From contig JAHBXQ010000002.1 of the NCBI GenBank assembly GCA_019636345.1, positions 930,001-994,000 of the forward strand: DNA of 64,000 nucleotides. Direction: 5' to 3'. Source of the DNA: Pirellulales bacterium (GTDB taxonomy: Bacteria; Planctomycetota; Planctomycetia; Pirellulales; Lacipirellulaceae). Position numbers and translations under genes: made by a program. The notes under the pieces are model-generated. The model was not told the origin of the DNA. It did not search any database and saw nothing but the letters and a program-made list of their open reading frames with translations. This document shows positions 1-64,000 of the stretch, piece by piece (positions within the stretch are counted from its first letter, which is position 1; every line of letters begins with the position of its first letter).

Positions 1-461
1 CCCTGGCCCGATCGTTCCTTGCCGAGTCGGCGACGAGCGAGGGGGCCGACTTCGTACTGGCCGGGGACGCCGTAGAACTGCTGCGCGGCGAGCCGTGGCC
101 CGGCAATCTTGACGAACTGCGAAGCGTGCTGCGGCGCGCTGTCGCGGAGGCGCCGGGGCGAGTGCTCGACGCCGAGGTCGTCCGCGCCGCACTGTGCGTC
201 CGACCCCGAACCGCAGCCGCCCTGTCGCGAGACTCCGACGAGTCGTTCGTCACGAATTGGCGTCGCTTCGTCGACGAACGGCTCTCGCTCGGCACCGCGG
301 AGCTCCACTCCGAGTGCCTCGCCGAAGCCGAGCGCAAGCTTCTCGCTCGGTTGCTGGAGCACACGAGCGGCAACCAGGCGCAAGCGGCGCGCGTGCTTGG
401 CATCTCGCGGGCGAGCTTGCGGAAGAAGATCCGGGCGCTCGGCGTGCCGCTCCCCGGTTAA
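1..461 (+). CDS. Sigma-54-dependent transcriptional activator, C-terminal part (partial at window start)
   Basis: The reading frame is open from the first bases of the window, so the gene begins upstream. What remains is the end of an NtrC-type AAA+ domain, with the hallmark PWPGNLDELRSVLRRAV (compare the family motif WPGNxRELxN). After a linker comes a Fis-type helix-turn-helix (GNQAQAARVLGISRASLRKK) ending at the stop codon. Proteins of this family bind enhancer-like sites and remodel sigma-54 RNA polymerase. The sensor/receiver part lies outside the window, so the signal is unknown. The gene converges on nrfA, and the two stop codons share the palindrome TTAA at 458-461. Whether it controls nrfHA cannot be told from here. 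Confidence 0.85.
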   Translation, partial: LARSFLAESATSEGADFVLAGDAVELLRGEPWPGNLDELRSVLRRAVAEAPGRVLDAEVVRAALCVRPRTAAALSRDSDESFVTNWRRFVDERLSLGTAELHSECLAEAERKLLARLLEHTSGNQAQAARVLGISRASLRKKIRALGVPLPG

Positions 462-1972
462 CCCCCGCCGACCGCGATCGCTGGCGAGTCCGTCGGCCGA
501 ATCGCGGCCGACTTGGTCGGCGAGTCGGCCTTCGCATCGGCCGCCTCGTCCCCTGCCGGCGATTTTTCGGGGGCGTCGTTGTCGCCGGGCTTCGCGACTT
601 CCAGCCACCGCTTCTTGAGGGAGTTCTGACCCATGCGCGAGTAGTTGATCGAGTCCGCCAGGATCCGCGCCGCTTCCTGACCCGCGTGGAACCCGGAGGA
701 GTTCTCGGCCTCGACGTAGTCGACGTAGAAACTGGCCCGCCGCTGCCATTGCCGGGCCTCGGCGAGCTGGTCGTCCTCGAAGCCGGCCTCCTTGGCGGCC
801 TTGATCTCGTCGATGAGTTCCACGAGGGCGTCCAGTGCGTGTTCCACGCTCCGACGATGGCGACCTTGAATCGATTCGGCGCGAGCGACGAGCTCCTCAT
901 CGCTGAGCTTATGACACGTGCCGCAGGAATTGTTGGGATTGATCAGCGGGCTGCGGACGTGGTGATCGCTGACCTTGGTGGCGCCGACCCGTTTGTAAGG
1001 CATGTGGCAGTCGGCGCAGGTCACGCCCGACCGGGCGTGAATTCCCTGCGACCAGAGTTCAAACTCGGGATGCTGGGCTTTGAGCATCGGCGCCCCGGTC
1101 TCGGCGTGGACCCAGTCGGTGAAGCCCTCGTCTTCGTAGTACTCATACGCCCCGTCGACCGTCAGCCCGTTCGCCCACGGATAGGTCAGCCGCTTCTTGT
1201 CCCCTTTGAAGTAATACTCGACGTGGCACTGGGCGCAGACGTAGGTGCGCATCTCTTGCCGCGAGGCCATTGTGTTCACGTCGTAATTGTCGATCCCTTC
1301 GTGCTTCTTCGCTGCGGCGATCCCTTCCATGAACGCGGGCCGGGTGATGCGCAAGGCCATCGTCTCGGCGTCGTGGCAGTCGATGCAGCCCACCGGATGC
1401 GAGACGTGCTCTTTCGCGTCGGAGTAGGGGAGCGAGTTCAGTTTGTCGAACCCGGCGAGAAGGTCCCCCTCGCCAAGCGTCTTCATGGCCGTGTAAGTGG
1501 AAGCGTGGCAGTTGACGCAGGCCCCCGGCTGGCCGACTTTTTGACGCTCGGTGTAGAGCTGGTCTTCGAGCATGTAGGCGTGGCCGCGCTCCTCGCGAAA
1601 ATCCTTGCTGAAGGCGTACCCGGCCCACATTCGTCGCAGTTGCGGGATGGCGTCGAGCTTGCTCGCCGAGACGACGCGGCGCGGGTCGGCCTCGGTCGGG
1701 ACGCGGGGGATCGCCTCGCTGCCTCCGTAGGTCGTGTGGACCATGTCGGCGGTCTTGCGGTAGTCGTCGTACTGCTGCGGGAAGTTCCGGCCCCAAAGTT
1801 CCGGATCGTCGTCGTCGTCGGTGATCTCGACGACCCGCACGACCGGGGTGCGAGCCTCCTGCTTGTGTTCGAAGATCGTCGTCAGCACGTAGGCGATGAG
1901 GAAGCACGCCGCCCCGGACAGGGCCGCGACCGCGGCGAGCAGCCAGACTGAACGCGAACGCTGAGTGGACAT
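458..1972 (-). CDS. nrfA: Cytochrome c nitrite reductase catalytic subunit NrfA (CXXCH type)
   Basis: Pentahaem ammonia-forming nitrite reductase of about 504 residues. It carries an N-terminal membrane anchor or uncleaved signal (about residues 9-30) and acts on the periplasmic side. Five haem motifs are visible: C152-VN-CH, C196-ID-CH, C246-AQ-CH, C319-AD-CH and C350-GT-CH. The family signature QCHVEYYF follows haem 3 and gives the active-site tyrosine. The KAQHPEFE segment supplies the active-site histidine (about H301), and RGHAYM carries the expected arginine. The first, catalytic haem site has CXXCH rather than the CXXCK of E. coli, as in the lysine-less NrfA clades. The last 50 or so residues are a low-complexity D/A/K/S/P tail beyond the usual family end. 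It lies 97 bp downstream of nrfH on the same strand. Confidence 0.93.
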   Translation of the reverse strand: MSTQRSRSVWLLAAVAALSGAACFLIAYVLTTIFEHKQEARTPVVRVVEITDDDDDPELWGRNFPQQYDDYRKTADMVHTTYGGSEAIPRVPTEADPRRVVSASKLDAIPQLRRMWAGYAFSKDFREERGHAYMLEDQLYTERQKVGQPGACVNCHASTYTAMKTLGEGDLLAGFDKLNSLPYSDAKEHVSHPVGCIDCHDAETMALRITRPAFMEGIAAAKKHEGIDNYDVNTMASRQEMRTYVCAQCHVEYYFKGDKKRLTYPWANGLTVDGAYEYYEDEGFTDWVHAETGAPMLKAQHPEFELWSQGIHARSGVTCADCHMPYKRVGATKVSDHHVRSPLINPNNSCGTCHKLSDEELVARAESIQGRHRRSVEHALDALVELIDEIKAAKEAGFEDDQLAEARQWQRRASFYVDYVEAENSSGFHAGQEAARILADSINYSRMGQNSLKKRWLEVAKPGDNDAPEKSPAGDEAADAKADSPTKSAAIRPTDSPAIAVGGG

Positions 1973-2069
1973 GTGAGTCGATTCCGAGCAGGTCAGTGGA
2001 TCGGACGGCAGGCGTGGCGTCGCGGAAGCGGCGCCGGCCGACGAGGCAGCTTGGCGCCCCCCGCGCCCG

Positions 2070-2561
2070 TTACGTGTCGTGGCCGACAGTGCGATGACAG
2101 TGCAAGCAAGACGTCGATTCGATCGCTCCGCCGGGCTTCGGGTCGGGGTCGATCGCGTGAGTCAACTCGGCATGGCAACTGCGGCAGTTCGCCTCGACCA
2201 CGCCGCGGTTGTAGGCGTGCATCTGGATCTCGTCGGGGAATCCGCCGGTCGTGAACGCCAGCGAGTGAAAAAACCCGTTCCGAGCTTTGCAATAGTACTT
2301 GGCGGCGTAGCTCGTCCGGGGGGCGTGGCAATCGTTGCAGACGGCGAATTTGCCGTGCGACGACTTCACCCACGCGTCGAGGTGGGGCTGCATGACGTGG
2401 CAATTTGCACACGCCTGGGGATCGTTGGTGAGATACGACGCGCCGTCGGCATAGCCGAAGGTGAACAGCCCGACCCCCGCGGCCCCCCCGGCCAGAATGC
2501 ACGCCAGCAGCGCCAACAGGCGCGCCTTGCCCAGCGGTTGCGGTTCGCGCGGCGTCGTCAT
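2070..2561 (-). CDS. nrfH: Cytochrome c nitrite reductase small subunit NrfH (NapC/NirT family quinol dehydrogenase)
   Basis: Tetrahaem membrane cytochrome of 163 residues that takes electrons from menaquinol and passes them to NrfA. A single N-terminal transmembrane helix (about residues 14-36) is followed by four CXXCH motifs at about C51, C75, C126 and C152. The first reads CANCHVM, and the methionine two residues after the histidine is the unusual NrfH haem-1 ligand. I chose the ATG at 2561. A TTG 33 bp upstream would add eleven residues, but the ATG starts directly before a normal NrfH N-terminus. The gene precedes nrfA in the usual nrfHA order, with a good sigma-70-like promoter about 100 bp upstream. 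Confidence 0.92.
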   Translation of the reverse strand: MTTPREPQPLGKARLLALLACILAGGAAGVGLFTFGYADGASYLTNDPQACANCHVMQPHLDAWVKSSHGKFAVCNDCHAPRTSYAAKYYCKARNGFFHSLAFTTGGFPDEIQMHAYNRGVVEANCRSCHAELTHAIDPDPKPGGAIESTSCLHCHRTVGHDT

Positions 2562-3087
2562 GTCCGCCTGCGGAAAAGGTTGATAAGCAGCCAATGCGGG
2601 CCAGTCCCGCGACGGCGGCGCGCTGCACGACGACGGGGATGGCGACGCATCCGACCGCTGAGTATATCGCTTGTCGGCAATTCGTCAAACTGCTGCGGAA
2701 CAACGGAATGTTCGCTTGCGAGCGTGCAACGTCTCGCCGCCGCACGTCGGCGCTCATGGAGCGAATGCGCTAGAATCGGCGTCATGGATTGACGCTATGG
2801 ACGGAGGCGCCGACGTTGTTCCCATTTCGCAGGCGGGCGTATTCGCACATCTTTTCGGGCCTATCGGCGCGCTGGCAGTCCGCGGCAACGGCTGAACTCG
2901 TTGCCCGATTCGCTCCCCGATAAGGGAAAGCGCTCGCAAGGAGCGCGCCCGGTCCGTTTCTGGGGGCGATTGTGGCGTGCGGCACACTCGGGAACGGCGG
3001 TTGGCGCCCGGTTCGCACTAAGAGGCGGCGTGATGCCGCGTCATGTGCCGCGACACGGACCTCTCGGTTTCTGTCCGCGAGAAAGAT
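2562..3087. other. Divergent intergenic region between nrfHA and the electron-transfer operon
   Basis: There is no convincing gene here. It must hold the nrfHA promoter (2661-2688, minus) and the promoter of the plus-strand operon starting at 3088, for which I see no clear -35/-10 pair. Two stretches resemble sigma-54 -24/-12 elements (TGGCA with GGCAA near 2873, and GCAA with GCC near 2735), but the GG-GC spacing is one base short in both, so I do not call them. Confidence 0.6.
2661..2688 (-). promoter_or_regulatory. Predicted sigma-70-type promoter of nrfHA
   Basis: Read on the minus strand, TTGACG (2688-2683) and TATACT (2666-2661) are separated by 16 bp. Both boxes are within one base of consensus. 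Transcription would start near 2654, about 93 bases before the nrfH ATG. This is a motif match by eye only. Confidence 0.5.
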
Positions 3088-4557
3088 ATGTCTCGCATTG
3101 TCGTCTTCTTGACCTTGGTTGCCGGCGCGGGATCGCTGGCGGGTTGCGGCGAGCGGGTCGCCCCGTTGCCGCGTGAGTCGAGTCAGCCCGTCACGGCGAA
3201 TCCCGCCCCAGCGGCGGCCTCGCCCGAAGCCGCTCCGATCGGCGAGGGCTCGGCTCCCGTCGCGTACGTCGTCGCGCGCACTGCCGATTTGCCCGGGCCG
3301 ACGGCGCTCACCCCGGAAGATTGGCCGCAGTACCGCGGCGCAGCACGGGACGGCGTCTCGCAGGCGGCCGCGCTGGCCGACTCCTGGCCGGAGGGGGGGC
3401 CGCGCGTTCTGTGGCATGTTCCCGTCGGACAGGGTTACTCCTCCCCGGCCGTCGTCGCGGGGAACGTCTACTTCAACGACTACGATGAAGCGCGCAACGT
3501 GTGGATGGTCCGTCGGCTCGGGCTTGACGATGGCGCCGAGGCTTGGCGGTACGAGGTTCCCAAGCGGATTCGCCCCAACCACGCGATCACGCGGACGGCC
3601 CCCGCAACCGACGGCGGGTTTGTCTTTGCGATCGATCCCAAGTGCGAGCTCCATTGTCTCGACGCTCGCGACGGCAGTCTGATTTGGAAGCGGTTCTTCC
3701 CCGCGGCGTATGATTCGCAGATTCCTCCCTGGTACAACGGCCAATGCCCGCTCTTGGACGGCGAGCGTCTGATCGTCGCCCCTGGCGGCCGCGTGCTCAT
3801 GACGGCGCTCGACAAAGGGTCGGGCGAACCGGTTTGGGAAACCCCGAACCCCGGCGGCCATCAAATGTCGCATGGCTCGATCATGCCGCTGGAGGTCGAA
3901 GGCGTGCGACAGTACGCCTATCTCACGCTCAAGGGGCTCGTCGGGGTCGACGCGGGCGATGGCCGATTGTTGTGGGAATTCCCGTGGCAGTTCAACACCG
4001 CCGTGCCCACGACCCCGCTGCCGTTGGGGGACGGCAAACTGCTGCTCACCAGCGGGTATCACGCCCGCACCGTCGTGTGCCAGGTGCGCCGCGGCGCGGA
4101 CGGATGGTCGGCCGAGGAGGTCGTCAGCCTGCCGCCGCCGACAGGGGGGTGGAACTCGGAGGTCCACACGCCGATCCTTCATCGCGGTTTCGTCTTCGGC
4201 GTCGGCAAGAAACAGCGCGGGCTGTGGACTTGTCTTGATCTTCAAGGGAAAGAACTGTGGACTAGCCGCGGCAAAGCGGCCTTTGGCATGGGGGGCTATC
4301 TGCTGGCGGACGGCAAGTTCTTCTTGCTCGAGGATCGCACCGGCCTGGTCCGCATGCTCGACGCGGGAAGCGACGAATACCGCGAACTGGCCCGTGCCCA
4401 GGTCCTCGAAGGGCCGGACGTCTGGGCTCCGCCTGTGATTTCGCACGGCAAATTGCTGATTCGCGATTTGAAGAAACTGGTCTGTCTCGATATTGCCGCC
4501 GGTGCGAATGCCGCCGCGGTGGCGAGTCGCTCGGCCAAGATCGAAGCGAAGCCATGA
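3088..4557 (+). CDS. PQQ-like beta-propeller repeat lipoprotein
   Basis: A 489-residue exported lipoprotein. The start at 3088 is preceded by GAGAAAG and gives a clean signal peptide ending in a lipobox (SLAGC, Cys20); upstream starts would add fifteen hydrophilic residues. A proline/alanine-rich linker leads into a propeller of PQQ-like blades. Visible elements include WPQYRGAARDGVS, the first-blade signature of planctomycete BamB-like propellers, and later SLIWKRFFP, LLWEFPWQ and ELWTSRGKAAF, the W-rich strand ends typical of PQQ repeats. These proteins may be quinoprotein-like or purely structural; cofactor residues cannot be judged here. It heads the plus-strand operon and overlaps the next gene by ATGA, so the two are probably co-translated. 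Confidence 0.8.
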   Translation: MSRIVVFLTLVAGAGSLAGCGERVAPLPRESSQPVTANPAPAAASPEAAPIGEGSAPVAYVVARTADLPGPTALTPEDWPQYRGAARDGVSQAAALADSWPEGGPRVLWHVPVGQGYSSPAVVAGNVYFNDYDEARNVWMVRRLGLDDGAEAWRYEVPKRIRPNHAITRTAPATDGGFVFAIDPKCELHCLDARDGSLIWKRFFPAAYDSQIPPWYNGQCPLLDGERLIVAPGGRVLMTALDKGSGEPVWETPNPGGHQMSHGSIMPLEVEGVRQYAYLTLKGLVGVDAGDGRLLWEFPWQFNTAVPTTPLPLGDGKLLLTSGYHARTVVCQVRRGADGWSAEEVVSLPPPTGGWNSEVHTPILHRGFVFGVGKKQRGLWTCLDLQGKELWTSRGKAAFGMGGYLLADGKFFLLEDRTGLVRMLDAGSDEYRELARAQVLEGPDVWAPPVISHGKLLIRDLKKLVCLDIAAGANAAAVASRSAKIEAKP

Positions 4558-5375
4558 GATTCACTCGGACCCGAACACTGAGCGGTCGCGGCGCCGGAGC
4601 GGACCAGTTCCGCGTCCGGATCACGGGGTTGGCGGTCGCCGGCGACGGGCGGTTGTTCGCCGCCGGGGATCGCGAAGTGAAATCGTTCGCCCCTGACGGA
4701 GCCCTCGTCGAGCGGTTTCCCGCGAGCGACGCCCCCTGGTCGTTGGCCGTGGACGGCGACTTGTTGTGGCTCGGCATGCAGGGCCGCATCGAGCAGGTCG
4801 ACTTCGCGGGGATCAAGGTGAGAGCGATCGTCGACCGCGACCGGCTGGGTCTGGCGACCGGGATTGCCGCGGTCGACGACCTCGTGTTGGCGGCCGACGC
4901 GACCCATAAGGCGCTCCGGTTGTATGAACGCGGTCGATGGGTCCGCGACGTCGGGACCGAGGTCAACACGCGCGGGTTCATGATTCCCAACGGCGTGCTC
5001 ACCGTTGCGTACGACGCTCGCCGGAGACTGTTTGTCGTCGCCCATCCCCAGAAGCACAGGATCGAGTTTTACGAACTCGACGGCGAACCGGCGGGGCGCT
5101 TCGGGCGGTTCGGCAACGAATCGCCGCAGGACTTTGGCGGGTGCTGCAATCCGACGACCTGTGCCACGACTCCCGCCGGGATCGTGCTCGTGAGCGAGAA
5201 GGCCCCGCCTGTGGTGAAGGCGTTCACTCCTGCCGGGGTATTCTTGGCAGCGACTCCCACGGAAGCATTCGACCCCGGCGCCAAGAATCAGTTCCTCGCC
5301 GCCGACGAGCGGTTCGTCTACGCGACCGACTCGGTGCGCGGCACGATCGAAGCGTTTGAATTGTCCGAAGATTGA
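4554..5375 (+). CDS. NHL/SMP30-like beta-propeller protein with GCCNPT cysteine motif
   Basis: A 273-residue protein starting at the ATGA overlap with the lipoprotein gene. Repeated short strands (LAVAGDGRLFAAGDREVKSF, WSLAVDGDLLWLG, LTVAYDARRRLFVVAHP) suggest an NHL-type propeller of about six blades. It has no signal peptide or membrane segment, so it appears cytoplasmic, unlike its exported neighbour. A cysteine-rich loop, FGGCCNPTTCATT (about residues 197-209), is the only obvious candidate for metal or redox chemistry. I do not know a function for this family. Its place between a periplasmic propeller and iron-sulfur proteins suggests an accessory role in the electron-transfer locus. Confidence 0.7.
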   Translation: MRFTRTRTLSGRGAGADQFRVRITGLAVAGDGRLFAAGDREVKSFAPDGALVERFPASDAPWSLAVDGDLLWLGMQGRIEQVDFAGIKVRAIVDRDRLGLATGIAAVDDLVLAADATHKALRLYERGRWVRDVGTEVNTRGFMIPNGVLTVAYDARRRLFVVAHPQKHRIEFYELDGEPAGRFGRFGNESPQDFGGCCNPTTCATTPAGIVLVSEKAPPVVKAFTPAGVFLAATPTEAFDPGAKNQFLAADERFVYATDSVRGTIEAFELSED

Positions 5376-5401
5376 TTCCTGCCCCGCCTTGGCAACGTTC
5401 C

Positions 5402-6025
5402 ATGTCCGAATTTGACGAAACACGCCGGGCCTTTCTCCACCGCACGGGCCAGATTGCGTGTGCGACGGCGCTGACTGGGACCGGCGTGTTGTTGGGCCGG
5501 CGGGCGTGCCGCGGCGACGCCTGGGCGATCGTTCCCGACCGGTGCGTCAATATTCGCCTGGGAGTCACCGGCGCCGATGAGGTGTGCAGCGTATGCGCCG
5601 ACCAGTGCGTGCTGCCGCTGTCGGCGGTGCGGGCGGTCAACGAGCACGATCGTTGCGGGCGGTGCTGCATTTGCCCCGCGTACTTTGACGTCCGCAGCCA
5701 GGTCGGGTCCGATGGTCTGCCCACGAAAAAGCTCTGCCCGCGCGATGCGATTCGCCGCACTCCGATCGGCGAAGTCGATCCGTACGATCCCCTCAACAAC
5801 TTCTACGAGTACACGATCGACGACGAGCGCTGCAACGGCTGCGGCCGGTGCGTCATGGAGTGCAAGGACCCCGCGGGATTGGGATCGATCCGGCTTGAAG
5901 TGCGCTACGACTTGTGTTTGCGCTGCAATCGCTGCTCGATTGCGACCCATTGCCCGGAGGACGCCTACGTGCGCGTCGGGCCGCAGCCGGCGCCGGCCGC
6001 GGCGCTCGAAGGGGGGCATGCGTGA
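5402..6025 (+). CDS. Tat-exported 4Fe-4S ferredoxin-type protein (NapG/MauM-like)
   Basis: A 207-residue polyferredoxin. The start at 5402 gives a twin-arginine signal, TRRAFLHRTG, followed by a short hydrophobic stretch, so the folded protein is probably exported to the periplasm. Cysteine clusters follow: CSVCADQC, CGRCCIC with a distal CPRDAI, CNGCGRCVMEC, and CLRCNRC with HCPEDA. That is enough for about four [4Fe-4S] clusters, as in NapG. It starts 26 bp after the propeller gene and overlaps the next gene by GTGA. In Nap systems NapG works with NapH to move electrons between quinol and a periplasmic acceptor, and the pairing with 6022-7113 fits that model. Confidence 0.8.
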   Translation: MSEFDETRRAFLHRTGQIACATALTGTGVLLGRRACRGDAWAIVPDRCVNIRLGVTGADEVCSVCADQCVLPLSAVRAVNEHDRCGRCCICPAYFDVRSQVGSDGLPTKKLCPRDAIRRTPIGEVDPYDPLNNFYEYTIDDERCNGCGRCVMECKDPAGLGSIRLEVRYDLCLRCNRCSIATHCPEDAYVRVGPQPAPAAALEGGHA

Positions 6026-7113
6026 CTGCTGCTCCCTCCCGTCTGAGCGACGCTGACGACCGCCGGCGAGCTTCGCTCGGGAGGACGGGGCGAGTGCTGC
6101 TTACCGTGCGTGTCGGAGCGGCGGCGCTCATTCTTGCGCTCGCTTCGCCGGGCGCCATGGCCGTGACCGCCGAGGAGGATTACGCTAGGCAGGCCAACGT
6201 CGCGCCGCAACCGGCCGATATCGGCGCCGAATACCAAGTTCCCCCGCCGCAGCGCGTCGCCCCGCGGGCCGAGTGGTTGTACTTTCTCGACTTGGCCTTG
6301 CTCGTCGCGGCGCTGGTTCTCAGCGGATGCATCGCACACCGCTGGCGGCGGCGGTGGATGGCTGTCGCGGTCACGCTTGCATCGCTCGGTTACTTCGGCT
6401 TCTACCGCCAGGGATGCGTTTGCCCGATCGGTTCGATCCAGAACGTCGCAGCGTCGCTCGCCGAACCGAGTCTGGCCGTGCCGCTGGTGGTGCTGGCGTT
6501 CTTTCTGCTGCCGTTGGCTGCTGCACTGGTCGCGGGGAGGATCTTCTGCGGCGGGGCATGCCCGCTGGGGGCGATTCAGGATCTGATGCTGCTCAAGCCC
6601 CGTCAGCTTCCCGCGGCCGTCGACCGTTGGGGGGGCAATCTGCGCTACGTCTACCTAGTTGCGGCGGTCGCGATGGCCGCATTGCCGGCGGCGTCGCGCG
6701 ACTTCGTCATTTGCCGGTTCGATCCGTTCGTCGGGTTCTTCCGCCTAAACGGATCGGCGGCCATGCTGGGGTTCGGCGCCGGGTTGTTGGCCGTCGGGAC
6801 CGTCGTCGGTCGGCCCTATTGCCGTTTCCTCTGTCCGTACGGCGCGCTCTTGGGGGTCGTCGCCCGGTTCGCGTGGAAACCGGTTCGGATCACCCCCGAC
6901 GACGAGTTGGACTGCGGACTGTGCGTCGAGGCGTGTCCGTTCGGCGCCATCCGCGGCATGCGGGCCGAGGCCGCGACTTGCGTCGCGTGCGCTCGGTGCT
7001 TCGCTCATTGCCCGCGTCAGCAGTACGCTTGGGGCGAGATCGAGTTGTACGAGATCGAGCAACTGGCGACCGCCGACAAAGCGCCCTCCGCGGCGCAGGC
7101 GAGGCCCTCATGA
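6022..7113 (+). CDS. Membrane 4Fe-4S polyferredoxin, NapH/NosR/CcoG-like
   Basis: A 363-residue integral membrane iron-sulfur protein starting with GTG at the GTGA overlap. After an N-terminal helix (about residues 30-48) and a short loop there are about five more hydrophobic segments. Three CxxxCP-type motifs sit at membrane edges: GCVCPIGS, FCGGACPLGA and YCRFLCPYGA, the NapH/NosR hallmark. The C-terminus is a 2[4Fe-4S] ferredoxin module (CGLCVEACPFGAI, CVACARCFAHCP) probably facing the cytoplasm. It probably passes electrons between cytoplasmic Fe-S donors and the periplasmic NapG-like protein. It is embedded in a chain of four-base overlaps, so stoichiometric co-expression with its neighbours is likely. 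Confidence 0.82.
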   Translation: MTAAPSRLSDADDRRRASLGRTGRVLLTVRVGAAALILALASPGAMAVTAEEDYARQANVAPQPADIGAEYQVPPPQRVAPRAEWLYFLDLALLVAALVLSGCIAHRWRRRWMAVAVTLASLGYFGFYRQGCVCPIGSIQNVAASLAEPSLAVPLVVLAFFLLPLAAALVAGRIFCGGACPLGAIQDLMLLKPRQLPAAVDRWGGNLRYVYLVAAVAMAALPAASRDFVICRFDPFVGFFRLNGSAAMLGFGAGLLAVGTVVGRPYCRFLCPYGALLGVVARFAWKPVRITPDDELDCGLCVEACPFGAIRGMRAEAATCVACARCFAHCPRQQYAWGEIELYEIEQLATADKAPSAAQARPS

Positions 7114-9911
7114 GCGTCTCGCGGTATGCCGGCGAAAGTCGGCGTCGAGCGGCGCTTCTCGGCACGGGCAGCGTGCTCGCGGCCGCGGTTGCCGTGTGGA
7201 TTTGGCAGCGAGCGGCCGATCGGATCGAGGCGACCCGATACGTCGATCTGCTCGCTCGCGCAGAGGATGCCGCGCGGAGCGATCCTGCCGCAGTGGCGCC
7301 TCTAGACGAACTCGTTGAGCGGCGGACGGTCGATTCGCTGGCTCGGGATCGACGCCAACAAGCCGCGGGGATCGTCGCGCTGGCGGCCGCGGCGCTCGGC
7401 GTCGCCCTTGTGCGAGTTCGTTCGCGGCAGAAGCCAGCGGCGCCTGACGCAGTGTACGACGTCGTGACGACGCGACGCGCGGAGGACGGATCTGCTGCAG
7501 CCGATCAAGCCGCGTTCGCTGCGGCGCCGGACGTCAGCATTGCTGCGCCGGTCGATCTGACGCCGCTCCCGGCTCTCGTTGAGCGCATCGGACGCGAATC
7601 GCGGCAACTCATTCCGCTGTTGCATGCGATCAACCAGCACTACCGTTACCTGCCCCCTGCGGCGCTTGCCCGATTGCCGCAGTTGACAGAAGCGTCGGCG
7701 GCCCAAGTCGACGGAGTCGCATCGTTTTATAGCCAGTTCCGCACGCGGCCGCGCGGCGAGAGACTTGTGCAGGTCTGCGTCGGCACGGCGTGCCACGTGG
7801 CGGGGGCCGACCGGGTCCTGGACCAATTTCGCCATGACTTGGGCATACCCGCCGACGGCGACACCGACGCCGCGGGTCGGTTCACCGTCGAGACCGTCGG
7901 TTGCCTCGGCTGCTGTACGCGGGCGCCAGTGGTTCAAATGGACGATCGCACGGCCGCCTATGTCCAGGTCGAGGACGTGCAGCAACTGGTCGCCGCGGGG
8001 CAGGAGAGAACGCCCTGCGGCAACCACTGCGAGCCTGGCTCCAACGGACGTTGCGACGGTCGCGAATCCGCGCAGTCTCCGCTGGAGATTCGCATCGGAC
8101 TGGGGTCGTGCTGCGTCGCGGGGGGGAGTCGCGACGTGATGGACGCCCTCGAACGCGAGCTCCGCGTGAATCGCATTCGCGCCGTCGTCAAGCAAGTGGG
8201 CTGCGTAGGGGCGTGTCACTTGACGCCGCTGGTCGAGATCCGCGGCGCGGGAGCCGAACCTCTGGCGGCGACGCGGGCGACGGTCGCCGACGTGCGGCGA
8301 ATTGTCCGCGCCTTGCCGACCGCGGCTCCCTGGCCGTTGCGGGCGGTCCGCAGCTTCGTCGATCGCGGTCGTCGGGCGTCCGCTGATTGCGCTGGCACGA
8401 CGAACGACTCGCAGTGCGTGATCTCGCCGCTGGCCGACGATCGCATCCAGTCGTTCACCGGTCCGCAGGTGCGGATCGTCACCGAGCATTGCGGCGAGAT
8501 GGACCCGACGAGCCTGACGGACTATCGCCGCCGCGACGGCTTTACGGCGCTCGAGCGGCGTCTCGCCGAACGGAGCCCGACCGAGATCATCGCCGCCGTC
8601 GATGCGAGCGGCCTCCGCGGGCGCGGCGGGGGCGGGTTCCCCACGGGACGCAAGTGGCGCACCGTCGCCGCCGCGGCGGGCGAGAAGATCCTCGTCTGCA
8701 ACGGCGACGAAGGGGATCCGGGCGCGTTCATGGACCGTATGGTCATGGAGTCCTATCCCTTCCGCGTGTTGGAAGGCATGGCGATCGCCGCCTATGCCGT
8801 GGGGGCCGCCACGGCAATGATCTACGTCCGACACGAGTACCCGTTGGCGGTAGAGCGATTGCAGCACGCCGTGGCGGAAATGACCCGAGCAGGGCTCCTG
8901 GGGGAGAGAATCGCGGGGAGCGACTTCTCGCTCGCGGTCGAGATTGTCGAAGGGGCCGGGGCGTTCGTCTGCGGCGAAGAGACCGCGCTGTTGGAATCGA
9001 TCATGGGCCGTCGCGGCACGCCCCGGTATCGTCCCCCCTATCCGGCCGAACGCGGTTTGTGGGACCGTCCCACGTTGGTCAACAACGTCGAAACGTACGC
9101 GAACATTCCGTGGATCATGCGTCACGGCCCCGACCGCTTCGCTGCGCTGGGGACGCCGACGAGCAAGGGGACGAAGGTCTTTTCGTTGGCGGGAAAGGTG
9201 CGCCGCGGCGGGCTGATCGAGGTGCCCATGGGGCTCACGATCCGGCAGGTCGTCGAGGAGTTGGGCGGCGGCGTCCGTTCGGGCAAGCGGTTCAAGGCGG
9301 TGCAAATCGGCGGGCCGTCGGGGGGCTGCATCCCCGCCTCGCTCGCCGAGACGCCGATCGACTACGAAGCGCTCCGCAGCGTCGGCGCCATCATGGGGTC
9401 CGGCGGACTGGTCGTTATGGACGACGACGATTGCATGGTCGACGTCGCCCGCTACTTCCTTGAATTCACCCAGCGCGAATCCTGCGGTCATTGCACCTTC
9501 TGTCGGCTCGGAACGCGGCGATTGCTGGAGATTCTCGAGCGGATTTGCGCCGGACAGGGGCGCCCGCGCGATCTCGACGAGATCGAGTCGCTGTCAGCGC
9601 AAGTCATCGCCGGCAGCCTGTGCGGTTTGGGCAAGACGGCCCCGAATCCCGTGCTGACGACGCTGCGCTACTTCCGCGACGAGTACGAAGCCCACCTCGC
9701 CGGGCGCTGTCCCGCGGGGAGGTGCAAAGGGCTGATCCGTTACCACGTGACGCGCCAGTGCGTCGGTTGCACGCTGTGCGCCCAGCACTGCCCGGTCGGG
9801 GCGATCCCCGCGACGCCATACCGTCAGCACGTCATCGACGCTGACCGTTGCACGCGGTGCGACGTCTGCCGCACGACATGCCCTGAACATGCGATCGAGG
9901 TGCTGTCATGA
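7110..9911 (+). CDS. Membrane-anchored NuoE-NuoF fusion (HndA/HndC/HydB-like NADH dehydrogenase with C-terminal ferredoxin)
   Basis: A 933-residue multidomain flavo-iron-sulfur protein. Two hydrophobic helices (about residues 13-35 and 83-105) anchor it. Next comes a NuoE-type thioredoxin-like [2Fe-2S] domain (CVGTAC about 222, GCLGCC about 265). A second [2Fe-2S] thioredoxin-like module follows (GLGSCC, GCVGACHLTP; about 330-385), like the N-terminus of HydB/HndC. The NuoF core has the NADH/FMN loop GRGGGGFPTGRKW (about 503), CNGDEGDPGAFMDR, and the N3-type cluster ESCGHCTFC plus SLCGLGKT. A 2[4Fe-4S] ferredoxin closes the protein (CVGCTLCAQHCP, CTRCDVCRTTCP). NADH oxidation is therefore well supported. 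Fusion of NuoE and NuoF with a membrane hairpin is unusual. Overlaps of ATGA flank it on both sides. Confidence 0.85.
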   Translation: MSVSRYAGESRRRAALLGTGSVLAAAVAVWIWQRAADRIEATRYVDLLARAEDAARSDPAAVAPLDELVERRTVDSLARDRRQQAAGIVALAAAALGVALVRVRSRQKPAAPDAVYDVVTTRRAEDGSAAADQAAFAAAPDVSIAAPVDLTPLPALVERIGRESRQLIPLLHAINQHYRYLPPAALARLPQLTEASAAQVDGVASFYSQFRTRPRGERLVQVCVGTACHVAGADRVLDQFRHDLGIPADGDTDAAGRFTVETVGCLGCCTRAPVVQMDDRTAAYVQVEDVQQLVAAGQERTPCGNHCEPGSNGRCDGRESAQSPLEIRIGLGSCCVAGGSRDVMDALERELRVNRIRAVVKQVGCVGACHLTPLVEIRGAGAEPLAATRATVADVRRIVRALPTAAPWPLRAVRSFVDRGRRASADCAGTTNDSQCVISPLADDRIQSFTGPQVRIVTEHCGEMDPTSLTDYRRRDGFTALERRLAERSPTEIIAAVDASGLRGRGGGGFPTGRKWRTVAAAAGEKILVCNGDEGDPGAFMDRMVMESYPFRVLEGMAIAAYAVGAATAMIYVRHEYPLAVERLQHAVAEMTRAGLLGERIAGSDFSLAVEIVEGAGAFVCGEETALLESIMGRRGTPRYRPPYPAERGLWDRPTLVNNVETYANIPWIMRHGPDRFAALGTPTSKGTKVFSLAGKVRRGGLIEVPMGLTIRQVVEELGGGVRSGKRFKAVQIGGPSGGCIPASLAETPIDYEALRSVGAIMGSGGLVVMDDDDCMVDVARYFLEFTQRESCGHCTFCRLGTRRLLEILERICAGQGRPRDLDEIESLSAQVIAGSLCGLGKTAPNPVLTTLRYFRDEYEAHLAGRCPAGRCKGLIRYHVTRQCVGCTLCAQHCPVGAIPATPYRQHVIDADRCTRCDVCRTTCPEHAIEVLS

Positions 9912-11470
9912 TCCGCGTGGCGATCGACGGAACGTGGGTCGAGGTCCCCGACGGGGCGAGCGTGCTCGACGCCGCTCGGCAAGCCGGCGTCGACGTGCCG
10001 GCCCTCTGTTGTCATCCCGACTTCCCGCCCAACGCTAGTTGCATGTGCTGTTTGGTGCGCATCGACGGCGCCGCGACGCCGTCTCCGTCCTGCGCCACGA
10101 AGGTTCGCGACGGGATGCAGGTCGAGTCCGAGACCGCTGAGATCCGCGCACTGCGCCGCACCGGGCTGGAACTGCTGCTCGGGGACCACGCAGGCGACTG
10201 CCGCGCGCCGTGCGAGAACACATGCCCCGCGCGGATGGACGTCCCCGACATGCTGCGCCACGTCGTCGACGGCGATTATCGCGCGGCGCTGGCGGTGGTG
10301 AAGCGGGACATCGCGCTTCCGGCGATCCTGGGTCGGGTCTGTCCGGAAGTGTGCGAGAGCGCGTGCCGTCGCGGGCAACATGACAGCCCTGCAGCAATCT
10401 GCAAGATCAAGCGGTTCGTCGCCGATCGCGACTTGGATTCTCTCGCGCCTTACTTGCCGGAGATCGGGCCGCCGACGGGGCGTCGCATCGCGGTCGTCGG
10501 CGGAGGACCGACGGGGTTGACCGCCGCGTATCACCTTGCGCTGCGGGGACACGCTTGCACGATCTTCGAGGCCCAGCCGCATCTGGGAGGGCGATTACGG
10601 AGCGAGTACACGGCCGAGGAACTCCCGCCGAGCGTGCTGGCCGCGGAGATCGCCGCCGTCCTGCGGGCTGGAATCGCAACCAGCTATTCGCAGCGGATTG
10701 ACGCCCGTCTCGCCCTCGATGCGCTCTTGGCCGAGCACGACGCGGTGTTGTTGGCCACGGGGCGAACCGACGGATATGCGCTGGCTGGGTTAGGGCTTCG
10801 CCACGGCGGCAACGGGGTTCAAGTCGACCCGGCGACGCGCCTTACCAGTTGCGACCGCGTGTTCGCCGCGGGCAATGTCGTCAGGCCGTACAAACTCGTC
10901 GTGCAGTCGGTCGCCGAGGGGAAGCTGGCCGCCGAGTGCATCGATTGCCGGCTGGCGAATCGTCCCGTGCCGGATCGGCGGAAGGCGTTCGAGTCGCGAT
11001 TGCAACGGATGACTGCCGGCGAATTGTGCGATTTTTGCGAGGGCACGCCGACGACGCCGCGCATTGATGCCCGGTTGTTCAACGGCGACGTGAGCGAAGA
11101 CGCCGTTCGGCAGGAAGCGGCCCGTTGCTTGCACTGCGACTGCGAGGCGCTGCATCACTGTTTGTTGCATCATTACGCCAAGGCGTATGACTGCGACGCG
11201 CGGCGATTCGCCGGGCCAGGGCAACACTACCGCGGCCGGATTGAGGGGCGGGGCGTGCGGCTGGAGATCGGCAAGTGCATCGCGTGCGGGATTTGCGTAC
11301 AGATCGCCGCGGCGACCCCCGACGCGGTCGGATTGGCCCTCACGGGGCGGAGCACGGCGATCCGCGTTGCGCCTCCTGCGGGAACGTCGCTCGACGCCGC
11401 CCTGGGGAGCGCCGCCCGGCAATGCGCCGAGGCCTGCCCGACCGGCGCCATCGTCGTCGATGCATCCTGA
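9908..11470 (+). CDS. NuoG/GltD-like FAD iron-sulfur protein lacking the pyridine-nucleotide domain
   Basis: A 520-residue protein. It starts with a NuoG-type [2Fe-2S] domain (C34, C45, C48, C62). The GltD/NfnB-type helical domain with two [4Fe-4S] sites follows (C98, C102, C106; then CPEVCESAC). Next is an FAD Rossmann motif, VVGGGPTGLTAAYHLALRGH (about 194-213), and the closing FAD motif VFAAGNVV. The second Rossmann fold of GltD-type proteins, which binds NAD(P)H, should lie between ATGR and the final FAD segment, but only about 30 residues are present. The C-terminus is cysteine-rich (CLHCDC, CIACGIC, CAEACPTGAI). It is the last gene of the operon. By inference it accepts electrons from the NuoEF fusion rather than from NAD(P)H itself. 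Confidence 0.8.
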   Translation: MIRVAIDGTWVEVPDGASVLDAARQAGVDVPALCCHPDFPPNASCMCCLVRIDGAATPSPSCATKVRDGMQVESETAEIRALRRTGLELLLGDHAGDCRAPCENTCPARMDVPDMLRHVVDGDYRAALAVVKRDIALPAILGRVCPEVCESACRRGQHDSPAAICKIKRFVADRDLDSLAPYLPEIGPPTGRRIAVVGGGPTGLTAAYHLALRGHACTIFEAQPHLGGRLRSEYTAEELPPSVLAAEIAAVLRAGIATSYSQRIDARLALDALLAEHDAVLLATGRTDGYALAGLGLRHGGNGVQVDPATRLTSCDRVFAAGNVVRPYKLVVQSVAEGKLAAECIDCRLANRPVPDRRKAFESRLQRMTAGELCDFCEGTPTTPRIDARLFNGDVSEDAVRQEAARCLHCDCEALHHCLLHHYAKAYDCDARRFAGPGQHYRGRIEGRGVRLEIGKCIACGICVQIAAATPDAVGLALTGRSTAIRVAPPAGTSLDAALGSAARQCAEACPTGAIVVDAS

Positions 11471-11490
11471 TTGCCGGAAACTCGCCTAGC

Positions 11491-12378
11491 CTACTGCGCC
11501 GTCTCGTCAACCTGATAAACGCGGACGTAGTCGACCTCGAACCGTGCGGGGAACTGCGTCTCGCTCGGGTCTCCCCCCTGCGTCCCGCCGATGGCAAGAT
11601 TGAGCAGCACGTAGTGGGGCTCGGCGAAGGGACGCGTCCGCCCGCGGTCCTGATTGACGGCCTGTTCCAGATCGACCTCGTTGAGGAGCTTGCCGTCGAC
11701 GAGGATGCGGATCCGCGACTCGGTCCAGTCAAGCTCCCACTCATGGAAGTCCGCCGCCCAGTTCTCGCCAAAATCAGCCAGGGGCACGTTCACCGCATCC
11801 CAGGCGGGCCGTCCGCGGCGGCCCGACCAGCAGGCGTTCGCCAGCAGCATGTCGCGGTAGTATTCCATGACGTCGATTTCGCCGCACCCCGGCCAGCCGC
11901 GGGCCGAGCCGAGCGTCCAGATCGCCGGCCACAGCCCCGGGCGGGCGTCGATGCGGGCCCTGACGAAGATCCGCCCGTAAAGCCACTCCTGCAATCCGCG
12001 GGTCAGCACGCACGCCGAGGTGTACTCGGCATGCTCGCGGCGCCGCCGCCAATCGCCCGATTGCGGGTCGAATCGCGGATTCTTCACCTGCTCGCGGCGC
12101 GCCTCGATCACCAGCAGTCCGTTGCGGCAGTCGGCGTTCTGCGGCGCGTACCACTGCAGCTCTTCATTGCGGACGAATCCGCGTTCGTATGTCCAGTTCT
12201 TTGGATTCGGCGGGCCGTTCGCATCGAATTCGTCCGCCCACACGAGGCGGAATCCGGCCAAATCACGTCGCTCGCCGGCGACCGACTCGGGCGCGACCGA
12301 ATCGACGGCCCATGCGCCCTTGTCGACGCTTGACAGAACCACGATGGAGAGACAACCGCAACGAACAAACACGTGCAT
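11491..12378 (-). CDS. Secreted glycoside hydrolase family 16 (beta-glucanase/laminarinase-like)
   Basis: A 295-residue secreted enzyme. The GH16 catalytic signature GEIDVMEYY is intact (nucleophile E167, D169, acid/base E172, counted from the ATG at 12378). Other family landmarks are LVWADEFDANGPPNPKNWTYE near the N-terminus, WPAIWTLG before the active site, and HYVLLNLAIGGTQGG and FEVDYVRVYQ at the end. The chosen start gives a signal-like stretch; an ATG at 12414 would add twelve residues. GH16 covers laminarinases, lichenases and agarases, and the exact substrate is not decidable by eye. It lies downstream of the ADP-ribosylglycohydrolase-like and MFS genes on the same strand, 179 bp away. 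Confidence 0.88.
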   Translation of the reverse strand: MHVFVRCGCLSIVVLSSVDKGAWAVDSVAPESVAGERRDLAGFRLVWADEFDANGPPNPKNWTYERGFVRNEELQWYAPQNADCRNGLLVIEARREQVKNPRFDPQSGDWRRRREHAEYTSACVLTRGLQEWLYGRIFVRARIDARPGLWPAIWTLGSARGWPGCGEIDVMEYYRDMLLANACWSGRRGRPAWDAVNVPLADFGENWAADFHEWELDWTESRIRILVDGKLLNEVDLEQAVNQDRGRTRPFAEPHYVLLNLAIGGTQGGDPSETQFPARFEVDYVRVYQVDETAQ

Positions 12379-12557
12379 CCAACGACTCCCGGCGAGCATC
12401 ATCGAGCAAACCAAATGCGAAGCCTCGGCATGCGAGGCAACCGCAGCCGATTCTAGCCGAGGCGCTCTTCCCGGCGAACCGTGGAAAATGGCCGCTCATG
12501 GTGAGCGGCGCCACGCAATTCGGCCTCAATGCCGGGCGAACTTCGCTGCCGGGAGAC

Positions 12558-14021
12558 CTAATCCGGAAGCTGATCGACCTCAAGCCAGCGTGCGACGCCG
12601 GCTTGTTGGACCGTACCGTAGGGGCGGGGGGCGGCCTTGATCTCGCGCATCAGCCCCGCGAACGACGCGAGAGCGCGGACCGCGTCCAGCCACTCCTGCG
12701 GGCGTTCGCGAGCGAGTCGTTCATCGACGCCGCAACAGATCGCCAAGTAAGCGGCTCGGGCGAGGCGGCGGACCGTCTCGGGGGCGCCGTCGGGCGGGTC
12801 GAGAGCAATCGCTCCGGCACAAGGCGCGTCGGCGCCCTCGTCGGCGACATAGCCCGCCCGCTCGGCGACGATGCGATAGGCCGGTTCGCCGTTGACGACG
12901 ATTGCCTCGCCTCCCTGTCTGCGAATCACCATGTCGGCGCAGGCGAGGACTCGATCTTCGTACGAGGCGATCGTTTCGTCGTCGGGCATCCCGGGGCGGG
13001 TCGTGTTGCGATACAGATCCTTGATCTCCCAGTCCTGCGCGTCGAGGCGTTGGCGCCCGACCATGACCCCGACGATTGTGGCGGCCGTCGCCGCGTTGTT
13101 GTCGCAGTCCCATCCCAGATTGAAGGCGATCCGCAGCGTCTCGGCCATGTCGCCCCGACCGTACACGAGCGCGGCGATCGTGCAGGCGGCGTTCAACTCG
13201 TATCCGTTCCAATCACGGACTTCGCCCCGATGGACCTGCCAGCGGTCTTTGATCGATTGGCGAGCCGCTCGCCAGTCGTCGGGATGCGCGCGGCAGATGT
13301 CACGCGTCGCGGCGACGATCGCGGCGACCTCCGAAAGCGGATCAACCGCGGCGAGGCCCGCATCGAGCAGCCGTTCGACATCGTGCTCGACGAACGCCGA
13401 CGCGATCATCGCGGTAAACAGCCGCGTCGTTTGCAGAGGCTCTCCCTCGACGGCGACTCGCGTGTAGTGCATGCCGATCCGGGCCGCGGTCTGCGGCATC
13501 GCGGGGGACATTAGCCCGAACGACTCGCAGACGAACTGACCGGAGAGATTGAAGCTGGCCCAGGGATTCAGCTTTGCCGAACCCGTCAGCGGCGGTTCGA
13601 AATCCAACTCCATGAGTTGCCGCGCGTAGCCGTTTGCGCACCAGACCCCCTCGTTCACATGGCGCCGCCACAGCCGCGCGATTTGGTCGGCGGGGATCAG
13701 CGGATCGCCTCGCCGCTCGATCTCGACGACGTAGATCCACTCCAGATCGGTGTCGTCGTCGGTGCGAGCTCCTTCGGGGAGCGCCGGGACGTAGGCGTCG
13801 ACGTTCCCGGGTTCGTGGATGTACTTCATCTCGTGGGGCAGTCCGTTGAGATTCCCCAGGATCTGCCCCAGCATCCCGCCGCGGATGCGATCTTCAACTT
13901 CGGCCCGCAGAAGTACGACCTCGGCCCCGTTCGCCGCCGCGGAGTTCGAGAACGACTGGACGACCGCAGCGAGCGCGACTGACCAACGGATCGCAGCGCG
14001 GCTGAAACAGGGGATTTGCAT
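12558..14021 (-). CDS. Exported ADP-ribosylglycohydrolase (ADP-ribosylation/crystallin J1) family protein
   Basis: A 487-residue protein beginning with a probable signal peptide (hydrophobic about residues 11-30, then AAANGAEVV). The family core follows: RIRGGMLGQILGNLNGLP, a metal-site motif RTDDDTDLEW (about 86-95) and the C-terminal GWDCDNNAATAATIVG, where canonical enzymes have a D-x-D-[TN] metal ligand set. Canonical members hydrolyse ADP-ribosyl bonds in the cytoplasm; a signal peptide here argues for a different, extracytoplasmic N-glycoside substrate. It starts 5 bp after the MFS gene stop, so the two form an operon. The same frame stays open upstream to 15221, but that part is the shadow of the MFS gene. 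Confidence 0.8.
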   Translation of the reverse strand: MQIPCFSRAAIRWSVALAAVVQSFSNSAAANGAEVVLLRAEVEDRIRGGMLGQILGNLNGLPHEMKYIHEPGNVDAYVPALPEGARTDDDTDLEWIYVVEIERRGDPLIPADQIARLWRRHVNEGVWCANGYARQLMELDFEPPLTGSAKLNPWASFNLSGQFVCESFGLMSPAMPQTAARIGMHYTRVAVEGEPLQTTRLFTAMIASAFVEHDVERLLDAGLAAVDPLSEVAAIVAATRDICRAHPDDWRAARQSIKDRWQVHRGEVRDWNGYELNAACTIAALVYGRGDMAETLRIAFNLGWDCDNNAATAATIVGVMVGRQRLDAQDWEIKDLYRNTTRPGMPDDETIASYEDRVLACADMVIRRQGGEAIVVNGEPAYRIVAERAGYVADEGADAPCAGAIALDPPDGAPETVRRLARAAYLAICCGVDERLARERPQEWLDAVRALASFAGLMREIKAAPRPYGTVQQAGVARWLEVDQLPD

Positions 14022-14026
14022 GTGCG

Positions 14027-15640
14027 TCAGCCCTCGCCTGGTCCGATCGTCCCGCCGGTGAATTTCTCGTCGATCGCCGCGTGGCCCGTCAGGACCTCGG
14101 CCTTGTAGCCTCCCTTGGCGCGGAAGTACGCGATCAGGCCCACATAGCATGCCAACATGATCGCCGGCAGCACGGCGATCTTGGCCAGCGCCTGCTGCTT
14201 GGTCGACCGCTCCCAGCCCGCGAGCCGTTCCCGCTCGGCCTTGTCGAGGGCGTCGTAGTTGCTCTTGTCGACGTATTCGTATTGCGAGAACAGGCCCGTC
14301 TTGGTCGCGGCGACCGACTTGTGCAGTTCGGGCGCCTGTTCGCTCACCGCGCGGTTGAAGTCGGCGTCCTGGATCGTGCCGATGTAAGGCCCGCCGATCG
14401 TGCCGACGGCGATCATGCCGACCCCGGTCACCGCGTTGAGCAGCAGGGCTCCTCCCTTGGGGTACTGTTCGGAGACGACTCCCAGCGTCGTCGGCCAGAA
14501 GAAGGTCTTGCCGAACCCGTACAGGGTGGCGGCCAGGAAGAGCACGCCCCCGCCCGTTCCGGCGTTGCCAAGCCACACGAGTCCGATCACCGCCAGCGCC
14601 GAGGAAGCCGCCAGCAATCCCAACGGGGAGATGCGATGCACGATCGGCCCCGCAAAGAATCGCAGCACGAACATGATGGCCGAGGTGTAGACGATGAACC
14701 ACGTGCCCATCGTCTTGTCCTGCAAGACGGCTCCCATGATGTCTTGAATCCAGCCGTCGGTCCCCAACTCGGTCGTCGCCAGCAGGAACATCAACAGCAG
14801 CAGAAACACGAACATCGGCCGGCCGAAGGCGCCGCGGACGCGGACGGCGAACAGCATCGCCGGGACGACTGCAACGATCATCGCCGTTCGCCAGTCGAGC
14901 CACGCCAGCAGACTGCGTACTGACTCCATGTCCAGCACCGTCAGCACCTGGCAGATCCCCATGATGATCAGGTACGAGACGATGTAGGCGCTCCCCCAGC
15001 CGAATTCCTTGAGCATGTCGTCGAACGAGACTCCCGCTTCGACTCGCTCCTGGGTGGGAAAGCGGACCCCGCGCAACAAAGAGCCGTAGACGAGGATCGG
15101 CAGCAAGAGGATCGCCATCTGCCATTGCCAGATTTCGCCCGGCAGCTTGGCGCCAAATCCGTCCTCCAGCCTGGTCACCAGGATTGACAACAATCCCCCC
15201 AGGACGAGGCCCCCCGGCCACCCCGCGTGGAGCACGTTCAGCCAGTGCGTTTTGTTGTCTTTGTAAATCGTGGCGACGACCGGATTGATGACTGACTCGA
15301 CGACCCCGTTGGACAAGGCGTACAGGAACGTCGCGAGATACAGCGTCAGAAAGTTCGGCGCGAAGATCGTCAGCACGGTCGACACCACGTGCCCCAAGAA
15401 CGCAAAAACCATCGCCGTGCCGTAGCCGATGCGGTCGACGATCAGGCTGAACAGAATGATCGAGATGGCGAACGGGTAGACTCCGACGCCGTTGATGATC
15501 CCCTTCTGTTCTTCGGTCAGGCCGAATTGCGTCTCCCAGTCGCCCAGCACGGCGCCGCGGACGGCGAAGCCGAACGACGTGGCGGCCAAGCCGATGAAGC
15601 AGCCGAGAAACAGCCGACGATTGTTGTCAGATTGCATCAT
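14027..15640 (-). CDS. MFS transporter, probably a sugar or nucleoside permease
   Basis: A 537-residue major facilitator with about twelve hydrophobic segments. An N-terminal MFS half begins RRLFLGCFIGLAATSFGF, and a conserved acidic motif (LGDWETQFGLTEEQ) follows the first helix. The tail is long and hydrophilic. ATG codons at 15640 and 15637 are adjacent; GGAAGG lies just upstream, so either may serve. A hydrophilic insertion between the last two helices (about 440-500, with LDKAERERLAGWERSTKQ) is longer than usual. It is the first gene of an operon with the ADP-ribosylglycohydrolase-like protein, which suggests import of a product released by that enzyme or by the GH16 enzyme further down. 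Substrate unknown. Confidence 0.85.
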   Translation of the reverse strand: MMQSDNNRRLFLGCFIGLAATSFGFAVRGAVLGDWETQFGLTEEQKGIINGVGVYPFAISIILFSLIVDRIGYGTAMVFAFLGHVVSTVLTIFAPNFLTLYLATFLYALSNGVVESVINPVVATIYKDNKTHWLNVLHAGWPGGLVLGGLLSILVTRLEDGFGAKLPGEIWQWQMAILLLPILVYGSLLRGVRFPTQERVEAGVSFDDMLKEFGWGSAYIVSYLIIMGICQVLTVLDMESVRSLLAWLDWRTAMIVAVVPAMLFAVRVRGAFGRPMFVFLLLLMFLLATTELGTDGWIQDIMGAVLQDKTMGTWFIVYTSAIMFVLRFFAGPIVHRISPLGLLAASSALAVIGLVWLGNAGTGGGVLFLAATLYGFGKTFFWPTTLGVVSEQYPKGGALLLNAVTGVGMIAVGTIGGPYIGTIQDADFNRAVSEQAPELHKSVAATKTGLFSQYEYVDKSNYDALDKAERERLAGWERSTKQQALAKIAVLPAIMLACYVGLIAYFRAKGGYKAEVLTGHAAIDEKFTGGTIGPGEG

Positions 15641-15984
15641 GCCTTCCGAGAACGCGAGCGAGTGACGAGAGACGACGACGAGGCGCAGATACCGGGCGAC
15701 GACCGTAAGCAGTTGCGCGTCGCCTGGACCGCCCTCACGTGATAGCAAGTCGCTCGACGCAAGTTAAGGGTCTGCGAACGTGTTCCGGAGAATTGCCAAG
15801 TCCGATCTGGCTCGCGCCCTGCTTCAAGAGAACCGCAAATGCCGCTTGGAATCGCGAGCAAACTCGGAGGGATGCGGGCGGTGAGGCGTGGAACTGCGTC
15901 CCTCCGCTCCGAGTTGCGGTACGTGTCGACGATCCAGGCCGCCCCGTCGCGGCGGAGCGATCAGCCTCAGGCGAGCGACTCGCA
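15641..15984. other. Intergenic region upstream of the MFS operon
   Basis: No gene is recognisable. It separates the PEP-CTERM gene ending at 15985 from the MFS gene, both on the minus strand, so it should contain a terminator for the former and a promoter for the latter. I could not identify either with confidence. Confidence 0.5.
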
Positions 15985-17163
15985 TTATCGCCGTGAGCGA
16001 GCGACGAGCCCGGCAGCGGCGAGCAACCCGAGGAGCGCCGTCGCCGGCTCGGGGACGGCGCTCGCCACGGCGGACACGGCGCCCGGGGCGCCGTACTGAG
16101 CCGCCCAGGCGCCCAGGTCGCCGGCGTCGACGTTGCCGTCGCCGTTGGCGTCGCCGTCACCCAGCGTCGCCGAACCGTTCGTGCCGAACCCGCGTTGCCA
16201 GATCAAGAAGTCGGAGCCGTCGACGACGTCGTCGTCGTTGAAATCGGCGTTCTCCGCCGCCACGGAGAGGATGTCGAACGAGAATCCGGCGATTCCCGAG
16301 TTGCCGAACGATCCCGCGCCGGCCCGGACGGCGAAGACGAACGATTCGCCCGGCTGGGCGCCGATGATGTCGAAGAAGTGCATGTCGAAGAAGCGATCCT
16401 TGAGCGACCCCGAGAGGGTTCCGGTCGTCGCTGGGCTGCCGACCGGCGTCGTCCCGTCGAATTGCTGCAACAGCACCTCGGCGGGGGTGTAGAGTTCGTT
16501 GTCATTGCCGTCGGTCATCACTCCGACGCGAAAGGCCGCCGGGGCGTCCTCTCCGACGGTGAATCCCCACCGTCCCGCGGGGGTGACCGCGGGGTCGTTC
16601 CCCAGAATGTCGCGTCCGTCGAGGAAACCGATTTTGACGTAGGGGTTCTGCCCCGTGCCGTTCATGCCGGTCGCCGGCGGATAGTTCACGCCGTCGAACG
16701 TCCACTGCCGAGTCCCGTCGAACATCAGCCGCGGATCGTCGATGAGCGAGTAAGCGAACCCGCCGGCCATTCGCTCGGCCAGAATTTGGGATTCGGCCAC
16801 CCAGCTCGGCAGATCGATGAGGTTCGGAAACAGCGGGTCTTCACCGTCGGGAGCAATATTGGGATCGCTAATGCCGTCGTTGACGCTCGGGTAGGCGAAC
16901 CGCGTTGCAAACAACGCATACCCCGCCCGGCCGTAGAACTGCTCGAAGTCGCCGCTGCTCGTGGCGTAGACGTTATTGGTGGTCGAAGTCCGCCAGTACG
17001 CGGTGACGTACGGCAGGCCGCCGCCGGGGAACAACCCGTTGTCGAGATTCGCTTGCGACCCCGCAAACTGGACGACGGCTGCGCCAGCGGAGGCGGAGGC
17101 GCCGATCGCGGCGGAGAGCAGGACTGTCCGAACGATTCGCTGTGCTGTGATGGAAATGCGCAT
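15985..17163 (-). CDS. PEP-CTERM protein with dockerin-type repeats (paralogue of 18826-19734)
   Basis: A 392-residue exported protein with a signal peptide (SAAIGASASAGAA) and a C-terminal exosortase-type signal: VPEP, a hydrophobic helix, then RSRR. Before the sorting signal lie two calcium-loop segments of the dockerin type (DFNDDDVVDGSDFLIWQRGF and DANGDGNVDAGDL). The N-terminal 280 residues resemble the protein at 18826-19734: FPGGGLPYVTAYWR matches FPGGTAPYVVAPWR, and NDPAVTPAGRWGFTVGEDAPA matches NNPATTPAGRWAFTVGPNAPA. Function unknown; probably surface-anchored. It is last in a four-gene minus-strand module with a lipoprotein and a DUF1559 pseudopilin. No exosortase gene is in the window. 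Confidence 0.85.
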   Translation of the reverse strand: MRISITAQRIVRTVLLSAAIGASASAGAAVVQFAGSQANLDNGLFPGGGLPYVTAYWRTSTTNNVYATSSGDFEQFYGRAGYALFATRFAYPSVNDGISDPNIAPDGEDPLFPNLIDLPSWVAESQILAERMAGGFAYSLIDDPRLMFDGTRQWTFDGVNYPPATGMNGTGQNPYVKIGFLDGRDILGNDPAVTPAGRWGFTVGEDAPAAFRVGVMTDGNDNELYTPAEVLLQQFDGTTPVGSPATTGTLSGSLKDRFFDMHFFDIIGAQPGESFVFAVRAGAGSFGNSGIAGFSFDILSVAAENADFNDDDVVDGSDFLIWQRGFGTNGSATLGDGDANGDGNVDAGDLGAWAAQYGAPGAVSAVASAVPEPATALLGLLAAAGLVARSRR

Positions 17164-17227
17164 GACCGTTTCCGCCTCTGGGGGATAAATCGAAGTTCTG
17201 CGTGTTCAGGTATGTTCGCGCTCGAGA

Positions 17228-17692
17228 TTACGGTGCAAGCGTGAAGTCGCGTTCGACCCGCTCGGCCTGCTCGATCGTCACGGTCAGTTGCGAGCCGCTG
17301 TTGTATTTCAACGGGATGTATTGGTCGACGATTTCCAGCGAGTCGGCTCCGTCGAGGAAGGCGTCGCTTTGGGCCAGCTTCCCGCTGGCTCGGTTGCCGG
17401 TAATGCGGACGAGGTATTCGCCCGGAAGGAGTCCGTACTCGACCGGCAACGAGTAGCGTCCCTCGTTGATCCGGGCGAATTCCATCTTGCCGCGGCCTTT
17501 CGGCTCAAAGGCGATCTGGCCGTCGGCGACGGCTTCGCCGTCGTACGTCACGTTGCCGGTCACGGCGACTCGTTCATTCTTCGCCTGGCAGCCGGACGCG
17601 ACGACGATCGTCGCAGCAAGCGACCAGAGGCACGCTCGCGCGGCAGGAGAAACATCAACTTGGCGGCGTACCTTCGTCATGCTCCGTATCAT
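17228..17692 (-). CDS. Small lipoprotein with carboxypeptidase-regulatory/transthyretin-like fold
   Basis: A protein of about 154 residues. The start at 17692 forms an ATGA overlap with the DUF1559 stop; an alternative ATG at 17680 has CGGAG close upstream. A lipoprotein signal ends in VVASGC. The mature part reads like a single beta-sandwich: VTGNVTYDGEAVADGQIAFEP, then EYLVRITG, a PLKYN turn and a final amphipathic strand. This is the small lipoprotein that commonly accompanies planctomycete DUF1559 genes. Its role is unknown. The equivalent gene in the second module is 41157-41579. Confidence 0.75.
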   Translation of the reverse strand: MIRSMTKVRRQVDVSPAARACLWSLAATIVVASGCQAKNERVAVTGNVTYDGEAVADGQIAFEPKGRGKMEFARINEGRYSLPVEYGLLPGEYLVRITGNRASGKLAQSDAFLDGADSLEIVDQYIPLKYNSGSQLTVTIEQAERVERDFTLAP

Positions 17693-18723
17693 GATCCGAT
17701 GTTGAGCGTTTCGGCGTTGGCCATCGTCGAGATCGCACGCCAAGCGTCAATGTCGACGTCGTCGCTTGCGTACACGACCCGGCCGTCGCAGAACGCGACG
17801 TTCACGCCGCCGGGATGCTGGCTGCGCGCCGGTTGGGTCCACATTCCGCGGGCCGCCCGGCGCGCCTCCGAGCAGGGCGCCGAGGGATTGACGACCCCGT
17901 CTCGATCGTCAGCCCCGACGTCGCTGCCGCACCACTCCAGGTAGTCCAGCGAACGCGCGTTCGGCGGGTTCTCGTGCGAGTAGACGCAGCTTCCCAGAAA
18001 CAGTACGCCGCGCGAATCCTCGCCCGGATACTGCCGACACTCGGCGAGCATCGCCGTATTGCTCGTGCCGTCGCTGATCTCGCGAAGTTGAGTCCCCTTG
18101 TTTTTTTGTCCCCACACCTTCTGAAACGGGCCCCGTTTGTCGATGCCGCCGTTGGCGGTCGTCTCAGCCTGCAGCCGCGCCTGGTAGGTGTTGAGCGTCG
18201 TTCGTTGCCACCAGCCCCACCACCCTTGGTTCGCCAAATAGCTGCCGTGGGCGAACCACTGGGCGTCGCCCGTATGAATCCCCCGCGGCTGATCGGACGG
18301 GCACAGATAGACGTCGAGTTGCGTGTACGTCCACGGGGCGTTTAGCGGCTGCGTCGCTCCCGCGAGTTCCCAGGGTCGGTACGAGGGGATCGTGAAATCG
18401 ATCTGCCCGAAGACGTTCGCCTGTTCAAGGTAGGGGAGCACGTAGGACGCCCAAGTGTGGAAGATGTCGACCGTGTCGCCGGGGCCGCCGTCGAGCGAGG
18501 TGAACCCCGAAGGGAGTCGCTTCAGGCTGCTCTCGTGATTCAGGCAAGCCAGCGCGACCTGACGGAGGTGATTCTGGCAGGTGTTCATGCGCGCCGCCTC
18601 GCGCGCCGCCTGAATCGCCGGCAGCAACAACGCCACCAGCACGCCGATGATCGCGATGACCACCAGCAACTCGACCAGCGTGAACGCCGCTGTCGGAGAT
18701 CGTCGGGGTGATGAGTCCGTCAT
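17689..18723 (-). CDS. DUF1559 pseudopilin-like protein (H-X9-DG type)
   Basis: A 344-residue protein with a type IV pilin-like prepilin signal: AFTLVELLVVIAIIGVLVAL, with E at +5 after the processing site. The DUF1559 body follows, and the C-terminal H-X9-DG motif is HPGGVNVAFCDG. Planctomycetes carry dozens of these; they are thought to be pseudopilins of a secretion or envelope system, without a proven role. It sits between two PEP-CTERM genes and overlaps the lipoprotein gene by four bases. Confidence 0.9.
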   Translation of the reverse strand: MTDSSPRRSPTAAFTLVELLVVIAIIGVLVALLLPAIQAAREAARMNTCQNHLRQVALACLNHESSLKRLPSGFTSLDGGPGDTVDIFHTWASYVLPYLEQANVFGQIDFTIPSYRPWELAGATQPLNAPWTYTQLDVYLCPSDQPRGIHTGDAQWFAHGSYLANQGWWGWWQRTTLNTYQARLQAETTANGGIDKRGPFQKVWGQKNKGTQLREISDGTSNTAMLAECRQYPGEDSRGVLFLGSCVYSHENPPNARSLDYLEWCGSDVGADDRDGVVNPSAPCSEARRAARGMWTQPARSQHPGGVNVAFCDGRVVYASDDVDIDAWRAISTMANAETLNIGS

Positions 18724-18825
18724 AGTTGCCTCGCAGATCCTTCGCCGCCCGAGCGATCAGGGGCGCGACGGCCCCTGATCGCGGCGAGCGGTTTTCTCTG
18801 TCAACTCGCTCCGAGGGCTCCTTGC

Positions 18826-19734
18826 TTATACCCGACGACGCCGCCAGCCGGCGAGCGCCGCGAGTGCGGACAGGGTCAGCCCCGCAGTCGTCGGCTCGGG
18901 CACCACGTCGAACGTGACGGCCGAGATGGCGCCGAAACCGCCGCTGGCGGCACGGGCCATGATCGCAAACGTATCGCCGGCCTGGGCTCCGACGATGTCG
19001 AACGTGTGAATGTCGATAAACCTGTTTCGCGTCACGGTCCCGGACGTGGCCGAGCCGACGATCATCGGGTTCGGCATGCCAGTCACCTCGGCCAGGACGA
19101 CCTCGCTGGCCGCCCAGTGGGTGTCGTCAAGTCCGTCTGTCATCACGCCGACGCGAATCACCGCCGGAGCGTTCGGGCCGACGGTAAACGCCCAGCGACC
19201 GGCGGGGGTCGTCGCGGGGTTGTTCCCGAAAATGTCGTTGCCGTCCAGGATGCCGAGCTTGACGTACGGGACTTGGCCGTTGACGGGCGGAGCGAGGCTT
19301 TGCCCCCAGTTGTAGTTGCGCGGTCCGTTGGTCTGCGTCGGGTCGTCGACCAGGGCGTAGTTCCAGCCGCCGACCTTGTTGGTGGTCAGATTCTGCGTCC
19401 CGGCGATCCAGGACGGCATGCTTTCGAGGTTCGGATAAGTCGCGCTGGCGTAGGGCGCGCTGCTGCCGCAGCAACCGGCGTTCGGATAGAGATACTGCGT
19501 GGCGAACATCACGTAGCCGGCCGAGCCGTAGACGTTGTTCCCGTCGATGTCGAACGCCTTGGCGGCGTCGTTGCTCCGCCACGGGGCGACGACGTAGGGG
19601 GCCGTTCCGCCGGGGAAGAACGTGCCGCCGATGTCGTAGTCAGTGCCGGCATAGTTGTAAGTGACCGCGGGAGCGCGACCCGCCGCCGCGACAATCGCGA
19701 CGGCGATCGTTAAAGTACTTGCCGTTCGTTTCAT
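18826..19734 (-). CDS. PEP-CTERM protein (first gene of the minus-strand module)
   Basis: A 302-residue exported protein. The ATG at 19734 is preceded by a strong ribosome-binding site (GGAGGGG, five bases away), which rules out the longer frame. The signal peptide is AIVAAAGRAPA, and the C-terminus is an exosortase signal: VPEPTTAGLTLSALAALAG plus WRRRR. There is no dockerin segment. The body is homologous to the protein at 15985-17163. Probably a surface or matrix protein; function unknown. Confidence 0.85.
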   Translation of the reverse strand: MKRTASTLTIAVAIVAAAGRAPAVTYNYAGTDYDIGGTFFPGGTAPYVVAPWRSNDAAKAFDIDGNNVYGSAGYVMFATQYLYPNAGCCGSSAPYASATYPNLESMPSWIAGTQNLTTNKVGGWNYALVDDPTQTNGPRNYNWGQSLAPPVNGQVPYVKLGILDGNDIFGNNPATTPAGRWAFTVGPNAPAVIRVGVMTDGLDDTHWAASEVVLAEVTGMPNPMIVGSATSGTVTRNRFIDIHTFDIVGAQAGDTFAIMARAASGGFGAISAVTFDVVPEPTTAGLTLSALAALAGWRRRRV

Positions 19735-20098
19735 GAGACCCCTCCGAATGAGACGTGTCCAAAGGTGCGTAGCAAAAAAAGCCGATGAGATGCCGCCGTC
19801 GTGCGTCTCGGACGTTGCAGAGCCGCGCGGGCGCCAGGGACGATTCGCGTGATAAGCCGGCGAAGTTCGTACGCTGGTCGCCGGCGACCGTGGTCGTAGC
19901 GAGCACTCGGCAACCGAGGAGACGTGCGGCAGAGCGGGATTCGATGCAGTGCAAATGCTCTGCGTTCGAAGCAAGACCGCCTGACTAGATGTTCAACCAA
20001 ACTGTCGAAGGCGTCAATTTGAAATCACCGCCGAAATGGCGTGTGAAATGACATAGTCGGATGTGAAAATCAATTGCGATCCGACGCCGGAACGACGC
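19735..20098. other. Intergenic region upstream of the PEP-CTERM module
   Basis: No gene is seen. It must hold the promoter of the minus-strand module and the end of the xylR-type transcript. The stretch 19985-20075 is less GC-rich than its surroundings, which fits a promoter, but no clear boxes were found. Confidence 0.5.
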
Positions 20099-21286
20099 TC
20101 AATCCGCAAGCATTCCATGCTGCGCCTTCAGCGAATGGTAGCCGGTGTCTTTGCGGAACTCGCGGGGCGACATGCCGGTTTGCTTCTTGAACGCGACCGA
20201 CAGGTAGTCTGCATGGGCGTAGCCCGTCTTGCGGGCAATTTCGTCGAGCGACAGATCCGTCTCGCGGAGCAGTCGGCAGACCCGTTCCATGCGGATGCGG
20301 GTGATCTCGGCGTGAGGCGTTCGTCGAACCAGCTTCTGGAAGCGGTGCTCCAGCATTCGTCGCGACAAGGGCACGACCTTAAGGACGTCGGCCACGGTGA
20401 TTCCTTCGCACGCATGCTCGCGGATGTATCGCAAAGCCGCGGCAATGAACTCGTCGTCGATGGCATAGACGTCGCTCGATTGCCGGGTGGCGATGCCGAT
20501 TGGCGCCACCAGCGTCGCTCGGTTCGAGATCGTATCGCCGTGCATCATCCGGTCCAGCAGTTCCGCCGCCATGTAACCGGTGCGGTGAGTATCGGGAATC
20601 ACGCTCGACAGGGGAGGCGTGCAAAGCTCGCACAATCGGGCGTCGTTGTCGACTCCTACGACCGCGACTTGCTCGGGGACGGCGACGTCCAATTCCCGGC
20701 AAACGTCCAGAAGTTGCTGCCCCTTGAAGTCGTAGCAGGCCATGATCCCGATCGGCTTGGGGAGCTTTTGAATCCAAGCGGTCAACCGGCGGCGTTCGCG
20801 GGTCCAGGAAAACCCCTTTTCGTTCCGCGACAGTCCGCGAAAGACGTGGCACAGGCAATTCGCCTTGGCGGCGAACTCCAGGAAGTTCTCCTCGCGCCAT
20901 TGCGACCAGTTGAAGATCGGTTCCCCGCAGAAGGCAAGATTCTCGAACCCCCGCTCGACAAGATGATTGACGGCCAGCCGCGAGATTTCACGATCGTCGG
21001 TCTCAACCCAGGGCAGGCTCTTGACCATCCGGGCGGCGCTGACGTCGACCGTCGGGACATTCAACTTTTGCACCGCTGCGGCAATTTGGGGCGTCTCGAT
21101 TCGAGCGATGACGCCGTCCCCTTTCCAGTTCTTGAGCCAGACTGGCGGCCGGGCGCCCCGGTCCTGCTCGGCGACGTAGATGGACCACAGTTCATGTTCC
21201 CGTTGGTAGGCGATGATTCCGTCCAACAGGCCGCGAGCGTAGGCGTTGGAGGTTTCGACCAGCAGGGCGACGGAGCGGCGTTGCAT
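20099..21286 (-). CDS. xylR: XylR-type transcriptional regulator (LacI-like sensor plus AraC HTH)
   Basis: A 395-residue regulator, close to the 392 residues of E. coli XylR. The N-terminal part is a periplasmic-binding-protein-like sensor (RRSVALLVETSNAYARGLL, VAVVGVDNDARLCELCTPPL, SSVIPDTHRTGYMAAELLD). The C-terminal 100 residues are an AraC-type double helix-turn-helix (LSLDEIARKTGYAHADYLSV, KKQTGMSPREFRKDTGY). Such proteins bind a sugar and activate catabolic genes. In planctomycetes many XylR-like proteins are not xylose-specific, so the ligand is open. It is divergent from the Gfo/Idh/MocA dehydrogenase gene, which is its likely target. Confidence 0.88.
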   Translation of the reverse strand: MQRRSVALLVETSNAYARGLLDGIIAYQREHELWSIYVAEQDRGARPPVWLKNWKGDGVIARIETPQIAAAVQKLNVPTVDVSAARMVKSLPWVETDDREISRLAVNHLVERGFENLAFCGEPIFNWSQWREENFLEFAAKANCLCHVFRGLSRNEKGFSWTRERRRLTAWIQKLPKPIGIMACYDFKGQQLLDVCRELDVAVPEQVAVVGVDNDARLCELCTPPLSSVIPDTHRTGYMAAELLDRMMHGDTISNRATLVAPIGIATRQSSDVYAIDDEFIAAALRYIREHACEGITVADVLKVVPLSRRMLEHRFQKLVRRTPHAEITRIRMERVCRLLRETDLSLDEIARKTGYAHADYLSVAFKKQTGMSPREFRKDTGYHSLKAQHGMLAD

Positions 21287-21390
21287 CGATTCTCCGGCGG
21301 GAACAAGTGCTCAGGACAAGACGCGCACAAGGCCAGCGTAACCGCGCCGGTCGAGGGAGGAAGGGCATGTAAAATAAGACGGGTATTGTG

Positions 21391-21410
21391 CGCTATAGTT
21401 CATTCTAGCG
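21391..21410. repeat. Inverted repeat in the xylR-dehydrogenase intergenic region (possible operator)
   Basis: CGCTA and TAGCG arms, 10 bp apart, surround a small CTATAG palindrome. It lies in the only shared control region of the divergent regulator and dehydrogenase genes. Short arms make chance possible. Confidence 0.3.
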
Positions 21411-21555
21411 TAGGCAAGTCGGGCTAAAATGCAACGATTGCCTCGACGCAATCGCTCGTCTTGCTCCTCCTTGCGGCACGCCTCTCGGCGATGGCAGGAC
21501 CGACTGTACGGGCTTGCTTTCGACTCCACTGTCACTTTGGCGGGCGGCGACGACC

Positions 21556-22764
21556 ATGAATGCTCAGAAGCTCAACGCGGCGATCGTCGGACTCGGGTTT
21601 GGCGCCGAGTTCATTCCGATCTACCAACGGCATCCCGACGTCAATATTCACGCGATCTGTCGTCGTAACGAAGCCGAACTCCACAAGGCGGGCGACGCGT
21701 TCGGCGTGCCGCAGCGTTACACGAGCTACCGGCAACTGCTTGCCGATCCGACCGTGGACTTCGTTCACATCAACAGCCCGATCCCCGATCACGGCTGGAT
21801 GAGCATCGAGGCCCTCAAGGCCGGCAAGCACGTCATGTGCACCGTCCCCATGGCGACCACGATCGACGAGTGCCGGCAGATCTGCCGACTGGTCGAGGAA
21901 ACGGGCCTCAAGTACATGATGGCCGAGACCGTGGTCTACAGCCGCGAGTTTCTGTTCATCCGCGACATGTATCGCCGCGGCGAGTTCGGCAAGATCCAAT
22001 ACCTGCAGGCCTCGCACCCGCAGGATATGGACGGCTGGCCGACGTATTGGGAACGGATGATCCCGATGCACTACGCCACGCACGTCGTCAGCCCCGTGCT
22101 GGGGCTCATGGACAGCCGGGCCGAGTCCGTCTCCTGCTTCGGTTCCGGCGCCGTCCGGGACGACATTCGGGAGAAGTCCGGCAACCCGTTCGCCGTCCAA
22201 TCATGCCACATCAGGCTCGCCGACAGCGACGTCGCCGCCCACGTCTGGCGGTTCCTGTACGACACGGCTCGGCAGTATCGCGAGAGCTTCGACGTGTACG
22301 GGTCGAAGAAATCGTTCGAGTGGACGCTGGTCGAAGGCGAGCCGCACGTCGTTCATACGGCGAAGCGCCCCGAGCACGAGATTCCCGAGCGGGTCGAGAT
22401 CCCCGATTTCGCCCACCTGCTGCCGGAGGAGATTCGTCCGTTCACGCGATCGATCGTCGACGCCGATCACCTGTCGTTCTTGCAAGGCGCCGGCCACGGC
22501 GGATCGCATCCCCACTTGGTCCACGAGTTCGTCTCGGCCGTGAGAGATGATCGGCAACCGTGGCCCAACGCCACCACCAGCGCCAACTGGACGTGCGTGG
22601 GGATTTTGGCGCACGAATCCGCCATGCAGGGGGGGGCGATACTGGGCCTTCCCGAATTCACCAAAACGGCTTCCATGCGGTATGATCGCGCCCACGGGGC
22701 GCCGGCCCGTCTCGCCGGCGTACGAGAGGGAGCGCCGATCTCGCAGACCGACCAAGCTCGCTGA
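21556..22764 (+). CDS. Gfo/Idh/MocA family oxidoreductase
   Basis: A 402-residue NAD(P)-dependent dehydrogenase. The N-terminal Rossmann fold begins AAIVGLGFGAEFIPIYQRHP. The family lysine motif is GKHVMCTVPMATT, where the usual EKP is replaced by VPM, so the lysine normally in that tripeptide is missing. The C-terminal alpha/beta domain includes MHYATHVVSPVLGL, with the histidine that often acts in catalysis. The start at 21556 is chosen because the Rossmann fold begins at once. It is divergent from the XylR-type regulator and 48 bp upstream of the giant dehydrogenase gene. Many members oxidise sugars at C3, which would fit the DUF1080 domain next door. Confidence 0.87.
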   Translation: MNAQKLNAAIVGLGFGAEFIPIYQRHPDVNIHAICRRNEAELHKAGDAFGVPQRYTSYRQLLADPTVDFVHINSPIPDHGWMSIEALKAGKHVMCTVPMATTIDECRQICRLVEETGLKYMMAETVVYSREFLFIRDMYRRGEFGKIQYLQASHPQDMDGWPTYWERMIPMHYATHVVSPVLGLMDSRAESVSCFGSGAVRDDIREKSGNPFAVQSCHIRLADSDVAAHVWRFLYDTARQYRESFDVYGSKKSFEWTLVEGEPHVVHTAKRPEHEIPERVEIPDFAHLLPEEIRPFTRSIVDADHLSFLQGAGHGGSHPHLVHEFVSAVRDDRQPWPNATTSANWTCVGILAHESAMQGGAILGLPEFTKTASMRYDRAHGAPARLAGVREGAPISQTDQAR

Positions 22765-22812
22765 CCGAGCCGGCAGCGATGCACGCCGGACGGCAGCCAG
22801 GGATACATCGTC

Positions 22813-25800
22813 ATGAACGTTCAACGTGCGGCTCTCGCGGCACTGATGGTCGCGACGAGCGCGGGAGCGACGGGCGCGGAGTCCGGCTTTCGGCTCCATG
22901 AGTTTCAGCGCGTCCGTATGTCCCCCGAGTTTGTCGCCGAAGGGGCGGCGGTCGGCGACATCGACGGCGACGGTCGCCTCGATCTCGTCGCGGGGCCGTA
23001 CTGGTATCGCGGCCCCGAATTTCTCGAGCGGCGCGAAATCTATCCGCCGCAGGCGTTCGACGTCGACGGTTATTCCGACAACTTCGTCGCCCACGTCGCC
23101 GACTTCAACGGCGACGGCCGGCAAGACGTGCTCGTCGTCGGCTTTCCTGGCGCCGAGGCGGCATGGTTCGAGAACCCTGGCGAAGGGGGCGGGCCCTGGC
23201 GCCGCCATCTCGTCCTAAAGGGCGTCGACAACGAATCGCCGCTGGCGGTCGACCTCACGGGCGACGGCATGCCGGAATTGGTTTGCATGTCGCGCGGGCG
23301 GCTTGGCTACGCACTCGTCGACCCGGCGAACCCGACGGCCCCGTGGACGTTTCGGGCCGTCTCGCCCGACCGCGGCTACGGGCCCTTCACGCACGGCTTG
23401 GGGGCGGGAGACGTCGATGGCGACGGCCGCCTCGATTTGCTCGAAAAGACCGGCTGGTGGCGGCAACCGGCCGACAGGGAACAAGGGGAGGAGTGGACCC
23501 ACCACCCGGTCGAGTTCGCCGGCCCCGGCGGCGCCCAGATGTACGCCTACGATCTCGACGGCGACGGCGACAACGACGTGATCACAAGTCTCGACGCGCA
23601 TGCGTACGGCCTCGTGTGGCACGAACAGATCGTGGAGGACGGCGTCCGGAAGTTCCTCCCCCGTCGCATCATGGGCGAGACTCCGGAGGAAAACCGCTAC
23701 GGCGTCGCGTTCTCGCAACTCCACGCGCTGGAACTCGTCGACGTCGACGGCGACGGAGTCCGCGACATTGTGACCGGCAAGCGGTTTTGGGCGCACAAGG
23801 AGCATGATCCTGGTTCGCTCGACCCGGCCGTGCTGTATTGGTTCCAAACGGTTCGCAGCCCGGATGGCGTCGAATTCGTCCCGCGGCTCATCGACGGCAA
23901 CTCCGGGGTCGGGACGCAGTTCGCGGTCGCCGACGTCGACGGCGACGGGCTCCCCGACGTCTTCACGAGCAACAAGAAGGGAACGTTCCTTCATCGCCAT
24001 CAGGTTCGCGACGTCACGGCTGAGCAGTACGCCGAAGCGCAGCCGAAGCCGATCGGTTCCGCTCATCCGACAATCGTCGCCGAACCCCCTCAGGACGCCG
24101 GTCCGGCCGGCGCCTTGGAGTTCGTCCCGTTGTCGCCCGACGGGAGGCGATTGAACCTTGATTTCGAAGCGGGCGACCTCTCCGACTGGACCGCAACGGG
24201 CGATGCCTTCAAGGGCCAGCCGATCTGGGGCGACACCGTTCATGCCCGCCGCGGCGACAGCGTCAGCGGACATCTCGGCGATCGGTGGATCGGCAGCTAC
24301 GAAGTCGCCGGCGATGCGCCGCAAGGAACGCTGTCGTCGTCGGCGTTCGTGATCTCGCATCCGCATATTAGCTTCTACGTCGGCGGAGGGGCCGCGCCGG
24401 AAACGCGGGTCGAGTTGGTTCGCCAGGAGACCGGCGCCGTGCTGCTGTCAGCTAGCGGCCAGGACTCCGAACAATTGCGTCCCGTCTCGTTCGACGTCTC
24501 CGACCATCTGGGCAAGATCGCGTTTGTGCGGATCGTCGACGAGAGCAGCGGACCGTGGGGACACGTCAACTTCGACCACTTCCGCTTCCACGAGGCCAAG
24601 CCGCAGATCTCGGCGCTTGAATCGCGGATCCTCCAGACGGACGACTATCCGTTCGCCGGACTGGAGGCCGAGGAAGCCGCTGCCGCAATGAAGTTGCCCG
24701 CGGGGTTCACGGCGACGGCGTTCGCCGCCGAACCTGACGTGAAGCAGCCGATCGCGATGGCGCTCGACGATCGCGGTCGCGTGTGGGTGGCCGAGGCGTA
24801 CGAGTACCCCCGGCGCGCCCCTGAAGGAAAGGGGCGCGATCGGATTCTCGTGTTCGCCGACACCGACGGGGACGGCCGATTCGACGAGCGCACGGTGTTC
24901 GCCGAGGGGCTCAATCTCGTCAGCGGGCTCGAGGTCGGATTCGGGGGCGTGTGGGTCGGCGCGGCGCCGTATCTTCTGTTCATCCCCGATCGCGACGGCG
25001 ACGACGTCCCCGACGGCGAGCCGCAGGTGCTGCTGGACGGCTGGGGCTATCACGACACGCACGAAACGCTCAACGCGTTCATCTGGGGTCCGGACGGGTG
25101 GCTTTACGGGTGTCACGGGGTCTTCACGCATTCGCTGGTCGGCAAGCCCGGCGCTCCGGCCAGCGACCGCACCCCGCTGAACGCCGCAATCTGGCGCTAT
25201 CACCCGGTGCGGCAGGCGTTCGAGGTCTTCGCCCACGGCACCAGCAACCCATGGGGCGTCGACTTCACCGATCGCGGACAGGCCGTATGCACGGCGTGTG
25301 TCATTCCCCACTTGTTCCACGTCATTCAGGGCGCTCGTTACCAACGTCAGGCGGGGGCCCACTTCAACCCCTTCACGTTCGACGACGTCAAGACGATCGC
25401 CGATCACCGCCATTACCTGGGAGACACGCCCCACAGCGGCAACGAGAAATCCGATTCCGCCGGCGGCGGACACGCCCACGCCGGCGCCATGATTTATCTC
25501 GGCGGCGCGTGGCCCGAACGCTATCGCGGCCAAGTGTTCATGAACAACATTCACGGCCAGCGGCTCAACATGGACGTGCTCGAGCCGCACGGGTCTGGGC
25601 TCGTGGGACGGCACGGCCCCGACTTCCTGCTGACCCAGGATCGCGCGTCGCAGATGCTCAACATGCGATACGGGCCCGACGGGCAGATGTTCGTCATCGA
25701 TTGGTACGATATGCAGGCGTGCCATCACGGCGACGCGTCGCTGCATGACCGCAGCAACGGGCGCATCTACAAGATCTTCTACGGCAAGCCTCAGTCCGTC

Positions 25801-28104
25801 GCGGTCGATTTGGCGGCGGCGAGCGACGATGATCTCGCCGAGCACGCGCTCAACCCCAACGACTGGTACGTGCGTCACGCGCGCCGGGTGCTGCAGGAAC
25901 GCGCGTCGGAGCGAGCCCTCGCCACGACCGCCCTCGCGCGACTGCGAAGAATCGTCTGCGAGCACGCCGACGAAACGCGCCGCTTGCGGGCCCTGTGGGC
26001 GTTGCATGCGACGAATAACCTCGATTCGCTACTCGTCTCGCAGTTGCTGCAGGACGCCAGCCCGCATGTTCGCGCTTGGACGATTCAAGCGGCTTTGGAT
26101 CGGCCGGATGCCAAGCACGCGGAACTGCTGCCCGCGTGGATCTCGCTGGCAACGAGCGATCCTTCGCCGGTCGTTCGCTTGGCCCTCGCTTCGGCCGTCG
26201 GACGTCTCCCGCTGAACGAGCGGTGGGAGACGCTCGACGCGCTGCTGGCTCATGGCGAGGATGCCGGGGATCACAACCTGCCGCTTTTGTACTGGTACGC
26301 CGCAGAGCCGTTGGCCGAAGTCAATCCCGAGCGGGCCTTGCAGTTGGCCATGAAACACGCGCGCGCCATGCCGCGCGTGCGGGACTTCATGATCCAGCGA
26401 ATCGGCGCGATCGACTCGGACGCGACCCGCGGCGTGCTGATCGCCGCTCTCGGGAACGCCTCCGACCGCGCCGGCCAGACGGCGATTCTGGCCGGCTTGC
26501 GGGCGGCGCTCAAAGGGCGTCGCAATGTGGCCGAACCCCCAGGCTGGAAGACGACCTACGCGAAGCTCGCCGCTGCGGACGACGAGGTGCGGACCCAAGC
26601 GACCGCGCTGGGGGTCGCGTTCGGCGATCGCCAGGCGATGCGCGCGCTGCGTGTCGTGGCCGGTTCGCCGTCAGCCGATCTGGCCGCGCGGCGGTCCGCC
26701 GTCGAGACGCTGCTCGACGCGGCGGATCCGGAACTGGTAGGCACGCTGTACGACCTGCTCGCCGACGCGGAACTTCGATCGGTTGCGCTCACAGGCTTGG
26801 CTCGCTACGACGCGGACGATACCCCGGCTAGACTGCTGGCGGTCTACGGGTCGCTCCCCCTTCACGAGCGACGCCAAGCGCTGGCGACGCTCGCCTCGCG
26901 CCCTGCGTACGGGTCGGCCCTGCTCGACGCGATGGCCGCGGGCCGCATCTCGCGAGCCGATCTCTCGGCCGACTTGGCTCGACAACTGCTGAATTTGCAG
27001 AACGACGCCGTCGCGGAGAAGCTCGCCGAGACCTGGGGGAGCCTTCGCACGACCCCGGACGAGAAGTTGCAGCAGATTCAACGGTATCGCGACCTCGTCA
27101 CTTCCGCGCCCCCGGACGCGGCCGACCCGATCCTCGGCCGGGCCGTGTTCACTCGCACGTGTCAGGCGTGTCATGTGCTGTACGGGGTCGGCGCGGCGAT
27201 CGGTCCCGATTTGACGGGATCGAATCGCTCGAATCTCGACTATCTTCTGGACAACATCGTCGACCCCGGCGCGCTGATCAGCAAGGAGTACCAAACGACG
27301 GTCGTGCTGACCGACGGCGGCCGGGTGCTGAGCGGCGTCGTCTCCGCCGAGGACGATCACTCGCTGACGCTCAAATCCGCGACCGAGACGATCACGATCC
27401 CCAAAGACGAAATCGACGACCGTTCGCTGAGCGAACTCTCGCTCATGCCCGAGAATCAGCTGCAGCAGTTCACCGACGAGGAGATCGTCTCGCTGATCGC
27501 TTACCTGCGGGGACGATCGCAAGCGCCGCTCTTGGCGTCGGCCGACGGGGCGCCGCCCCTGTTCAACGGCCAGGACTTGTCGGGCTGGCATGGGGACGAG
27601 GCGGTGTGGTCCGTGGAAGACGGCGAGATCGTCGGCCGCGCCGCCTCGGGATTGGCCCGCAATTCGTTCTTGGTCAGCGATCTGGCCGCAGACGATTTCG
27701 AGTTGACCATGGAGGTGAAGCTCGTCGACGACGCCGGCAACAGCGGCGTGCAGTTTCGCAGCCGCGAGACGGGCGACGGAGACGTGGCCGGGTATCAAGC
27801 CGACGTCGGTCCGGGCTGGTGGGGCAAGCTGTACGAAGAGCACGGCCGGGAACTGCTCTGGGACAAGCCCGGCGAAGCTCATGTCCGTCGCGGCGAGTGG
27901 AACAAGTACGTCGTCCGTGCCGAAGGGGCCCGAATTCGCACCTGGATCAACGACCAGCCGTGCGTCGATCTCGACGACCCCGCGGGGCGACGTCGCGGGG
28001 TGTTCGCACTGCAGGTCCACTCCGGCGGCCCGACTGAGGTGCGTTTTCGCCGCCTGGCGCTGACGCCACTTGGCCCGGGAGGATCCCGCGCAGGGAGCGA
28101 ATAG
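22813..28104 (+). CDS. Giant secreted multidomain protein: FG-GAP propeller, PVC-type dehydrogenase, HEAT repeats, cytochrome c, DUF1080
   Basis: 1763 residues with an N-terminal signal peptide. Domains in order: FG-GAP/VCBS propeller repeats with calcium loops (DIDGDGRLDLVAG, DVDGDGRLDLLEK, DLDGDGDNDVITS, DVDGDGVRDIVTG, DVDGDGLPDVFTS; about 50-390); a beta-sandwich (DFEAGDLSDWTATGDAF; about 445-600); a PVC-type membrane-bound dehydrogenase propeller (PAGFTATAFAAEPDVKQPIA, then DDRGRVWVAEAYEYPR; about 630-1000); HEAT-like repeats (about 1020-1400); a cytochrome c domain with haem motif C1450-QACH and IGPDLTGSNR; and a C-terminal DUF1080/3-keto-disaccharide hydrolase domain (LFNGQDLSGWHGDEAVWSVE; about 1580-1752). 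It follows the Gfo/Idh/MocA gene by 48 bp. The dehydrogenase-HEAT-cytochrome core is common in this phylum; the FG-GAP and DUF1080 ends make this one unusually complete. Confidence 0.85.
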   Translation: MNVQRAALAALMVATSAGATGAESGFRLHEFQRVRMSPEFVAEGAAVGDIDGDGRLDLVAGPYWYRGPEFLERREIYPPQAFDVDGYSDNFVAHVADFNGDGRQDVLVVGFPGAEAAWFENPGEGGGPWRRHLVLKGVDNESPLAVDLTGDGMPELVCMSRGRLGYALVDPANPTAPWTFRAVSPDRGYGPFTHGLGAGDVDGDGRLDLLEKTGWWRQPADREQGEEWTHHPVEFAGPGGAQMYAYDLDGDGDNDVITSLDAHAYGLVWHEQIVEDGVRKFLPRRIMGETPEENRYGVAFSQLHALELVDVDGDGVRDIVTGKRFWAHKEHDPGSLDPAVLYWFQTVRSPDGVEFVPRLIDGNSGVGTQFAVADVDGDGLPDVFTSNKKGTFLHRHQVRDVTAEQYAEAQPKPIGSAHPTIVAEPPQDAGPAGALEFVPLSPDGRRLNLDFEAGDLSDWTATGDAFKGQPIWGDTVHARRGDSVSGHLGDRWIGSYEVAGDAPQGTLSSSAFVISHPHISFYVGGGAAPETRVELVRQETGAVLLSASGQDSEQLRPVSFDVSDHLGKIAFVRIVDESSGPWGHVNFDHFRFHEAKPQISALESRILQTDDYPFAGLEAEEAAAAMKLPAGFTATAFAAEPDVKQPIAMALDDRGRVWVAEAYEYPRRAPEGKGRDRILVFADTDGDGRFDERTVFAEGLNLVSGLEVGFGGVWVGAAPYLLFIPDRDGDDVPDGEPQVLLDGWGYHDTHETLNAFIWGPDGWLYGCHGVFTHSLVGKPGAPASDRTPLNAAIWRYHPVRQAFEVFAHGTSNPWGVDFTDRGQAVCTACVIPHLFHVIQGARYQRQAGAHFNPFTFDDVKTIADHRHYLGDTPHSGNEKSDSAGGGHAHAGAMIYLGGAWPERYRGQVFMNNIHGQRLNMDVLEPHGSGLVGRHGPDFLLTQDRASQMLNMRYGPDGQMFVIDWYDMQACHHGDASLHDRSNGRIYKIFYGKPQSVAVDLAAASDDDLAEHALNPNDWYVRHARRVLQERASERALATTALARLRRIVCEHADETRRLRALWALHATNNLDSLLVSQLLQDASPHVRAWTIQAALDRPDAKHAELLPAWISLATSDPSPVVRLALASAVGRLPLNERWETLDALLAHGEDAGDHNLPLLYWYAAEPLAEVNPERALQLAMKHARAMPRVRDFMIQRIGAIDSDATRGVLIAALGNASDRAGQTAILAGLRAALKGRRNVAEPPGWKTTYAKLAAADDEVRTQATALGVAFGDRQAMRALRVVAGSPSADLAARRSAVETLLDAADPELVGTLYDLLADAELRSVALTGLARYDADDTPARLLAVYGSLPLHERRQALATLASRPAYGSALLDAMAAGRISRADLSADLARQLLNLQNDAVAEKLAETWGSLRTTPDEKLQQIQRYRDLVTSAPPDAADPILGRAVFTRTCQACHVLYGVGAAIGPDLTGSNRSNLDYLLDNIVDPGALISKEYQTTVVLTDGGRVLSGVVSAEDDHSLTLKSATETITIPKDEIDDRSLSELSLMPENQLQQFTDEEIVSLIAYLRGRSQAPLLASADGAPPLFNGQDLSGWHGDEAVWSVEDGEIVGRAASGLARNSFLVSDLAADDFELTMEVKLVDDAGNSGVQFRSRETGDGDVAGYQADVGPGWWGKLYEEHGRELLWDKPGEAHVRRGEWNKYVVRAEGARIRTWINDQPCVDLDDPAGRRRGVFALQVHSGGPTEVRFRRLALTPLGPGGSRAGSE

Positions 28105-28178
28105 CGTGAAACGTACTCGCTTGTGGTAGATCTCCGATTGGGCGCTGGCGTCAAGTCCGCGAGCGTACTGTCAATCGA

Positions 28179-28196
28179 TTCGCGATGAGTCGCGAA
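28179..28196. terminator. Hairpin between convergent genes, possible bidirectional terminator
   Basis: A perfect 7-bp stem, TTCGCGA/TCGCGAA, with loop TGAG sits between the stop of the giant gene and the stop of the STAS gene. There is no T-tract, so it is only a weak intrinsic terminator candidate. Confidence 0.4.
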
Positions 28197-28247
28197 CTTC
28201 GCGGGGCAAGCCAATTCACGCGGCGGTGCGCTGCGGTCGCACAACAT

Positions 28248-28610
28248 TCACCGGAACAGCCCGGTCTTCTGAAACGCCTTGCGGGCCGTCGCTTCGTCCG
28301 CGGCGATGTCGAACACCTTGTGGAGCTTGGTGATTTTGAAGACTTCGTAAATCTCCTTCGAGATGCCGCTCAGCTTCAGTTTCGCCCGGTATTCGGCGCA
28401 CTTCTTGTTGAGCTGCACCAGCTTTCCCAGGGCCGAAGAGGCCATGAACTTGACGTTCGAGAAGTCGAGGATCACCCGATCCTCGTCGCTCTTGCCCAGC
28501 ACTCCTTCGAGGTCCTTGAACATCCGCGCGAGGTGCTCGGGGTCGACGAGCCGTTCGTCGGCGATGGCGACCGTCAGGATGCCGTCTTTGGAAGCGGTGA
28601 CGAGGGACAT
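28248..28610 (-). CDS. STAS-domain protein (anti-sigma factor antagonist-like)
   Basis: A 120-residue single-domain protein. The STAS core is clear: RVILDFSNVKFMASSALGKL, with the phospho-acceptor serine expected at S58 or S59. Such proteins bind anti-sigma factors or serine kinases and are switched by phosphorylation. The start at 28610 is chosen since the upstream extension is arginine/serine-rich and unlike the family. No partner kinase or anti-sigma gene is adjacent; it is convergent with the giant dehydrogenase gene. Confidence 0.85.
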   Translation of the reverse strand: MSLVTASKDGILTVAIADERLVDPEHLARMFKDLEGVLGKSDEDRVILDFSNVKFMASSALGKLVQLNKKCAEYRAKLKLSGISKEIYEVFKITKLHKVFDIAADEATARKAFQKTGLFR

Positions 28611-29135
28611 GGCGGACTCGCTGCGGGGAGACGAGGAGCGGATCGAACTGCGACTTGCGCAATCTAGCACACGCCCGCCCGGCATGCACGCGGAATCCGC
28701 CGACGTCGGGGACCGAGGGCATCGTCATTGCCGAGCGTGCTGACGCTGCTGCCAAACCCAAACGCAAGCTCGCTTGGATCGGCAATCGGACGCGGAGCGC
28801 CTCGCATGTCGAGGCCTTGACTTGTGCCCTTCGGCGCTCCTTGGCAGCGTCACGGTCTTCATGCGAAGCATTCGGGAGGATCGGCGACGAAGCAACATAA
28901 CAAGAAGTATGGTGTGAAAGCCCCTGGTTTGCGTATTCAATGCGGAGCGGGGCTGAATGATGCAACCGCAAGCCAGACAGCTGCCGAAGCCGAATCTGCC
29001 GCGATTGCCGGAGAAGCAATGCGGATGTCCGCAAATGCGGTGATCGCCGAGCACGCGACTGCAATTTCGAGCGACGATCAACCGACGACTCGTTTGTAAG
29101 AATCAATTGGCGCCGTCCTTTCAATTTTCATGCAG

Positions 29136-29164
29136 TTGAATCTAGGGTTTGTGCGGATTGTATT
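29136..29164 (+). promoter_or_regulatory. Possible promoter of the RedB/kinase/regulator operon
   Basis: TTGAAT and TGTATT boxes are separated by 17 bp, each matching four of six consensus bases. The start would be near 29171, directly before the inverted repeat at 29175-29203. Confidence 0.35.
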
Positions 29165-29174
29165 GATTTGGCCG

Positions 29175-29203
29175 CGTGTGACATGGGGGGCCTGTCTCAC
29201 ACG
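29175..29203. repeat. Inverted repeat downstream of the predicted promoter (operator or leader hairpin)
   Basis: Arms CGTGTGA and TCACACG are perfect, 15 bp apart, with a G-rich loop. It sits about 125 bp before the TTG start of the RedB-like gene. Confidence 0.4.
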
Positions 29204-29329
29204 GATAGCGAAGCGACCTAAGCTTTGCTATTGGGAATTGGGAGGAACGCACAGACCGCTCAGCTTGTGATTCCGTTGAGGATGACGCTGCATTTGTTGG
29301 TCGTATTCCACAAAATGCGGAGGTGCGTC

Positions 29330-30004
29330 TTGGATAGCAAGATGACGGACAAGGAGTCGGAGAACGAAGGTCTGCTTCGGAAGCAAGTTGCTTCGACGTC
29401 AGGGGAGGCATTCTCGAAACCACGGGCCATTGTCACTTGCCTTTGGGTTATTGCATGCTTAGCGGCGTTTTTGTTCATACTCGTGTACAAACACGCCTCA
29501 GGAGCAACGGTCCAGCCTTGTGCGGAACGCGAGGCGGAACTGCCGAAGCGTCCGAACGACGCGCCCTACCGGCTCGTGATGGCCGCTCATCCTCGATGTC
29601 CTTGTACGACGGCGTCAGTCCGGCAAATCGAACGAATTCTCGCTCGATGCAGTACGCGCCTTGCCGTTACGGTTCTCGTCTATCGTCCGCTTGGAACTCC
29701 TCTGGAGTGGGGCCGCACCTCGCTCGTCACGAACCTTGAAGCGGCAAAATATGCGCAGATCGTCGAGGATGAGGACGGTCGTATCGCCGCCTCGCTTGGT
29801 CTGGGCGTTTCCGGGGCGGTCGTTTTGTACGGTCCAGACGGTCAATCGAAGTTCGCTGGGGGGATCACCCCGGGGCGCGGTCACGAGGGCGATTGTCGAG
29901 GAACAGACGTTATTCGGCTTGTCGTCGAGGGGAAGCAGACGTCGGCAAGCACCGCTCCCGTATATGGATGCAGTCTCAAGGACCCTTCAGAAGGACGACA
30001 GTAG
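29330..30004 (+). CDS. RedB-like membrane-anchored thioredoxin-fold protein
   Basis: A 224-residue protein. I chose the TTG at 29330 because a full ribosome-binding site, GGAGGTG (29319-29325), lies four bases upstream; the next ATG (29342) is too far from it. A hydrophilic 35-residue N-terminus is followed by one membrane helix (CLWVIACLAAFLFILVY). The outer domain has HPRCPCTTASVRQIERI, a CxC-like motif in a thioredoxin-type position, then VVLYGPDGQSKFAGGIT, RGHEGDC and VYGCSL. This pattern matches what I recall of RedB-like proteins, whose role is not well defined. It lies 3 bp before a histidine kinase gene and may be a redox or metal-sensing partner of it. Confidence 0.65.
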   Translation: MDSKMTDKESENEGLLRKQVASTSGEAFSKPRAIVTCLWVIACLAAFLFILVYKHASGATVQPCAEREAELPKRPNDAPYRLVMAAHPRCPCTTASVRQIERILARCSTRLAVTVLVYRPLGTPLEWGRTSLVTNLEAAKYAQIVEDEDGRIAASLGLGVSGAVVLYGPDGQSKFAGGITPGRGHEGDCRGTDVIRLVVEGKQTSASTAPVYGCSLKDPSEGRQ

Positions 30005-30007
30005 GCC

Positions 30008-31924
30008 ATGATTACACACGCTATGACCAAGGAGGAACGGAATCAGGCTGAATGCGTTTACCAGTCCCAGTTGAGCGCCCTGCGGCAGCAGACGAACCGA
30101 GTGTTGGTGCGTCTGCTGCTGTGCGAATGGGTTTTATCCGTCATTCTTGCGATCTGGGTGTCGCCAGTCGCATGGAGCGGAGCCGAGCATTCGCTCCACG
30201 TCCATGTCTTTGCCGGCGTCGTGTTGGGCGGAATCTTGGCGATATGGCCGGCCATGCTGGTTCGTTTCGCCAATGAGGATCGGTCGACGCGGTTTGTCGT
30301 GTGTACGGCGCAGGTCATGTTCTCTGCGCTCTTAATTCACCTGACGGGCGGCCGGATCGAAACGCATTTTCATGTGTTTGGATCGCTTGCAATCATCGCA
30401 TTCTATCGCGATCTGTGGGTGTTTCTGCCTGCTGTCGGCTTTGTGGCGATTGATCATCTTGTTCGCGGCGCATTCTGGCCGGAATCCGTCTACGGAGTGA
30501 TTGCCGCCGCCCCTTGGCGAACGTTTGAGCACACGGTCTGGGTGCTCTTTGAGACCGTATTTCTTCTCTGGGGCGTCGCTCAAAGTCAACGACAGTTGTG
30601 GACGCTGGCGCTTCTGCAAGTCTCATTGCAGCGTGAATGCAGTCTCCTGGAGATCCGCGTCGCGCAGCGAACTGCCGAGGCTCGAGAAAAGCAGATGCAT
30701 CTCGATTCTGTGCTCGCCGCTCTCCCCACGCCAATCTACTGGCAAAGCGTCGAGGGCAAATACGAGGGGTGCAACGCCGCTTTCGCGCGGCATCTCGGCC
30801 TTGTCGCCCCGCAGGACGTCGTCGGCAAGTCCGATCGAGATCTGCCCTGGCAAGCCGAATCGGAGGAAATGAATGCACGAGCGGTTTCAGACGTACTGAC
30901 GGCGACGGAGCCGCTGACGACGGAAGAGGTCCACCAGCTTCCAGACGGCCCCAAGACGGTGGTGGCGAGCCGCACTGTACTGGGTGCGACGACCGGCGAA
31001 CTCAAGGGCGTTCTTGGCACGTACACCGATATTACCGATCGTAAGGCCCTGGAAACGCAAGTTTTGCAACTCCAGAAACAGGAGGCGCTCGGCCAATTGG
31101 CGGCCGGAATCGCGCATGAAATCAATACGCCCATGCAATGCGTCAGCGGCAACGTAGAGTTTCTTAAGAATTCGTGCAATCGCCTGTTCGCCGTGATCGA
31201 CAGTTACACCAAAGCGCTTGACTTGCCCGAGAGAAATTGGCATGTGCGAATGGACGAGATCAACCAGGTCGTCAAAGCGACTCGGTTTGAGCATATTCGC
31301 GACCAAGTTCCCGAAGCAATCCAAGAGGCATCGGAAGCGGTTAAGAGAGTCATCGAGATCGTTCGGGCCATGAAGTCGATGTCGCATCCAGGAACGCAAG
31401 ACAGAGTCGGCGTCGACGTCAACGAGCTCATCAAGAACGCGGGGACCATCTCGCGCAATCGCTGGAAGGACTACGCCGACGTCCGTTACGAATTTGACGA
31501 GTCGATTGGCACCGCGTTCCTGTTCCCTGCCGAGATTAACCAAGTGCTGCTCAACATGATTGTCAATGCGGCTGACGCGATCGCCGAGAAGGGCGATGAA
31601 GGCAATCGCGGGACAATCACGATTCGTACCGCCCAGCAAAACTCCGACCTGTTGCTTGAAATCGAGGATACCGGATGCGGAATGTCTGACGAAGTGCGAA
31701 GGAGAATCTTCGAACCGTTCTTCACGACCAAGGACGTCGGCAAGGGAACGGGCCAAGGACTTGCCATAACCTACGACGCCATCGCGCGAAGGCATGGCGG
31801 AACGATCGAGGTGTCAAGTGCAGTCGGCCTTGGCACGACCTTCAGAATCCGACTCCCCCAGAGCCTGTCGAGCGTCGACGGCGAGTCGTGCGGACAAGAA
31901 GCGGTTGTCGCAGACGGGGCGTGA
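30008..31924 (+). CDS. Membrane sensor histidine kinase with PAS domain
   Basis: A 638-residue kinase. The N-terminal 200 residues hold five or six membrane helices, including the segment [20 protein letters not shown] then [16 protein letters not shown], a histidine-rich sensor found in several bacterial signalling proteins. A PAS domain follows (about 230-345, [20 protein letters not shown]). The HisKA-type dimerisation segment has the phospho-acceptor in [11 protein letters not shown] (H370). The HATPase_c domain shows N ([10 protein letters not shown]), G1 (EDTGCGMS), F (FEPFFTTK) and G2 (GTGQGLAI) boxes, all intact. It is the middle gene of the RedB-kinase-regulator operon. The signal is unknown. 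Confidence 0.88.
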
Positions 31925-32000
31925 CAAGTCGATTTCGCTTGCAGGTGCAAGCGGCACGCATCAGCAGGAACAGCAGATCGCTATTCACTAGGGGCCATCC

Positions 32001-33212
32001 ATGACCGCCAAGATTCTCTTCGTCGACGACGACCCGACCTTGCTTCGCAGCATCGAGCGCAATCTCTGTATGGATTATGATATCGAGCTGGCCGAGTCGG
32101 GCAGCGAGGGGCTGACGAAGATTGCATCTACGGAAGCGTATTCGGTCGTAGTCAGCGACATGCGGATGCCGAAAATGAACGGCATTCAGTTCATCAACGA
32201 GGCCCGTAAGATTGCCCCTGACACTGTCTACATCATGTTGACAGGCAATCAGGACGTGAACACGGCGACTCAGGCCGTCAACGAAGGGAACGTCTTTCGA
32301 TTCCTCAACAAGCCTTGTCAGATGGAGGATATCCGCAAGACGCTCGAGTTGGCGCAGCGGCAGTACGAACTTGTCGTCGGGGAGAAACAGCTTCTGCATC
32401 GGACGTTCGTCGGCGCCGTCGGGGTGCTGACGGACGTCATCGAGTCCTTGCAGCCGAACCTTGTGCAGCAGTCGGGGCGTGTCGGCGCAGTCGTGAAGGA
32501 GCTTGAGGGTCGACTTGACATTCCCGAACGTTGGGAAAGTCGCCTCGCCGGTCGGCTGGCGTTCCTGGGGTTGGCGCTGCTTCCCGACCCCTTGCAGCGT
32601 CAGTTCTGTTTTCTGTCCCCCGTGGATCCGGAAGCTCCTCAGCTCATGGGAGCCGTTGCCGAATCTTCCGCGCGCCTGATCGAGAGAATTCCGCGACTTG
32701 ACGATGTTGCGCAGATTATTCGGCTTCAATTACAGGTTGACGGGCAATTGCCTTCCGGCGGAGATGAACGCCAACGGAATCTGAAGTTGGCTGCGGCGCT
32801 GTTGAGGATTGGCACTCACTGGGCGGCGCTGATTGGCAACGGCATGAACAATACCGCTGCAGTCCAAGAATTGAAACAGGCTTTTCCGAAGATCGATCCT
32901 CGTCTGTGCATTGCCTTGAGCGAGATGGACGAAGATGCGTCCAGCCCGGAGACGGTCGAGGTGGATGTGGATCACTTGCGAGAGGGAATGATCATTGCCA
33001 CCGACGTCGTGTCGCCGGACGGTGCGCTGTTGCTACGCAAAGGGCGCCGGCTTACCCGCGCCGTGATCGAGAAGATCCATTTGCACTCCTCGGATTCGCG
33101 AAAAAGGCGAATGCTGACCGTGGTGAAGTTGCCTGAGGATCAATACGGGGCTTTCCCCCTCCGCTCGCCAGGAATCGGCTCCTTTGCGGTGAACGAAAAT
33201 GCCTTTGGCTAG
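32001..33212 (+). CDS. Response regulator with degenerate HD-GYP-like output domain
   Basis: A 403-residue protein. The receiver domain is complete (acidic pocket DDD at 9-11, phospho-acceptor D53 in VVSDMRMPKMNG, T81, K104). The output region aligns in style with RpfG-type HD-GYP domains, but the metal motif is lost: where AALLHDIGK is expected it reads AGRLAFLGLALLP, and no GYP is present. It is therefore probably a protein-protein or ligand-binding output, not a cyclic-di-GMP phosphodiesterase. It follows the kinase by 76 bp and is the obvious partner. The base composition is lower in GC than neighbouring genes. Confidence 0.8.
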   Translation: MTAKILFVDDDPTLLRSIERNLCMDYDIELAESGSEGLTKIASTEAYSVVVSDMRMPKMNGIQFINEARKIAPDTVYIMLTGNQDVNTATQAVNEGNVFRFLNKPCQMEDIRKTLELAQRQYELVVGEKQLLHRTFVGAVGVLTDVIESLQPNLVQQSGRVGAVVKELEGRLDIPERWESRLAGRLAFLGLALLPDPLQRQFCFLSPVDPEAPQLMGAVAESSARLIERIPRLDDVAQIIRLQLQVDGQLPSGGDERQRNLKLAAALLRIGTHWAALIGNGMNNTAAVQELKQAFPKIDPRLCIALSEMDEDASSPETVEVDVDHLREGMIIATDVVSPDGALLLRKGRRLTRAVIEKIHLHSSDSRKRRMLTVVKLPEDQYGAFPLRSPGIGSFAVNENAFG

Positions 33213-33214
33213 TA

Positions 33215-33235
33215 TGCCGGCGGGTTCGCGGCATT
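33215..33235. terminator. Hairpin after the response regulator gene
   Basis: ATGCCG/CGGCAT stem (6 bp) with a 9-base loop, two bases after the stop and before the convergent mscL end. It is short and lacks a T-run. Confidence 0.3.
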
Positions 33236-33280
33236 TGCGCGAGTTGCGATAGCCCAGGACTTCCGGACAGCGCGAGCGGA

Positions 33281-33673
33281 TTAGCGCTTCGCCAGCGCGT
33301 CGCGAATCTCTCGCAGCAGCACGACGTCTTCCGGAGGCGCCGCGGGGGCCGCTTGCTCCTTTTTCTTCAGCGTGTTCATCGCCTTGATGACAAGGAACAG
33401 CGCGAAGGCCACGATGACGAAATCCAGCAAGGCCTGAGCGACGGCGCCCCAGCCGATGGATGCCGAGCTTCCTCCTTCCACCACCGGGGGCAGTTGCCAG
33501 GCCATATCCGACACGTCGGAATTGCCGGTCAGATAGGCGGTCAGCGGCGCGAAGACTTTTTCCACGAGCGACGTGACGATCTTCCCGAACGCCCCGCCGA
33601 TGACGATGCCGACGGCCATGTCGACCACGTTGCCGCGCATGGCGAACTCTTTGAACTCTTTCAGCATGCCCAT
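33281..33673 (-). CDS. mscL: Large-conductance mechanosensitive channel MscL
   Basis: A 130-residue channel. The N-terminus MGMLKEFKEFAMRGNVVDMA leads into TM1 (VGIVIGGAFGKIVTSLV), the MscL hallmark with its glycine-rich pore helix. A periplasmic loop, TM2 (LLDFVIVAFALFLVIKAM) and a charged C-terminal helix (LLREIRDALAKR) follow. The start at 33673 has AAGGA eight bases upstream. It acts as an emergency pressure valve under hypo-osmotic shock. It is a single gene, convergent with the response regulator. Confidence 0.95.
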   Translation of the reverse strand: MGMLKEFKEFAMRGNVVDMAVGIVIGGAFGKIVTSLVEKVFAPLTAYLTGNSDVSDMAWQLPPVVEGGSSASIGWGAVAQALLDFVIVAFALFLVIKAMNTLKKKEQAAPAAPPEDVVLLREIRDALAKR

Positions 33674-33787
33674 GTGGGGAATCCTTCGCAGGGGTCCGAG
33701 GAACGCAAACGGCGCGTCGCGATGCAACCTGCTTGGACGAGCCACGCGCAGGCGAATCCCCCCAATGCGGGGGTGCGCCGGCGAGTT

Positions 33788-34885
33788 CTAACCCAACTCG
33801 CGCGATTCTCGCAAGACGGAAACGACCGCTTGAAGGTCGGCGGGCAGCGGAGCGGTCGCCTCGACGGGCTTTCCCGTCGCCGGATGGGTGAATGCGATCC
33901 GATGGGCGTGCAGGGCCTGCCGCTCGAGCATGACCCAAGAATCCGCCTGCCCGGCCCCGAGTCGTTTGCAGCGCGTGATTGCCCGCAATTCGCCGAGCGT
34001 GATCTTGGCTCGGCCCCCGTAGAGCCGGTCGCACAAGACGGGCACGCCGACGTGCGCCAGGTGGAGCCGAATCTGGTGAGTTCGCCCTGTCTTGGGTTGC
34101 GCCCGCACCAGCGCGAACCCCGGGTACCGCTCGACGGCTTCGTAAAAAGTCTGCGCCGGCCGACTGTCGGGGTGCTCGGGCCGCAGGGCCATCTTCTCCC
34201 GGCTGGTCGGGTGGGGGCCGATCGCCCGATCGATCAGGTCCCGATCCCGATCGAGTCGTCCCGCCACGATCGCCAGATACTCCTTCTGAACCGTGCGATC
34301 GTGAAACTGCCGGGCCAGTTCCGTGTGCGCCGCGTCATGTTTGGCGACGACGATCACGCCGCTCGTGTCGCGGTCGAGCCGATGGACGATTCCTGGCCGC
34401 GCGGCGCCCCCGGTCGTGCTCAATTGCCCGAAGCGGTGAACGAGTGCGCTGGCCAGCGTGCCGGCCCAGTGCCCCTTGGCGGGGTGAACCACCATGCCGG
34501 GCGGCTTGTCGACGACGACCAGATGCTCGTCCTCCAGCAACACCGTCAGCGGAATTGGCTCAGGGTGCGGGCCCTCGGCCGCGGCGGGGATCTGGCCGGC
34601 GACGCGGTGAACCGCTTCCAGCTTGAACGAAGCCTTCGGCGGTTCGCCGTCAAGTCGGACGAGACCCTGGTCGATTGCGCGACGGATCCGCGAGCGACTC
34701 ACCCCCGGCAGGGCCGCGGCAAGATAGACGTCCAACCGTTGCCCGACGTCGGCTGGCCCTGTGGTCAGATCAAAGGACTCGACCGCCTCGGGCGACAGCG
34801 CGGGCCCGGGAGGGGGCGGGACGAGCTCCGGCAAATCGGCAAGGTCGCCGTCGTCGTCCCACGGCAACAAGGGAGCGTCGCTCAT
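33788..34885 (-). CDS. rluD: RluA/RluD-family 23S rRNA pseudouridine synthase
   Basis: A 365-residue enzyme. An acidic/proline-rich leader of about 45 residues precedes the S4 domain (GQRLDVYLAAALPGVSRSRI). The catalytic motif is HRLDRDTSGVIVVAK, with the conserved aspartate, and the family segment KTGRTHQIRLHLAHVG is intact. RluD modifies helix 69 of 23S rRNA; RluA/C/D paralogues cannot be separated securely by eye, though S4 plus this length favours RluD. It overlaps the upstream gene by ATGA. Confidence 0.9.
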   Translation of the reverse strand: MSDAPLLPWDDDGDLADLPELVPPPPGPALSPEAVESFDLTTGPADVGQRLDVYLAAALPGVSRSRIRRAIDQGLVRLDGEPPKASFKLEAVHRVAGQIPAAAEGPHPEPIPLTVLLEDEHLVVVDKPPGMVVHPAKGHWAGTLASALVHRFGQLSTTGGAARPGIVHRLDRDTSGVIVVAKHDAAHTELARQFHDRTVQKEYLAIVAGRLDRDRDLIDRAIGPHPTSREKMALRPEHPDSRPAQTFYEAVERYPGFALVRAQPKTGRTHQIRLHLAHVGVPVLCDRLYGGRAKITLGELRAITRCKRLGAGQADSWVMLERQALHAHRIAFTHPATGKPVEATAPLPADLQAVVSVLRESRELG

Positions 34886-35751
34886 TGCTCAGCCGCGGCG
34901 TCGCTCTCGTCGGCCGCGTCGTCGTCGGCGTCCGCATCGGCGGCAGGCGACTTGTCGGCGGGCTCCGCGTCCTTGTCGTCGTAGCGCGCGTCGCCTTGAG
35001 CCTCGGACAACCCGCCGAGGATTTCTTCCAACGAGCGGGTCGGATCGAACTCCATCTCGCCCGTGGCGTCGGCGGCCGGTTCCCCGGGGCTGAACTGCGG
35101 TCGCACCCCCGGCGTGCCAGGCCCGGTCGCGCTGCGCGGCAACTCGAACTTAGCCGTCGCGAGCCACTTCACCGCATCGATGCCGGAAGTGCGCTCCAAC
35201 GATTCGATCCGGTCCTGGGCGATTTCCTTGAACTCGCCTTCGACCCGCTGATACGCGGCGATCGCCTCGTCGACTTCGCTCCGCAACTCGTGCACGCGGG
35301 CGAGTCCGAGCCGGGCGCGGTTGCGAATTTCGTCGCTGGAGGCGCTCGCGGAGAACTGGCGGTAAATCCCGGCCACGGCGTCAATCTTGTCGCTCGCCGC
35401 CTCCGGGCGGATCAGAGCGTCATTGGCGGCAATCCTGAGCTGCCTGTCGGCCCACGTGACGGCGGCCCATTCTTGCGTCGCCAAGCCGGCGTAGGTCTCG
35501 TCTTCGATCAACTTTTGCACGCCGGTCAGCTCCAGTTCGCTGGAGAGCATCGCGGATTGCAGGGCTTCCCAGGCGGCTTGCTCCTGCTTCAACTGCGAGT
35601 TGCGCCAGTACGACAGCGCGGCGAACAGCAGCAAAACGGCCCCGATCGCCGCCAGGATTTGGTTCGTATACGGGCGGAACTTTTCGAGTCCGAGCTCCAG
35701 GTCCTTGGCCAGGGTGTTCGTTTGGAGCTCGTGACGGCGTTCGGTGCGCAT
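34882..35751 (-). CDS. Membrane-anchored TPR-like protein (YfgM-like)
   Basis: A 289-residue protein with one membrane helix near the N-terminus (NQILAAIGAVLLLFAALSY, about 30-48). Helical repeats follow, including EIRNRARLGLARVHELRSEV then EAIAAYQRV, typical of TPR hairpins. The C-terminal 80 residues are acidic low complexity (D/A/E/S/K). The layout of a short cytoplasmic tail, single helix and TPR domain resembles YfgM, a Sec/BamB-associated chaperone factor, but sequence identity cannot be judged. It is translationally coupled to the pseudouridine synthase gene. Confidence 0.65.
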   Translation of the reverse strand: MRTERRHELQTNTLAKDLELGLEKFRPYTNQILAAIGAVLLLFAALSYWRNSQLKQEQAAWEALQSAMLSSELELTGVQKLIEDETYAGLATQEWAAVTWADRQLRIAANDALIRPEAASDKIDAVAGIYRQFSASASSDEIRNRARLGLARVHELRSEVDEAIAAYQRVEGEFKEIAQDRIESLERTSGIDAVKWLATAKFELPRSATGPGTPGVRPQFSPGEPAADATGEMEFDPTRSLEEILGGLSEAQGDARYDDKDAEPADKSPAADADADDDAADESDAAAEQ

Positions 35752-35974
35752 GGCGGAGGAGGTTTCGATGCGTTGCGACGGGAGAAAGAGACGAACTTGC
35801 GGAGGCGTCAGGACGCCTGCGGCGAGTCGTAAGTGTAGATGCCCGTTGCACCTGCGGTCAAGGCGACCACGCCGGCGCCCCAGGCGGCACGGCGACAGGA
35901 AGTAGGTCGCGACCGCCGAACGGCGCAGGCGCCCAGGCGGCGCAAGTCCGTCGAGTCAGCATGCCTCGTGCAGG

Positions 35975-37876
35975 CTACGACCGAGGAATCGCCCAGACCG
36001 GGTTCGCGGCCGAATCGATCAACTGCGGGACGACCCAGCCGCGCACCTTGCGGGCCGTGCGACTCGCTTCGGGGTTGCGAGGTTCCGTGCGCCGCGGATG
36101 GCGGATCAACTCGTAGTGCCGCACGATATCCTGCTCCGAGAGCGGATGGGGATAGACGGCCAATTCGTCGATTTGGCCGATAAATCGGCGATAGTTCTGC
36201 TTTTCGTCCAGTTGTCCGACCAGCAGCCGCCAGCCGCTGGCCAGCGGGGTCGGGTCGACGCCGGTCGCGCTCAGCTTGCCGTTGACGTACAGCTTGAGCC
36301 GATCGCCCTCCTTGACGGCGACGACGTGCTGCCACCGGCGCAGATCGTACAACTCTTCGGAAAAGACCGAGGTCCCCGAGCCGGCCACGTCGCTCGGCGG
36401 GTTGCGGTGGAGGAACCGCAAGCGGCCCGGATGCTCGATCGACGACTCAGCGGCGCGGGGGCCGCCTAATTCCAACAGCAACGCATGCGGACTTCTCCAG
36501 TCGGGCTCCGGCGGCGGACAAATCAAGGCGACCAGCGAGCACCAATGGTAGTGGCTCGGCTTAATCCACGCTTCCACCGCGTAACCGGCGTCGAACGACT
36601 CGCGAATCGGCTCCTCCGACACCAGATAGGTCGAATACGCCTCGTCGGTCAGCGCCGCCCCGAGGTCGAGATACTGATTGCTGCGGTCGCGAATCATCTC
36701 CGCGACGCCGACGACGCGACCGTGGTAGCGATCCGCCGCCGCGTTGTTGATTCGCTGCGGGTTCTTGTCCTCGAACCGCCAGTAAATCAACGGCTGCGCG
36801 GCGAGCACCTCGCGGGCGTACTCCCGCGTCACATGCAGTCCGTCCGAACCCATCGACGTCTGCGAAGCAAAGGCTCCCGGCGACGATTCCCCGCGCACCA
36901 TGCTCACCATGCCGTCGGCGTTGGCCGCGACCCGCAGCGACTCGCCCGCCTTGACTCCGACCCGCTTCACGCCGGTGGAATCCGCGGTCCACGGGAGCGA
37001 GACGAACGCCTGGCCGGTGAAGACATGCAACTCGACGTCTCCCCCCGCAATCGCGATTCCCAGCGAGGCGTCGGAGGCGACTTCGATTTGGCCGTTCGGG
37101 GTCGTCAGGATGAACTGCGAATCGGTCGACTTGACTTCGGCAGTGAGTTTGCCGTGGCTGAGGCTGGCGCCTCGCTCGGCCGTCAGCACCAACCCTGCGG
37201 GGCCCTCGATGCTGAGCGCCGCGCGCCCGCCCGTCCAGTCGACTTGCAACTCGGCGAGGCCTTCGAGCAGATTCAACGTCTCGCCCGTGTGGAGCGTGTC
37301 GTTGGTCAGGTAGGCCGCTCGGCCGTCGAGATTCCACAGGCACGCCGTCCCTTGGACGAACCGGGCCGCGTAACGGGGTTCGCCGAGCGAACCAGGTTCC
37401 GCGAGCGAAGGGGCCGTGTACTCGCGCTGCGAGAACTGGCGACTGGCCTGTCCGAAGCCCAGCGTCCAGCCCGCCGCGACCGCCAGCAGCGCCGCCGCGG
37501 TCGCCCAATAGGACGACCTCGACGCGCGGGTCAGTCGCGCTCGCCACGCGGCCGTCGCGCCGGCGACCGGTCGGAATGCGGGATCGCGTTGCGGAACCGT
37601 GCCGGTCGATGTCCCCGCCGACTTGGCCGAACTGGCCGTGGCGACGATCTGCTCCAACAAATCGGCCCGCATGCTGCCGCCGTTGCGCGACTTCGTGCTG
37701 TACCAGGTCAGCCACGATTCCTGGCTCATGACGTCGACGACGAACGACGCCAAAGACGGGTCGGCCAGGATTCGCCGATTGACCTCTGCCAGTTCATCGA
37801 GCGTGGCGTTGCCGTCAACGGCGGCCATCAGAATCCGCGTGACGTCGTATTCCACGCGAGAGTCGTCGTTTTTCAT
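35975..37876 (-). CDS. FecR-type anti-sigma-like protein with LamG domain
   Basis: A 633-residue protein. The cytoplasmic N-terminus (about 1-70) looks like an anti-sigma region (YDVTRILMAAVDGNATLDEL). A membrane helix follows (YWATAAALLAVAAGWTLGFG, about 122-141), then a FecR-type beta domain (TLHTGETLNLLEGLAELQVD, GGRAALSIEGPAGLVL). The C-terminal 230 residues form a concanavalin-like LamG domain (PLIYWRFED, AVEAWIKPSHYHW, RRWQHVVAVKEGDRLKLYVN). The start at 37876 overlaps the sigma factor stop by ATGA. The pair is a common planctomycete arrangement in which the membrane protein probably holds the sigma factor and senses an extracellular, perhaps carbohydrate, cue. Confidence 0.85.
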   Translation of the reverse strand: MKNDDSRVEYDVTRILMAAVDGNATLDELAEVNRRILADPSLASFVVDVMSQESWLTWYSTKSRNGGSMRADLLEQIVATASSAKSAGTSTGTVPQRDPAFRPVAGATAAWRARLTRASRSSYWATAAALLAVAAGWTLGFGQASRQFSQREYTAPSLAEPGSLGEPRYAARFVQGTACLWNLDGRAAYLTNDTLHTGETLNLLEGLAELQVDWTGGRAALSIEGPAGLVLTAERGASLSHGKLTAEVKSTDSQFILTTPNGQIEVASDASLGIAIAGGDVELHVFTGQAFVSLPWTADSTGVKRVGVKAGESLRVAANADGMVSMVRGESSPGAFASQTSMGSDGLHVTREYAREVLAAQPLIYWRFEDKNPQRINNAAADRYHGRVVGVAEMIRDRSNQYLDLGAALTDEAYSTYLVSEEPIRESFDAGYAVEAWIKPSHYHWCSLVALICPPPEPDWRSPHALLLELGGPRAAESSIEHPGRLRFLHRNPPSDVAGSGTSVFSEELYDLRRWQHVVAVKEGDRLKLYVNGKLSATGVDPTPLASGWRLLVGQLDEKQNYRRFIGQIDELAVYPHPLSEQDIVRHYELIRHPRRTEPRNPEASRTARKVRGWVVPQLIDSAANPVWAIPRS

Positions 37877-38424
37877 GACGCGTTCTCCTTGGCCATGACT
37901 CGGCCCACGCATTCTCGCAGCGCCACATGGATGCGCGCCAGCGAGCGATAAATCGAATGCACCGACGCGGCTTCCTTCCGGGCGATCTCTTTCGGACGGT
38001 GCTGCAAATAATAACGTTGTTGAATCAGCGTGCGATCCTTTGCGGCCAGTTTGTCGAGGCACTCCTCGAGCGCCGCCCGCCGGGCGGTCAGGTGCTCGGA
38101 CCGGCACAACAGGTCGTCGGCCAGCAGGGTCAAAACTTCCTCGCTCATGATCTGGAGCCGCTGGTTGGCGCGCCGGAGGTGCAGAATCTCGAAATAGGCG
38201 ACTTTGCAGGCCCAGGCGTAAAACGAGCCCTCGGGGTCGTACTCGGAGAACTTTCTCCAGAGCACGACGCACGTGTCTTGGAACACCTCTTCCGCGTCCG
38301 ACGAGTTGAACACGAGCGTCGAGATGAACTCGAACACCCGGCGCGAATGTTGCGAGAACAGTCGCAAAAACTCAGTATGCCGCTCCTGCTCGGAACTGTC
38401 GGATTCGAAATCGGATGTGGTCAA
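37873..38424 (-). CDS. ECF-type RNA polymerase sigma factor
   Basis: A 183-residue sigma-70 family factor. Region 2 is clear (EEVFQDTCVVLWRKFSEYDP, FYAWACKVAYFEILHLRR) and region 4 contains the usual helix-turn-helix (DRTLIQQRYYLQHRPKEIAR, SVHSIYRSLARIHVALREC). I chose the TTG at 38424, which has ACGGAG nine bases upstream; longer frames add 45 residues without family similarity. It is co-transcribed and overlapping with the FecR/LamG protein. Confidence 0.88.
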   Translation of the reverse strand: MTTSDFESDSSEQERHTEFLRLFSQHSRRVFEFISTLVFNSSDAEEVFQDTCVVLWRKFSEYDPEGSFYAWACKVAYFEILHLRRANQRLQIMSEEVLTLLADDLLCRSEHLTARRAALEECLDKLAAKDRTLIQQRYYLQHRPKEIARKEAASVHSIYRSLARIHVALRECVGRVMAKENAS

Positions 38425-39151
38425 GGCAATACGCTCCGTCGCGACGACGTCCGTTCTCTTGGGAACTCTGCCAATGGGGTCCGCCGCACTTGAGACCCTC
38501 TCAGTTGTGACCGGCCAAGCGCACTCCGTCCAGGCGCGCAGCCGACGGATGCCGAACACGGGATCGCCCGAAATTGCAAGGTTCCACTGTGTATCACCCG
38601 AGGGACCGAGCCTTTTGCGGCGAATCCCGCCAGAAAGACGCTCAAGCTCAACCGACTGCCGCTGGGGCTCCCCTCTGGGAGCGACCAGACGCTTTCGGGG
38701 AAACTTTCTCGTTTTTTTTGCGTAATTGTCGCGAAAGCGAGGGCCGGTGTGGGGATTAACAGATAGCCCGAAGGTCTACCGACCTGCAGGCAAGACATGA
38801 TCGGTCGGTTCCGACTGGGTCGGAGCGGGGTTTCGCGAGGGCAGACGCGAATCCGGCGACCGTCACAAGGCGTTTCCCAGCCCTCCCGGCTGCTTTTTGG
38901 CTTGGCTGCTCCGTCTGCCCGTTCACTTCGGCCGATTTTGCTTGTCTGAATCGGCAAGTCGTTTGCGGTTGGCCGCAGGAGCCCGCACCGGCCAGGGCTG
39001 GCGATGGCGTCGACGACCCGGTCCCCAGTCTGTTGCCTCGTAAGTACTTGGTTCAGGACGGCAAGCAGCAGTCAGGTGCAGGAAACGGAGCAGGGCAGCG
39101 GCGATCGATGCGGTTTTCTCTTTCTTCCTTTCAGCAGTGAGGTCTCGTCTC
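38425..39151. other. Intergenic region between the sigma factor and the plus-strand PEP-CTERM module
   Basis: About 730 bp without a gene. It contains a spaced inverted repeat with 8-bp arms (CGCTTTCG at 38690-38697 and CGAAAGCG at 38732-38739) around an eight-T run, and another with 7-bp arms (ACCGACC at 38778-38784, GGTCGGT at 38803-38809). A weak sigma-54-like -24/-12 element (CGGCAAGTCGTTTGC, 38952-38966) lies upstream of the PEP-CTERM gene. Promoters for both flanking divergent units must be here. Confidence 0.5.
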
Positions 39152-39862
39152 ATGAGAATGACAAATTGGATTTCCGGTTGCGCCCGGGTCGCCATGACCC
39201 TGGCGGCGATCGCCACGTGCATCCCCGGCGCTCGCGCCGCCCTGACGTATTTGGACGCCTCGAAGGACAATACCGGTCCGCTCTCGGCCTTCACTGCCGG
39301 CACGAACGGTCAAGCCGACGATGACCTCTGGACGGTCCGAACGGGCTTCTCCGTCGGCAGCACCTTTATTCAGTCGGGCGACGGCAACGGCGAAGACTCT
39401 CCGGAACTGACCACGACGATCACGGGCCTCGCGGCGAACTCCCCCTATCGGGTCTACGTCCATTTCTGGGACGGCAGCGGCACGGCTCCCGACTGGAACA
39501 TTCGGGCTGGCTTCACCTCCAGTCCCGGCGGCAACACTCTGTTCGCCAACCCGACTGACGCGCCCGACCTGGGAGCCACCCCGGCCGTGCTCGCCAGCAC
39601 GCTCGCTTACGTGAACCCGCCGACTCCCTTCACCGAGAGTGACCGGACGCAGTTCGCCGGGCTCGTTGGCATCGCCTTGTCGGACGGCAGCGGCAACCTG
39701 AACGTGTACATTGACGACCTTCCTTCGCAGATCGGCGTGAACAACCGCACGTGGTACGACGGCGTCTCGTACGAACTGGTCCCCGAACCGACCGGGGCGA
39801 TGCTCGCCATGATCGGCGGTGCGTTCGGCTTGGTCGCCGCCCGGCGGAGGAATCGCAAGTAG
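39152..39862 (+). CDS. PEP-CTERM protein (first gene of the plus-strand module)
   Basis: A 236-residue exported protein. The ATG at 39152 has GAGGT eight bases upstream. Signal peptide: VAMTLAAIATCIPGARA. The C-terminal exosortase signal is VPEPTGAMLAMIGGAFGL followed by ARRRNRK. The body of about 190 residues (LTYLDASKDNTGPLSAF at the start; LTTTITGLAANSPYRVYVHF in the middle; NNRTWYDGVSYELV at the end) also occurs inside the giant protein 41816-46561. Function unknown. Confidence 0.82.
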   Translation: MRMTNWISGCARVAMTLAAIATCIPGARAALTYLDASKDNTGPLSAFTAGTNGQADDDLWTVRTGFSVGSTFIQSGDGNGEDSPELTTTITGLAANSPYRVYVHFWDGSGTAPDWNIRAGFTSSPGGNTLFANPTDAPDLGATPAVLASTLAYVNPPTPFTESDRTQFAGLVGIALSDGSGNLNVYIDDLPSQIGVNNRTWYDGVSYELVPEPTGAMLAMIGGAFGLVAARRRNRK

Positions 39863-39888
39863 ATCGGATCTTTTTGGAGTTGAATCGC

Positions 39889-39922
39889 TCGGCCGGCGGG
39901 CCCTCCGCGGTCCGCCGGCCGA
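39889..39922 (+). terminator. Strong GC-rich hairpin after the PEP-CTERM gene
   Basis: An 11-bp perfect stem (TCGGCCGGCGG/CCGCCGGCCGA), extendable by GCC/GGT with one G-T pair, lies 27 bp after the stop. There is no T-tract, so it could be an attenuator or mRNA-stabilising hairpin between the PEP-CTERM and DUF1559 genes. Confidence 0.5.
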
Positions 39923-40037
39923 CATTCCAACAGAGAGACAAATCAGGCACACGCAGAGACACGTCAGGGCCACGAAGGTATCCCTTTTTCTCGGGCCGCC
40001 CCTGCGGCGGATCCCGACGGCATGAGGAGCGGACAGG

Positions 40038-41054
40038 ATGAGGCGACGAGGATTTACGCTGGTCGAATTGCTGGTGGTGATCGCCATTATCGGGGTCCTT
40101 GTTGCGCTCTTGCTGCCTGCGATCCAGGCCGCTCGGGAGGCGGCGCGGCGGACGCAATGCGTCAACCAAATCCGTCAACTCGTGCTCGCCTGCCACAATC
40201 ATCATGACGCCATGAAGCGTCTGCCGTCGGCGGGGGACCAAGTCGTCGCCAACTCGGCTCACCAGGCGACCGGGTTGAGTTGGCTGGGTCAAATTCTTCC
40301 CTATCAGGAGAACGCCGTCCTACGCGACCTGATCGACGACAGCGTCCCCTGGTTCCACGCCAACAACGACTTGGCCGAGCAGACCCCTGTCCCGCTGTTC
40401 AACTGCCCCTCCACCGGGGGCGAACTGAGCGTCTTCACCTCGACCCCGGGCAACACGTCCGTGTTCGTCGAATTCTCGCCGTTGCGGGCTCACTATGTCG
40501 GCAACATGGGGGCCAAATCGTCCTGCGATCCCGCTTCAGCGGCTTATCCCGACTCCGGCTACACGATGCTCGTCCGTCGGGAGGGAGCCAGCGAGAGCGG
40601 CGGCTTGGCATCCAACGGGTCGATCGTCTTCAATGGCAAGATTCAGTTCCGAAACTTCGGCGACGGCACGGCCAGCACGCTCATGATCGGCGAATGCTCC
40701 TGGGACGCCGGTCCGACTCGCAGCTGGATCGTCGGCACGCTCGACGTCAATAGCGGTCCCGGCGGGGACTATCACGGCTGGCTTTACAACTCGAAGAACG
40801 TCCGCTGGCCGATGCACACCGCCTTTCGCGAAAAGCCCGGCGAGACCTACAGCGGATACCTGAGCAACGACGTCAGCCTGGGAAGCCGCCATCCGGGCGG
40901 GGCCCATTTGGGCATGGCCGACGGTTCGGCGAGCTTCCGCAACGAGGACGTCGAAATGCGGGTGTTGCGCGCCCTGGCCACCCGCGACAACGCGGACGAC
41001 GTCGCCCAGCCCGATTCGACCTGCACCTCCGGCGGCGGCGGTTCGGGGCGATAA
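40038..41054 (+). CDS. DUF1559 pseudopilin-like protein (H-X9-DG type)
   Basis: A 338-residue protein starting MRRRGFTLVELLVVIAIIGV, a textbook prepilin signal. The C-terminal H-X9-DG motif is HPGGAHLGMADG. Length and layout match the family. It is second in a module whose gene order repeats that at 15985-19734. The C-terminus is a short Gly/Ser tail. Confidence 0.9.
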   Translation: MRRRGFTLVELLVVIAIIGVLVALLLPAIQAAREAARRTQCVNQIRQLVLACHNHHDAMKRLPSAGDQVVANSAHQATGLSWLGQILPYQENAVLRDLIDDSVPWFHANNDLAEQTPVPLFNCPSTGGELSVFTSTPGNTSVFVEFSPLRAHYVGNMGAKSSCDPASAAYPDSGYTMLVRREGASESGGLASNGSIVFNGKIQFRNFGDGTASTLMIGECSWDAGPTRSWIVGTLDVNSGPGGDYHGWLYNSKNVRWPMHTAFREKPGETYSGYLSNDVSLGSRHPGGAHLGMADGSASFRNEDVEMRVLRALATRDNADDVAQPDSTCTSGGGGSGR

Positions 41055-41156
41055 TTACAACCTTGATCTCCCCCCGAGCCGGCGGGCGTCAGCCCCCGGA
41101 GCGACAAAAACGCGATTCCAATTACAATCAAAGTCATACCAGCCAAGGCGAACACA

Positions 41157-41579
41157 GTGTCGGGAACAACGCGTTGGCAGTACCTGCTCGCGGCCGCGGC
41201 CATCGGTTGGTCCGGCTGCAGCGGCGGCGGCGACGGCCTTGCGTCGGTCAAGGGACAGGTGCTGCTCGACGGCAAGCCCTTGACGGCCGGCGTCGTCGTG
41301 ACGATGCCCGAGAAAGGACGCGGCGCCCGCGGCGAGATCGATTCCGAGGGGCGATTCGTCCTGACCTCGGGCGAGTTGGGCGCCGGGGCGACGATCGGAA
41401 CTCACCGGGCGGCCGTCATCGCCGTCGAGGAGTCGGCGACGTTCAACCCCGAGGCCCCGAGGAAACTCCTCGTCCCGCAGCGGTACTCCGTCGCGGAGAC
41501 GTCGGGACTGGTCATTCAAGTCGAATCAGGCAAAGTCAACGAGGCGGTCCTCAATCTCTCGTCGCGGCCCGAGCGGTAG
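41157..41579 (+). CDS. Small lipoprotein with carboxypeptidase-regulatory-like fold
   Basis: A 140-residue lipoprotein with a GTG start, a lipobox IGWSGC and a single beta-sandwich domain (VKGQVLLDGKPLTAGVVVTMP, GRFVLTSG, THRAAVIAV, PQRYSVAETSGLVIQVESGK). It is the counterpart of 17228-17692 and follows a DUF1559 gene in the same way. Role unknown. Confidence 0.75.
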   Translation: MSGTTRWQYLLAAAAIGWSGCSGGGDGLASVKGQVLLDGKPLTAGVVVTMPEKGRGARGEIDSEGRFVLTSGELGAGATIGTHRAAVIAVEESATFNPEAPRKLLVPQRYSVAETSGLVIQVESGKVNEAVLNLSSRPER

Positions 41580-41648
41580 CGACGAGTTCCACGGAACTTT
41601 TTTTTCAGAAGAGAAACTTCTCAGAAGCGATTCGCCTATCGCCGTCGC

Positions 41649-41668
41649 GCGATCGTTGCGGCGATCGC
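41649..41668 (+). terminator. Hairpin between the lipoprotein and the giant PEP-CTERM gene
   Basis: GCGATCG/CGATCGC, a 7-bp perfect stem with a 6-base loop, about 70 bp after the lipoprotein stop. There is no immediate T-tract. Confidence 0.3.
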
Positions 41669-41815
41669 CGGGGCAGCGCGGCGGTAGGCGATCTTGTTGC
41701 GTTGTTCTCATGTCTTGCGGCCCGCGGCGGGCCATGGCGTTCGACCGGCGGTCGACGCCCGTCAACCACGCTCACCAGTGAAGTGCCATCCAGCACGCTT
41801 GAGGGGGAAGAGACG

Positions 41816-44800
41816 ATGATCGGACGGTCAATTACGGAATTCAGGACGGAATTCGGATCAGTCGCGATTCGGCGGACGCGACGAGTCGCGGCCTGGGCGG
41901 CGGCGCTCGCCATGGCGCTCGGCTGCGTCGGTACGGCCGACGCAGCGGACATCACGCTCTCTGCCAGCGACGGTTTGGGGACGTCTTCGTTCAACACCGG
42001 GTTGAACTGGCCGGGGGCCGTGGCCCCGACCGCCGGGAACAACTATTTCACCGGCAGCAACATCCTGCGGACCCCAGCCGACGGAGCGAGCCACGTGTTC
42101 GCCGGCGATTCGCTCACTGTGAATACCGCCAGCGGCACGGTGGCCGATTACTCCACGGGTTTGCTCTACAAGGGGACCGGCAACGCCGGCGTCATCACGA
42201 TCAACAACCTGATCCTGAACAGCGGATTGATCTCGCACGCCAATGGGACGGGCGACCTGTTTCAGCTTGCCGGCAACATCAACGTCGTCGCCCCCTCGAC
42301 GATCTACGCCAAGCAAGGCTCGATCACCATCAGCTCGGTCATCAGCGGCTCGGCCAATCTGACTGTCCCCGCCACCGACGACAACGGCAACGGCAATTTT
42401 GAATTGCGGCTGCTGACGCTCACCGGCGCCAACACGTTCACCGGCAATACGAGCGTCGCCGGGCGGTTGCGGGTCTCCAGCACGGGAGCGCTGAAGTTCA
42501 CGATCGGCGCCAGCGGCGTCAACAACAGCGTGAGCGGCACGGGCCGAGCCGAGTTCGGCGGCACGTTCAACTTCGATTTGACCGGCGCCAGCGCGACCCC
42601 AGGTTCGAGTTGGACGATCGCCAACGTCGCCACGCAGACGTTCACCAGCACCTTCTCGGTCGCCGGCTTCACCAAGTCGGGCGACTTCTGGACGAACGGC
42701 ACGTACCTGTTCAACCCGTTCGACGGGACGCTGTCGGTCGCCTCGGCGCCCTTGTCGTGGAACGTCGACGGCGGCGGCGCCTGGAACGTCGGCGGCAACT
42801 GGACCGGCGGCGTCGCCCCCGGCGCCTCGGCAAACGTCGTCTTCGGCGGCGTGCTGACCGCGGCCAACGCCCCGGCGACGGTCACGCTGACCGCGGCGGC
42901 GTCGGCCTCGCGGATCACGTTCAGCAACGCCAACCAGTACAAGCTCGCCGGTCCCGGCGTCCTCACCCTCAACGGTTTGGCCCAACTCGGCTCGACCAAC
43001 GGCACGCATGAAATCTCGGCCGTCATCGCCGGGACCGCCGGGTTGGTGAAGACCGGCGGCGGCGGCATCACGCTCTCGGCCGACAACACCTACACGGGGC
43101 TCACGGACGTCCAGGGAGGCGCGCTCCGTCTCGCTCGCGTCGGTTCGGTCGACGGCAACGCGACCGTCGCCGCCGGCGCCACGCTGGCCTTCGTCGGCGA
43201 CTCGCTGGGAGGCGGCTACAACGGCGTCTTCGCCGGCGACATCGCCGGGGCGGGCACGGTGCTGATTGACGGCTCGCTGACCACCGAAACCGTCACCTTC
43301 AGCGGCGCCAAGAGCTATTCGGGCCAAACGACGATCAACGGCGGCACGCTCGCCGTCAGCAACGCCGGGGCGCTGGGCGTCTCCGACGGGACCGTCGCCT
43401 CGCGCACGTTGCTCGGCGGCAACGAGCAGAAGGGCCAGTTGGCGTTGTCGGGCAACATCAACGTCGGCAACGAACTGTTGGTCCTCGCGGCTCGCGAGTT
43501 GAGCGCCGCGAATTCCCCCCACGTCGTCAGCACCGGCAACAACTCCTGGGCCGGCAACGTCAAGGGCGAAGTCGGCGGATCGCAATACAACCTCGTGTCG
43601 AACTCCGGCACGCTCACCCTGGGGGGCGTCATCTCCGCCCCTGACAGCGGTACGCGGAACTTCGTCTTCAGCGGAGCCGGCAACTTCAACGTGACCGGCA
43701 AGATCACCGATCTGGGGTCCAACGCCGACGGCACGTTGCCCCCGGCGCCGACCAATGCCGTGAGCAGCGTCAGCGTCATCAAGCAGGGGGCCGGCACGCT
43801 GACCATCGGCACCGCGACCAACCTTCAGGACGACTACTGGCTGGGCAACACCATCGTCGAAGGGGGCACGCTCCGCGTCCTCTCCGACGGCGCCAACAAC
43901 GGCGAACTCTGGAGCCCGCTGATCGCCGTCCGCGCAGGCGCGACGTTCGACGTCACCCACTTCGGCACTTACGCCCTGCAGGAATTCCAGCGGCTGGGCG
44001 GCGCCGGCACGGTGCTCGCCACCGGGAAGACCGTCGAGGTCTATGACGACAACTCGATCGCCCCCGGCGACAGCGTCGGCACGCTGACCATCAACGGCGC
44101 CATGACCCTCAACGGCGGCAGCGGCGGCGGGGCCCTCCAGTACGAACTGGGGAGCACGACCACCGTCGGCGGAGTCGTCAACGACCTTTTGAACGTCACC
44201 GGCGCCCTGACCGTCAACGGGTCGCCGACGATGAACCTTGACATTACTCCGGCCGACGGCGGGCTGGCCACCGGCACGTACCGCTTGATCTCGCACGCCG
44301 GCGGCACGACGTCGCTCGGCGGGATCACGCCTCGCGTCCTCAATCCCGCGGGCAATCCGCTGACGATTCGCCAGAGCTTGGCCGTCAGCGGCGCGACCGC
44401 CGGGCAGGTGAACCTCGTCGTCTCCGGCAGCAAGGCCAATCTCACCTGGACCGGCGCCGGCGGCACGGCCTGGGACTTGAACAACACCGCGAGTTGGTCC
44501 GGCGGCGACACCCGTTACTTCGATCTCGACAGCGTCACGTTCAACGACACGGCCGGGGCGAATACGACGGTCGACATCTCCTCGTCGTCGGTTTCGCCGG
44601 CGTCGATCGCGCTGACCAGCGCCGCCAGCCGCACGTTCACTTTCACCGGCACGCAGGGCGTTCAGGGGAGCGCCCCCGTCTCGCTCACCGGCAATGTGAC
44701 TGCGGTGCTGGCCAACGCCAATAACAACCTCACCGGCACGATCAGCGTCGGCGCCGGAACCACGTTGCAGCAAGGCAACGGGTCGAGCACCGGAACGACG

Positions 44801-46561
44801 ATCTCGACCGGAGTCGTCAGCGGCGCCGGCACGATTCGCGTCGATTCCGGCACGCTGCAGCTCAGCGGCGCCAACACGTTCACCGGAGCGGTGGTCGTCA
44901 ACGGCGGCGTGCTGAACATGGATTCGGCCACCGCGCTGGGAACGACCGCAGCCGGCACCACGATCAACGCCGGCGGAACGGTGCGCTCCAACAGCGACGC
45001 CTACACGACCAGCGAACCGTTCACCCTGAACGGCGGCGCCCTGGCCGTCGGCGGCGGGGCCTCCGCGGCCCTCACGCTGGCCGGGCCGATCACCGTCAAC
45101 GCCGGCGGCGGCACGTTCCAGGTCGACGGCGGCGGCGGCGACGACGCCCTGACCGTGACTAGCGCCATCGGCGGCGCGGCGGCCGGAGCCGTCAACGCCA
45201 ACATCGACGGCGGCTCGCGCATGACCGTCGCCGGGGCTGTCAGCAACAACGGCGCGCTCAACAAGAACGGCACGGGCGTCTTGGCACTCGCCGCTTCGGC
45301 GACCGTCTCGTCCCCGCTCGTCAACGTGAGCAACGGTTCGCTCGACGTCACGGCCCTGGGGACCTTCGTCGTGGCCAACGGGCAGACCCTCAGCGGGTCG
45401 GGCGGCGGCGTGGTGACGGGCAACGTCAGCGCGGCCAGCGGTTCGACGATTCGCGTCGGCTCCGCCGGCATGCCGACCCAGTTGGTCTACCAATACCTCG
45501 ACGCCACCCACGGCGTCGGCGGCAACACGACCCTTTCCAGCGGAGCTACGTTTGAACCGACGACCAACCCCGACTGGCAGCTTCGCACCGCGTTGGGCAA
45601 CAACGGCACGATCTATCAGGGCGGCAGCGACGATCCCGCCTCGGCGCCTGAACTGAAGTCGACCATTACCGGCCTCACTCCCGGCGCAACCTATACGGTG
45701 TACGCCAATTACTGGGACGCGACCGGTTCGCAGTGGCAGATCCGGGCCGGGACGACCTCAGGCGCTTTGACCTTGTACGACTCGCCTGACGACGCCGTCG
45801 CCGGCGCCGTCGACGGGATCAACACCTCGACCTTGTTCTACGCGACCGCTCCTCTGCGGACCGAAGGGAACCGGACCATGTACGGCGCCCCCATGGGCAA
45901 CATGGTCGCCGACGTCAACGGGCACATCGCGGTGTTCATCGACGACGGCGGCAACGCCTCGGTCGGCGACGGTCGCACGTGGTACGACGGCTTGAGCTTC
46001 AGCGACGGCTCGACCGCCGCGATCAGCCAAACGATGACGGTCAGCGGCGATCTGACCCTCAACGCCGGGTCGACGCTGGCGATCGACATCTCGACTCCCT
46101 CGGCGCACGACAAGCTGAACGTCACGGGCAACCTTGCCGCCGGCGGGACGTTGGCGGTGTCGCTTCAGGCGGGGTCGCCGACCCTTGCCGCGGGGAACGT
46201 GTTCGACATCCTTGATTTCGCCAGCGCGAGCGGGTCGTTCAGCACGGTCAGCCTGCCGAGTCTGACCGGCGGGTTGAGCTGGGATACGTCGAGTCTGCTG
46301 ACCACGGGCCAGTTGAGCGTCGTCGCCGGCGGTTTGCCGGGCGACTTCAACTCGGACACCAAGGTCGACGGCAGCGATTTCCTGGCTTGGCAGCGTAATC
46401 CGGGGGTCGGCAATCTGAGCGATTGGCGAACGAACTACGGCGCAGGCGTCGGCCCCGCGACTCCCGCGGTCGGGGCCGTGCCCGAGCCGTCGACGCTGAT
46501 CCTGGCTGCCTGTCTGATGGGCGCGACGGTCGCCGCCAGCCGACGCCGTCGAGGCTGCTGA
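41816..46561 (+). CDS. Giant autotransporter-type beta-strand repeat protein with dockerin segment and PEP-CTERM
   Basis: A 1581-residue exported protein starting at an ATG behind an AGGGGGAAG purine tract. The signal peptide ends AADA. Autotransporter-associated beta-strand repeats recur: LTGANTFTGNTSVAG (about 200), LSADNTYTGLTDVQGG (about 420), FSGAKSYSGQTTINGG (about 495), LSGANTFTGAVVVNGG (about 1015). Residues about 1223-1400 match the small PEP-CTERM protein 39152-39862. A dockerin-like DFNSDTKVDGSDFLAWQRNP (about 1510) and the exosortase signal VPEPSTLILAACLMGATVAA plus SRRRR close it. It probably forms a long beta-helical surface adhesin or matrix protein. There is no outer-membrane translocator barrel, so it is not a true autotransporter. 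Confidence 0.85.
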   Translation: MIGRSITEFRTEFGSVAIRRTRRVAAWAAALAMALGCVGTADAADITLSASDGLGTSSFNTGLNWPGAVAPTAGNNYFTGSNILRTPADGASHVFAGDSLTVNTASGTVADYSTGLLYKGTGNAGVITINNLILNSGLISHANGTGDLFQLAGNINVVAPSTIYAKQGSITISSVISGSANLTVPATDDNGNGNFELRLLTLTGANTFTGNTSVAGRLRVSSTGALKFTIGASGVNNSVSGTGRAEFGGTFNFDLTGASATPGSSWTIANVATQTFTSTFSVAGFTKSGDFWTNGTYLFNPFDGTLSVASAPLSWNVDGGGAWNVGGNWTGGVAPGASANVVFGGVLTAANAPATVTLTAAASASRITFSNANQYKLAGPGVLTLNGLAQLGSTNGTHEISAVIAGTAGLVKTGGGGITLSADNTYTGLTDVQGGALRLARVGSVDGNATVAAGATLAFVGDSLGGGYNGVFAGDIAGAGTVLIDGSLTTETVTFSGAKSYSGQTTINGGTLAVSNAGALGVSDGTVASRTLLGGNEQKGQLALSGNINVGNELLVLAARELSAANSPHVVSTGNNSWAGNVKGEVGGSQYNLVSNSGTLTLGGVISAPDSGTRNFVFSGAGNFNVTGKITDLGSNADGTLPPAPTNAVSSVSVIKQGAGTLTIGTATNLQDDYWLGNTIVEGGTLRVLSDGANNGELWSPLIAVRAGATFDVTHFGTYALQEFQRLGGAGTVLATGKTVEVYDDNSIAPGDSVGTLTINGAMTLNGGSGGGALQYELGSTTTVGGVVNDLLNVTGALTVNGSPTMNLDITPADGGLATGTYRLISHAGGTTSLGGITPRVLNPAGNPLTIRQSLAVSGATAGQVNLVVSGSKANLTWTGAGGTAWDLNNTASWSGGDTRYFDLDSVTFNDTAGANTTVDISSSSVSPASIALTSAASRTFTFTGTQGVQGSAPVSLTGNVTAVLANANNNLTGTISVGAGTTLQQGNGSSTGTTISTGVVSGAGTIRVDSGTLQLSGANTFTGAVVVNGGVLNMDSATALGTTAAGTTINAGGTVRSNSDAYTTSEPFTLNGGALAVGGGASAALTLAGPITVNAGGGTFQVDGGGGDDALTVTSAIGGAAAGAVNANIDGGSRMTVAGAVSNNGALNKNGTGVLALAASATVSSPLVNVSNGSLDVTALGTFVVANGQTLSGSGGGVVTGNVSAASGSTIRVGSAGMPTQLVYQYLDATHGVGGNTTLSSGATFEPTTNPDWQLRTALGNNGTIYQGGSDDPASAPELKSTITGLTPGATYTVYANYWDATGSQWQIRAGTTSGALTLYDSPDDAVAGAVDGINTSTLFYATAPLRTEGNRTMYGAPMGNMVADVNGHIAVFIDDGGNASVGDGRTWYDGLSFSDGSTAAISQTMTVSGDLTLNAGSTLAIDISTPSAHDKLNVTGNLAAGGTLAVSLQAGSPTLAAGNVFDILDFASASGSFSTVSLPSLTGGLSWDTSSLLTTGQLSVVAGGLPGDFNSDTKVDGSDFLAWQRNPGVGNLSDWRTNYGAGVGPATPAVGAVPEPSTLILAACLMGATVAASRRRRGC

Positions 46562-46591
46562 CGAGCTCCGCTTGACGAACGCCGATTCGCT

Positions 46592-46620
46592 CAGCGGCGG
46601 GCGCGCTCCGCCCGCCGCTG
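46592..46620 (+). terminator. Intrinsic terminator after the giant PEP-CTERM gene
   Basis: A perfect 12-bp stem (CAGCGGCGGGCG/CGCCCGCCGCTG) with loop CGCTC, 31 bp after the stop. A TTTT run follows about 15 bases later. It is the strongest terminator-like structure seen in the window. Confidence 0.6.
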
Positions 46621-46716
46621 GGTCGTCGGCTCGCTTTTCGCCGAGTTGCGGCGCCTCGTTTCACGCTCGTCGCCGCAACAAAGATTACTAGCTCAGTCTC
46701 CTCTGGGAACTGCACG

Positions 46717-49380
46717 ATGACTTGCCGCTCGAAGTGGTCCCTCGGGACGACCATGCTCCTGCTCGCGATGCTTGCCGGCGAAGCGACCCAGGCCGCCATC
46801 CTCTCGCAAAAGCGCGGCTTTGCCGACACCGGAGCGGGTTACTCGAATCTGCAGGCGACCGGGGCCGGATGGTACTACACCTGGGGGCTCGGGGCCGGCA
46901 ATCCGGGCAACTTCGACGCCAAGCACTATCCCATGTTTTGGGGAGGCTGGGCGGTCAACCAAACGAACATCAACAACGTCAAGGCCGCCAATCCCGAGTA
47001 CGTTCTCGGCTTCAACGAGCCGGAGCGGTCCGATCAGGCCAACATGACGGTCTCCCAGGCGATTTCCTCGTGGACGACCCTTCACAACGGTTTCGCCGGC
47101 ACGGGGATCAAGCTTGTCAGTCCCGCGGTTTCCGACACGTCTGGCGGTCAAGCGTGGCTGTCGAGCTTCATGAGTCAGGCCAACTCTCAGGGCCTGCGGG
47201 TCGATGCCGTCGCATTTCACTGGTACGGAGTCAGCAACCCCGACAACCCCGCCGGAGCGGCCAGTTCCTTCCTCAGCCGGGTCGATTCGTACTACAACTC
47301 GTACGGCAAGCCGGTGTTTATCACCGAGTTCGCGATCCACGACTGGGGGAACGCCTACTCCGACGCGGCGATCATCGAAGCGAACCGCCAGTTCCTCGAC
47401 ATCGTGATCCCCGCGCTCGATTCGCGCAGCTACGTCGCCGGGTACGCGTGGTATCACTGGTTCAGCGACGCTCGGCTCTACAACGGCAATCCCCCCGTGC
47501 CGACGCCGATGAGCTACGCCTACACCGGCGTCCTGAAGAGCGGGCAGAGCGAGAATATCGCGGGCCGCACCCTGGGCGAGCACGTCGCCTATTTGGCCGG
47601 CGGTACGCTGCAGCAGAACGGAGCCGTTCCCGGAGTCGTTCGCTACATCAACGCCCTGGAAGGCACGAGCACGGTCACCGGCACCTCCAACTGGAACATG
47701 ACTACCGACAACTGGATTCGCATTCAGCCCGGCGCCACGTTGCGGAAGTCGGGCGCCAACGCCATGGGGATCCTCGGCGGCAGCGTCACGAACAACGGGT
47801 TATTTGAAATCGCCGAGGGGACCTTTCAACTCGGCTCCTCGATGACCGGCTCCGGCAACGTGCTGGTGAGCGGCGGCACGCTCGCCCTCACCGGCCGCGG
47901 CCAGATGTCGACGGCTCCCCGCATCGAGATCAAGTCGGCCGGCACCTTCGACGTGTCTCTGCAATCAAGCCCCTTTACGGTCTCGCCAGGGCAGACTCTG
48001 CACATGCGGCGTTCGTCGCAGGCGCTCGGCAGTTTGGCTGCGGGGAACGGGTCGCAGATCACGGGCGCCGCCAGCGTCTCGGGCGACTTGTCGCTCCTGG
48101 CCGGGTCCGTCGTCCGCATCGGCGACGACGGCTCAGGGGCCCCGCGCCGGGTCAAGATCGACGACTTCGAGAGCTACGCGCTAGGCAACGTCCGCGACGT
48201 CGCCAGTCCCCCTTGGACGGCCCACGAAAACACCAGCTTGATCGACATTGAGAGCTACGGCGGCGGCAAAGTGCTCACCTACGGCTGGGCCACCAATTTC
48301 CGCGGCGGGTCGCGCACCCTGCCGGAGGAGGCGATCCTCGAAAACTCGGAGTCCGCCACCTACTTCTTCCGGTTCAACTCCAAGACCGACGTTCCCAATC
48401 ACAACCTCGGCCTCGGCGACAAAGCGACGACGGCCACCGCCGACTTCGGCGACTACGAAGCTCAGCTTCGCATCAAGCAAGGAACCTCCGCGGGGACGGT
48501 TGCGATCGACGCCCGCAACGGCGGCGGCTTTTCGGCCACGCTCGCCAGCGGGCTGGCGCTCAACGCTTGGTACAACGTCTGGATGGTCGTCGACCAAGCG
48601 ACCGACACCTACGACGTGTACATGAATCAGGGAGACGGCGACGCGACGGCGGGCAACAAGCTCAATGCCTCTCCGTTGGCGTTCCGCAACGGCACATCCG
48701 ACGACCTGAACGTGTTTCTCGCCCTGGCCGGTTCCGCGCCGGTCGACAACGGCGTGCGCGTCGACGATCTGTTCTACTTCAAGGGTCTCGACCTGACGAA
48801 CCCGCTCACCGGCTACGATCCCGAGCACACCTGGTTCGCCGACGTCCTGGCCGTCGGGGGCAACTATTCTCAGGCGACCGGCTCGGTGCTCGAAATCAAC
48901 CTGTTCGACCCGGCGTCGTACGACGTGCTGTCGATCGCGGGGCATGCCGCGTTGGGGGGCGAGTTGCGCGTGACGATGGCGTACGGCGCCCCGGCGCCGC
49001 AGGCGGGCGACGTATTTCAGGTTCTCGAGTTCGACTCCGCAAGCGGCGCCTTCGATCTGCTGACCCTGCCGGCGCTTGACCCCGGTTTGGCCTGGAAGAC
49101 CAGCGACTTGGCACTCACCGGCGAGTTGCAGGTCGTGCCGGTCGTGCCCGGCGACTTCAATCATGACGGCGTCGTCGATGGCGTCGATTTCCTCGCCTGG
49201 CAACGCGGCGAGTCCCCCATGGCGGGGAGCTCCGAAGACTTGGCAAGCTGGCAGGCAAACTTCGGCGCCGGCGGTCAACCTGGCGCCGCCGCCGCCGTGC
49301 CCGAGCCAAGCACGCTGGCGCTGGTCGCCCTGGCGGCGCTTGCGGCGCTCGCCTCCGGCCGTGGCCGCCATGCGCGTTAG
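46717..49380 (+). CDS. GH128-type glycoside hydrolase (beta-1,3-glucanase-like) with dockerin segment and PEP-CTERM
   Basis: An 887-residue exported protein. The N-terminal 270 residues are an Asl1/GH128-like TIM barrel: WYYTWG at the start, YVLGFNEPE with the likely acid/base E101, VAFHWYG, and VFITEFAIHDWGN with the likely nucleophile E204. The middle is a beta-rich region with autotransporter-like strands (VTNNGLFEIAEGTFQLGSS) and a concanavalin-like segment (VKIDDFESYALGNV). A dockerin-like DFNHDGVVDGVDFLAWQRGE and the exosortase signal VPEPSTLALVALAALAALAS then RGRHAR end it. Known GH128 enzymes cut beta-1,3-glucan (laminarin, curdlan), and the window also has a GH16. Anchoring by PEP-CTERM suggests cell-surface action. 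Confidence 0.82.
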   Translation: MTCRSKWSLGTTMLLLAMLAGEATQAAILSQKRGFADTGAGYSNLQATGAGWYYTWGLGAGNPGNFDAKHYPMFWGGWAVNQTNINNVKAANPEYVLGFNEPERSDQANMTVSQAISSWTTLHNGFAGTGIKLVSPAVSDTSGGQAWLSSFMSQANSQGLRVDAVAFHWYGVSNPDNPAGAASSFLSRVDSYYNSYGKPVFITEFAIHDWGNAYSDAAIIEANRQFLDIVIPALDSRSYVAGYAWYHWFSDARLYNGNPPVPTPMSYAYTGVLKSGQSENIAGRTLGEHVAYLAGGTLQQNGAVPGVVRYINALEGTSTVTGTSNWNMTTDNWIRIQPGATLRKSGANAMGILGGSVTNNGLFEIAEGTFQLGSSMTGSGNVLVSGGTLALTGRGQMSTAPRIEIKSAGTFDVSLQSSPFTVSPGQTLHMRRSSQALGSLAAGNGSQITGAASVSGDLSLLAGSVVRIGDDGSGAPRRVKIDDFESYALGNVRDVASPPWTAHENTSLIDIESYGGGKVLTYGWATNFRGGSRTLPEEAILENSESATYFFRFNSKTDVPNHNLGLGDKATTATADFGDYEAQLRIKQGTSAGTVAIDARNGGGFSATLASGLALNAWYNVWMVVDQATDTYDVYMNQGDGDATAGNKLNASPLAFRNGTSDDLNVFLALAGSAPVDNGVRVDDLFYFKGLDLTNPLTGYDPEHTWFADVLAVGGNYSQATGSVLEINLFDPASYDVLSIAGHAALGGELRVTMAYGAPAPQAGDVFQVLEFDSASGAFDLLTLPALDPGLAWKTSDLALTGELQVVPVVPGDFNHDGVVDGVDFLAWQRGESPMAGSSEDLASWQANFGAGGQPGAAAAVPEPSTLALVALAALAALASGRGRHAR

Positions 49381-49466
49381 TTCGCGCTGAACTGCGGCTC
49401 CGCTCGTGAATTCACTCGACGTCCTCGCCGATTGGGGGGTCGAATCTGGCGCACGGCAACCTGCTT

Positions 49467-49492
49467 GGGCGCGGCAGTTCCCCTGCCCGCCC
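49467..49492 (+). terminator. Hairpin after the GH128-type gene
   Basis: GGGCG-c-GGCAG pairs with CTGCC-CGCCC (10 bp, one bulged C) around the loop TTCCC, about 85 bp after the stop. A moderate terminator candidate. Confidence 0.4.
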
Positions 49493-49605
49493 GGATTGGT
49501 TCGTGGACAGTTCGCTCCGACGGGACCATAATCGGTGACCGACTCGTATGCGGCGCCGCGAGTCGTGTCTGGCGCCGCGGTTCTCGCCGATTGCGGGGTT
49601 GATCG

Positions 49606-50535
49606 ATGCGCCTTCGTCTGCGGATTGCCCGTGTTGCGTTTCTTGCGGCTTGCGCCGTCGCTCCCGCTCTCGCGGCGGCCCGCACCTGGACCGACTCGAC
49701 CGGTGCTTACACCGTCGAGGCCGATCTCATCGCCTTCGACGAAAAGACCGCCGTCCTTCAACGGGGCGACCATCATCTGGTCGAAGTCCCGCTGGAGAAC
49801 CTCTCCCCGGCAGATCGCGATTACCTGACGAGCAAGGAGGCTCAAGACCGCTCCGCCGAAGTGACGGGAGCGATGCAAATTTGGACGACCCGCCACGGCA
49901 AGAAGGTCGAGGGACGCATCGTCGACTACGTCGAGCGCGACGTGACGCTCCACCGCCGGCGCGGCAAGCTGTACGTCAACGATCGAACGTTCGACAACCT
50001 GCCTGAGGTCTATCAACGGATCGTCGAGCGAATCGTCGAGCACTTCGATGAAACGACGATCGAAACTCGCGTCGACTTGAACCGTTGGGTCGCTCGCCAG
50101 AAGGGCAAGCCCCGTACGTTCCACTGCGAAGGGGTCGTCATCGAACTGGCCAATGGCGACGAGTACGCGGCGCCGTTCTTCCTGTTCGCGGAGAGAGATC
50201 TCGACCTGCTGCAGCCCGGCTGGCAGGAGTGGACCAAGTCGCAGAGCGACGAAGAATCGCGGGCCAGCGCCGCGTTTCGGTTGCAGGCTCTGGCGGCTGC
50301 GAAGCATCGCGATCAAGAAACCGATCGACAAATCGCCCGCTTGCAACTGGCGGCTCAGGCGGTCAATGCGGGCATCGTCGCGCTGTGGGAGGTGACGCTG
50401 TATCCCGGACGCGGGATTGCCGGTCCGCCGATTTGGGCCGTGTTTCCCGGCCGCAGCAGCGCCGACGCCGTCCAAGCTGCGCTTGCGAACAACCCGGGCT
50501 ACGTCGTCGGCCCGGTGCGACGAGTCTCGCGCTGA
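49606..50535 (+). CDS. SHD1 (SLA1 homology) domain protein, exported
   Basis: A 309-residue protein with signal peptide (VAFLAACAVAPALAAA). The N-terminal 50 residues of the mature protein form an SHD1 domain: RTWTDSTGAYTVEADLIAFD, then VEVPLENLSPADRDYL. A second, weaker copy may follow (WTTRHGKKVEGRIVDYVERD, then VTLHRRRGK). The remainder is helical with no recognised motif. In yeast SLA1 this domain binds NPF peptides; bacterial versions are frequent in planctomycetes and unexplained. It converges on the TolC-like gene. Confidence 0.78.
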   Translation: MRLRLRIARVAFLAACAVAPALAAARTWTDSTGAYTVEADLIAFDEKTAVLQRGDHHLVEVPLENLSPADRDYLTSKEAQDRSAEVTGAMQIWTTRHGKKVEGRIVDYVERDVTLHRRRGKLYVNDRTFDNLPEVYQRIVERIVEHFDETTIETRVDLNRWVARQKGKPRTFHCEGVVIELANGDEYAAPFFLFAERDLDLLQPGWQEWTKSQSDEESRASAAFRLQALAAAKHRDQETDRQIARLQLAAQAVNAGIVALWEVTLYPGRGIAGPPIWAVFPGRSSADAVQAALANNPGYVVGPVRRVSR

Positions 50536-50552
50536 GTGCAGTTCATTGGCGG

Positions 50553-52211
50553 CTAGAATCCGTCCCCCGCCAACTCGGATGCGATTGCGGCCCGCAAATC
50601 TTCGCGCGATCGGTAGTAGTCGACCGTTGCGTCGACGACCAGCATTTGGGCGTCGGCGACCGATTGTTCGCGCAAGTAGATCATCAAGATGTTGCTGCTT
50701 CCTTCGTCGAACAGCCGCCACTCGGCCTTTTCCATTTGGATTGCCAGCTCGACGTTGCGGCGGGCTTGCTTCAACTGGATGTAGTCGGCCGTGAGCGCCG
50801 TCATCGCGCTGCGTACGTCCGCGGCGATCTTCTGTTCGACCAGCCGCCTCTTAGCCGAGATCTGAGCCAGCTTTCCCTGGGCGGACTGCATCTTGCCTTG
50901 GGCTGCGCGCCGCTGGAACGGCACATCGAGCAGCATCCCCGCTTCGAGTTCGAATTCCGACTTGTCGCGCTTCGGGCTGGTCGGTTCGCCGACGTCCTGC
51001 GACGCGGTCATCACCCCGTCGATCGCCGGCAGCATGAGGTTCTGAGCCTGGCGCACCTCGACCGACGCCTGCTGACTGGCGTTGGCCAACAGCCGCACCT
51101 CGGGCCGCAGGGACAGGGCCTGGGCGATCTGACTCGCCAGTTGCTTTGAGTCGGGCTCTTCAACTGGCGGGAAATCCGCCGGCAGGCGTTCGGGGCCCGC
51201 CAGCAACGGCGTTCCGTCGGGGGAACGCAGGAAGATCGACAGTTTGATCGCCGCCTGCTGCAACTTGCGATCGGTCGCGACGAGTCGCGCCCTGCGCGAG
51301 ACGATCAGCCGCTCGTTGTCGACGAGTTCAATTCCCTTCACGCTCCCCAGCTCGACGCTCTGGCGGAGTTTGACCTGCCGCGTTTCCGCGATCTCGAGCA
51401 TCGACCGAGCGATTTCGACCTGCCGTCCCGCCGCGATCCAATCCCAGTAGGCGATCGAACCTTCGCGAACTGCGGCGATGATCTCCATTTGCACAAGCGG
51501 TTCAGCCGCCGCTTGCTGCAGCCGAGTCTTGAACACCGCTGCGCGCCGCTTGTCGATGTCCCGATCGCGGAGAAACGGCATCGCGAATCCGGTTTTGAAC
51601 TCGCCCCCTTTGTTCGTCTCGCGCTCGAGGTACCACGGTTCGAACACGCCGCGCCCCAGGCGATAACCGCCGAAGACTTGCCCGCCCCCCCAGGTATACT
51701 GCTTGGCGCCGAGCCCGTAGCGATAGTTCTCGTAGTACCCGGGCGAATCGGCGAGCGCTTCGCCGACGATGTTCAGATCGAATTCGCCCATCGCCTCCAG
51801 GGCTTGTCCCGCAGCAATTTGCCGCTCGCGCGCCGCCGCCTCGATCCCGGGATAATTCGCGTAGATGGCCTGGACGACGTCGTCAAGCGCAAGCGACTCC
51901 TCGGCGACTTGCGGCTCGATCGACTCGAAGTCGTCCCCGATCGGCGGCAGCGGCTCGACGACTTCCGCGGCCGGGTTGACGAGCGGGTCGGTTTCGCCCT
52001 TCTCCGCAGCCTGATACGCGACTTGGCGCACCGCGTCCGCAGGCGGAGACACTGCCGATACGTCGCTCGACACGACGGGCTTCTCGGGCGCAGCGACTTG
52101 GGCGGCCGGTTGCGCCGCGGGCTCGGTCAAGGCGTGAGGAGGCCCCGCCTTGCAACCGACGTACGCAACGGACGCTAGCGTCGCCAGCAGGGTGGCCGCT
52201 CGGTTCTTCAT
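50553..52211 (-). CDS. TolC-family outer membrane efflux protein
   Basis: A 552-residue protein. The ATG at 52211 shares one base with the HlyD stop (TGATG). The lipoprotein-like leader (ATLASVAYVGCKAG) is followed by a 90-residue Pro/Ala/Val-rich linker, then two TolC-type coiled-coil halves (LDDVVQAIYANYPGIEAAAR, and AQGKMQSAQGKLAQISAKRR in the second). TolC proteins form trimeric outer-membrane exit ducts. It is the last gene of the ABC-HlyD-TolC operon. Confidence 0.87.
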   Translation of the reverse strand: MKNRAATLLATLASVAYVGCKAGPPHALTEPAAQPAAQVAAPEKPVVSSDVSAVSPPADAVRQVAYQAAEKGETDPLVNPAAEVVEPLPPIGDDFESIEPQVAEESLALDDVVQAIYANYPGIEAAARERQIAAGQALEAMGEFDLNIVGEALADSPGYYENYRYGLGAKQYTWGGGQVFGGYRLGRGVFEPWYLERETNKGGEFKTGFAMPFLRDRDIDKRRAAVFKTRLQQAAAEPLVQMEIIAAVREGSIAYWDWIAAGRQVEIARSMLEIAETRQVKLRQSVELGSVKGIELVDNERLIVSRRARLVATDRKLQQAAIKLSIFLRSPDGTPLLAGPERLPADFPPVEEPDSKQLASQIAQALSLRPEVRLLANASQQASVEVRQAQNLMLPAIDGVMTASQDVGEPTSPKRDKSEFELEAGMLLDVPFQRRAAQGKMQSAQGKLAQISAKRRLVEQKIAADVRSAMTALTADYIQLKQARRNVELAIQMEKAEWRLFDEGSSNILMIYLREQSVADAQMLVVDATVDYYRSREDLRAAIASELAGDGF

Positions 52212-53575
52212 CAAAGCTTGAGCTTCGGTTTCTTGACGTCGTCTTTCCCGCCCTTGTCCATGTCCTTCGGCGCCTTGGACGAGACGACTGGCGGAAAACC
52301 GTTCATCTGTCGCCAAACCTCGTAGCCGAGCGTTACCTGTTTTAGCAGGACCCACCCGTTTGCCCGAACTCCCTGGCGAAGATAGCTCGTGTCGGGCCAC
52401 CCGCCGGCGTCGTGGGGATCAGGCAGCACGAGCACGCGGAATTGCCCGCTGCCGTTGTCCGTGGCGTCGACGATGACGACTTCGCCCCCGAAGGTGCCGA
52501 CCGCCACCGACGGCCAGCCGGCAAACTGCACCGCGGGCCATCCCTCGAATTGCAGCCGCACGTGTCGACCCGGCGAGATCAACGGCGCGTCGTTCCCCGA
52601 CACCCACAATTCGACTGCTCGTTGGGCGTTCTCCGGCACAAGCACGAACAGCGGGTCGCCTTGCTTGACAATTTCGCCCCCCTCGTTGACCAACAATCGC
52701 ACAATCGTGCCGCTGCGCGGCGCGGTGATGATCTGGCTCTGTTGAGTGGCGAGCTTCCCTTCGACTTCAGTGAGCTCCTTGCGCGCCAGTGCGACGTCGC
52801 CTGCGGCTTTCTGTTGTTCGGCTCGAGCGGCTTCGATGTACCCGGTCGCCTCGCGACGCTTCTGTTCAAGCTGCGACTTCTTGGCGCTTAGCGAGCTCTT
52901 GGCCGAAGTGATGTACGCCTCGGCCTGTCGCAGCTTCGCCTGCGCCTCGCGGTGCTGTCGTTCGGCGATTTCGACGTCCTGTTTCGAGGCCAATTGCGCC
53001 GTCAGCAGTTCGCGTTGCCGATCGAAGTACGCCTTCGCTTGGCTCTCGGCGGCGATTGCCGCATTCAGGCCTTGCACCTCGGCCTCGATCTTTTGCTCGG
53101 CCATCACGACTTCCTGAGCGGCCGCTGCGATTCCCAGCTCCTGAGCTTGCATGACCGCCGTGTACTTGTCGCTGTAGGCGCGCGCGACCTCCTCCGAGGC
53201 CGAAAGTTTTTCGTGGGCGGCTTCTCGCTGCAGCGCCAAGCGATCGAGCGCCGCCGGGTCGACGTCGCGCAGCTCGACGATCTCCTGCCCCCGTTCCACG
53301 CGGGCGCCTTCGCGAATTCCTTCTCCCCACTTGAACACCCGCCCCGAGATGTTCGCCTGAATCGTCTGCTGCCGCTCCAGCGGCGCATATGCGACGACTT
53401 GCCCGCTCCCCTTTACCGACTGCTGCCACGGCGCGAACAACATGGCCGCGATCATTGCCAACAGCAGGACCACGAGCGCATTGGCGATGCGCCGCGGGAT
53501 GCGCGGCGAGACGATCAATCGCAGCACCGGGAGATTCGCCTGCAGCAGTTCGCCGGAAGGTTGGCTGGTGAGCAT
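52211..53575 (-). CDS. HlyD-family membrane-fusion (periplasmic adaptor) protein
   Basis: A 454-residue adaptor. It has one N-terminal membrane helix (ANALVVLLLAMIAAMLFAPW, about 31-50), then a lipoyl half (QANISGRVFKWGEGIREGAR). A long coiled coil spans about 105-285, rich in A/Q/E/K, and the second lipoyl half is IITAPRSGTIVRLLVNEGGE. The C-terminus is lysine-rich. It starts two bases after the ABC gene stop and overlaps the TolC gene. In type I secretion it bridges the inner-membrane ABC protein and TolC. Confidence 0.9.
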   Translation of the reverse strand: MLTSQPSGELLQANLPVLRLIVSPRIPRRIANALVVLLLAMIAAMLFAPWQQSVKGSGQVVAYAPLERQQTIQANISGRVFKWGEGIREGARVERGQEIVELRDVDPAALDRLALQREAAHEKLSASEEVARAYSDKYTAVMQAQELGIAAAAQEVVMAEQKIEAEVQGLNAAIAAESQAKAYFDRQRELLTAQLASKQDVEIAERQHREAQAKLRQAEAYITSAKSSLSAKKSQLEQKRREATGYIEAARAEQQKAAGDVALARKELTEVEGKLATQQSQIITAPRSGTIVRLLVNEGGEIVKQGDPLFVLVPENAQRAVELWVSGNDAPLISPGRHVRLQFEGWPAVQFAGWPSVAVGTFGGEVVIVDATDNGSGQFRVLVLPDPHDAGGWPDTSYLRQGVRANGWVLLKQVTLGYEVWRQMNGFPPVVSSKAPKDMDKGGKDDVKKPKLKL

Positions 53576-53577
53576 GG

Positions 53578-55755
53578 TCAGTCTCCTGCGCCTGGCTCGT
53601 CGCGTCCGTTCAGAGGGAAGCGGCGATCCGATTGGCTGGGATCAAGGTTCACGACGCGCGACAGGGCTGCGGCGACCTCGCGCCGCCCCGTGGAAATGAT
53701 CAACGTCAGCTCGCCTGCGGTCGACGACAGACGGGGGAGAATTGTCGCCAACATGGGGTCGGGCAGGCCGTCGAGCAGGCCGTCGATCAGCAGCATTCGC
53801 GGGTTCCCGGCGAGCGCCCGGGCCAGCATCAGACGAACGTGCTGGTCGTAGGACAGTTCGTGCCCGCCGGTGGTGACCGAGGCGTCCAGCCCTTCGGGCA
53901 TCGCCAGCAGTTCGTCACGCAATTCGACCGTGGCGAGCGATTGTCTCACCCGCGCTTCGGTGGCCTGGGGCCGACCGAGGTGCAGGTTCTCGGCGATCGA
54001 GCCTTCGAAAATCTCGATTCGCCCGACGAGGGCCGCCTGATCAAGGATCGAATCGATCCTCAGCCGCCGCGCGTCGAAGCCGTCGAGTTCCACGTACCCC
54101 GAGGCCGGCGCCCGCAAGCCGACGATCGTCTCTAAGAGCCGGGTCCGGTCGGATGCGGCGCCGCCGACCAGAACGGCTTGCTCGCCAGGAGCGAGTCGCA
54201 GATTTGCGGCCGACTTTGACAGTCCCCCGGCCGACTCCACCCCCACGGAGTTCAAGGCGACGGAGATCCCCCCGCCGCGGACCGGCAGATCGACCCCTTC
54301 GCTGCGATTGATCGGCATGTCGAACAGGTATCCCAGCTTGTCGGCCGCGGCCACGACGTCGTAGTAGCTCTCGACATGCTTGCCGATCTTGGCGAACGAG
54401 CCGACGATCACGGTGACGATCAGTTCCGCGGCCACCAATTGGCCGAGCGTCAGCTCGCCTTGGATGACGAGCCATCCCCCCAGCCCGAGCAGGACTGTGC
54501 TGGCGATCGCCTGCAAGCCAAGCGCGGCGACGATTTGCCGCATCAGCACGCGGAAGTGGGCCTGCCGGGCGAGCAGGTAGTTCGTCACCTGCCGGTCGGC
54601 GACGTCGAGGGCGAACTTCATCGAGCTGCGCCCGTGGAAGGTCGTGCGATGGCGGGCCAGTTCCTGCAACCACGCTGCGGTGCGGTACTTGTATTTTGAC
54701 TCGTCGACGGCGCTCTTCACGGCGCCGCGTCCCAACACGAGCACGATGCCCGCTACGATCGCCAGCAGGATGAGGTCGAACCCCAAGAGCAGGGGGTGAT
54801 AAAACGCGATCACTGTCATGCCGACGAACGTTTGCAGCGCAAGCGCGACGCCGTCCAGCAACAACTGCGAGGTCACCTTCTGCACGGTCACCACGTCGAA
54901 AAACCGATTGACGAACTCGGGGCCGTAGTGGTGATCCCAAAACTCGGTCTGAACGCGCGGCAGACGCTGCGACAGATCGGCGCTGACCCGAACGTAGATC
55001 CGCTGCTGAATGATCTCCGCAATGTAAGTTTGCAGGGCTCGCAGGGCCGCCGAAAAACCGAGGAACACTAGCAGAATCACGGCTAGCACGACGACCGGCT
55101 GCAGCAGTCGGCCGAACGCCACCGTGTTGACGAGCGCCTCGACGGCGATCGGCGTCGACAACGTCAGCAGCCCGACCACGACGGCGAACACCAGAATGAC
55201 CCCGATGTCGCCGCGATCGGGGCGCAGCAGCCCCACGAAACGCGACAGGGGGGACCGCGAGCGATCTGCCGGCGGTTCGCAGGGCAGCAAGCCTTGCAGG
55301 GAGATCCAGTCGAGCGGTTCGTCCGACGCCCCGATGCGCTGGCCCAATTCCTTCGGCGTAATCCAGTGAGCGTGGTCGGGATCGTGCGACGAAACGACCT
55401 CGAGCTTGCCGCCGCGGTGGTCGACGACCAACAGCCATTCAAGTTCCCCGGCGTCACTGGCCGAGATTCGGGCCAGCGGGGCGCCTCCTCTGACCAAACC
55501 GATCGCCGCCTTCAAGTCGAACTGCAACTGGTCGGCCCGCAGGTTCAGTTCGGGGGCGATCTCCGTCAACGCATCACGCCAGCTCTCCGGCGTCGCATCG
55601 GGCGCTTGAAGCAGCGCAGAAGTCAGGCCACGTCGGGTCCGCCCCCGGTCAAGAGGCATGGAGATCCAACGGCAGGCGGCGTCGAGCATTTCGACGAGCC
55701 GCGTCGCCGTATCCGAGGCATGAGGCTGTGCATCAAGGCCGGCATCGTTCGTCAT
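53578..55755 (-). CDS. ABC exporter-like protein with degenerate ATPase domain
   Basis: A 725-residue type I secretion-like ABC protein. The first 160 residues may be a decayed C39-like domain (ELEWLLVVDHRGGKLEVVSS). Six membrane helices follow (about 180-460, FAVVVGLLTLSTPIAVEALV onwards). The nucleotide-binding domain has lost every key motif: Walker A reads GGAASDRT (about 531) with no GK, the Q-loop region has G for Q (ALVGRIEIF), the signature is LSYDQ instead of LSGGQ, Walker B is LLIDGLLDG with no glutamate, and the H-loop is IISTGRR with no histidine. ATP hydrolysis is therefore unlikely. The frame is intact and the HlyD and TolC partners look normal, so the protein is probably still used. 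Confidence 0.88.
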   Translation of the reverse strand: MTNDAGLDAQPHASDTATRLVEMLDAACRWISMPLDRGRTRRGLTSALLQAPDATPESWRDALTEIAPELNLRADQLQFDLKAAIGLVRGGAPLARISASDAGELEWLLVVDHRGGKLEVVSSHDPDHAHWITPKELGQRIGASDEPLDWISLQGLLPCEPPADRSRSPLSRFVGLLRPDRGDIGVILVFAVVVGLLTLSTPIAVEALVNTVAFGRLLQPVVVLAVILLVFLGFSAALRALQTYIAEIIQQRIYVRVSADLSQRLPRVQTEFWDHHYGPEFVNRFFDVVTVQKVTSQLLLDGVALALQTFVGMTVIAFYHPLLLGFDLILLAIVAGIVLVLGRGAVKSAVDESKYKYRTAAWLQELARHRTTFHGRSSMKFALDVADRQVTNYLLARQAHFRVLMRQIVAALGLQAIASTVLLGLGGWLVIQGELTLGQLVAAELIVTVIVGSFAKIGKHVESYYDVVAAADKLGYLFDMPINRSEGVDLPVRGGGISVALNSVGVESAGGLSKSAANLRLAPGEQAVLVGGAASDRTRLLETIVGLRAPASGYVELDGFDARRLRIDSILDQAALVGRIEIFEGSIAENLHLGRPQATEARVRQSLATVELRDELLAMPEGLDASVTTGGHELSYDQHVRLMLARALAGNPRMLLIDGLLDGLPDPMLATILPRLSSTAGELTLIISTGRREVAAALSRVVNLDPSQSDRRFPLNGRDEPGAGD

Positions 55756-56653
55756 GGCGCGTCGAGCAAGCAAGGATGTTGCGAGGAGCAGCGGCCGCGG
55801 CCCTCGAGAGTCGCAACCCGATGAGAATTACCGTTTTTGCGACTGTCGAAGGCAGGCCTTCCATCGTTCGTCGCATTTCGCGACTCGCCAAACGCCATAG
55901 GGTCTATTGTCCAATGACTCGGGGGGGGCGCAGACCGCGCTGCAGGCAGCCGGCGACGCCGCTGCCTCGCTGTTGGGGTTCCCGATTTGTCCGCGTTCCG
56001 AGTTTTCGACGCTGGTTCGTTCGCCGCGGCAGGCCGCCGATCCCATTGACTGTACTGAATCTAGACATTCGTCTGAAAGGGCAATCGACGCTGAGAATCG
56101 ACCGTTCGACCGCAAACGGCGGGGATGATCAACCACGACGTCGCTTGCGTATCTCGGCTGCCGATGGCGAGGCGTCCCGCTTGGTGGCCCGTCATCGCGT
56201 GCATTTTTCCTTGAACACAGCGGCTTGTCGGCGGCATGGCCGCCATTCCGGCGCTGTCTTGCCGTCTCGCAGACGAAGGTCAGGAGCCGAATTTCCAATC
56301 GTCGGACGCCCGCCGTGACCATCGCGCGGCGAGAAGCGTTGAAACCTCCGAGAGCAAAGAGTCGGACACGCCACGGCGAAGGCGGTTCTGCCCCAGCCCG
56401 CCAGGGTGAGGCTGGCGCACTTTTTGCTTAACCGTCCTGCAATCCCTCGCACTCACGCCCCGCTGGGGGAACGTTTGTCGCCAGATTCGGGAAAACACGC
56501 TAGATTTAGCGACTATCGGCACGGCAGTCGAAAACACCAACAAACGAAGCACCGCTGCCGGGCGGCACGCCGATGCTTCGTTGGCGAGCATCTATGCGCA
56601 GAGAATAGGCAAGCAGCGATTCCCTGGGCCAATGTCGGAAGGCGGAACCTCCC
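55756..56653. other. Intergenic region between the ABC operon and the ATP-grasp operon
   Basis: About 900 bp without a supportable gene, although some short open frames exist. It must contain two divergent promoters. A small inverted repeat, CGCTA-GATT-TAGCG (56498-56511), sits about 145 bp before the ATP-grasp gene and shares its arms with the repeat at 21391-21410; this may be chance. Confidence 0.5.
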
Positions 56654-58108
56654 ATGGCGTACTCATCCCCAAGCTACGACGAGATGTTCATCGACGCCGA
56701 TGAACCTCGTTCCGCTTGTCGCGGGTTTTGCGAACGACTCAAGACGATCCCCGGCGACGAGCTCAGCACCCGCCAACTCGCGGCGGAAGCGAGCCTGCGG
56801 GACCTCGGGATCACCTTCAACGTCTACGGCCACGAGGACGGCGCCGAAAAGGTCTGGCCGTTCGACATCGTGCCGCGGATCCTCGACGAGCGCGAGTGGC
56901 AACGGGTCGATCAGGGACTGCGGCAGCGCGTCTCCGCGCTCAACATGTTCGTCGACGACGTTTACAACGGTCGCCGCATTCTGCACGACGGGATCGTCCC
57001 CGAAGACCTGATCTTCTCGGCGCCGACCTATCGGCCGCAGCTCGAAGGGTTCAGCCCCGTCAACAAAATCTGGTGCCACGTCAGCGGCGTCGATTTGGTC
57101 CGCCACCAGGACGGCACGATCTACGTGCTTGAGGACAACCTGCGCTGCCCCTCGGGGGTGTCGTACGTCCTTGAAAACCGCGAGATCATGAAGCGCACTT
57201 TTCCGCAGGTTTTCGAGGGGATGTCGATCGCTCCGGTGGAAGAGTACCCCGAGCGATTGCTGCAAATGCTGCTCGCTTGCGCCCCGCCGAACGCCTACTC
57301 GCCGACGGCCGTGGTCCTCACCCCCGGGGTGTTCAACTCGGCTTACTTCGAGCACACGCTCTTGTCGCAGGAGATGGGGGTCGAGCTCGTCCAGGGCGCC
57401 GACCTGTTCGTCCGCGACGATCACGTGTTCATGAAGACGACGCAAGGCCCCCGCCGGGTCGACGTGATCTATCGCCGGATCGACGACGACTTTCTCGATC
57501 CGCGTCACTTCCGCCCCGATTCCGTCCTGGGGGCGCCCGGGCTGCTCGAGGCTTACCGCCGCGGGAACGTCACGCTCGCCAACGCCCCCGGCACGGGCAT
57601 CGCCGACGACAAGGCGGTCTACGCCTACGTCCCCCAGATGATCAAATACTACCTGAGCGAGGATCCGATCCTGGAGAACGTGCCGACGTTCTTGTGTTCC
57701 GACGAATCGCAGCGCGAGCACGTCATCGCGAACATTCACGAGTTGGTGGTGAAGCCGACCAACGAATCGGGGGGCTATGGAATCCTCATCGGTCCGCATG
57801 CCAGTCAGGCTGAACGCGAGGAGTGCGTCGCGCGGGTTCGCAGCAACCCGCGCAATTACATCGCCCAGCCGATGTTGAACCTGTCGACGGCCCCGACGAT
57901 CGCAAACGGTGCGCTCGCTCCGCGACACGTCGATCTGCGGCCGTTCGTGCTCTGCGGCGAGAATATTTACGTGATGCCCGGCGGTTTGACGCGCGTAGCG
58001 TTGAAGGAAGGCTCGATGGTGGTCAATTCTTCCCAAGGCGGGGGAAGCAAAGACACCTGGGTCTTGCGGCTCTCGAACGGACGACTGGCCGCCCCCAGCG
58101 CGAATTAG
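56654..58108 (+). CDS. Circularly permuted type 2 ATP-grasp protein
   Basis: A 484-residue ligase-like protein of the CP_ATPgrasp_2 (DUF404/DUF407) family. Visible landmarks are [38 protein letters not shown] then [27 protein letters not shown], the nucleotide-loop-like [14 protein letters not shown], and a C-terminal [20 protein letters not shown] followed by [12 protein letters not shown]. Family members are proposed to form amide bonds between peptides or amino acids. The start has GGAAGG upstream. It is the first gene of a four-gene operon with alpha-E and transglutaminase partners. Confidence 0.9.
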
Positions 58109-58118
58109 GGGGGCGGGC

Positions 58119-59099
58119 ATGCTGAGCCGGGTCGCCGATTCTCTGTACTGGATGAACAGGTACGTCGAACGCGCCGAAAACGTGGCGCGGTTTCTCGACG
58201 TCAATTACAATCTCACCCTCGGCGAAGGGGGCGGGCTGGGGCACCAGTGGTCGCCGCTGGTCAATACCACGGGGGACCATGAGCGGTTCATCGAGCTGTA
58301 CGGCGAATCGAATCGCGCCAACGTGGTGCAGTTCCTCGCGTTCGACGATCGCAATCCCAATTCGATCATCAGTTGCATCACAAGCGCCCGCGAAAACGCC
58401 CGCAGCGTCCGCGAGACGATCACCACGGACATGTGGGAGCAGGTCAACAAGTTCTACCTGCTGGTGCGGGCCGCAGCCCGGGCCCACAAATCGGGAGACA
58501 ACGCCAACGCCTTCTGCCTGGCCGTCAAGTTGGCCAGCCATACGCTGGTAGGAATCACCTATACCACCATGTCCCACGGCGAGGCGTGGCACTTCCTGCG
58601 GATGGGCCGGCTCATCGAGCGGGCCGACAAAACGTCGCGGATCGTCGACGTGCAGTACTATCTGCTCTTGCCGACGTTGGACGACGTGGGCGGTTCGCTC
58701 GACGTGGTCCGCTGGTCGGCCCTGCTGCGGTCGACCAGCGCCCTGACGATGTACCGTCGGGTCCATGGCCAGATCCGCCCCGAGCGGGTGGCGGAGTTCC
58801 TGATCCTCGACCGCGATTTTCCCAGGGCGATGCGGTTTTGCGTGTTAGGAGCGCAAAATTCGTTACAGCACATCACCGGCACGGCCGCCGGCACGTTCCG
58901 CCGCCGTTCCGAGCAGCTTCTGGGCCGGTTCCGGGCGGTCCTCGATTACACGAGCATCGCCGACGTGATTCAGCGGGGAATGCACGAGTACATCGACGAT
59001 TTTCAGACTAAACTTAATGAAATCGACGACGCCATTCAGACCGATTTTTTCAAGCAAGGCGGGATGAACGAATCGGGGCAGCGTCAGTCGCAGATTTGA
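58119..59099 (+). CDS. Alpha-E domain protein (DUF403)
   Basis: A 326-residue all-helical protein. It begins with the diagnostic MLSRVADSLYWMNRYVERAE, and the central HGEAWHFLRMGRLIERADKT is also typical. Its biochemical role is unknown; it almost always travels with CP ATP-grasp and transglutaminase genes, as here (10 bp after the ATP-grasp gene). It may be an adaptor or substrate-binding component of the ligase system. Confidence 0.92.
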   Translation: MLSRVADSLYWMNRYVERAENVARFLDVNYNLTLGEGGGLGHQWSPLVNTTGDHERFIELYGESNRANVVQFLAFDDRNPNSIISCITSARENARSVRETITTDMWEQVNKFYLLVRAAARAHKSGDNANAFCLAVKLASHTLVGITYTTMSHGEAWHFLRMGRLIERADKTSRIVDVQYYLLLPTLDDVGGSLDVVRWSALLRSTSALTMYRRVHGQIRPERVAEFLILDRDFPRAMRFCVLGAQNSLQHITGTAAGTFRRRSEQLLGRFRAVLDYTSIADVIQRGMHEYIDDFQTKLNEIDDAIQTDFFKQGGMNESGQRQSQI

Positions 59100-59240
59100 G
59101 TTGAGAGTTCTTTCCCGCGATGGTCGCAGTCGCTTGCGCGCTGATCGATCTTCGCCCCCACCTTGCTGACCGTGCGCTTCCTCGCCCCCTGTCGGCGCGG
59201 CTGGCGCGGCGGAACGGTCCGGCCCCGGAATACCGCCCCG

Positions 59241-62200
59241 ATGAGCATTCGCGTTGCGCTGCACCACAAGACGAGCTACTCCTACGATCGGCTGATCGAA
59301 GTGAGCCCGCAAATCATCCGCCTCCGCCCGGCGGTCCATTGCCGGACGCCGGTGCTTAGCTACTCGCTGCGCGTCGCGCCGGAGCAGCACTTCCTCAACT
59401 GGCAGCAGGACGCCTTCGGCAACTTCCTGGCCCGCTGCGTCTTTCCCGAAAAAATCGGCTCGCTCTCGATCGAGATCGACTTGGTCGCCGAGATGAAGTC
59501 GATCAATCCGTTCGATTTCTTCCTGGAGCCGTACGCCGAGTCGTTCCCGTTTGCGTACGAGGCGGCGGAGCTGGCCGATCTCAAGCCGTACTTTGCGACC
59601 GCGCCGGTCGGTCGACTGTTCCACGCATTTCTCGGCTCGGTCGATCGAACGCCGCGCCGGACGATCGACTTTTTGGTCGAATTGAACCAGCGGCTGCAGC
59701 ACGAGATCAAGTACTTGGTGCGCATGGAGCCGGGCGTGCAAACCCCGGAGGAATCGCTCGAGCGCGGCAGCGGCTCGTGCCGCGACTCGGCGTGGCTGCT
59801 CGTCCAGTTGCTGCGCCATCTCGGGTTTGCGGCGCGGTTCGCCTCGGGGTATCTCATTCAATTGGTCGCGGACGTCAAGCCGCTCGAGGGCCCCGAGGGT
59901 CCGACCGCCGACTTCACCGATCTGCACGCCTGGACCGAGGTCTATCTCCCCGGCGCCGGCTGGGTCGGGCTCGACCCGACCTCCGGCCTACTGGCGGGCG
60001 AGGGGCACCTGCCGCTGGCCTGCACGCCGTCCCCGATTTCCGCGGCCCCGATCACCGGTTCCCACGAGATGTGCGAGGTCGAGTTCGACTTCGCCATGAG
60101 CGTGGCGCGGGTCCACGAGGACCCGCGCGTCACCAAGCCCTACACCGAACAGCAGTGGGAGCGGATCGAGACCTTGGGGCACGTGGTCGACGATCGACTC
60201 GCCGCCAACGACGTTCGCTTGACCATGGGGGGCGAGCCGACGTTCGTCTCGATCGACGACATGACCGGCGACGAATGGCAAACGGCCGCCGTTGGCCCCA
60301 CGAAACGACGCCTTGCAGGCGACCTGCTGATGCGGCTGAAGTCGCGGTTCGCCCCCACGGGACTCGTCCATCACGGCCAAGGAAAGTGGTACCCCGGCGA
60401 GTCGCTGCCGCGCTGGGCGATGCACAACTACTGGCGGCTCGACGGCGAACCAATCTGGCTCGATCCCGCCCTGTTCGCCGACATCGAAGGGGACTACGGT
60501 CACACCGCGGCCGACGCGATGACGTTCATTCGGTCTTTGGCTGAGCGGCTGGCGGTGAATCCTGACCACGCCGTCCACGCGTTTGAAGACGTCATGTACT
60601 ATACGTGGCGCGAACGACGCCTGCCGGCCAACGTCGACGTGCACGACTCGAAGCTCGAAGACGCCGAAGAACGGGCTCGCATCGCCCGAGTGTTCGAGCA
60701 GGGGATCACCCAGCCGGTCGGCACGGTCCTGCCGCTGCAGTTTCGCTGGTGGGAGGAATCTCCCCGTTGGCAAAGCGGCGCCTGGGTCGTGCGCAGCGAC
60801 GAAATGTTCCTCATCCCCGGCGATTCGCCGATGGGATACCGACTGCCGCTGCAGTCGCTGCTGTACGCGGGGGGCGACGCGGCGGCGGCCGAGTACTACG
60901 CCCTCGACCCGCTGGACGCCACGGCCGCGTTGCCCCCCTATCGCGCGCTCCGTCAACGCCGAGACGAGGTCCCCTGGTCGGTCGGATACTACGGCAACGG
61001 CGTCGCCGACTCCACGGCCGTCGCGGTCCGCCGGCAGCGGCAATTGACCGCGGTCGGCGCCGACGGAGGCCACGGATTTGCGGGCGGCGACGAGGGCGAT
61101 TCCGATTCGCACGCCGAAACGCCCGACTCGCCCCGCGCGACCCGCGGCGGCGAACCGTACAAAGTCGACGGCTGGTACGGCGACCCGAGCGACGTCGTGC
61201 GGACCGCCCTCTGCGTCGAACCGCGCGAAGGGAAGCTGCACGTCTTCATGCCGCCGATCGATCGGCTGGAAGTCTATCTCGATCTCGTCGCGGCCGTGGA
61301 ACAAACGGCCGAAGCGCTGGCGACGCCGGTCGTGCTCGAAGGCTATCTCCCCCCCCACGACAGCCGGTTGCAGCACATCAAGATCTCTCCCGACCCGGGC
61401 GTGATCGAGGTCAACGTCCATCCGGCGCACAACTGGGGCGAACTGGTCGAGATCACCTCGGGCATCTACGAGGACGCCCGGCAATCGCGGCTCGGGACCG
61501 AAAAGTTCGATCTCGACGGGTCCCACACCGGCACCGGAGGCGGCAACCACGTGGTGCTCGGCGGCGCGACGCCGGCCGACAGTCCCTGGCTCCGCCGCCC
61601 CGATTTGCTCAAGAGTTTTCTCTCCTACTGGCACAACCATCCGTCGCTGTCGTATCTGTTCTGCAACAAGTTCATCGGCCCCACCAGCCAAGCGCCGCGA
61701 GTCGACGAGGGGCGGGCCGACGCGCTGTACGAACTGAAGATCGCCTTCGAGCAGATCCAGCGCGACGCGCCGTGTCCTCCCTGGAAGGTCGACCGCGTGT
61801 TCCGGCACCTGCTGGTCGACGGCACCGGCAACACGCACCGCGCCGAGTTTTGCATCGACAAGCTCTTTTCGCCCGACACGGCGTCCGGCCGTTTGGGGCT
61901 GGTCGAGTTCCGCGCGTTCGAGATGCCCCCCCATGTCCGGATGAGCCTCACGCAACAGTTGCTCATCCGCACGCTCGTGGCCCGCTTCTGGGAGCGGCCG
62001 TACGAAGCGCCGCTGGTGACCTGGAACACGACGCTGCACGATCGCTGGATGTTGCCTCATTTCGTCTGGCAGGACTTCTGCGGCGTCGTCGAGGATTGCC
62101 GCGCCGAGGGGTACGAACTGGAGACGGAGTGGTTCGCGCCCCACCTCGAGTTCCGCTTCCCCAAGATCGGCGCCTTCGTTCACCGGGGCGTCGAGGTCGA

Positions 62201-62708
62201 ACTGAGCCGCGCCATCGAGCCCTGGTACGTGCTGGGCGAGGAACCGGCCGGCGGGTACACGGCCCGCTACGTCGACTCGTCGATCGAGCGACTGCAGGTC
62301 AAGGCCCGCGGGGTGACCAGTCCGCGGTACGTCCTCGCCTGCAACGGTCGCCGCGTGCCGCTGCATCCCACGGGGGTCGAAGGGGAGTTCGTCGCGGGGA
62401 TCCGGTACCGGGCTTGGCAGCCGCCGAGCTGTCTCCACCCCACGATTGGCATTGACGCCCCGCTCGTGTTCGATTTAATCGACGAGTGGAATGGCCGCTC
62501 CGTCGGGGGGTGCCAGTACCATGTCGGTCACCCAGGCGGGATCAACCCGGCGACGTTTCCGGTCAATGCGCTGGAGGCGGAGAGCCGTCGAGCGACGCGA
62601 TTCTTCGGATTCGGACACACCGGCGGGCCGACGGTCGCCCCGCCGGCTGACGTCACGCCCGAATTTCCGCTGACGCTTGATCTACGTCGCGGCAAGGCGC
62701 CTGTTTGA
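59241..62708 (+). CDS. Transglutaminase-like protease fused to DUF2126
   Basis: An 1155-residue protein. The start at 59241 gives the usual MSIRVALHHKTSYSYDRLIE; the longer frame adds an arginine-rich stretch. Residues 1-290 are a transglutaminase-like cysteine hydrolase with a complete triad: C180 in GSGSCRDSAW, H229 in LHAWTEVYLPGAGW, D245 in GLDPTSG. The DUF2126 part begins about residue 320 with RLTMGGEPTFVSIDDM and contains IEVNVHPAHNWGEL and GTGGGNHVVLGGATPADSPW. DUF2126 has been linked to amide ligases in comparative work on this operon type; I state that as recalled knowledge. It overlaps the next gene by TGATG. Confidence 0.92.
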   Translation: MSIRVALHHKTSYSYDRLIEVSPQIIRLRPAVHCRTPVLSYSLRVAPEQHFLNWQQDAFGNFLARCVFPEKIGSLSIEIDLVAEMKSINPFDFFLEPYAESFPFAYEAAELADLKPYFATAPVGRLFHAFLGSVDRTPRRTIDFLVELNQRLQHEIKYLVRMEPGVQTPEESLERGSGSCRDSAWLLVQLLRHLGFAARFASGYLIQLVADVKPLEGPEGPTADFTDLHAWTEVYLPGAGWVGLDPTSGLLAGEGHLPLACTPSPISAAPITGSHEMCEVEFDFAMSVARVHEDPRVTKPYTEQQWERIETLGHVVDDRLAANDVRLTMGGEPTFVSIDDMTGDEWQTAAVGPTKRRLAGDLLMRLKSRFAPTGLVHHGQGKWYPGESLPRWAMHNYWRLDGEPIWLDPALFADIEGDYGHTAADAMTFIRSLAERLAVNPDHAVHAFEDVMYYTWRERRLPANVDVHDSKLEDAEERARIARVFEQGITQPVGTVLPLQFRWWEESPRWQSGAWVVRSDEMFLIPGDSPMGYRLPLQSLLYAGGDAAAAEYYALDPLDATAALPPYRALRQRRDEVPWSVGYYGNGVADSTAVAVRRQRQLTAVGADGGHGFAGGDEGDSDSHAETPDSPRATRGGEPYKVDGWYGDPSDVVRTALCVEPREGKLHVFMPPIDRLEVYLDLVAAVEQTAEALATPVVLEGYLPPHDSRLQHIKISPDPGVIEVNVHPAHNWGELVEITSGIYEDARQSRLGTEKFDLDGSHTGTGGGNHVVLGGATPADSPWLRRPDLLKSFLSYWHNHPSLSYLFCNKFIGPTSQAPRVDEGRADALYELKIAFEQIQRDAPCPPWKVDRVFRHLLVDGTGNTHRAEFCIDKLFSPDTASGRLGLVEFRAFEMPPHVRMSLTQQLLIRTLVARFWERPYEAPLVTWNTTLHDRWMLPHFVWQDFCGVVEDCRAEGYELETEWFAPHLEFRFPKIGAFVHRGVEVELSRAIEPWYVLGEEPAGGYTARYVDSSIERLQVKARGVTSPRYVLACNGRRVPLHPTGVEGEFVAGIRYRAWQPPSCLHPTIGIDAPLVFDLIDEWNGRSVGGCQYHVGHPGGINPATFPVNALEAESRRATRFFGFGHTGGPTVAPPADVTPEFPLTLDLRRGKAPV

Positions 62709-64000
62709 TGCAAGGACAGCAGCAGACAGCCGGAATGTCCCCCGGCGCCTCTCCCGCGGCGCCGTCGCGCTCCCTGCTGGACGCTCCCTACGGACCGCTG
62801 CCGACCGGCTACGACGAGGCGCTCGGCCCCGATGGCGCCTATCGCCCGCGCTGGCGGGAATTCGCCGAGCAACTCGCCAAGGTCGGCGCCCCCGATTTCA
62901 AACGCCGCTGGGCCGAGTCGCAGCGACTGATCTACGAAAACGGACTGGCTTACAGCGCCTACGGCGATCCGGTCAGCAACGCGCGTCCCTGGCAACTCGA
63001 TCCGCTGCCGCTCATCGTGCCGATCGACGAGTGGCAAGTCCTGGCCGAAGGTCTCGCCCAGCGCGCCGCCCTGCTGCGATTGACCCTCGCCGACTTGTTG
63101 GGAAAGCAAACGCTCGTCCGCGACGGCGTACTCCCTGCCGAGGCCCTCTTCCGTCACCCGGGATTCTGCCGCCCGTTTCATCAAGCGGCTCCGGCCGAAC
63201 CCGAGCAGTTCCTGCAACTGTACGCCGCCGACGTCGCGCGGGCCGAGGACGGCTCGTGGTGGGTGCTCGGCGATCGCACCGAGAGCCCCTCCGGCGCCGG
63301 GTTCGTCATCGAGAATCGGGTCGTCGTCTCGCGGATGTTGCCCGAGGCGTTTCGCTCGATGTACGTCCATCGGCTCGCCCCGTTTTTCATCGCGGTGCAG
63401 GATCGGCTGCGCGAGCGAGCGCATACGCACCGCGACAATCCGCGGATCGTTTACCTCAGCCAGGGGCCGCGGGACCCCGATTTCTTCGAGGACGCCTACC
63501 TGGCCCGCTACCTCGGCTATACGTTGGTCGAGGGCGCCGACTTGGCGGTCCGCAACAGCCGCGTCTGGCTCAAGACGCTCGAAGGGCTCTCGCCGGTCGA
63601 CGTCATCCTGCGGCGTCCCAACAGCGTCGCCTGCGACCCGCTCGAACTGGGGGGCCAATCCGAGCTCGGGGCCGCCGGGCTGCTCCACGCGGTCCGCTCG
63701 GGCAATCTGTCGATTTTGAATCCGTTGGGCAGCGGGCTGGTCGAGTCCGCCGTCTTCATGGCGTTCATGCCCCGCTTGGCCCAGGCCTTGCTCAAGGAGC
63801 CGCTCAAGTTGCCCGGCGTCGCCACGTGGTGGTGCGGCGAGCCGGAGTCGCTCGCCTACGTCCTGGCCAATCTTGACCGCCTGCGCGTGAAGCACGCCTA
63901 TCGCCGTCGCGGGCAGGACAACACCTTGGGCCGCGAACTGGGGGAACTCTCGCGGGACGAGCTCGTCGCTCGAATCAAGGACCGCCCGTACGACTACGTC
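62708..64000 (+). CDS. Second circularly permuted ATP-grasp protein (partial, runs off the window)
   Basis: The frame begins at an ATG sharing one base with the upstream stop and is open to the last base (431 codons). The sequence is related to, but distinct from, the protein at 56654-58108: LADLLGKQTLVRDGVLPAEA parallels the first gene's [20 protein letters not shown], and PVDVILRRPNSVACDPLEL parallels its [14 protein letters not shown]. Homologues in this operon type are often long (about 850 residues) with a fused alpha-E domain, which would lie beyond the window. The N-terminal 20 residues are low complexity. Confidence 0.88.
   Translation, partial: MQGQQQTAGMSPGASPAAPSRSLLDAPYGPLPTGYDEALGPDGAYRPRWREFAEQLAKVGAPDFKRRWAESQRLIYENGLAYSAYGDPVSNARPWQLDPLPLIVPIDEWQVLAEGLAQRAALLRLTLADLLGKQTLVRDGVLPAEALFRHPGFCRPFHQAAPAEPEQFLQLYAADVARAEDGSWWVLGDRTESPSGAGFVIENRVVVSRMLPEAFRSMYVHRLAPFFIAVQDRLRERAHTHRDNPRIVYLSQGPRDPDFFEDAYLARYLGYTLVEGADLAVRNSRVWLKTLEGLSPVDVILRRPNSVACDPLELGGQSELGAAGLLHAVRSGNLSILNPLGSGLVESAVFMAFMPRLAQALLKEPLKLPGVATWWCGEPESLAYVLANLDRLRVKHAYRRRGQDNTLGRELGELSRDELVARIKDRPYDYV

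Follow-up and report, generated by a model that had tools for sequence, protein, structure and literature searches.

Degenerate ATPase motifs in a type I secretion-like ABC protein of a Pirellulales bacterium and in its relatives from three phyla

Results and discussion

Gene content of the locus

The window, i.e. the whole stretch of 64,000 nucleotides that was analysed, belongs to a genome of 5.18 Mb and contains a three-gene operon on the minus strand with the order ABC, HlyD, TolC:

53578..55755, minus strand: ABC protein, putative pseudo-ATPase, 725 aa, operon gene 1 (ATG at 55755, stop ending at 53578)
52211..53575, minus strand: HlyD-family membrane fusion protein (adaptor), 454 aa, operon gene 2
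50553..52211, minus strand: TolC/OEP outer-membrane protein, operon gene 3 (likely start ATG 52211, stop 50553)

The stop codon of the ABC gene and the ATG of the HlyD gene are 2 nt apart, and the HlyD stop overlaps with the likely TolC ATG (TGATG). Pfam domains ABC_membrane and ABC_tran were assigned to gene 1, HlyD_3 to gene 2 and OEP to gene 3, the latter two with matches above the Pfam cut-offs. PF00005 matched the nucleotide-binding domain (NBD) of the ABC protein with 45.3 bits (cut-off 25). The scores for the NCBIfam models of HlyB (129.6 vs 725.55 bits) and LssB (150.7 vs 693.1 bits) were below the respective cut-offs. A full-length frame coupled to HlyD and TolC genes, as described in the original prediction, is thus confirmed.

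Elsewhere in the window, a predicted secreted protein is encoded at 46717-49380 (plus strand), in which a PEP-CTERM-like tail and a dockerin-like DFNHDGVVDGVDF stretch were recognised by eye. An open frame of 1832 aa at 41063-46561 (plus strand) lies opposite a frame of 1217 aa at 41858-45511 (minus strand); of the two, one is probably a real gene and the other an antisense shadow of it.

Predicted structure

The AF2 model of the ABC protein reached a mean pLDDT of 87.6 and a pTM of 0.87. The following parts were distinguished:

55288..55728, minus strand: N-terminal alpha/beta domain, residues 10-156, pLDDT mostly above 90
54316..55263, minus strand: ABC exporter membrane domain (TMD), residues 165-480, the most conserved part
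54877..54909, minus strand: NRFFDVVTVQK; in an alignment of 17 sequences from three phyla, N, R, Q and K are invariant
54793-54807, minus strand: AFYHP, residues 317-321, with Tyr and His invariant in the same alignment
53620..54273, minus strand: degenerate NBD, residues 495-712 (from PF00005, the model and the motif tables)

HlyB (8dck_A) was the best Foldseek match (E 4.6e-26, TM-score 0.57, 19% identity). It aligned over model residues 18-718 in a whole-model alignment. Judged from this alignment, the N-terminal domain may be C39-like, as in HlyB. It is absent from the shorter family members, and 43 of 156 members have 605 aa or less. With VIA-align, chain 6quz_C of TM287/288, for example, was matched over 418 residues (Z 26.7, rmsd 3.6), tied with many other entries. 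The window protein thus has the fold of an ABC exporter, with TMD and NBD on one chain, and according to the model and both structural comparisons the fold of the NBD is predicted to be intact despite the lost motifs. When the family profile was compared with the PDB, HlyB was the first bacterial entry among the matches listed (profile positions 180-698). By analogy, NRFFDVVTVQK would correspond to the cytosolic coupling region.

ATPase motifs of the window protein

The motif positions of the NBD are as follows:

54142..54165, minus strand: Walker A position GGAASDRT, residues 531-538
54007..54030, minus strand: Q-loop position LVGRIEIF, Gln absent, Gly at 578
53842..53856, minus strand: signature position LSYDQ, residues 634-638, Ser and Gln kept
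53770..53793, minus strand: Walker B position LLIDGLLD, D658 kept, catalytic Glu replaced by Gly at 659
53674..53694, minus strand: H-loop position STGRREV, His replaced by Gly at 690

The Walker Lys, the catalytic Glu, the switch His, the Q-loop Gln and the signature are all changed, and one residue is missing from the Q-loop segment in comparison with four canonical controls. A functional set of ATPase motifs (Walker A, Q, signature, Glu, His) was consequently not found in this protein. The description "dead in every motif" holds for these five altered sites, but goes slightly too far with regard to the Walker B Asp (D658) and the signature Ser and Gln, which are still present. In the same alignment, every motif was seen in two further ABC exporters encoded by this genome (L002, L003); hence, the loss is not an alignment artefact. 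In addition, the Asp-Glu pair of Walker B and the H-loop His were present in all 22 canonical exporters from this genome and relatives. These controls, one from each of 22 loci, were chosen by Walker A and signature patterns, so that those two motifs are intact by construction, whereas Glu and His played no part in the choice.

Distribution and motif loss in planctomycetes

Relatives were detected in 24 of 43 genomes of the taxonomic family and in 122 of 296 genomes sampled in the order, the own genome being counted. At E 1e-70, 44 of 392 genomes sampled in the phylum, including the order genomes and the own genome, contained relatives. Since the genome searches score two or three candidate places per genome, these counts are lower bounds. 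The family comprised 156 distinct members, window included, and 152 of them covered both the Glu and the His column (whole NBD); L144, L146, L150 and L157 were excluded from the latter set due to a gap in one of these columns. Contig-edge fragments of G030, G107, G212, G262, G271 and G492 and the second piece of G090 were left out, and the near-duplicate L111 was removed. L034 is the same gene as L055, and L099 is the same as that of the window.

The catalytic Glu was kept in 6, the switch His in 7 and the Q-loop Gln in 5 of the 152 members, and exact LSGGQ in 3. An ungapped intact Walker A was present in 103/152 (111/156 if internal gaps are allowed) and the Walker B Asp in 136/152. With Walker A in about two thirds and the Walker B Asp in most of the family, the majority of members may still bind ATP. 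No member (0/152) showed the full motif set; 45 of the 152, among them the window protein, lacked all four of Walker A, Gln, Glu and His. Gly replaced the catalytic Glu in 96/152, and the Q-loop segment was one residue short in 148/152 compared with the four canonical controls. L169 lacks only the Q-loop Gln and keeps Walker A, the signature Ser and last Gly, the Walker B Asp, Glu and His. The Glu was also found in L152, L053, L155, L172 and L175. To judge from their motifs, these Glu-keeping members may be active or may have been so recently. The check proposed in the original prediction showed that the loss of Glu, His and Gln is common to nearly all members; close homologues with intact catalytic residues, which would have pointed to recent decay, were not among them.

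It could be assumed that catalysis is residual or re-routed, with another acidic residue such as D662 standing in for Glu. The column of residue 662, four positions after the Walker B Asp, is Asp in 151/156 members and Ser in the four canonical controls, in agreement with this assumption. However, Asp also occurs in members without Walker A, the window protein included. Therefore, a structural role of D662 is likelier, and we regard a substitution of this kind as highly improbable.

When canonical exporters were used to root a FastTree phylogeny, the family formed one clade (support 0.82). Walker A (Gly-Lys) was intact at the root, and at least 14 changes of it were placed on this tree; the root state of Glu was ambiguous. 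Judged from this pattern, the family looks like a lineage that slid from near-active to dead many times, not in a single event. The window protein, L055 (60% identical) and L056 (51%) formed a fully supported clade, and all three were without Walker A. Thus, the loss of Walker A predates these species. By TMD identity, the three nearest relatives have lost Walker A as well; it is present in the more distant ones listed, which are nevertheless without Glu, His and Gln.

Recent decay or a pseudogene in this strain might be suspected, as many relatives have an intact Walker A. The candidate was rejected on account of the full-length frame, the loss shared by the nearest other species and the purifying selection described below; its probability is negligible.

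Conservation of the domains and selection

The NBD dN/dS lay between 0.02 and 0.18 in eight planctomycete pairs that lack Walker A and have a dS <0.4; six of these pairs belong to a single clade. The window protein gave 0.22 with L055, at a dS of 1.96 and thus near saturation, and 0.53 with L056. The pair L214-L205 lies outside the dN/dS set. The purifying selection on the NBD indicates that the domain is retained for something.

The TMD was more conserved than the NBD: its identity to the window protein exceeded that of the NBD in 14/14 relatives, with a median difference of 23 points. In canonical exporters the relation was reversed, with NBD above TMD in 20/20 comparisons (sets of 8/8 and 12/12, covering 12 of the same 14 genomes). 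In two of these comparisons, L234 and L235, the TMDs share 27 and 22% identity, and true orthology is unlikely. Among pairs with a TMD identity of 45-85%, the median gap was 15 points with intact Walker A (NBD above TMD in 20/5363) and 20 points without Walker A (0/662). The entropy of the TMD was 1.48 vs 1.95-2.49 for parts of the NBD, and the strongest constraint included NRFFDVxTVQK and YHP.

Gene neighbourhood and regulators

For 100 members, 4 kb of downstream sequence were available. On the same strand, HlyD was found in 96, TolC in 88 and both in 85 of them; 15 were without one or both. L079 (genome G150) showed no downstream HlyD or TolC match and no Walker A, and its H-loop His is present. 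The genes recurring around 43 loci (42 distinct, window included) were clustered, and the three operon genes appeared in 43, 42 and 41 loci. Among the further clusters, one LysR and one winged-helix gene were represented in 10 loci each and another gene in 8; the largest further clusters were frames overlapping the core genes. A candidate cargo gene did not recur near the operon in these 43 loci. A conserved fourth operon gene was considered and rejected, as the additional recurring LysR and winged-helix genes are regulators and not part of the pump.

The LysR gene is of the NhaR type (NCBIfam NF008284 above cut-off in two of two tested). Within the 2.5 kb examined upstream, it lies divergently at up to 2 kb from the ABC gene in 24/105 members, e.g. 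at L056:9637-10539 (plus strand) and L070:4488-5414 (minus strand). Across 155 loci, 29 of 33 strong NhaR-like matches were located in this divergent upstream place, so the link with the operon is not due to chance. The small winged-helix (MarR-like) gene is situated directly upstream on the same strand in 9/105 members, e.g. at L057:9639-9977 (minus strand) and L062:7952-8335 (plus strand). Neither regulator was found within 2 kb in the window. NhaR is a sodium-responsive regulator in E. coli. A neighbour of this kind suits an ion-linked role of the system; this is only a hint and says nothing on energy.

Search for a partner ATPase

According to the original prediction, the protein may need a partner ATPase in a heterodimer, work as a passive scaffold or be driven in another way. 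In the first case it would form a heterodimer of the TM287/288 or TmrAB kind, in which it supplies the inactive half and a protein encoded elsewhere the active one. Degenerate sites are described as common in non-homodimeric exporters in PMC7756269 and, for TmrAB, in PMC8277102. This genome does hold two other ABC_membrane proteins, and only two, both ABC exporters with intact motifs. Several observations stand against the heterodimer. The signature of the window protein is degenerate as well, and no second ABC half adjoining the operon recurred around the 43 loci. In the 43 genomes of the taxonomic family the number of other ABC_membrane proteins ranged from zero to six; G003 and G010 contained one each and G014, which is 93% complete, had no other match. 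Genomes without the pseudo-ABC family also hold one to four ABC_membrane proteins. Complementary paralogue pairs were rejected too, since in the four genomes with two full copies (G054, G055, G208, G260) every copy is without the catalytic Glu and the H-loop His. The suggested orphan active half-transporter thus did not emerge as a dedicated partner, and we judge the heterodimer unlikely.

Another possibility is an unrelated ATPase acting in trans, for instance the secondary SecA of planctomycetes. In Kamneva 2015 (PMC4452313), this SecA is linked to type I secretion proteins; the SecA_DEAD/HlyD/M50 loci described there are reported to have no ABC transporter, and SecA is proposed as a possible source of the ATPase activity. 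That module and the operon studied here have in common HlyD and OEP, the lack of a recognised active ABC pump and the phylum. They differ in that the loci of Kamneva 2015 are without an ABC protein, whereas this operon has one and no SecA_DEAD gene was co-located with it among the recurring neighbours of the 43 loci. The genome has a second SecA_DEAD protein (G000:C1:995373-996569, L239; a 657-aa frame besides one of 1234 aa), a type common throughout the order, but its gene sits on another contig. Two or more SecA_DEAD matches were counted by hand in 114/122 genomes with the pseudo-ABC family and in 153/174 without it, where the matches may include split genes. The secondary SecA therefore hardly discriminates between both groups, and an energy supply by SecA appears very unlikely.

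Relatives outside the planctomycetes

With tblastn, 22 plasmid records were matched at E 1e-30, all of them from Sphingomonadales or Bacteroidota; annotated type I exporters appeared, among the matches listed, only at about E 1e-15 to 1e-17. The proteins of 13 of 15 matching Sphingomonadales records and of 4 of 7 Bacteroidota records were read, the other three being further Riemerella. Where annotated, these relatives carry ordinary ABC transporter names. A relative is also encoded by the environmental strain N. aromaticivorans DSM 12444 (SARO_RS19820). HlyD and TolC followed in the same order in all 11 outside loci with flanks. The ABC gene of L258 (Sphingobium sp. TKS plasmid pTK1) is immediately followed by an IS3 transposase gene, at the place expected for HlyD. 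The neighbours of L253 (Riemerella anatipestifer, NZ_CP081938.1), a thymidine kinase and a murF-alr fusion, look chromosomal, so this "plasmid" may be chromosomal DNA.

All 13 Sphingomonadales proteins were without the Walker A Lys and Ser/Thr, the Walker B Asp, the switch His and the Q-loop Gln, and 12 of them without Glu. Pfam ABC_tran was below the cut-off in three of three tested. Their NBD dN/dS amounted to 0.07-0.20 (eight pairs), and TMD identity exceeded NBD identity in 77/78 pairs. Of the four Bacteroidota proteins, only L253 had an intact Walker A and Glu. The Walker B Asp occurred in none and the switch His in 0/4, one protein being gapped there. For the Bacteroidota pair L244-L249, saturation of dS left the dN/dS undefined. 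In a tree with outgroups, the planctomycete members stood together (support 0.87), and the node joining all relatives against the canonical exporters reached only 0.15. At this support the losses outside the planctomycetes may be either shared or parallel. Common to the three groups are the operon order and the motifs of the membrane domain.

These data also bear on the idea of a nucleotide-gated valve, in which ATP binding without hydrolysis locks or opens the conduit, as in SUR. Walker A and the Walker B Asp are kept in 103 and 136 of 152 planctomycete members while Glu and His are gone, which fits such a valve. But the repeated changes of Walker A on the tree, its loss in the window protein and the absence of the Lys in 13/13 Sphingomonadales speak against it, and we consider the valve quite unlikely.

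Comparison with known systems

HlyB/HlyD/TolC of E. coli (HlyB structures 7sgr and 8dck) is similar in fold and operon logic. Whereas HlyB is active as an ATPase and has the complete motif set, the window protein has lost these motifs, and both the low identity to HlyB and the scores far below the NCBIfam cut-offs set it apart. Most likely, the window protein works like the inner-membrane part of type I secretion, although its lack of ATPase motifs keeps it from being counted as a member.

The heterodimeric exporters TM287/288, TmrAB and TAP each combine one competent site with a partner half; for exporters of this kind, changes of the catalytic residues at one site are described in PMC7756269. 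No partner half recurs around the 43 loci of the family studied here. In SUR and CFTR the ABC fold is reused for gating or regulation, i.e. for non-transport roles. According to an abstract on SUR1, SUR still interacts with Mg-nucleotides, and both proteins are eukaryotic and outside any HlyD-TolC system. No paper describing a family with ABC pseudo-ATPase, HlyD and TolC was recognised in searches of the open-access PMC literature.

Proposed role

From the motif tallies we consider it fairly likely that the ABC subunit of this old type I secretion-like family is a pseudo-ATPase, serving as gate or scaffold without hydrolysis of its own. Passive scaffold and other drive, the remaining two of the three initial readings, fit the data, because the loss is common across species and phyla and the NBD is under purifying selection; the heterodimer partner is disfavoured. 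The protein would still fold and, below HlyD and TolC, probably assemble into a dimer of the ABC exporter kind, with the NBDs as a cytosolic base holding the coupling helices, and the conduit would be opened or gated without ATP hydrolysis. The drive might come from elsewhere, i.e. from a substrate gradient, from an ion gradient or membrane potential, or from cargo folding outside. The conserved His of AFYHP, near the membrane boundary, could matter for such an alternative drive. Relatives that have retained Walker A may still be able to bind ATP, which would lock the dimer; the window protein is unlikely even to bind it. More tentatively, though plausibly, the HlyB-like TMD of these cross-phylum tripartite systems may be a conduit or gate driven by an ion gradient, the potential or cargo folding, and the NBD may be a structural clamp.

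It is assumed that an ABC exporter must hydrolyse ATP at one or more of its sites. The family studied here is kept across three phyla, with apparently no competent site in many members and no dedicated partner found, and would show that such a scaffold can be preserved for another purpose. It thereby offers a natural system to ask which role the NBD has besides hydrolysis. If the proposed role is true, the ABC exporter architecture would serve export without requiring the ATPase.
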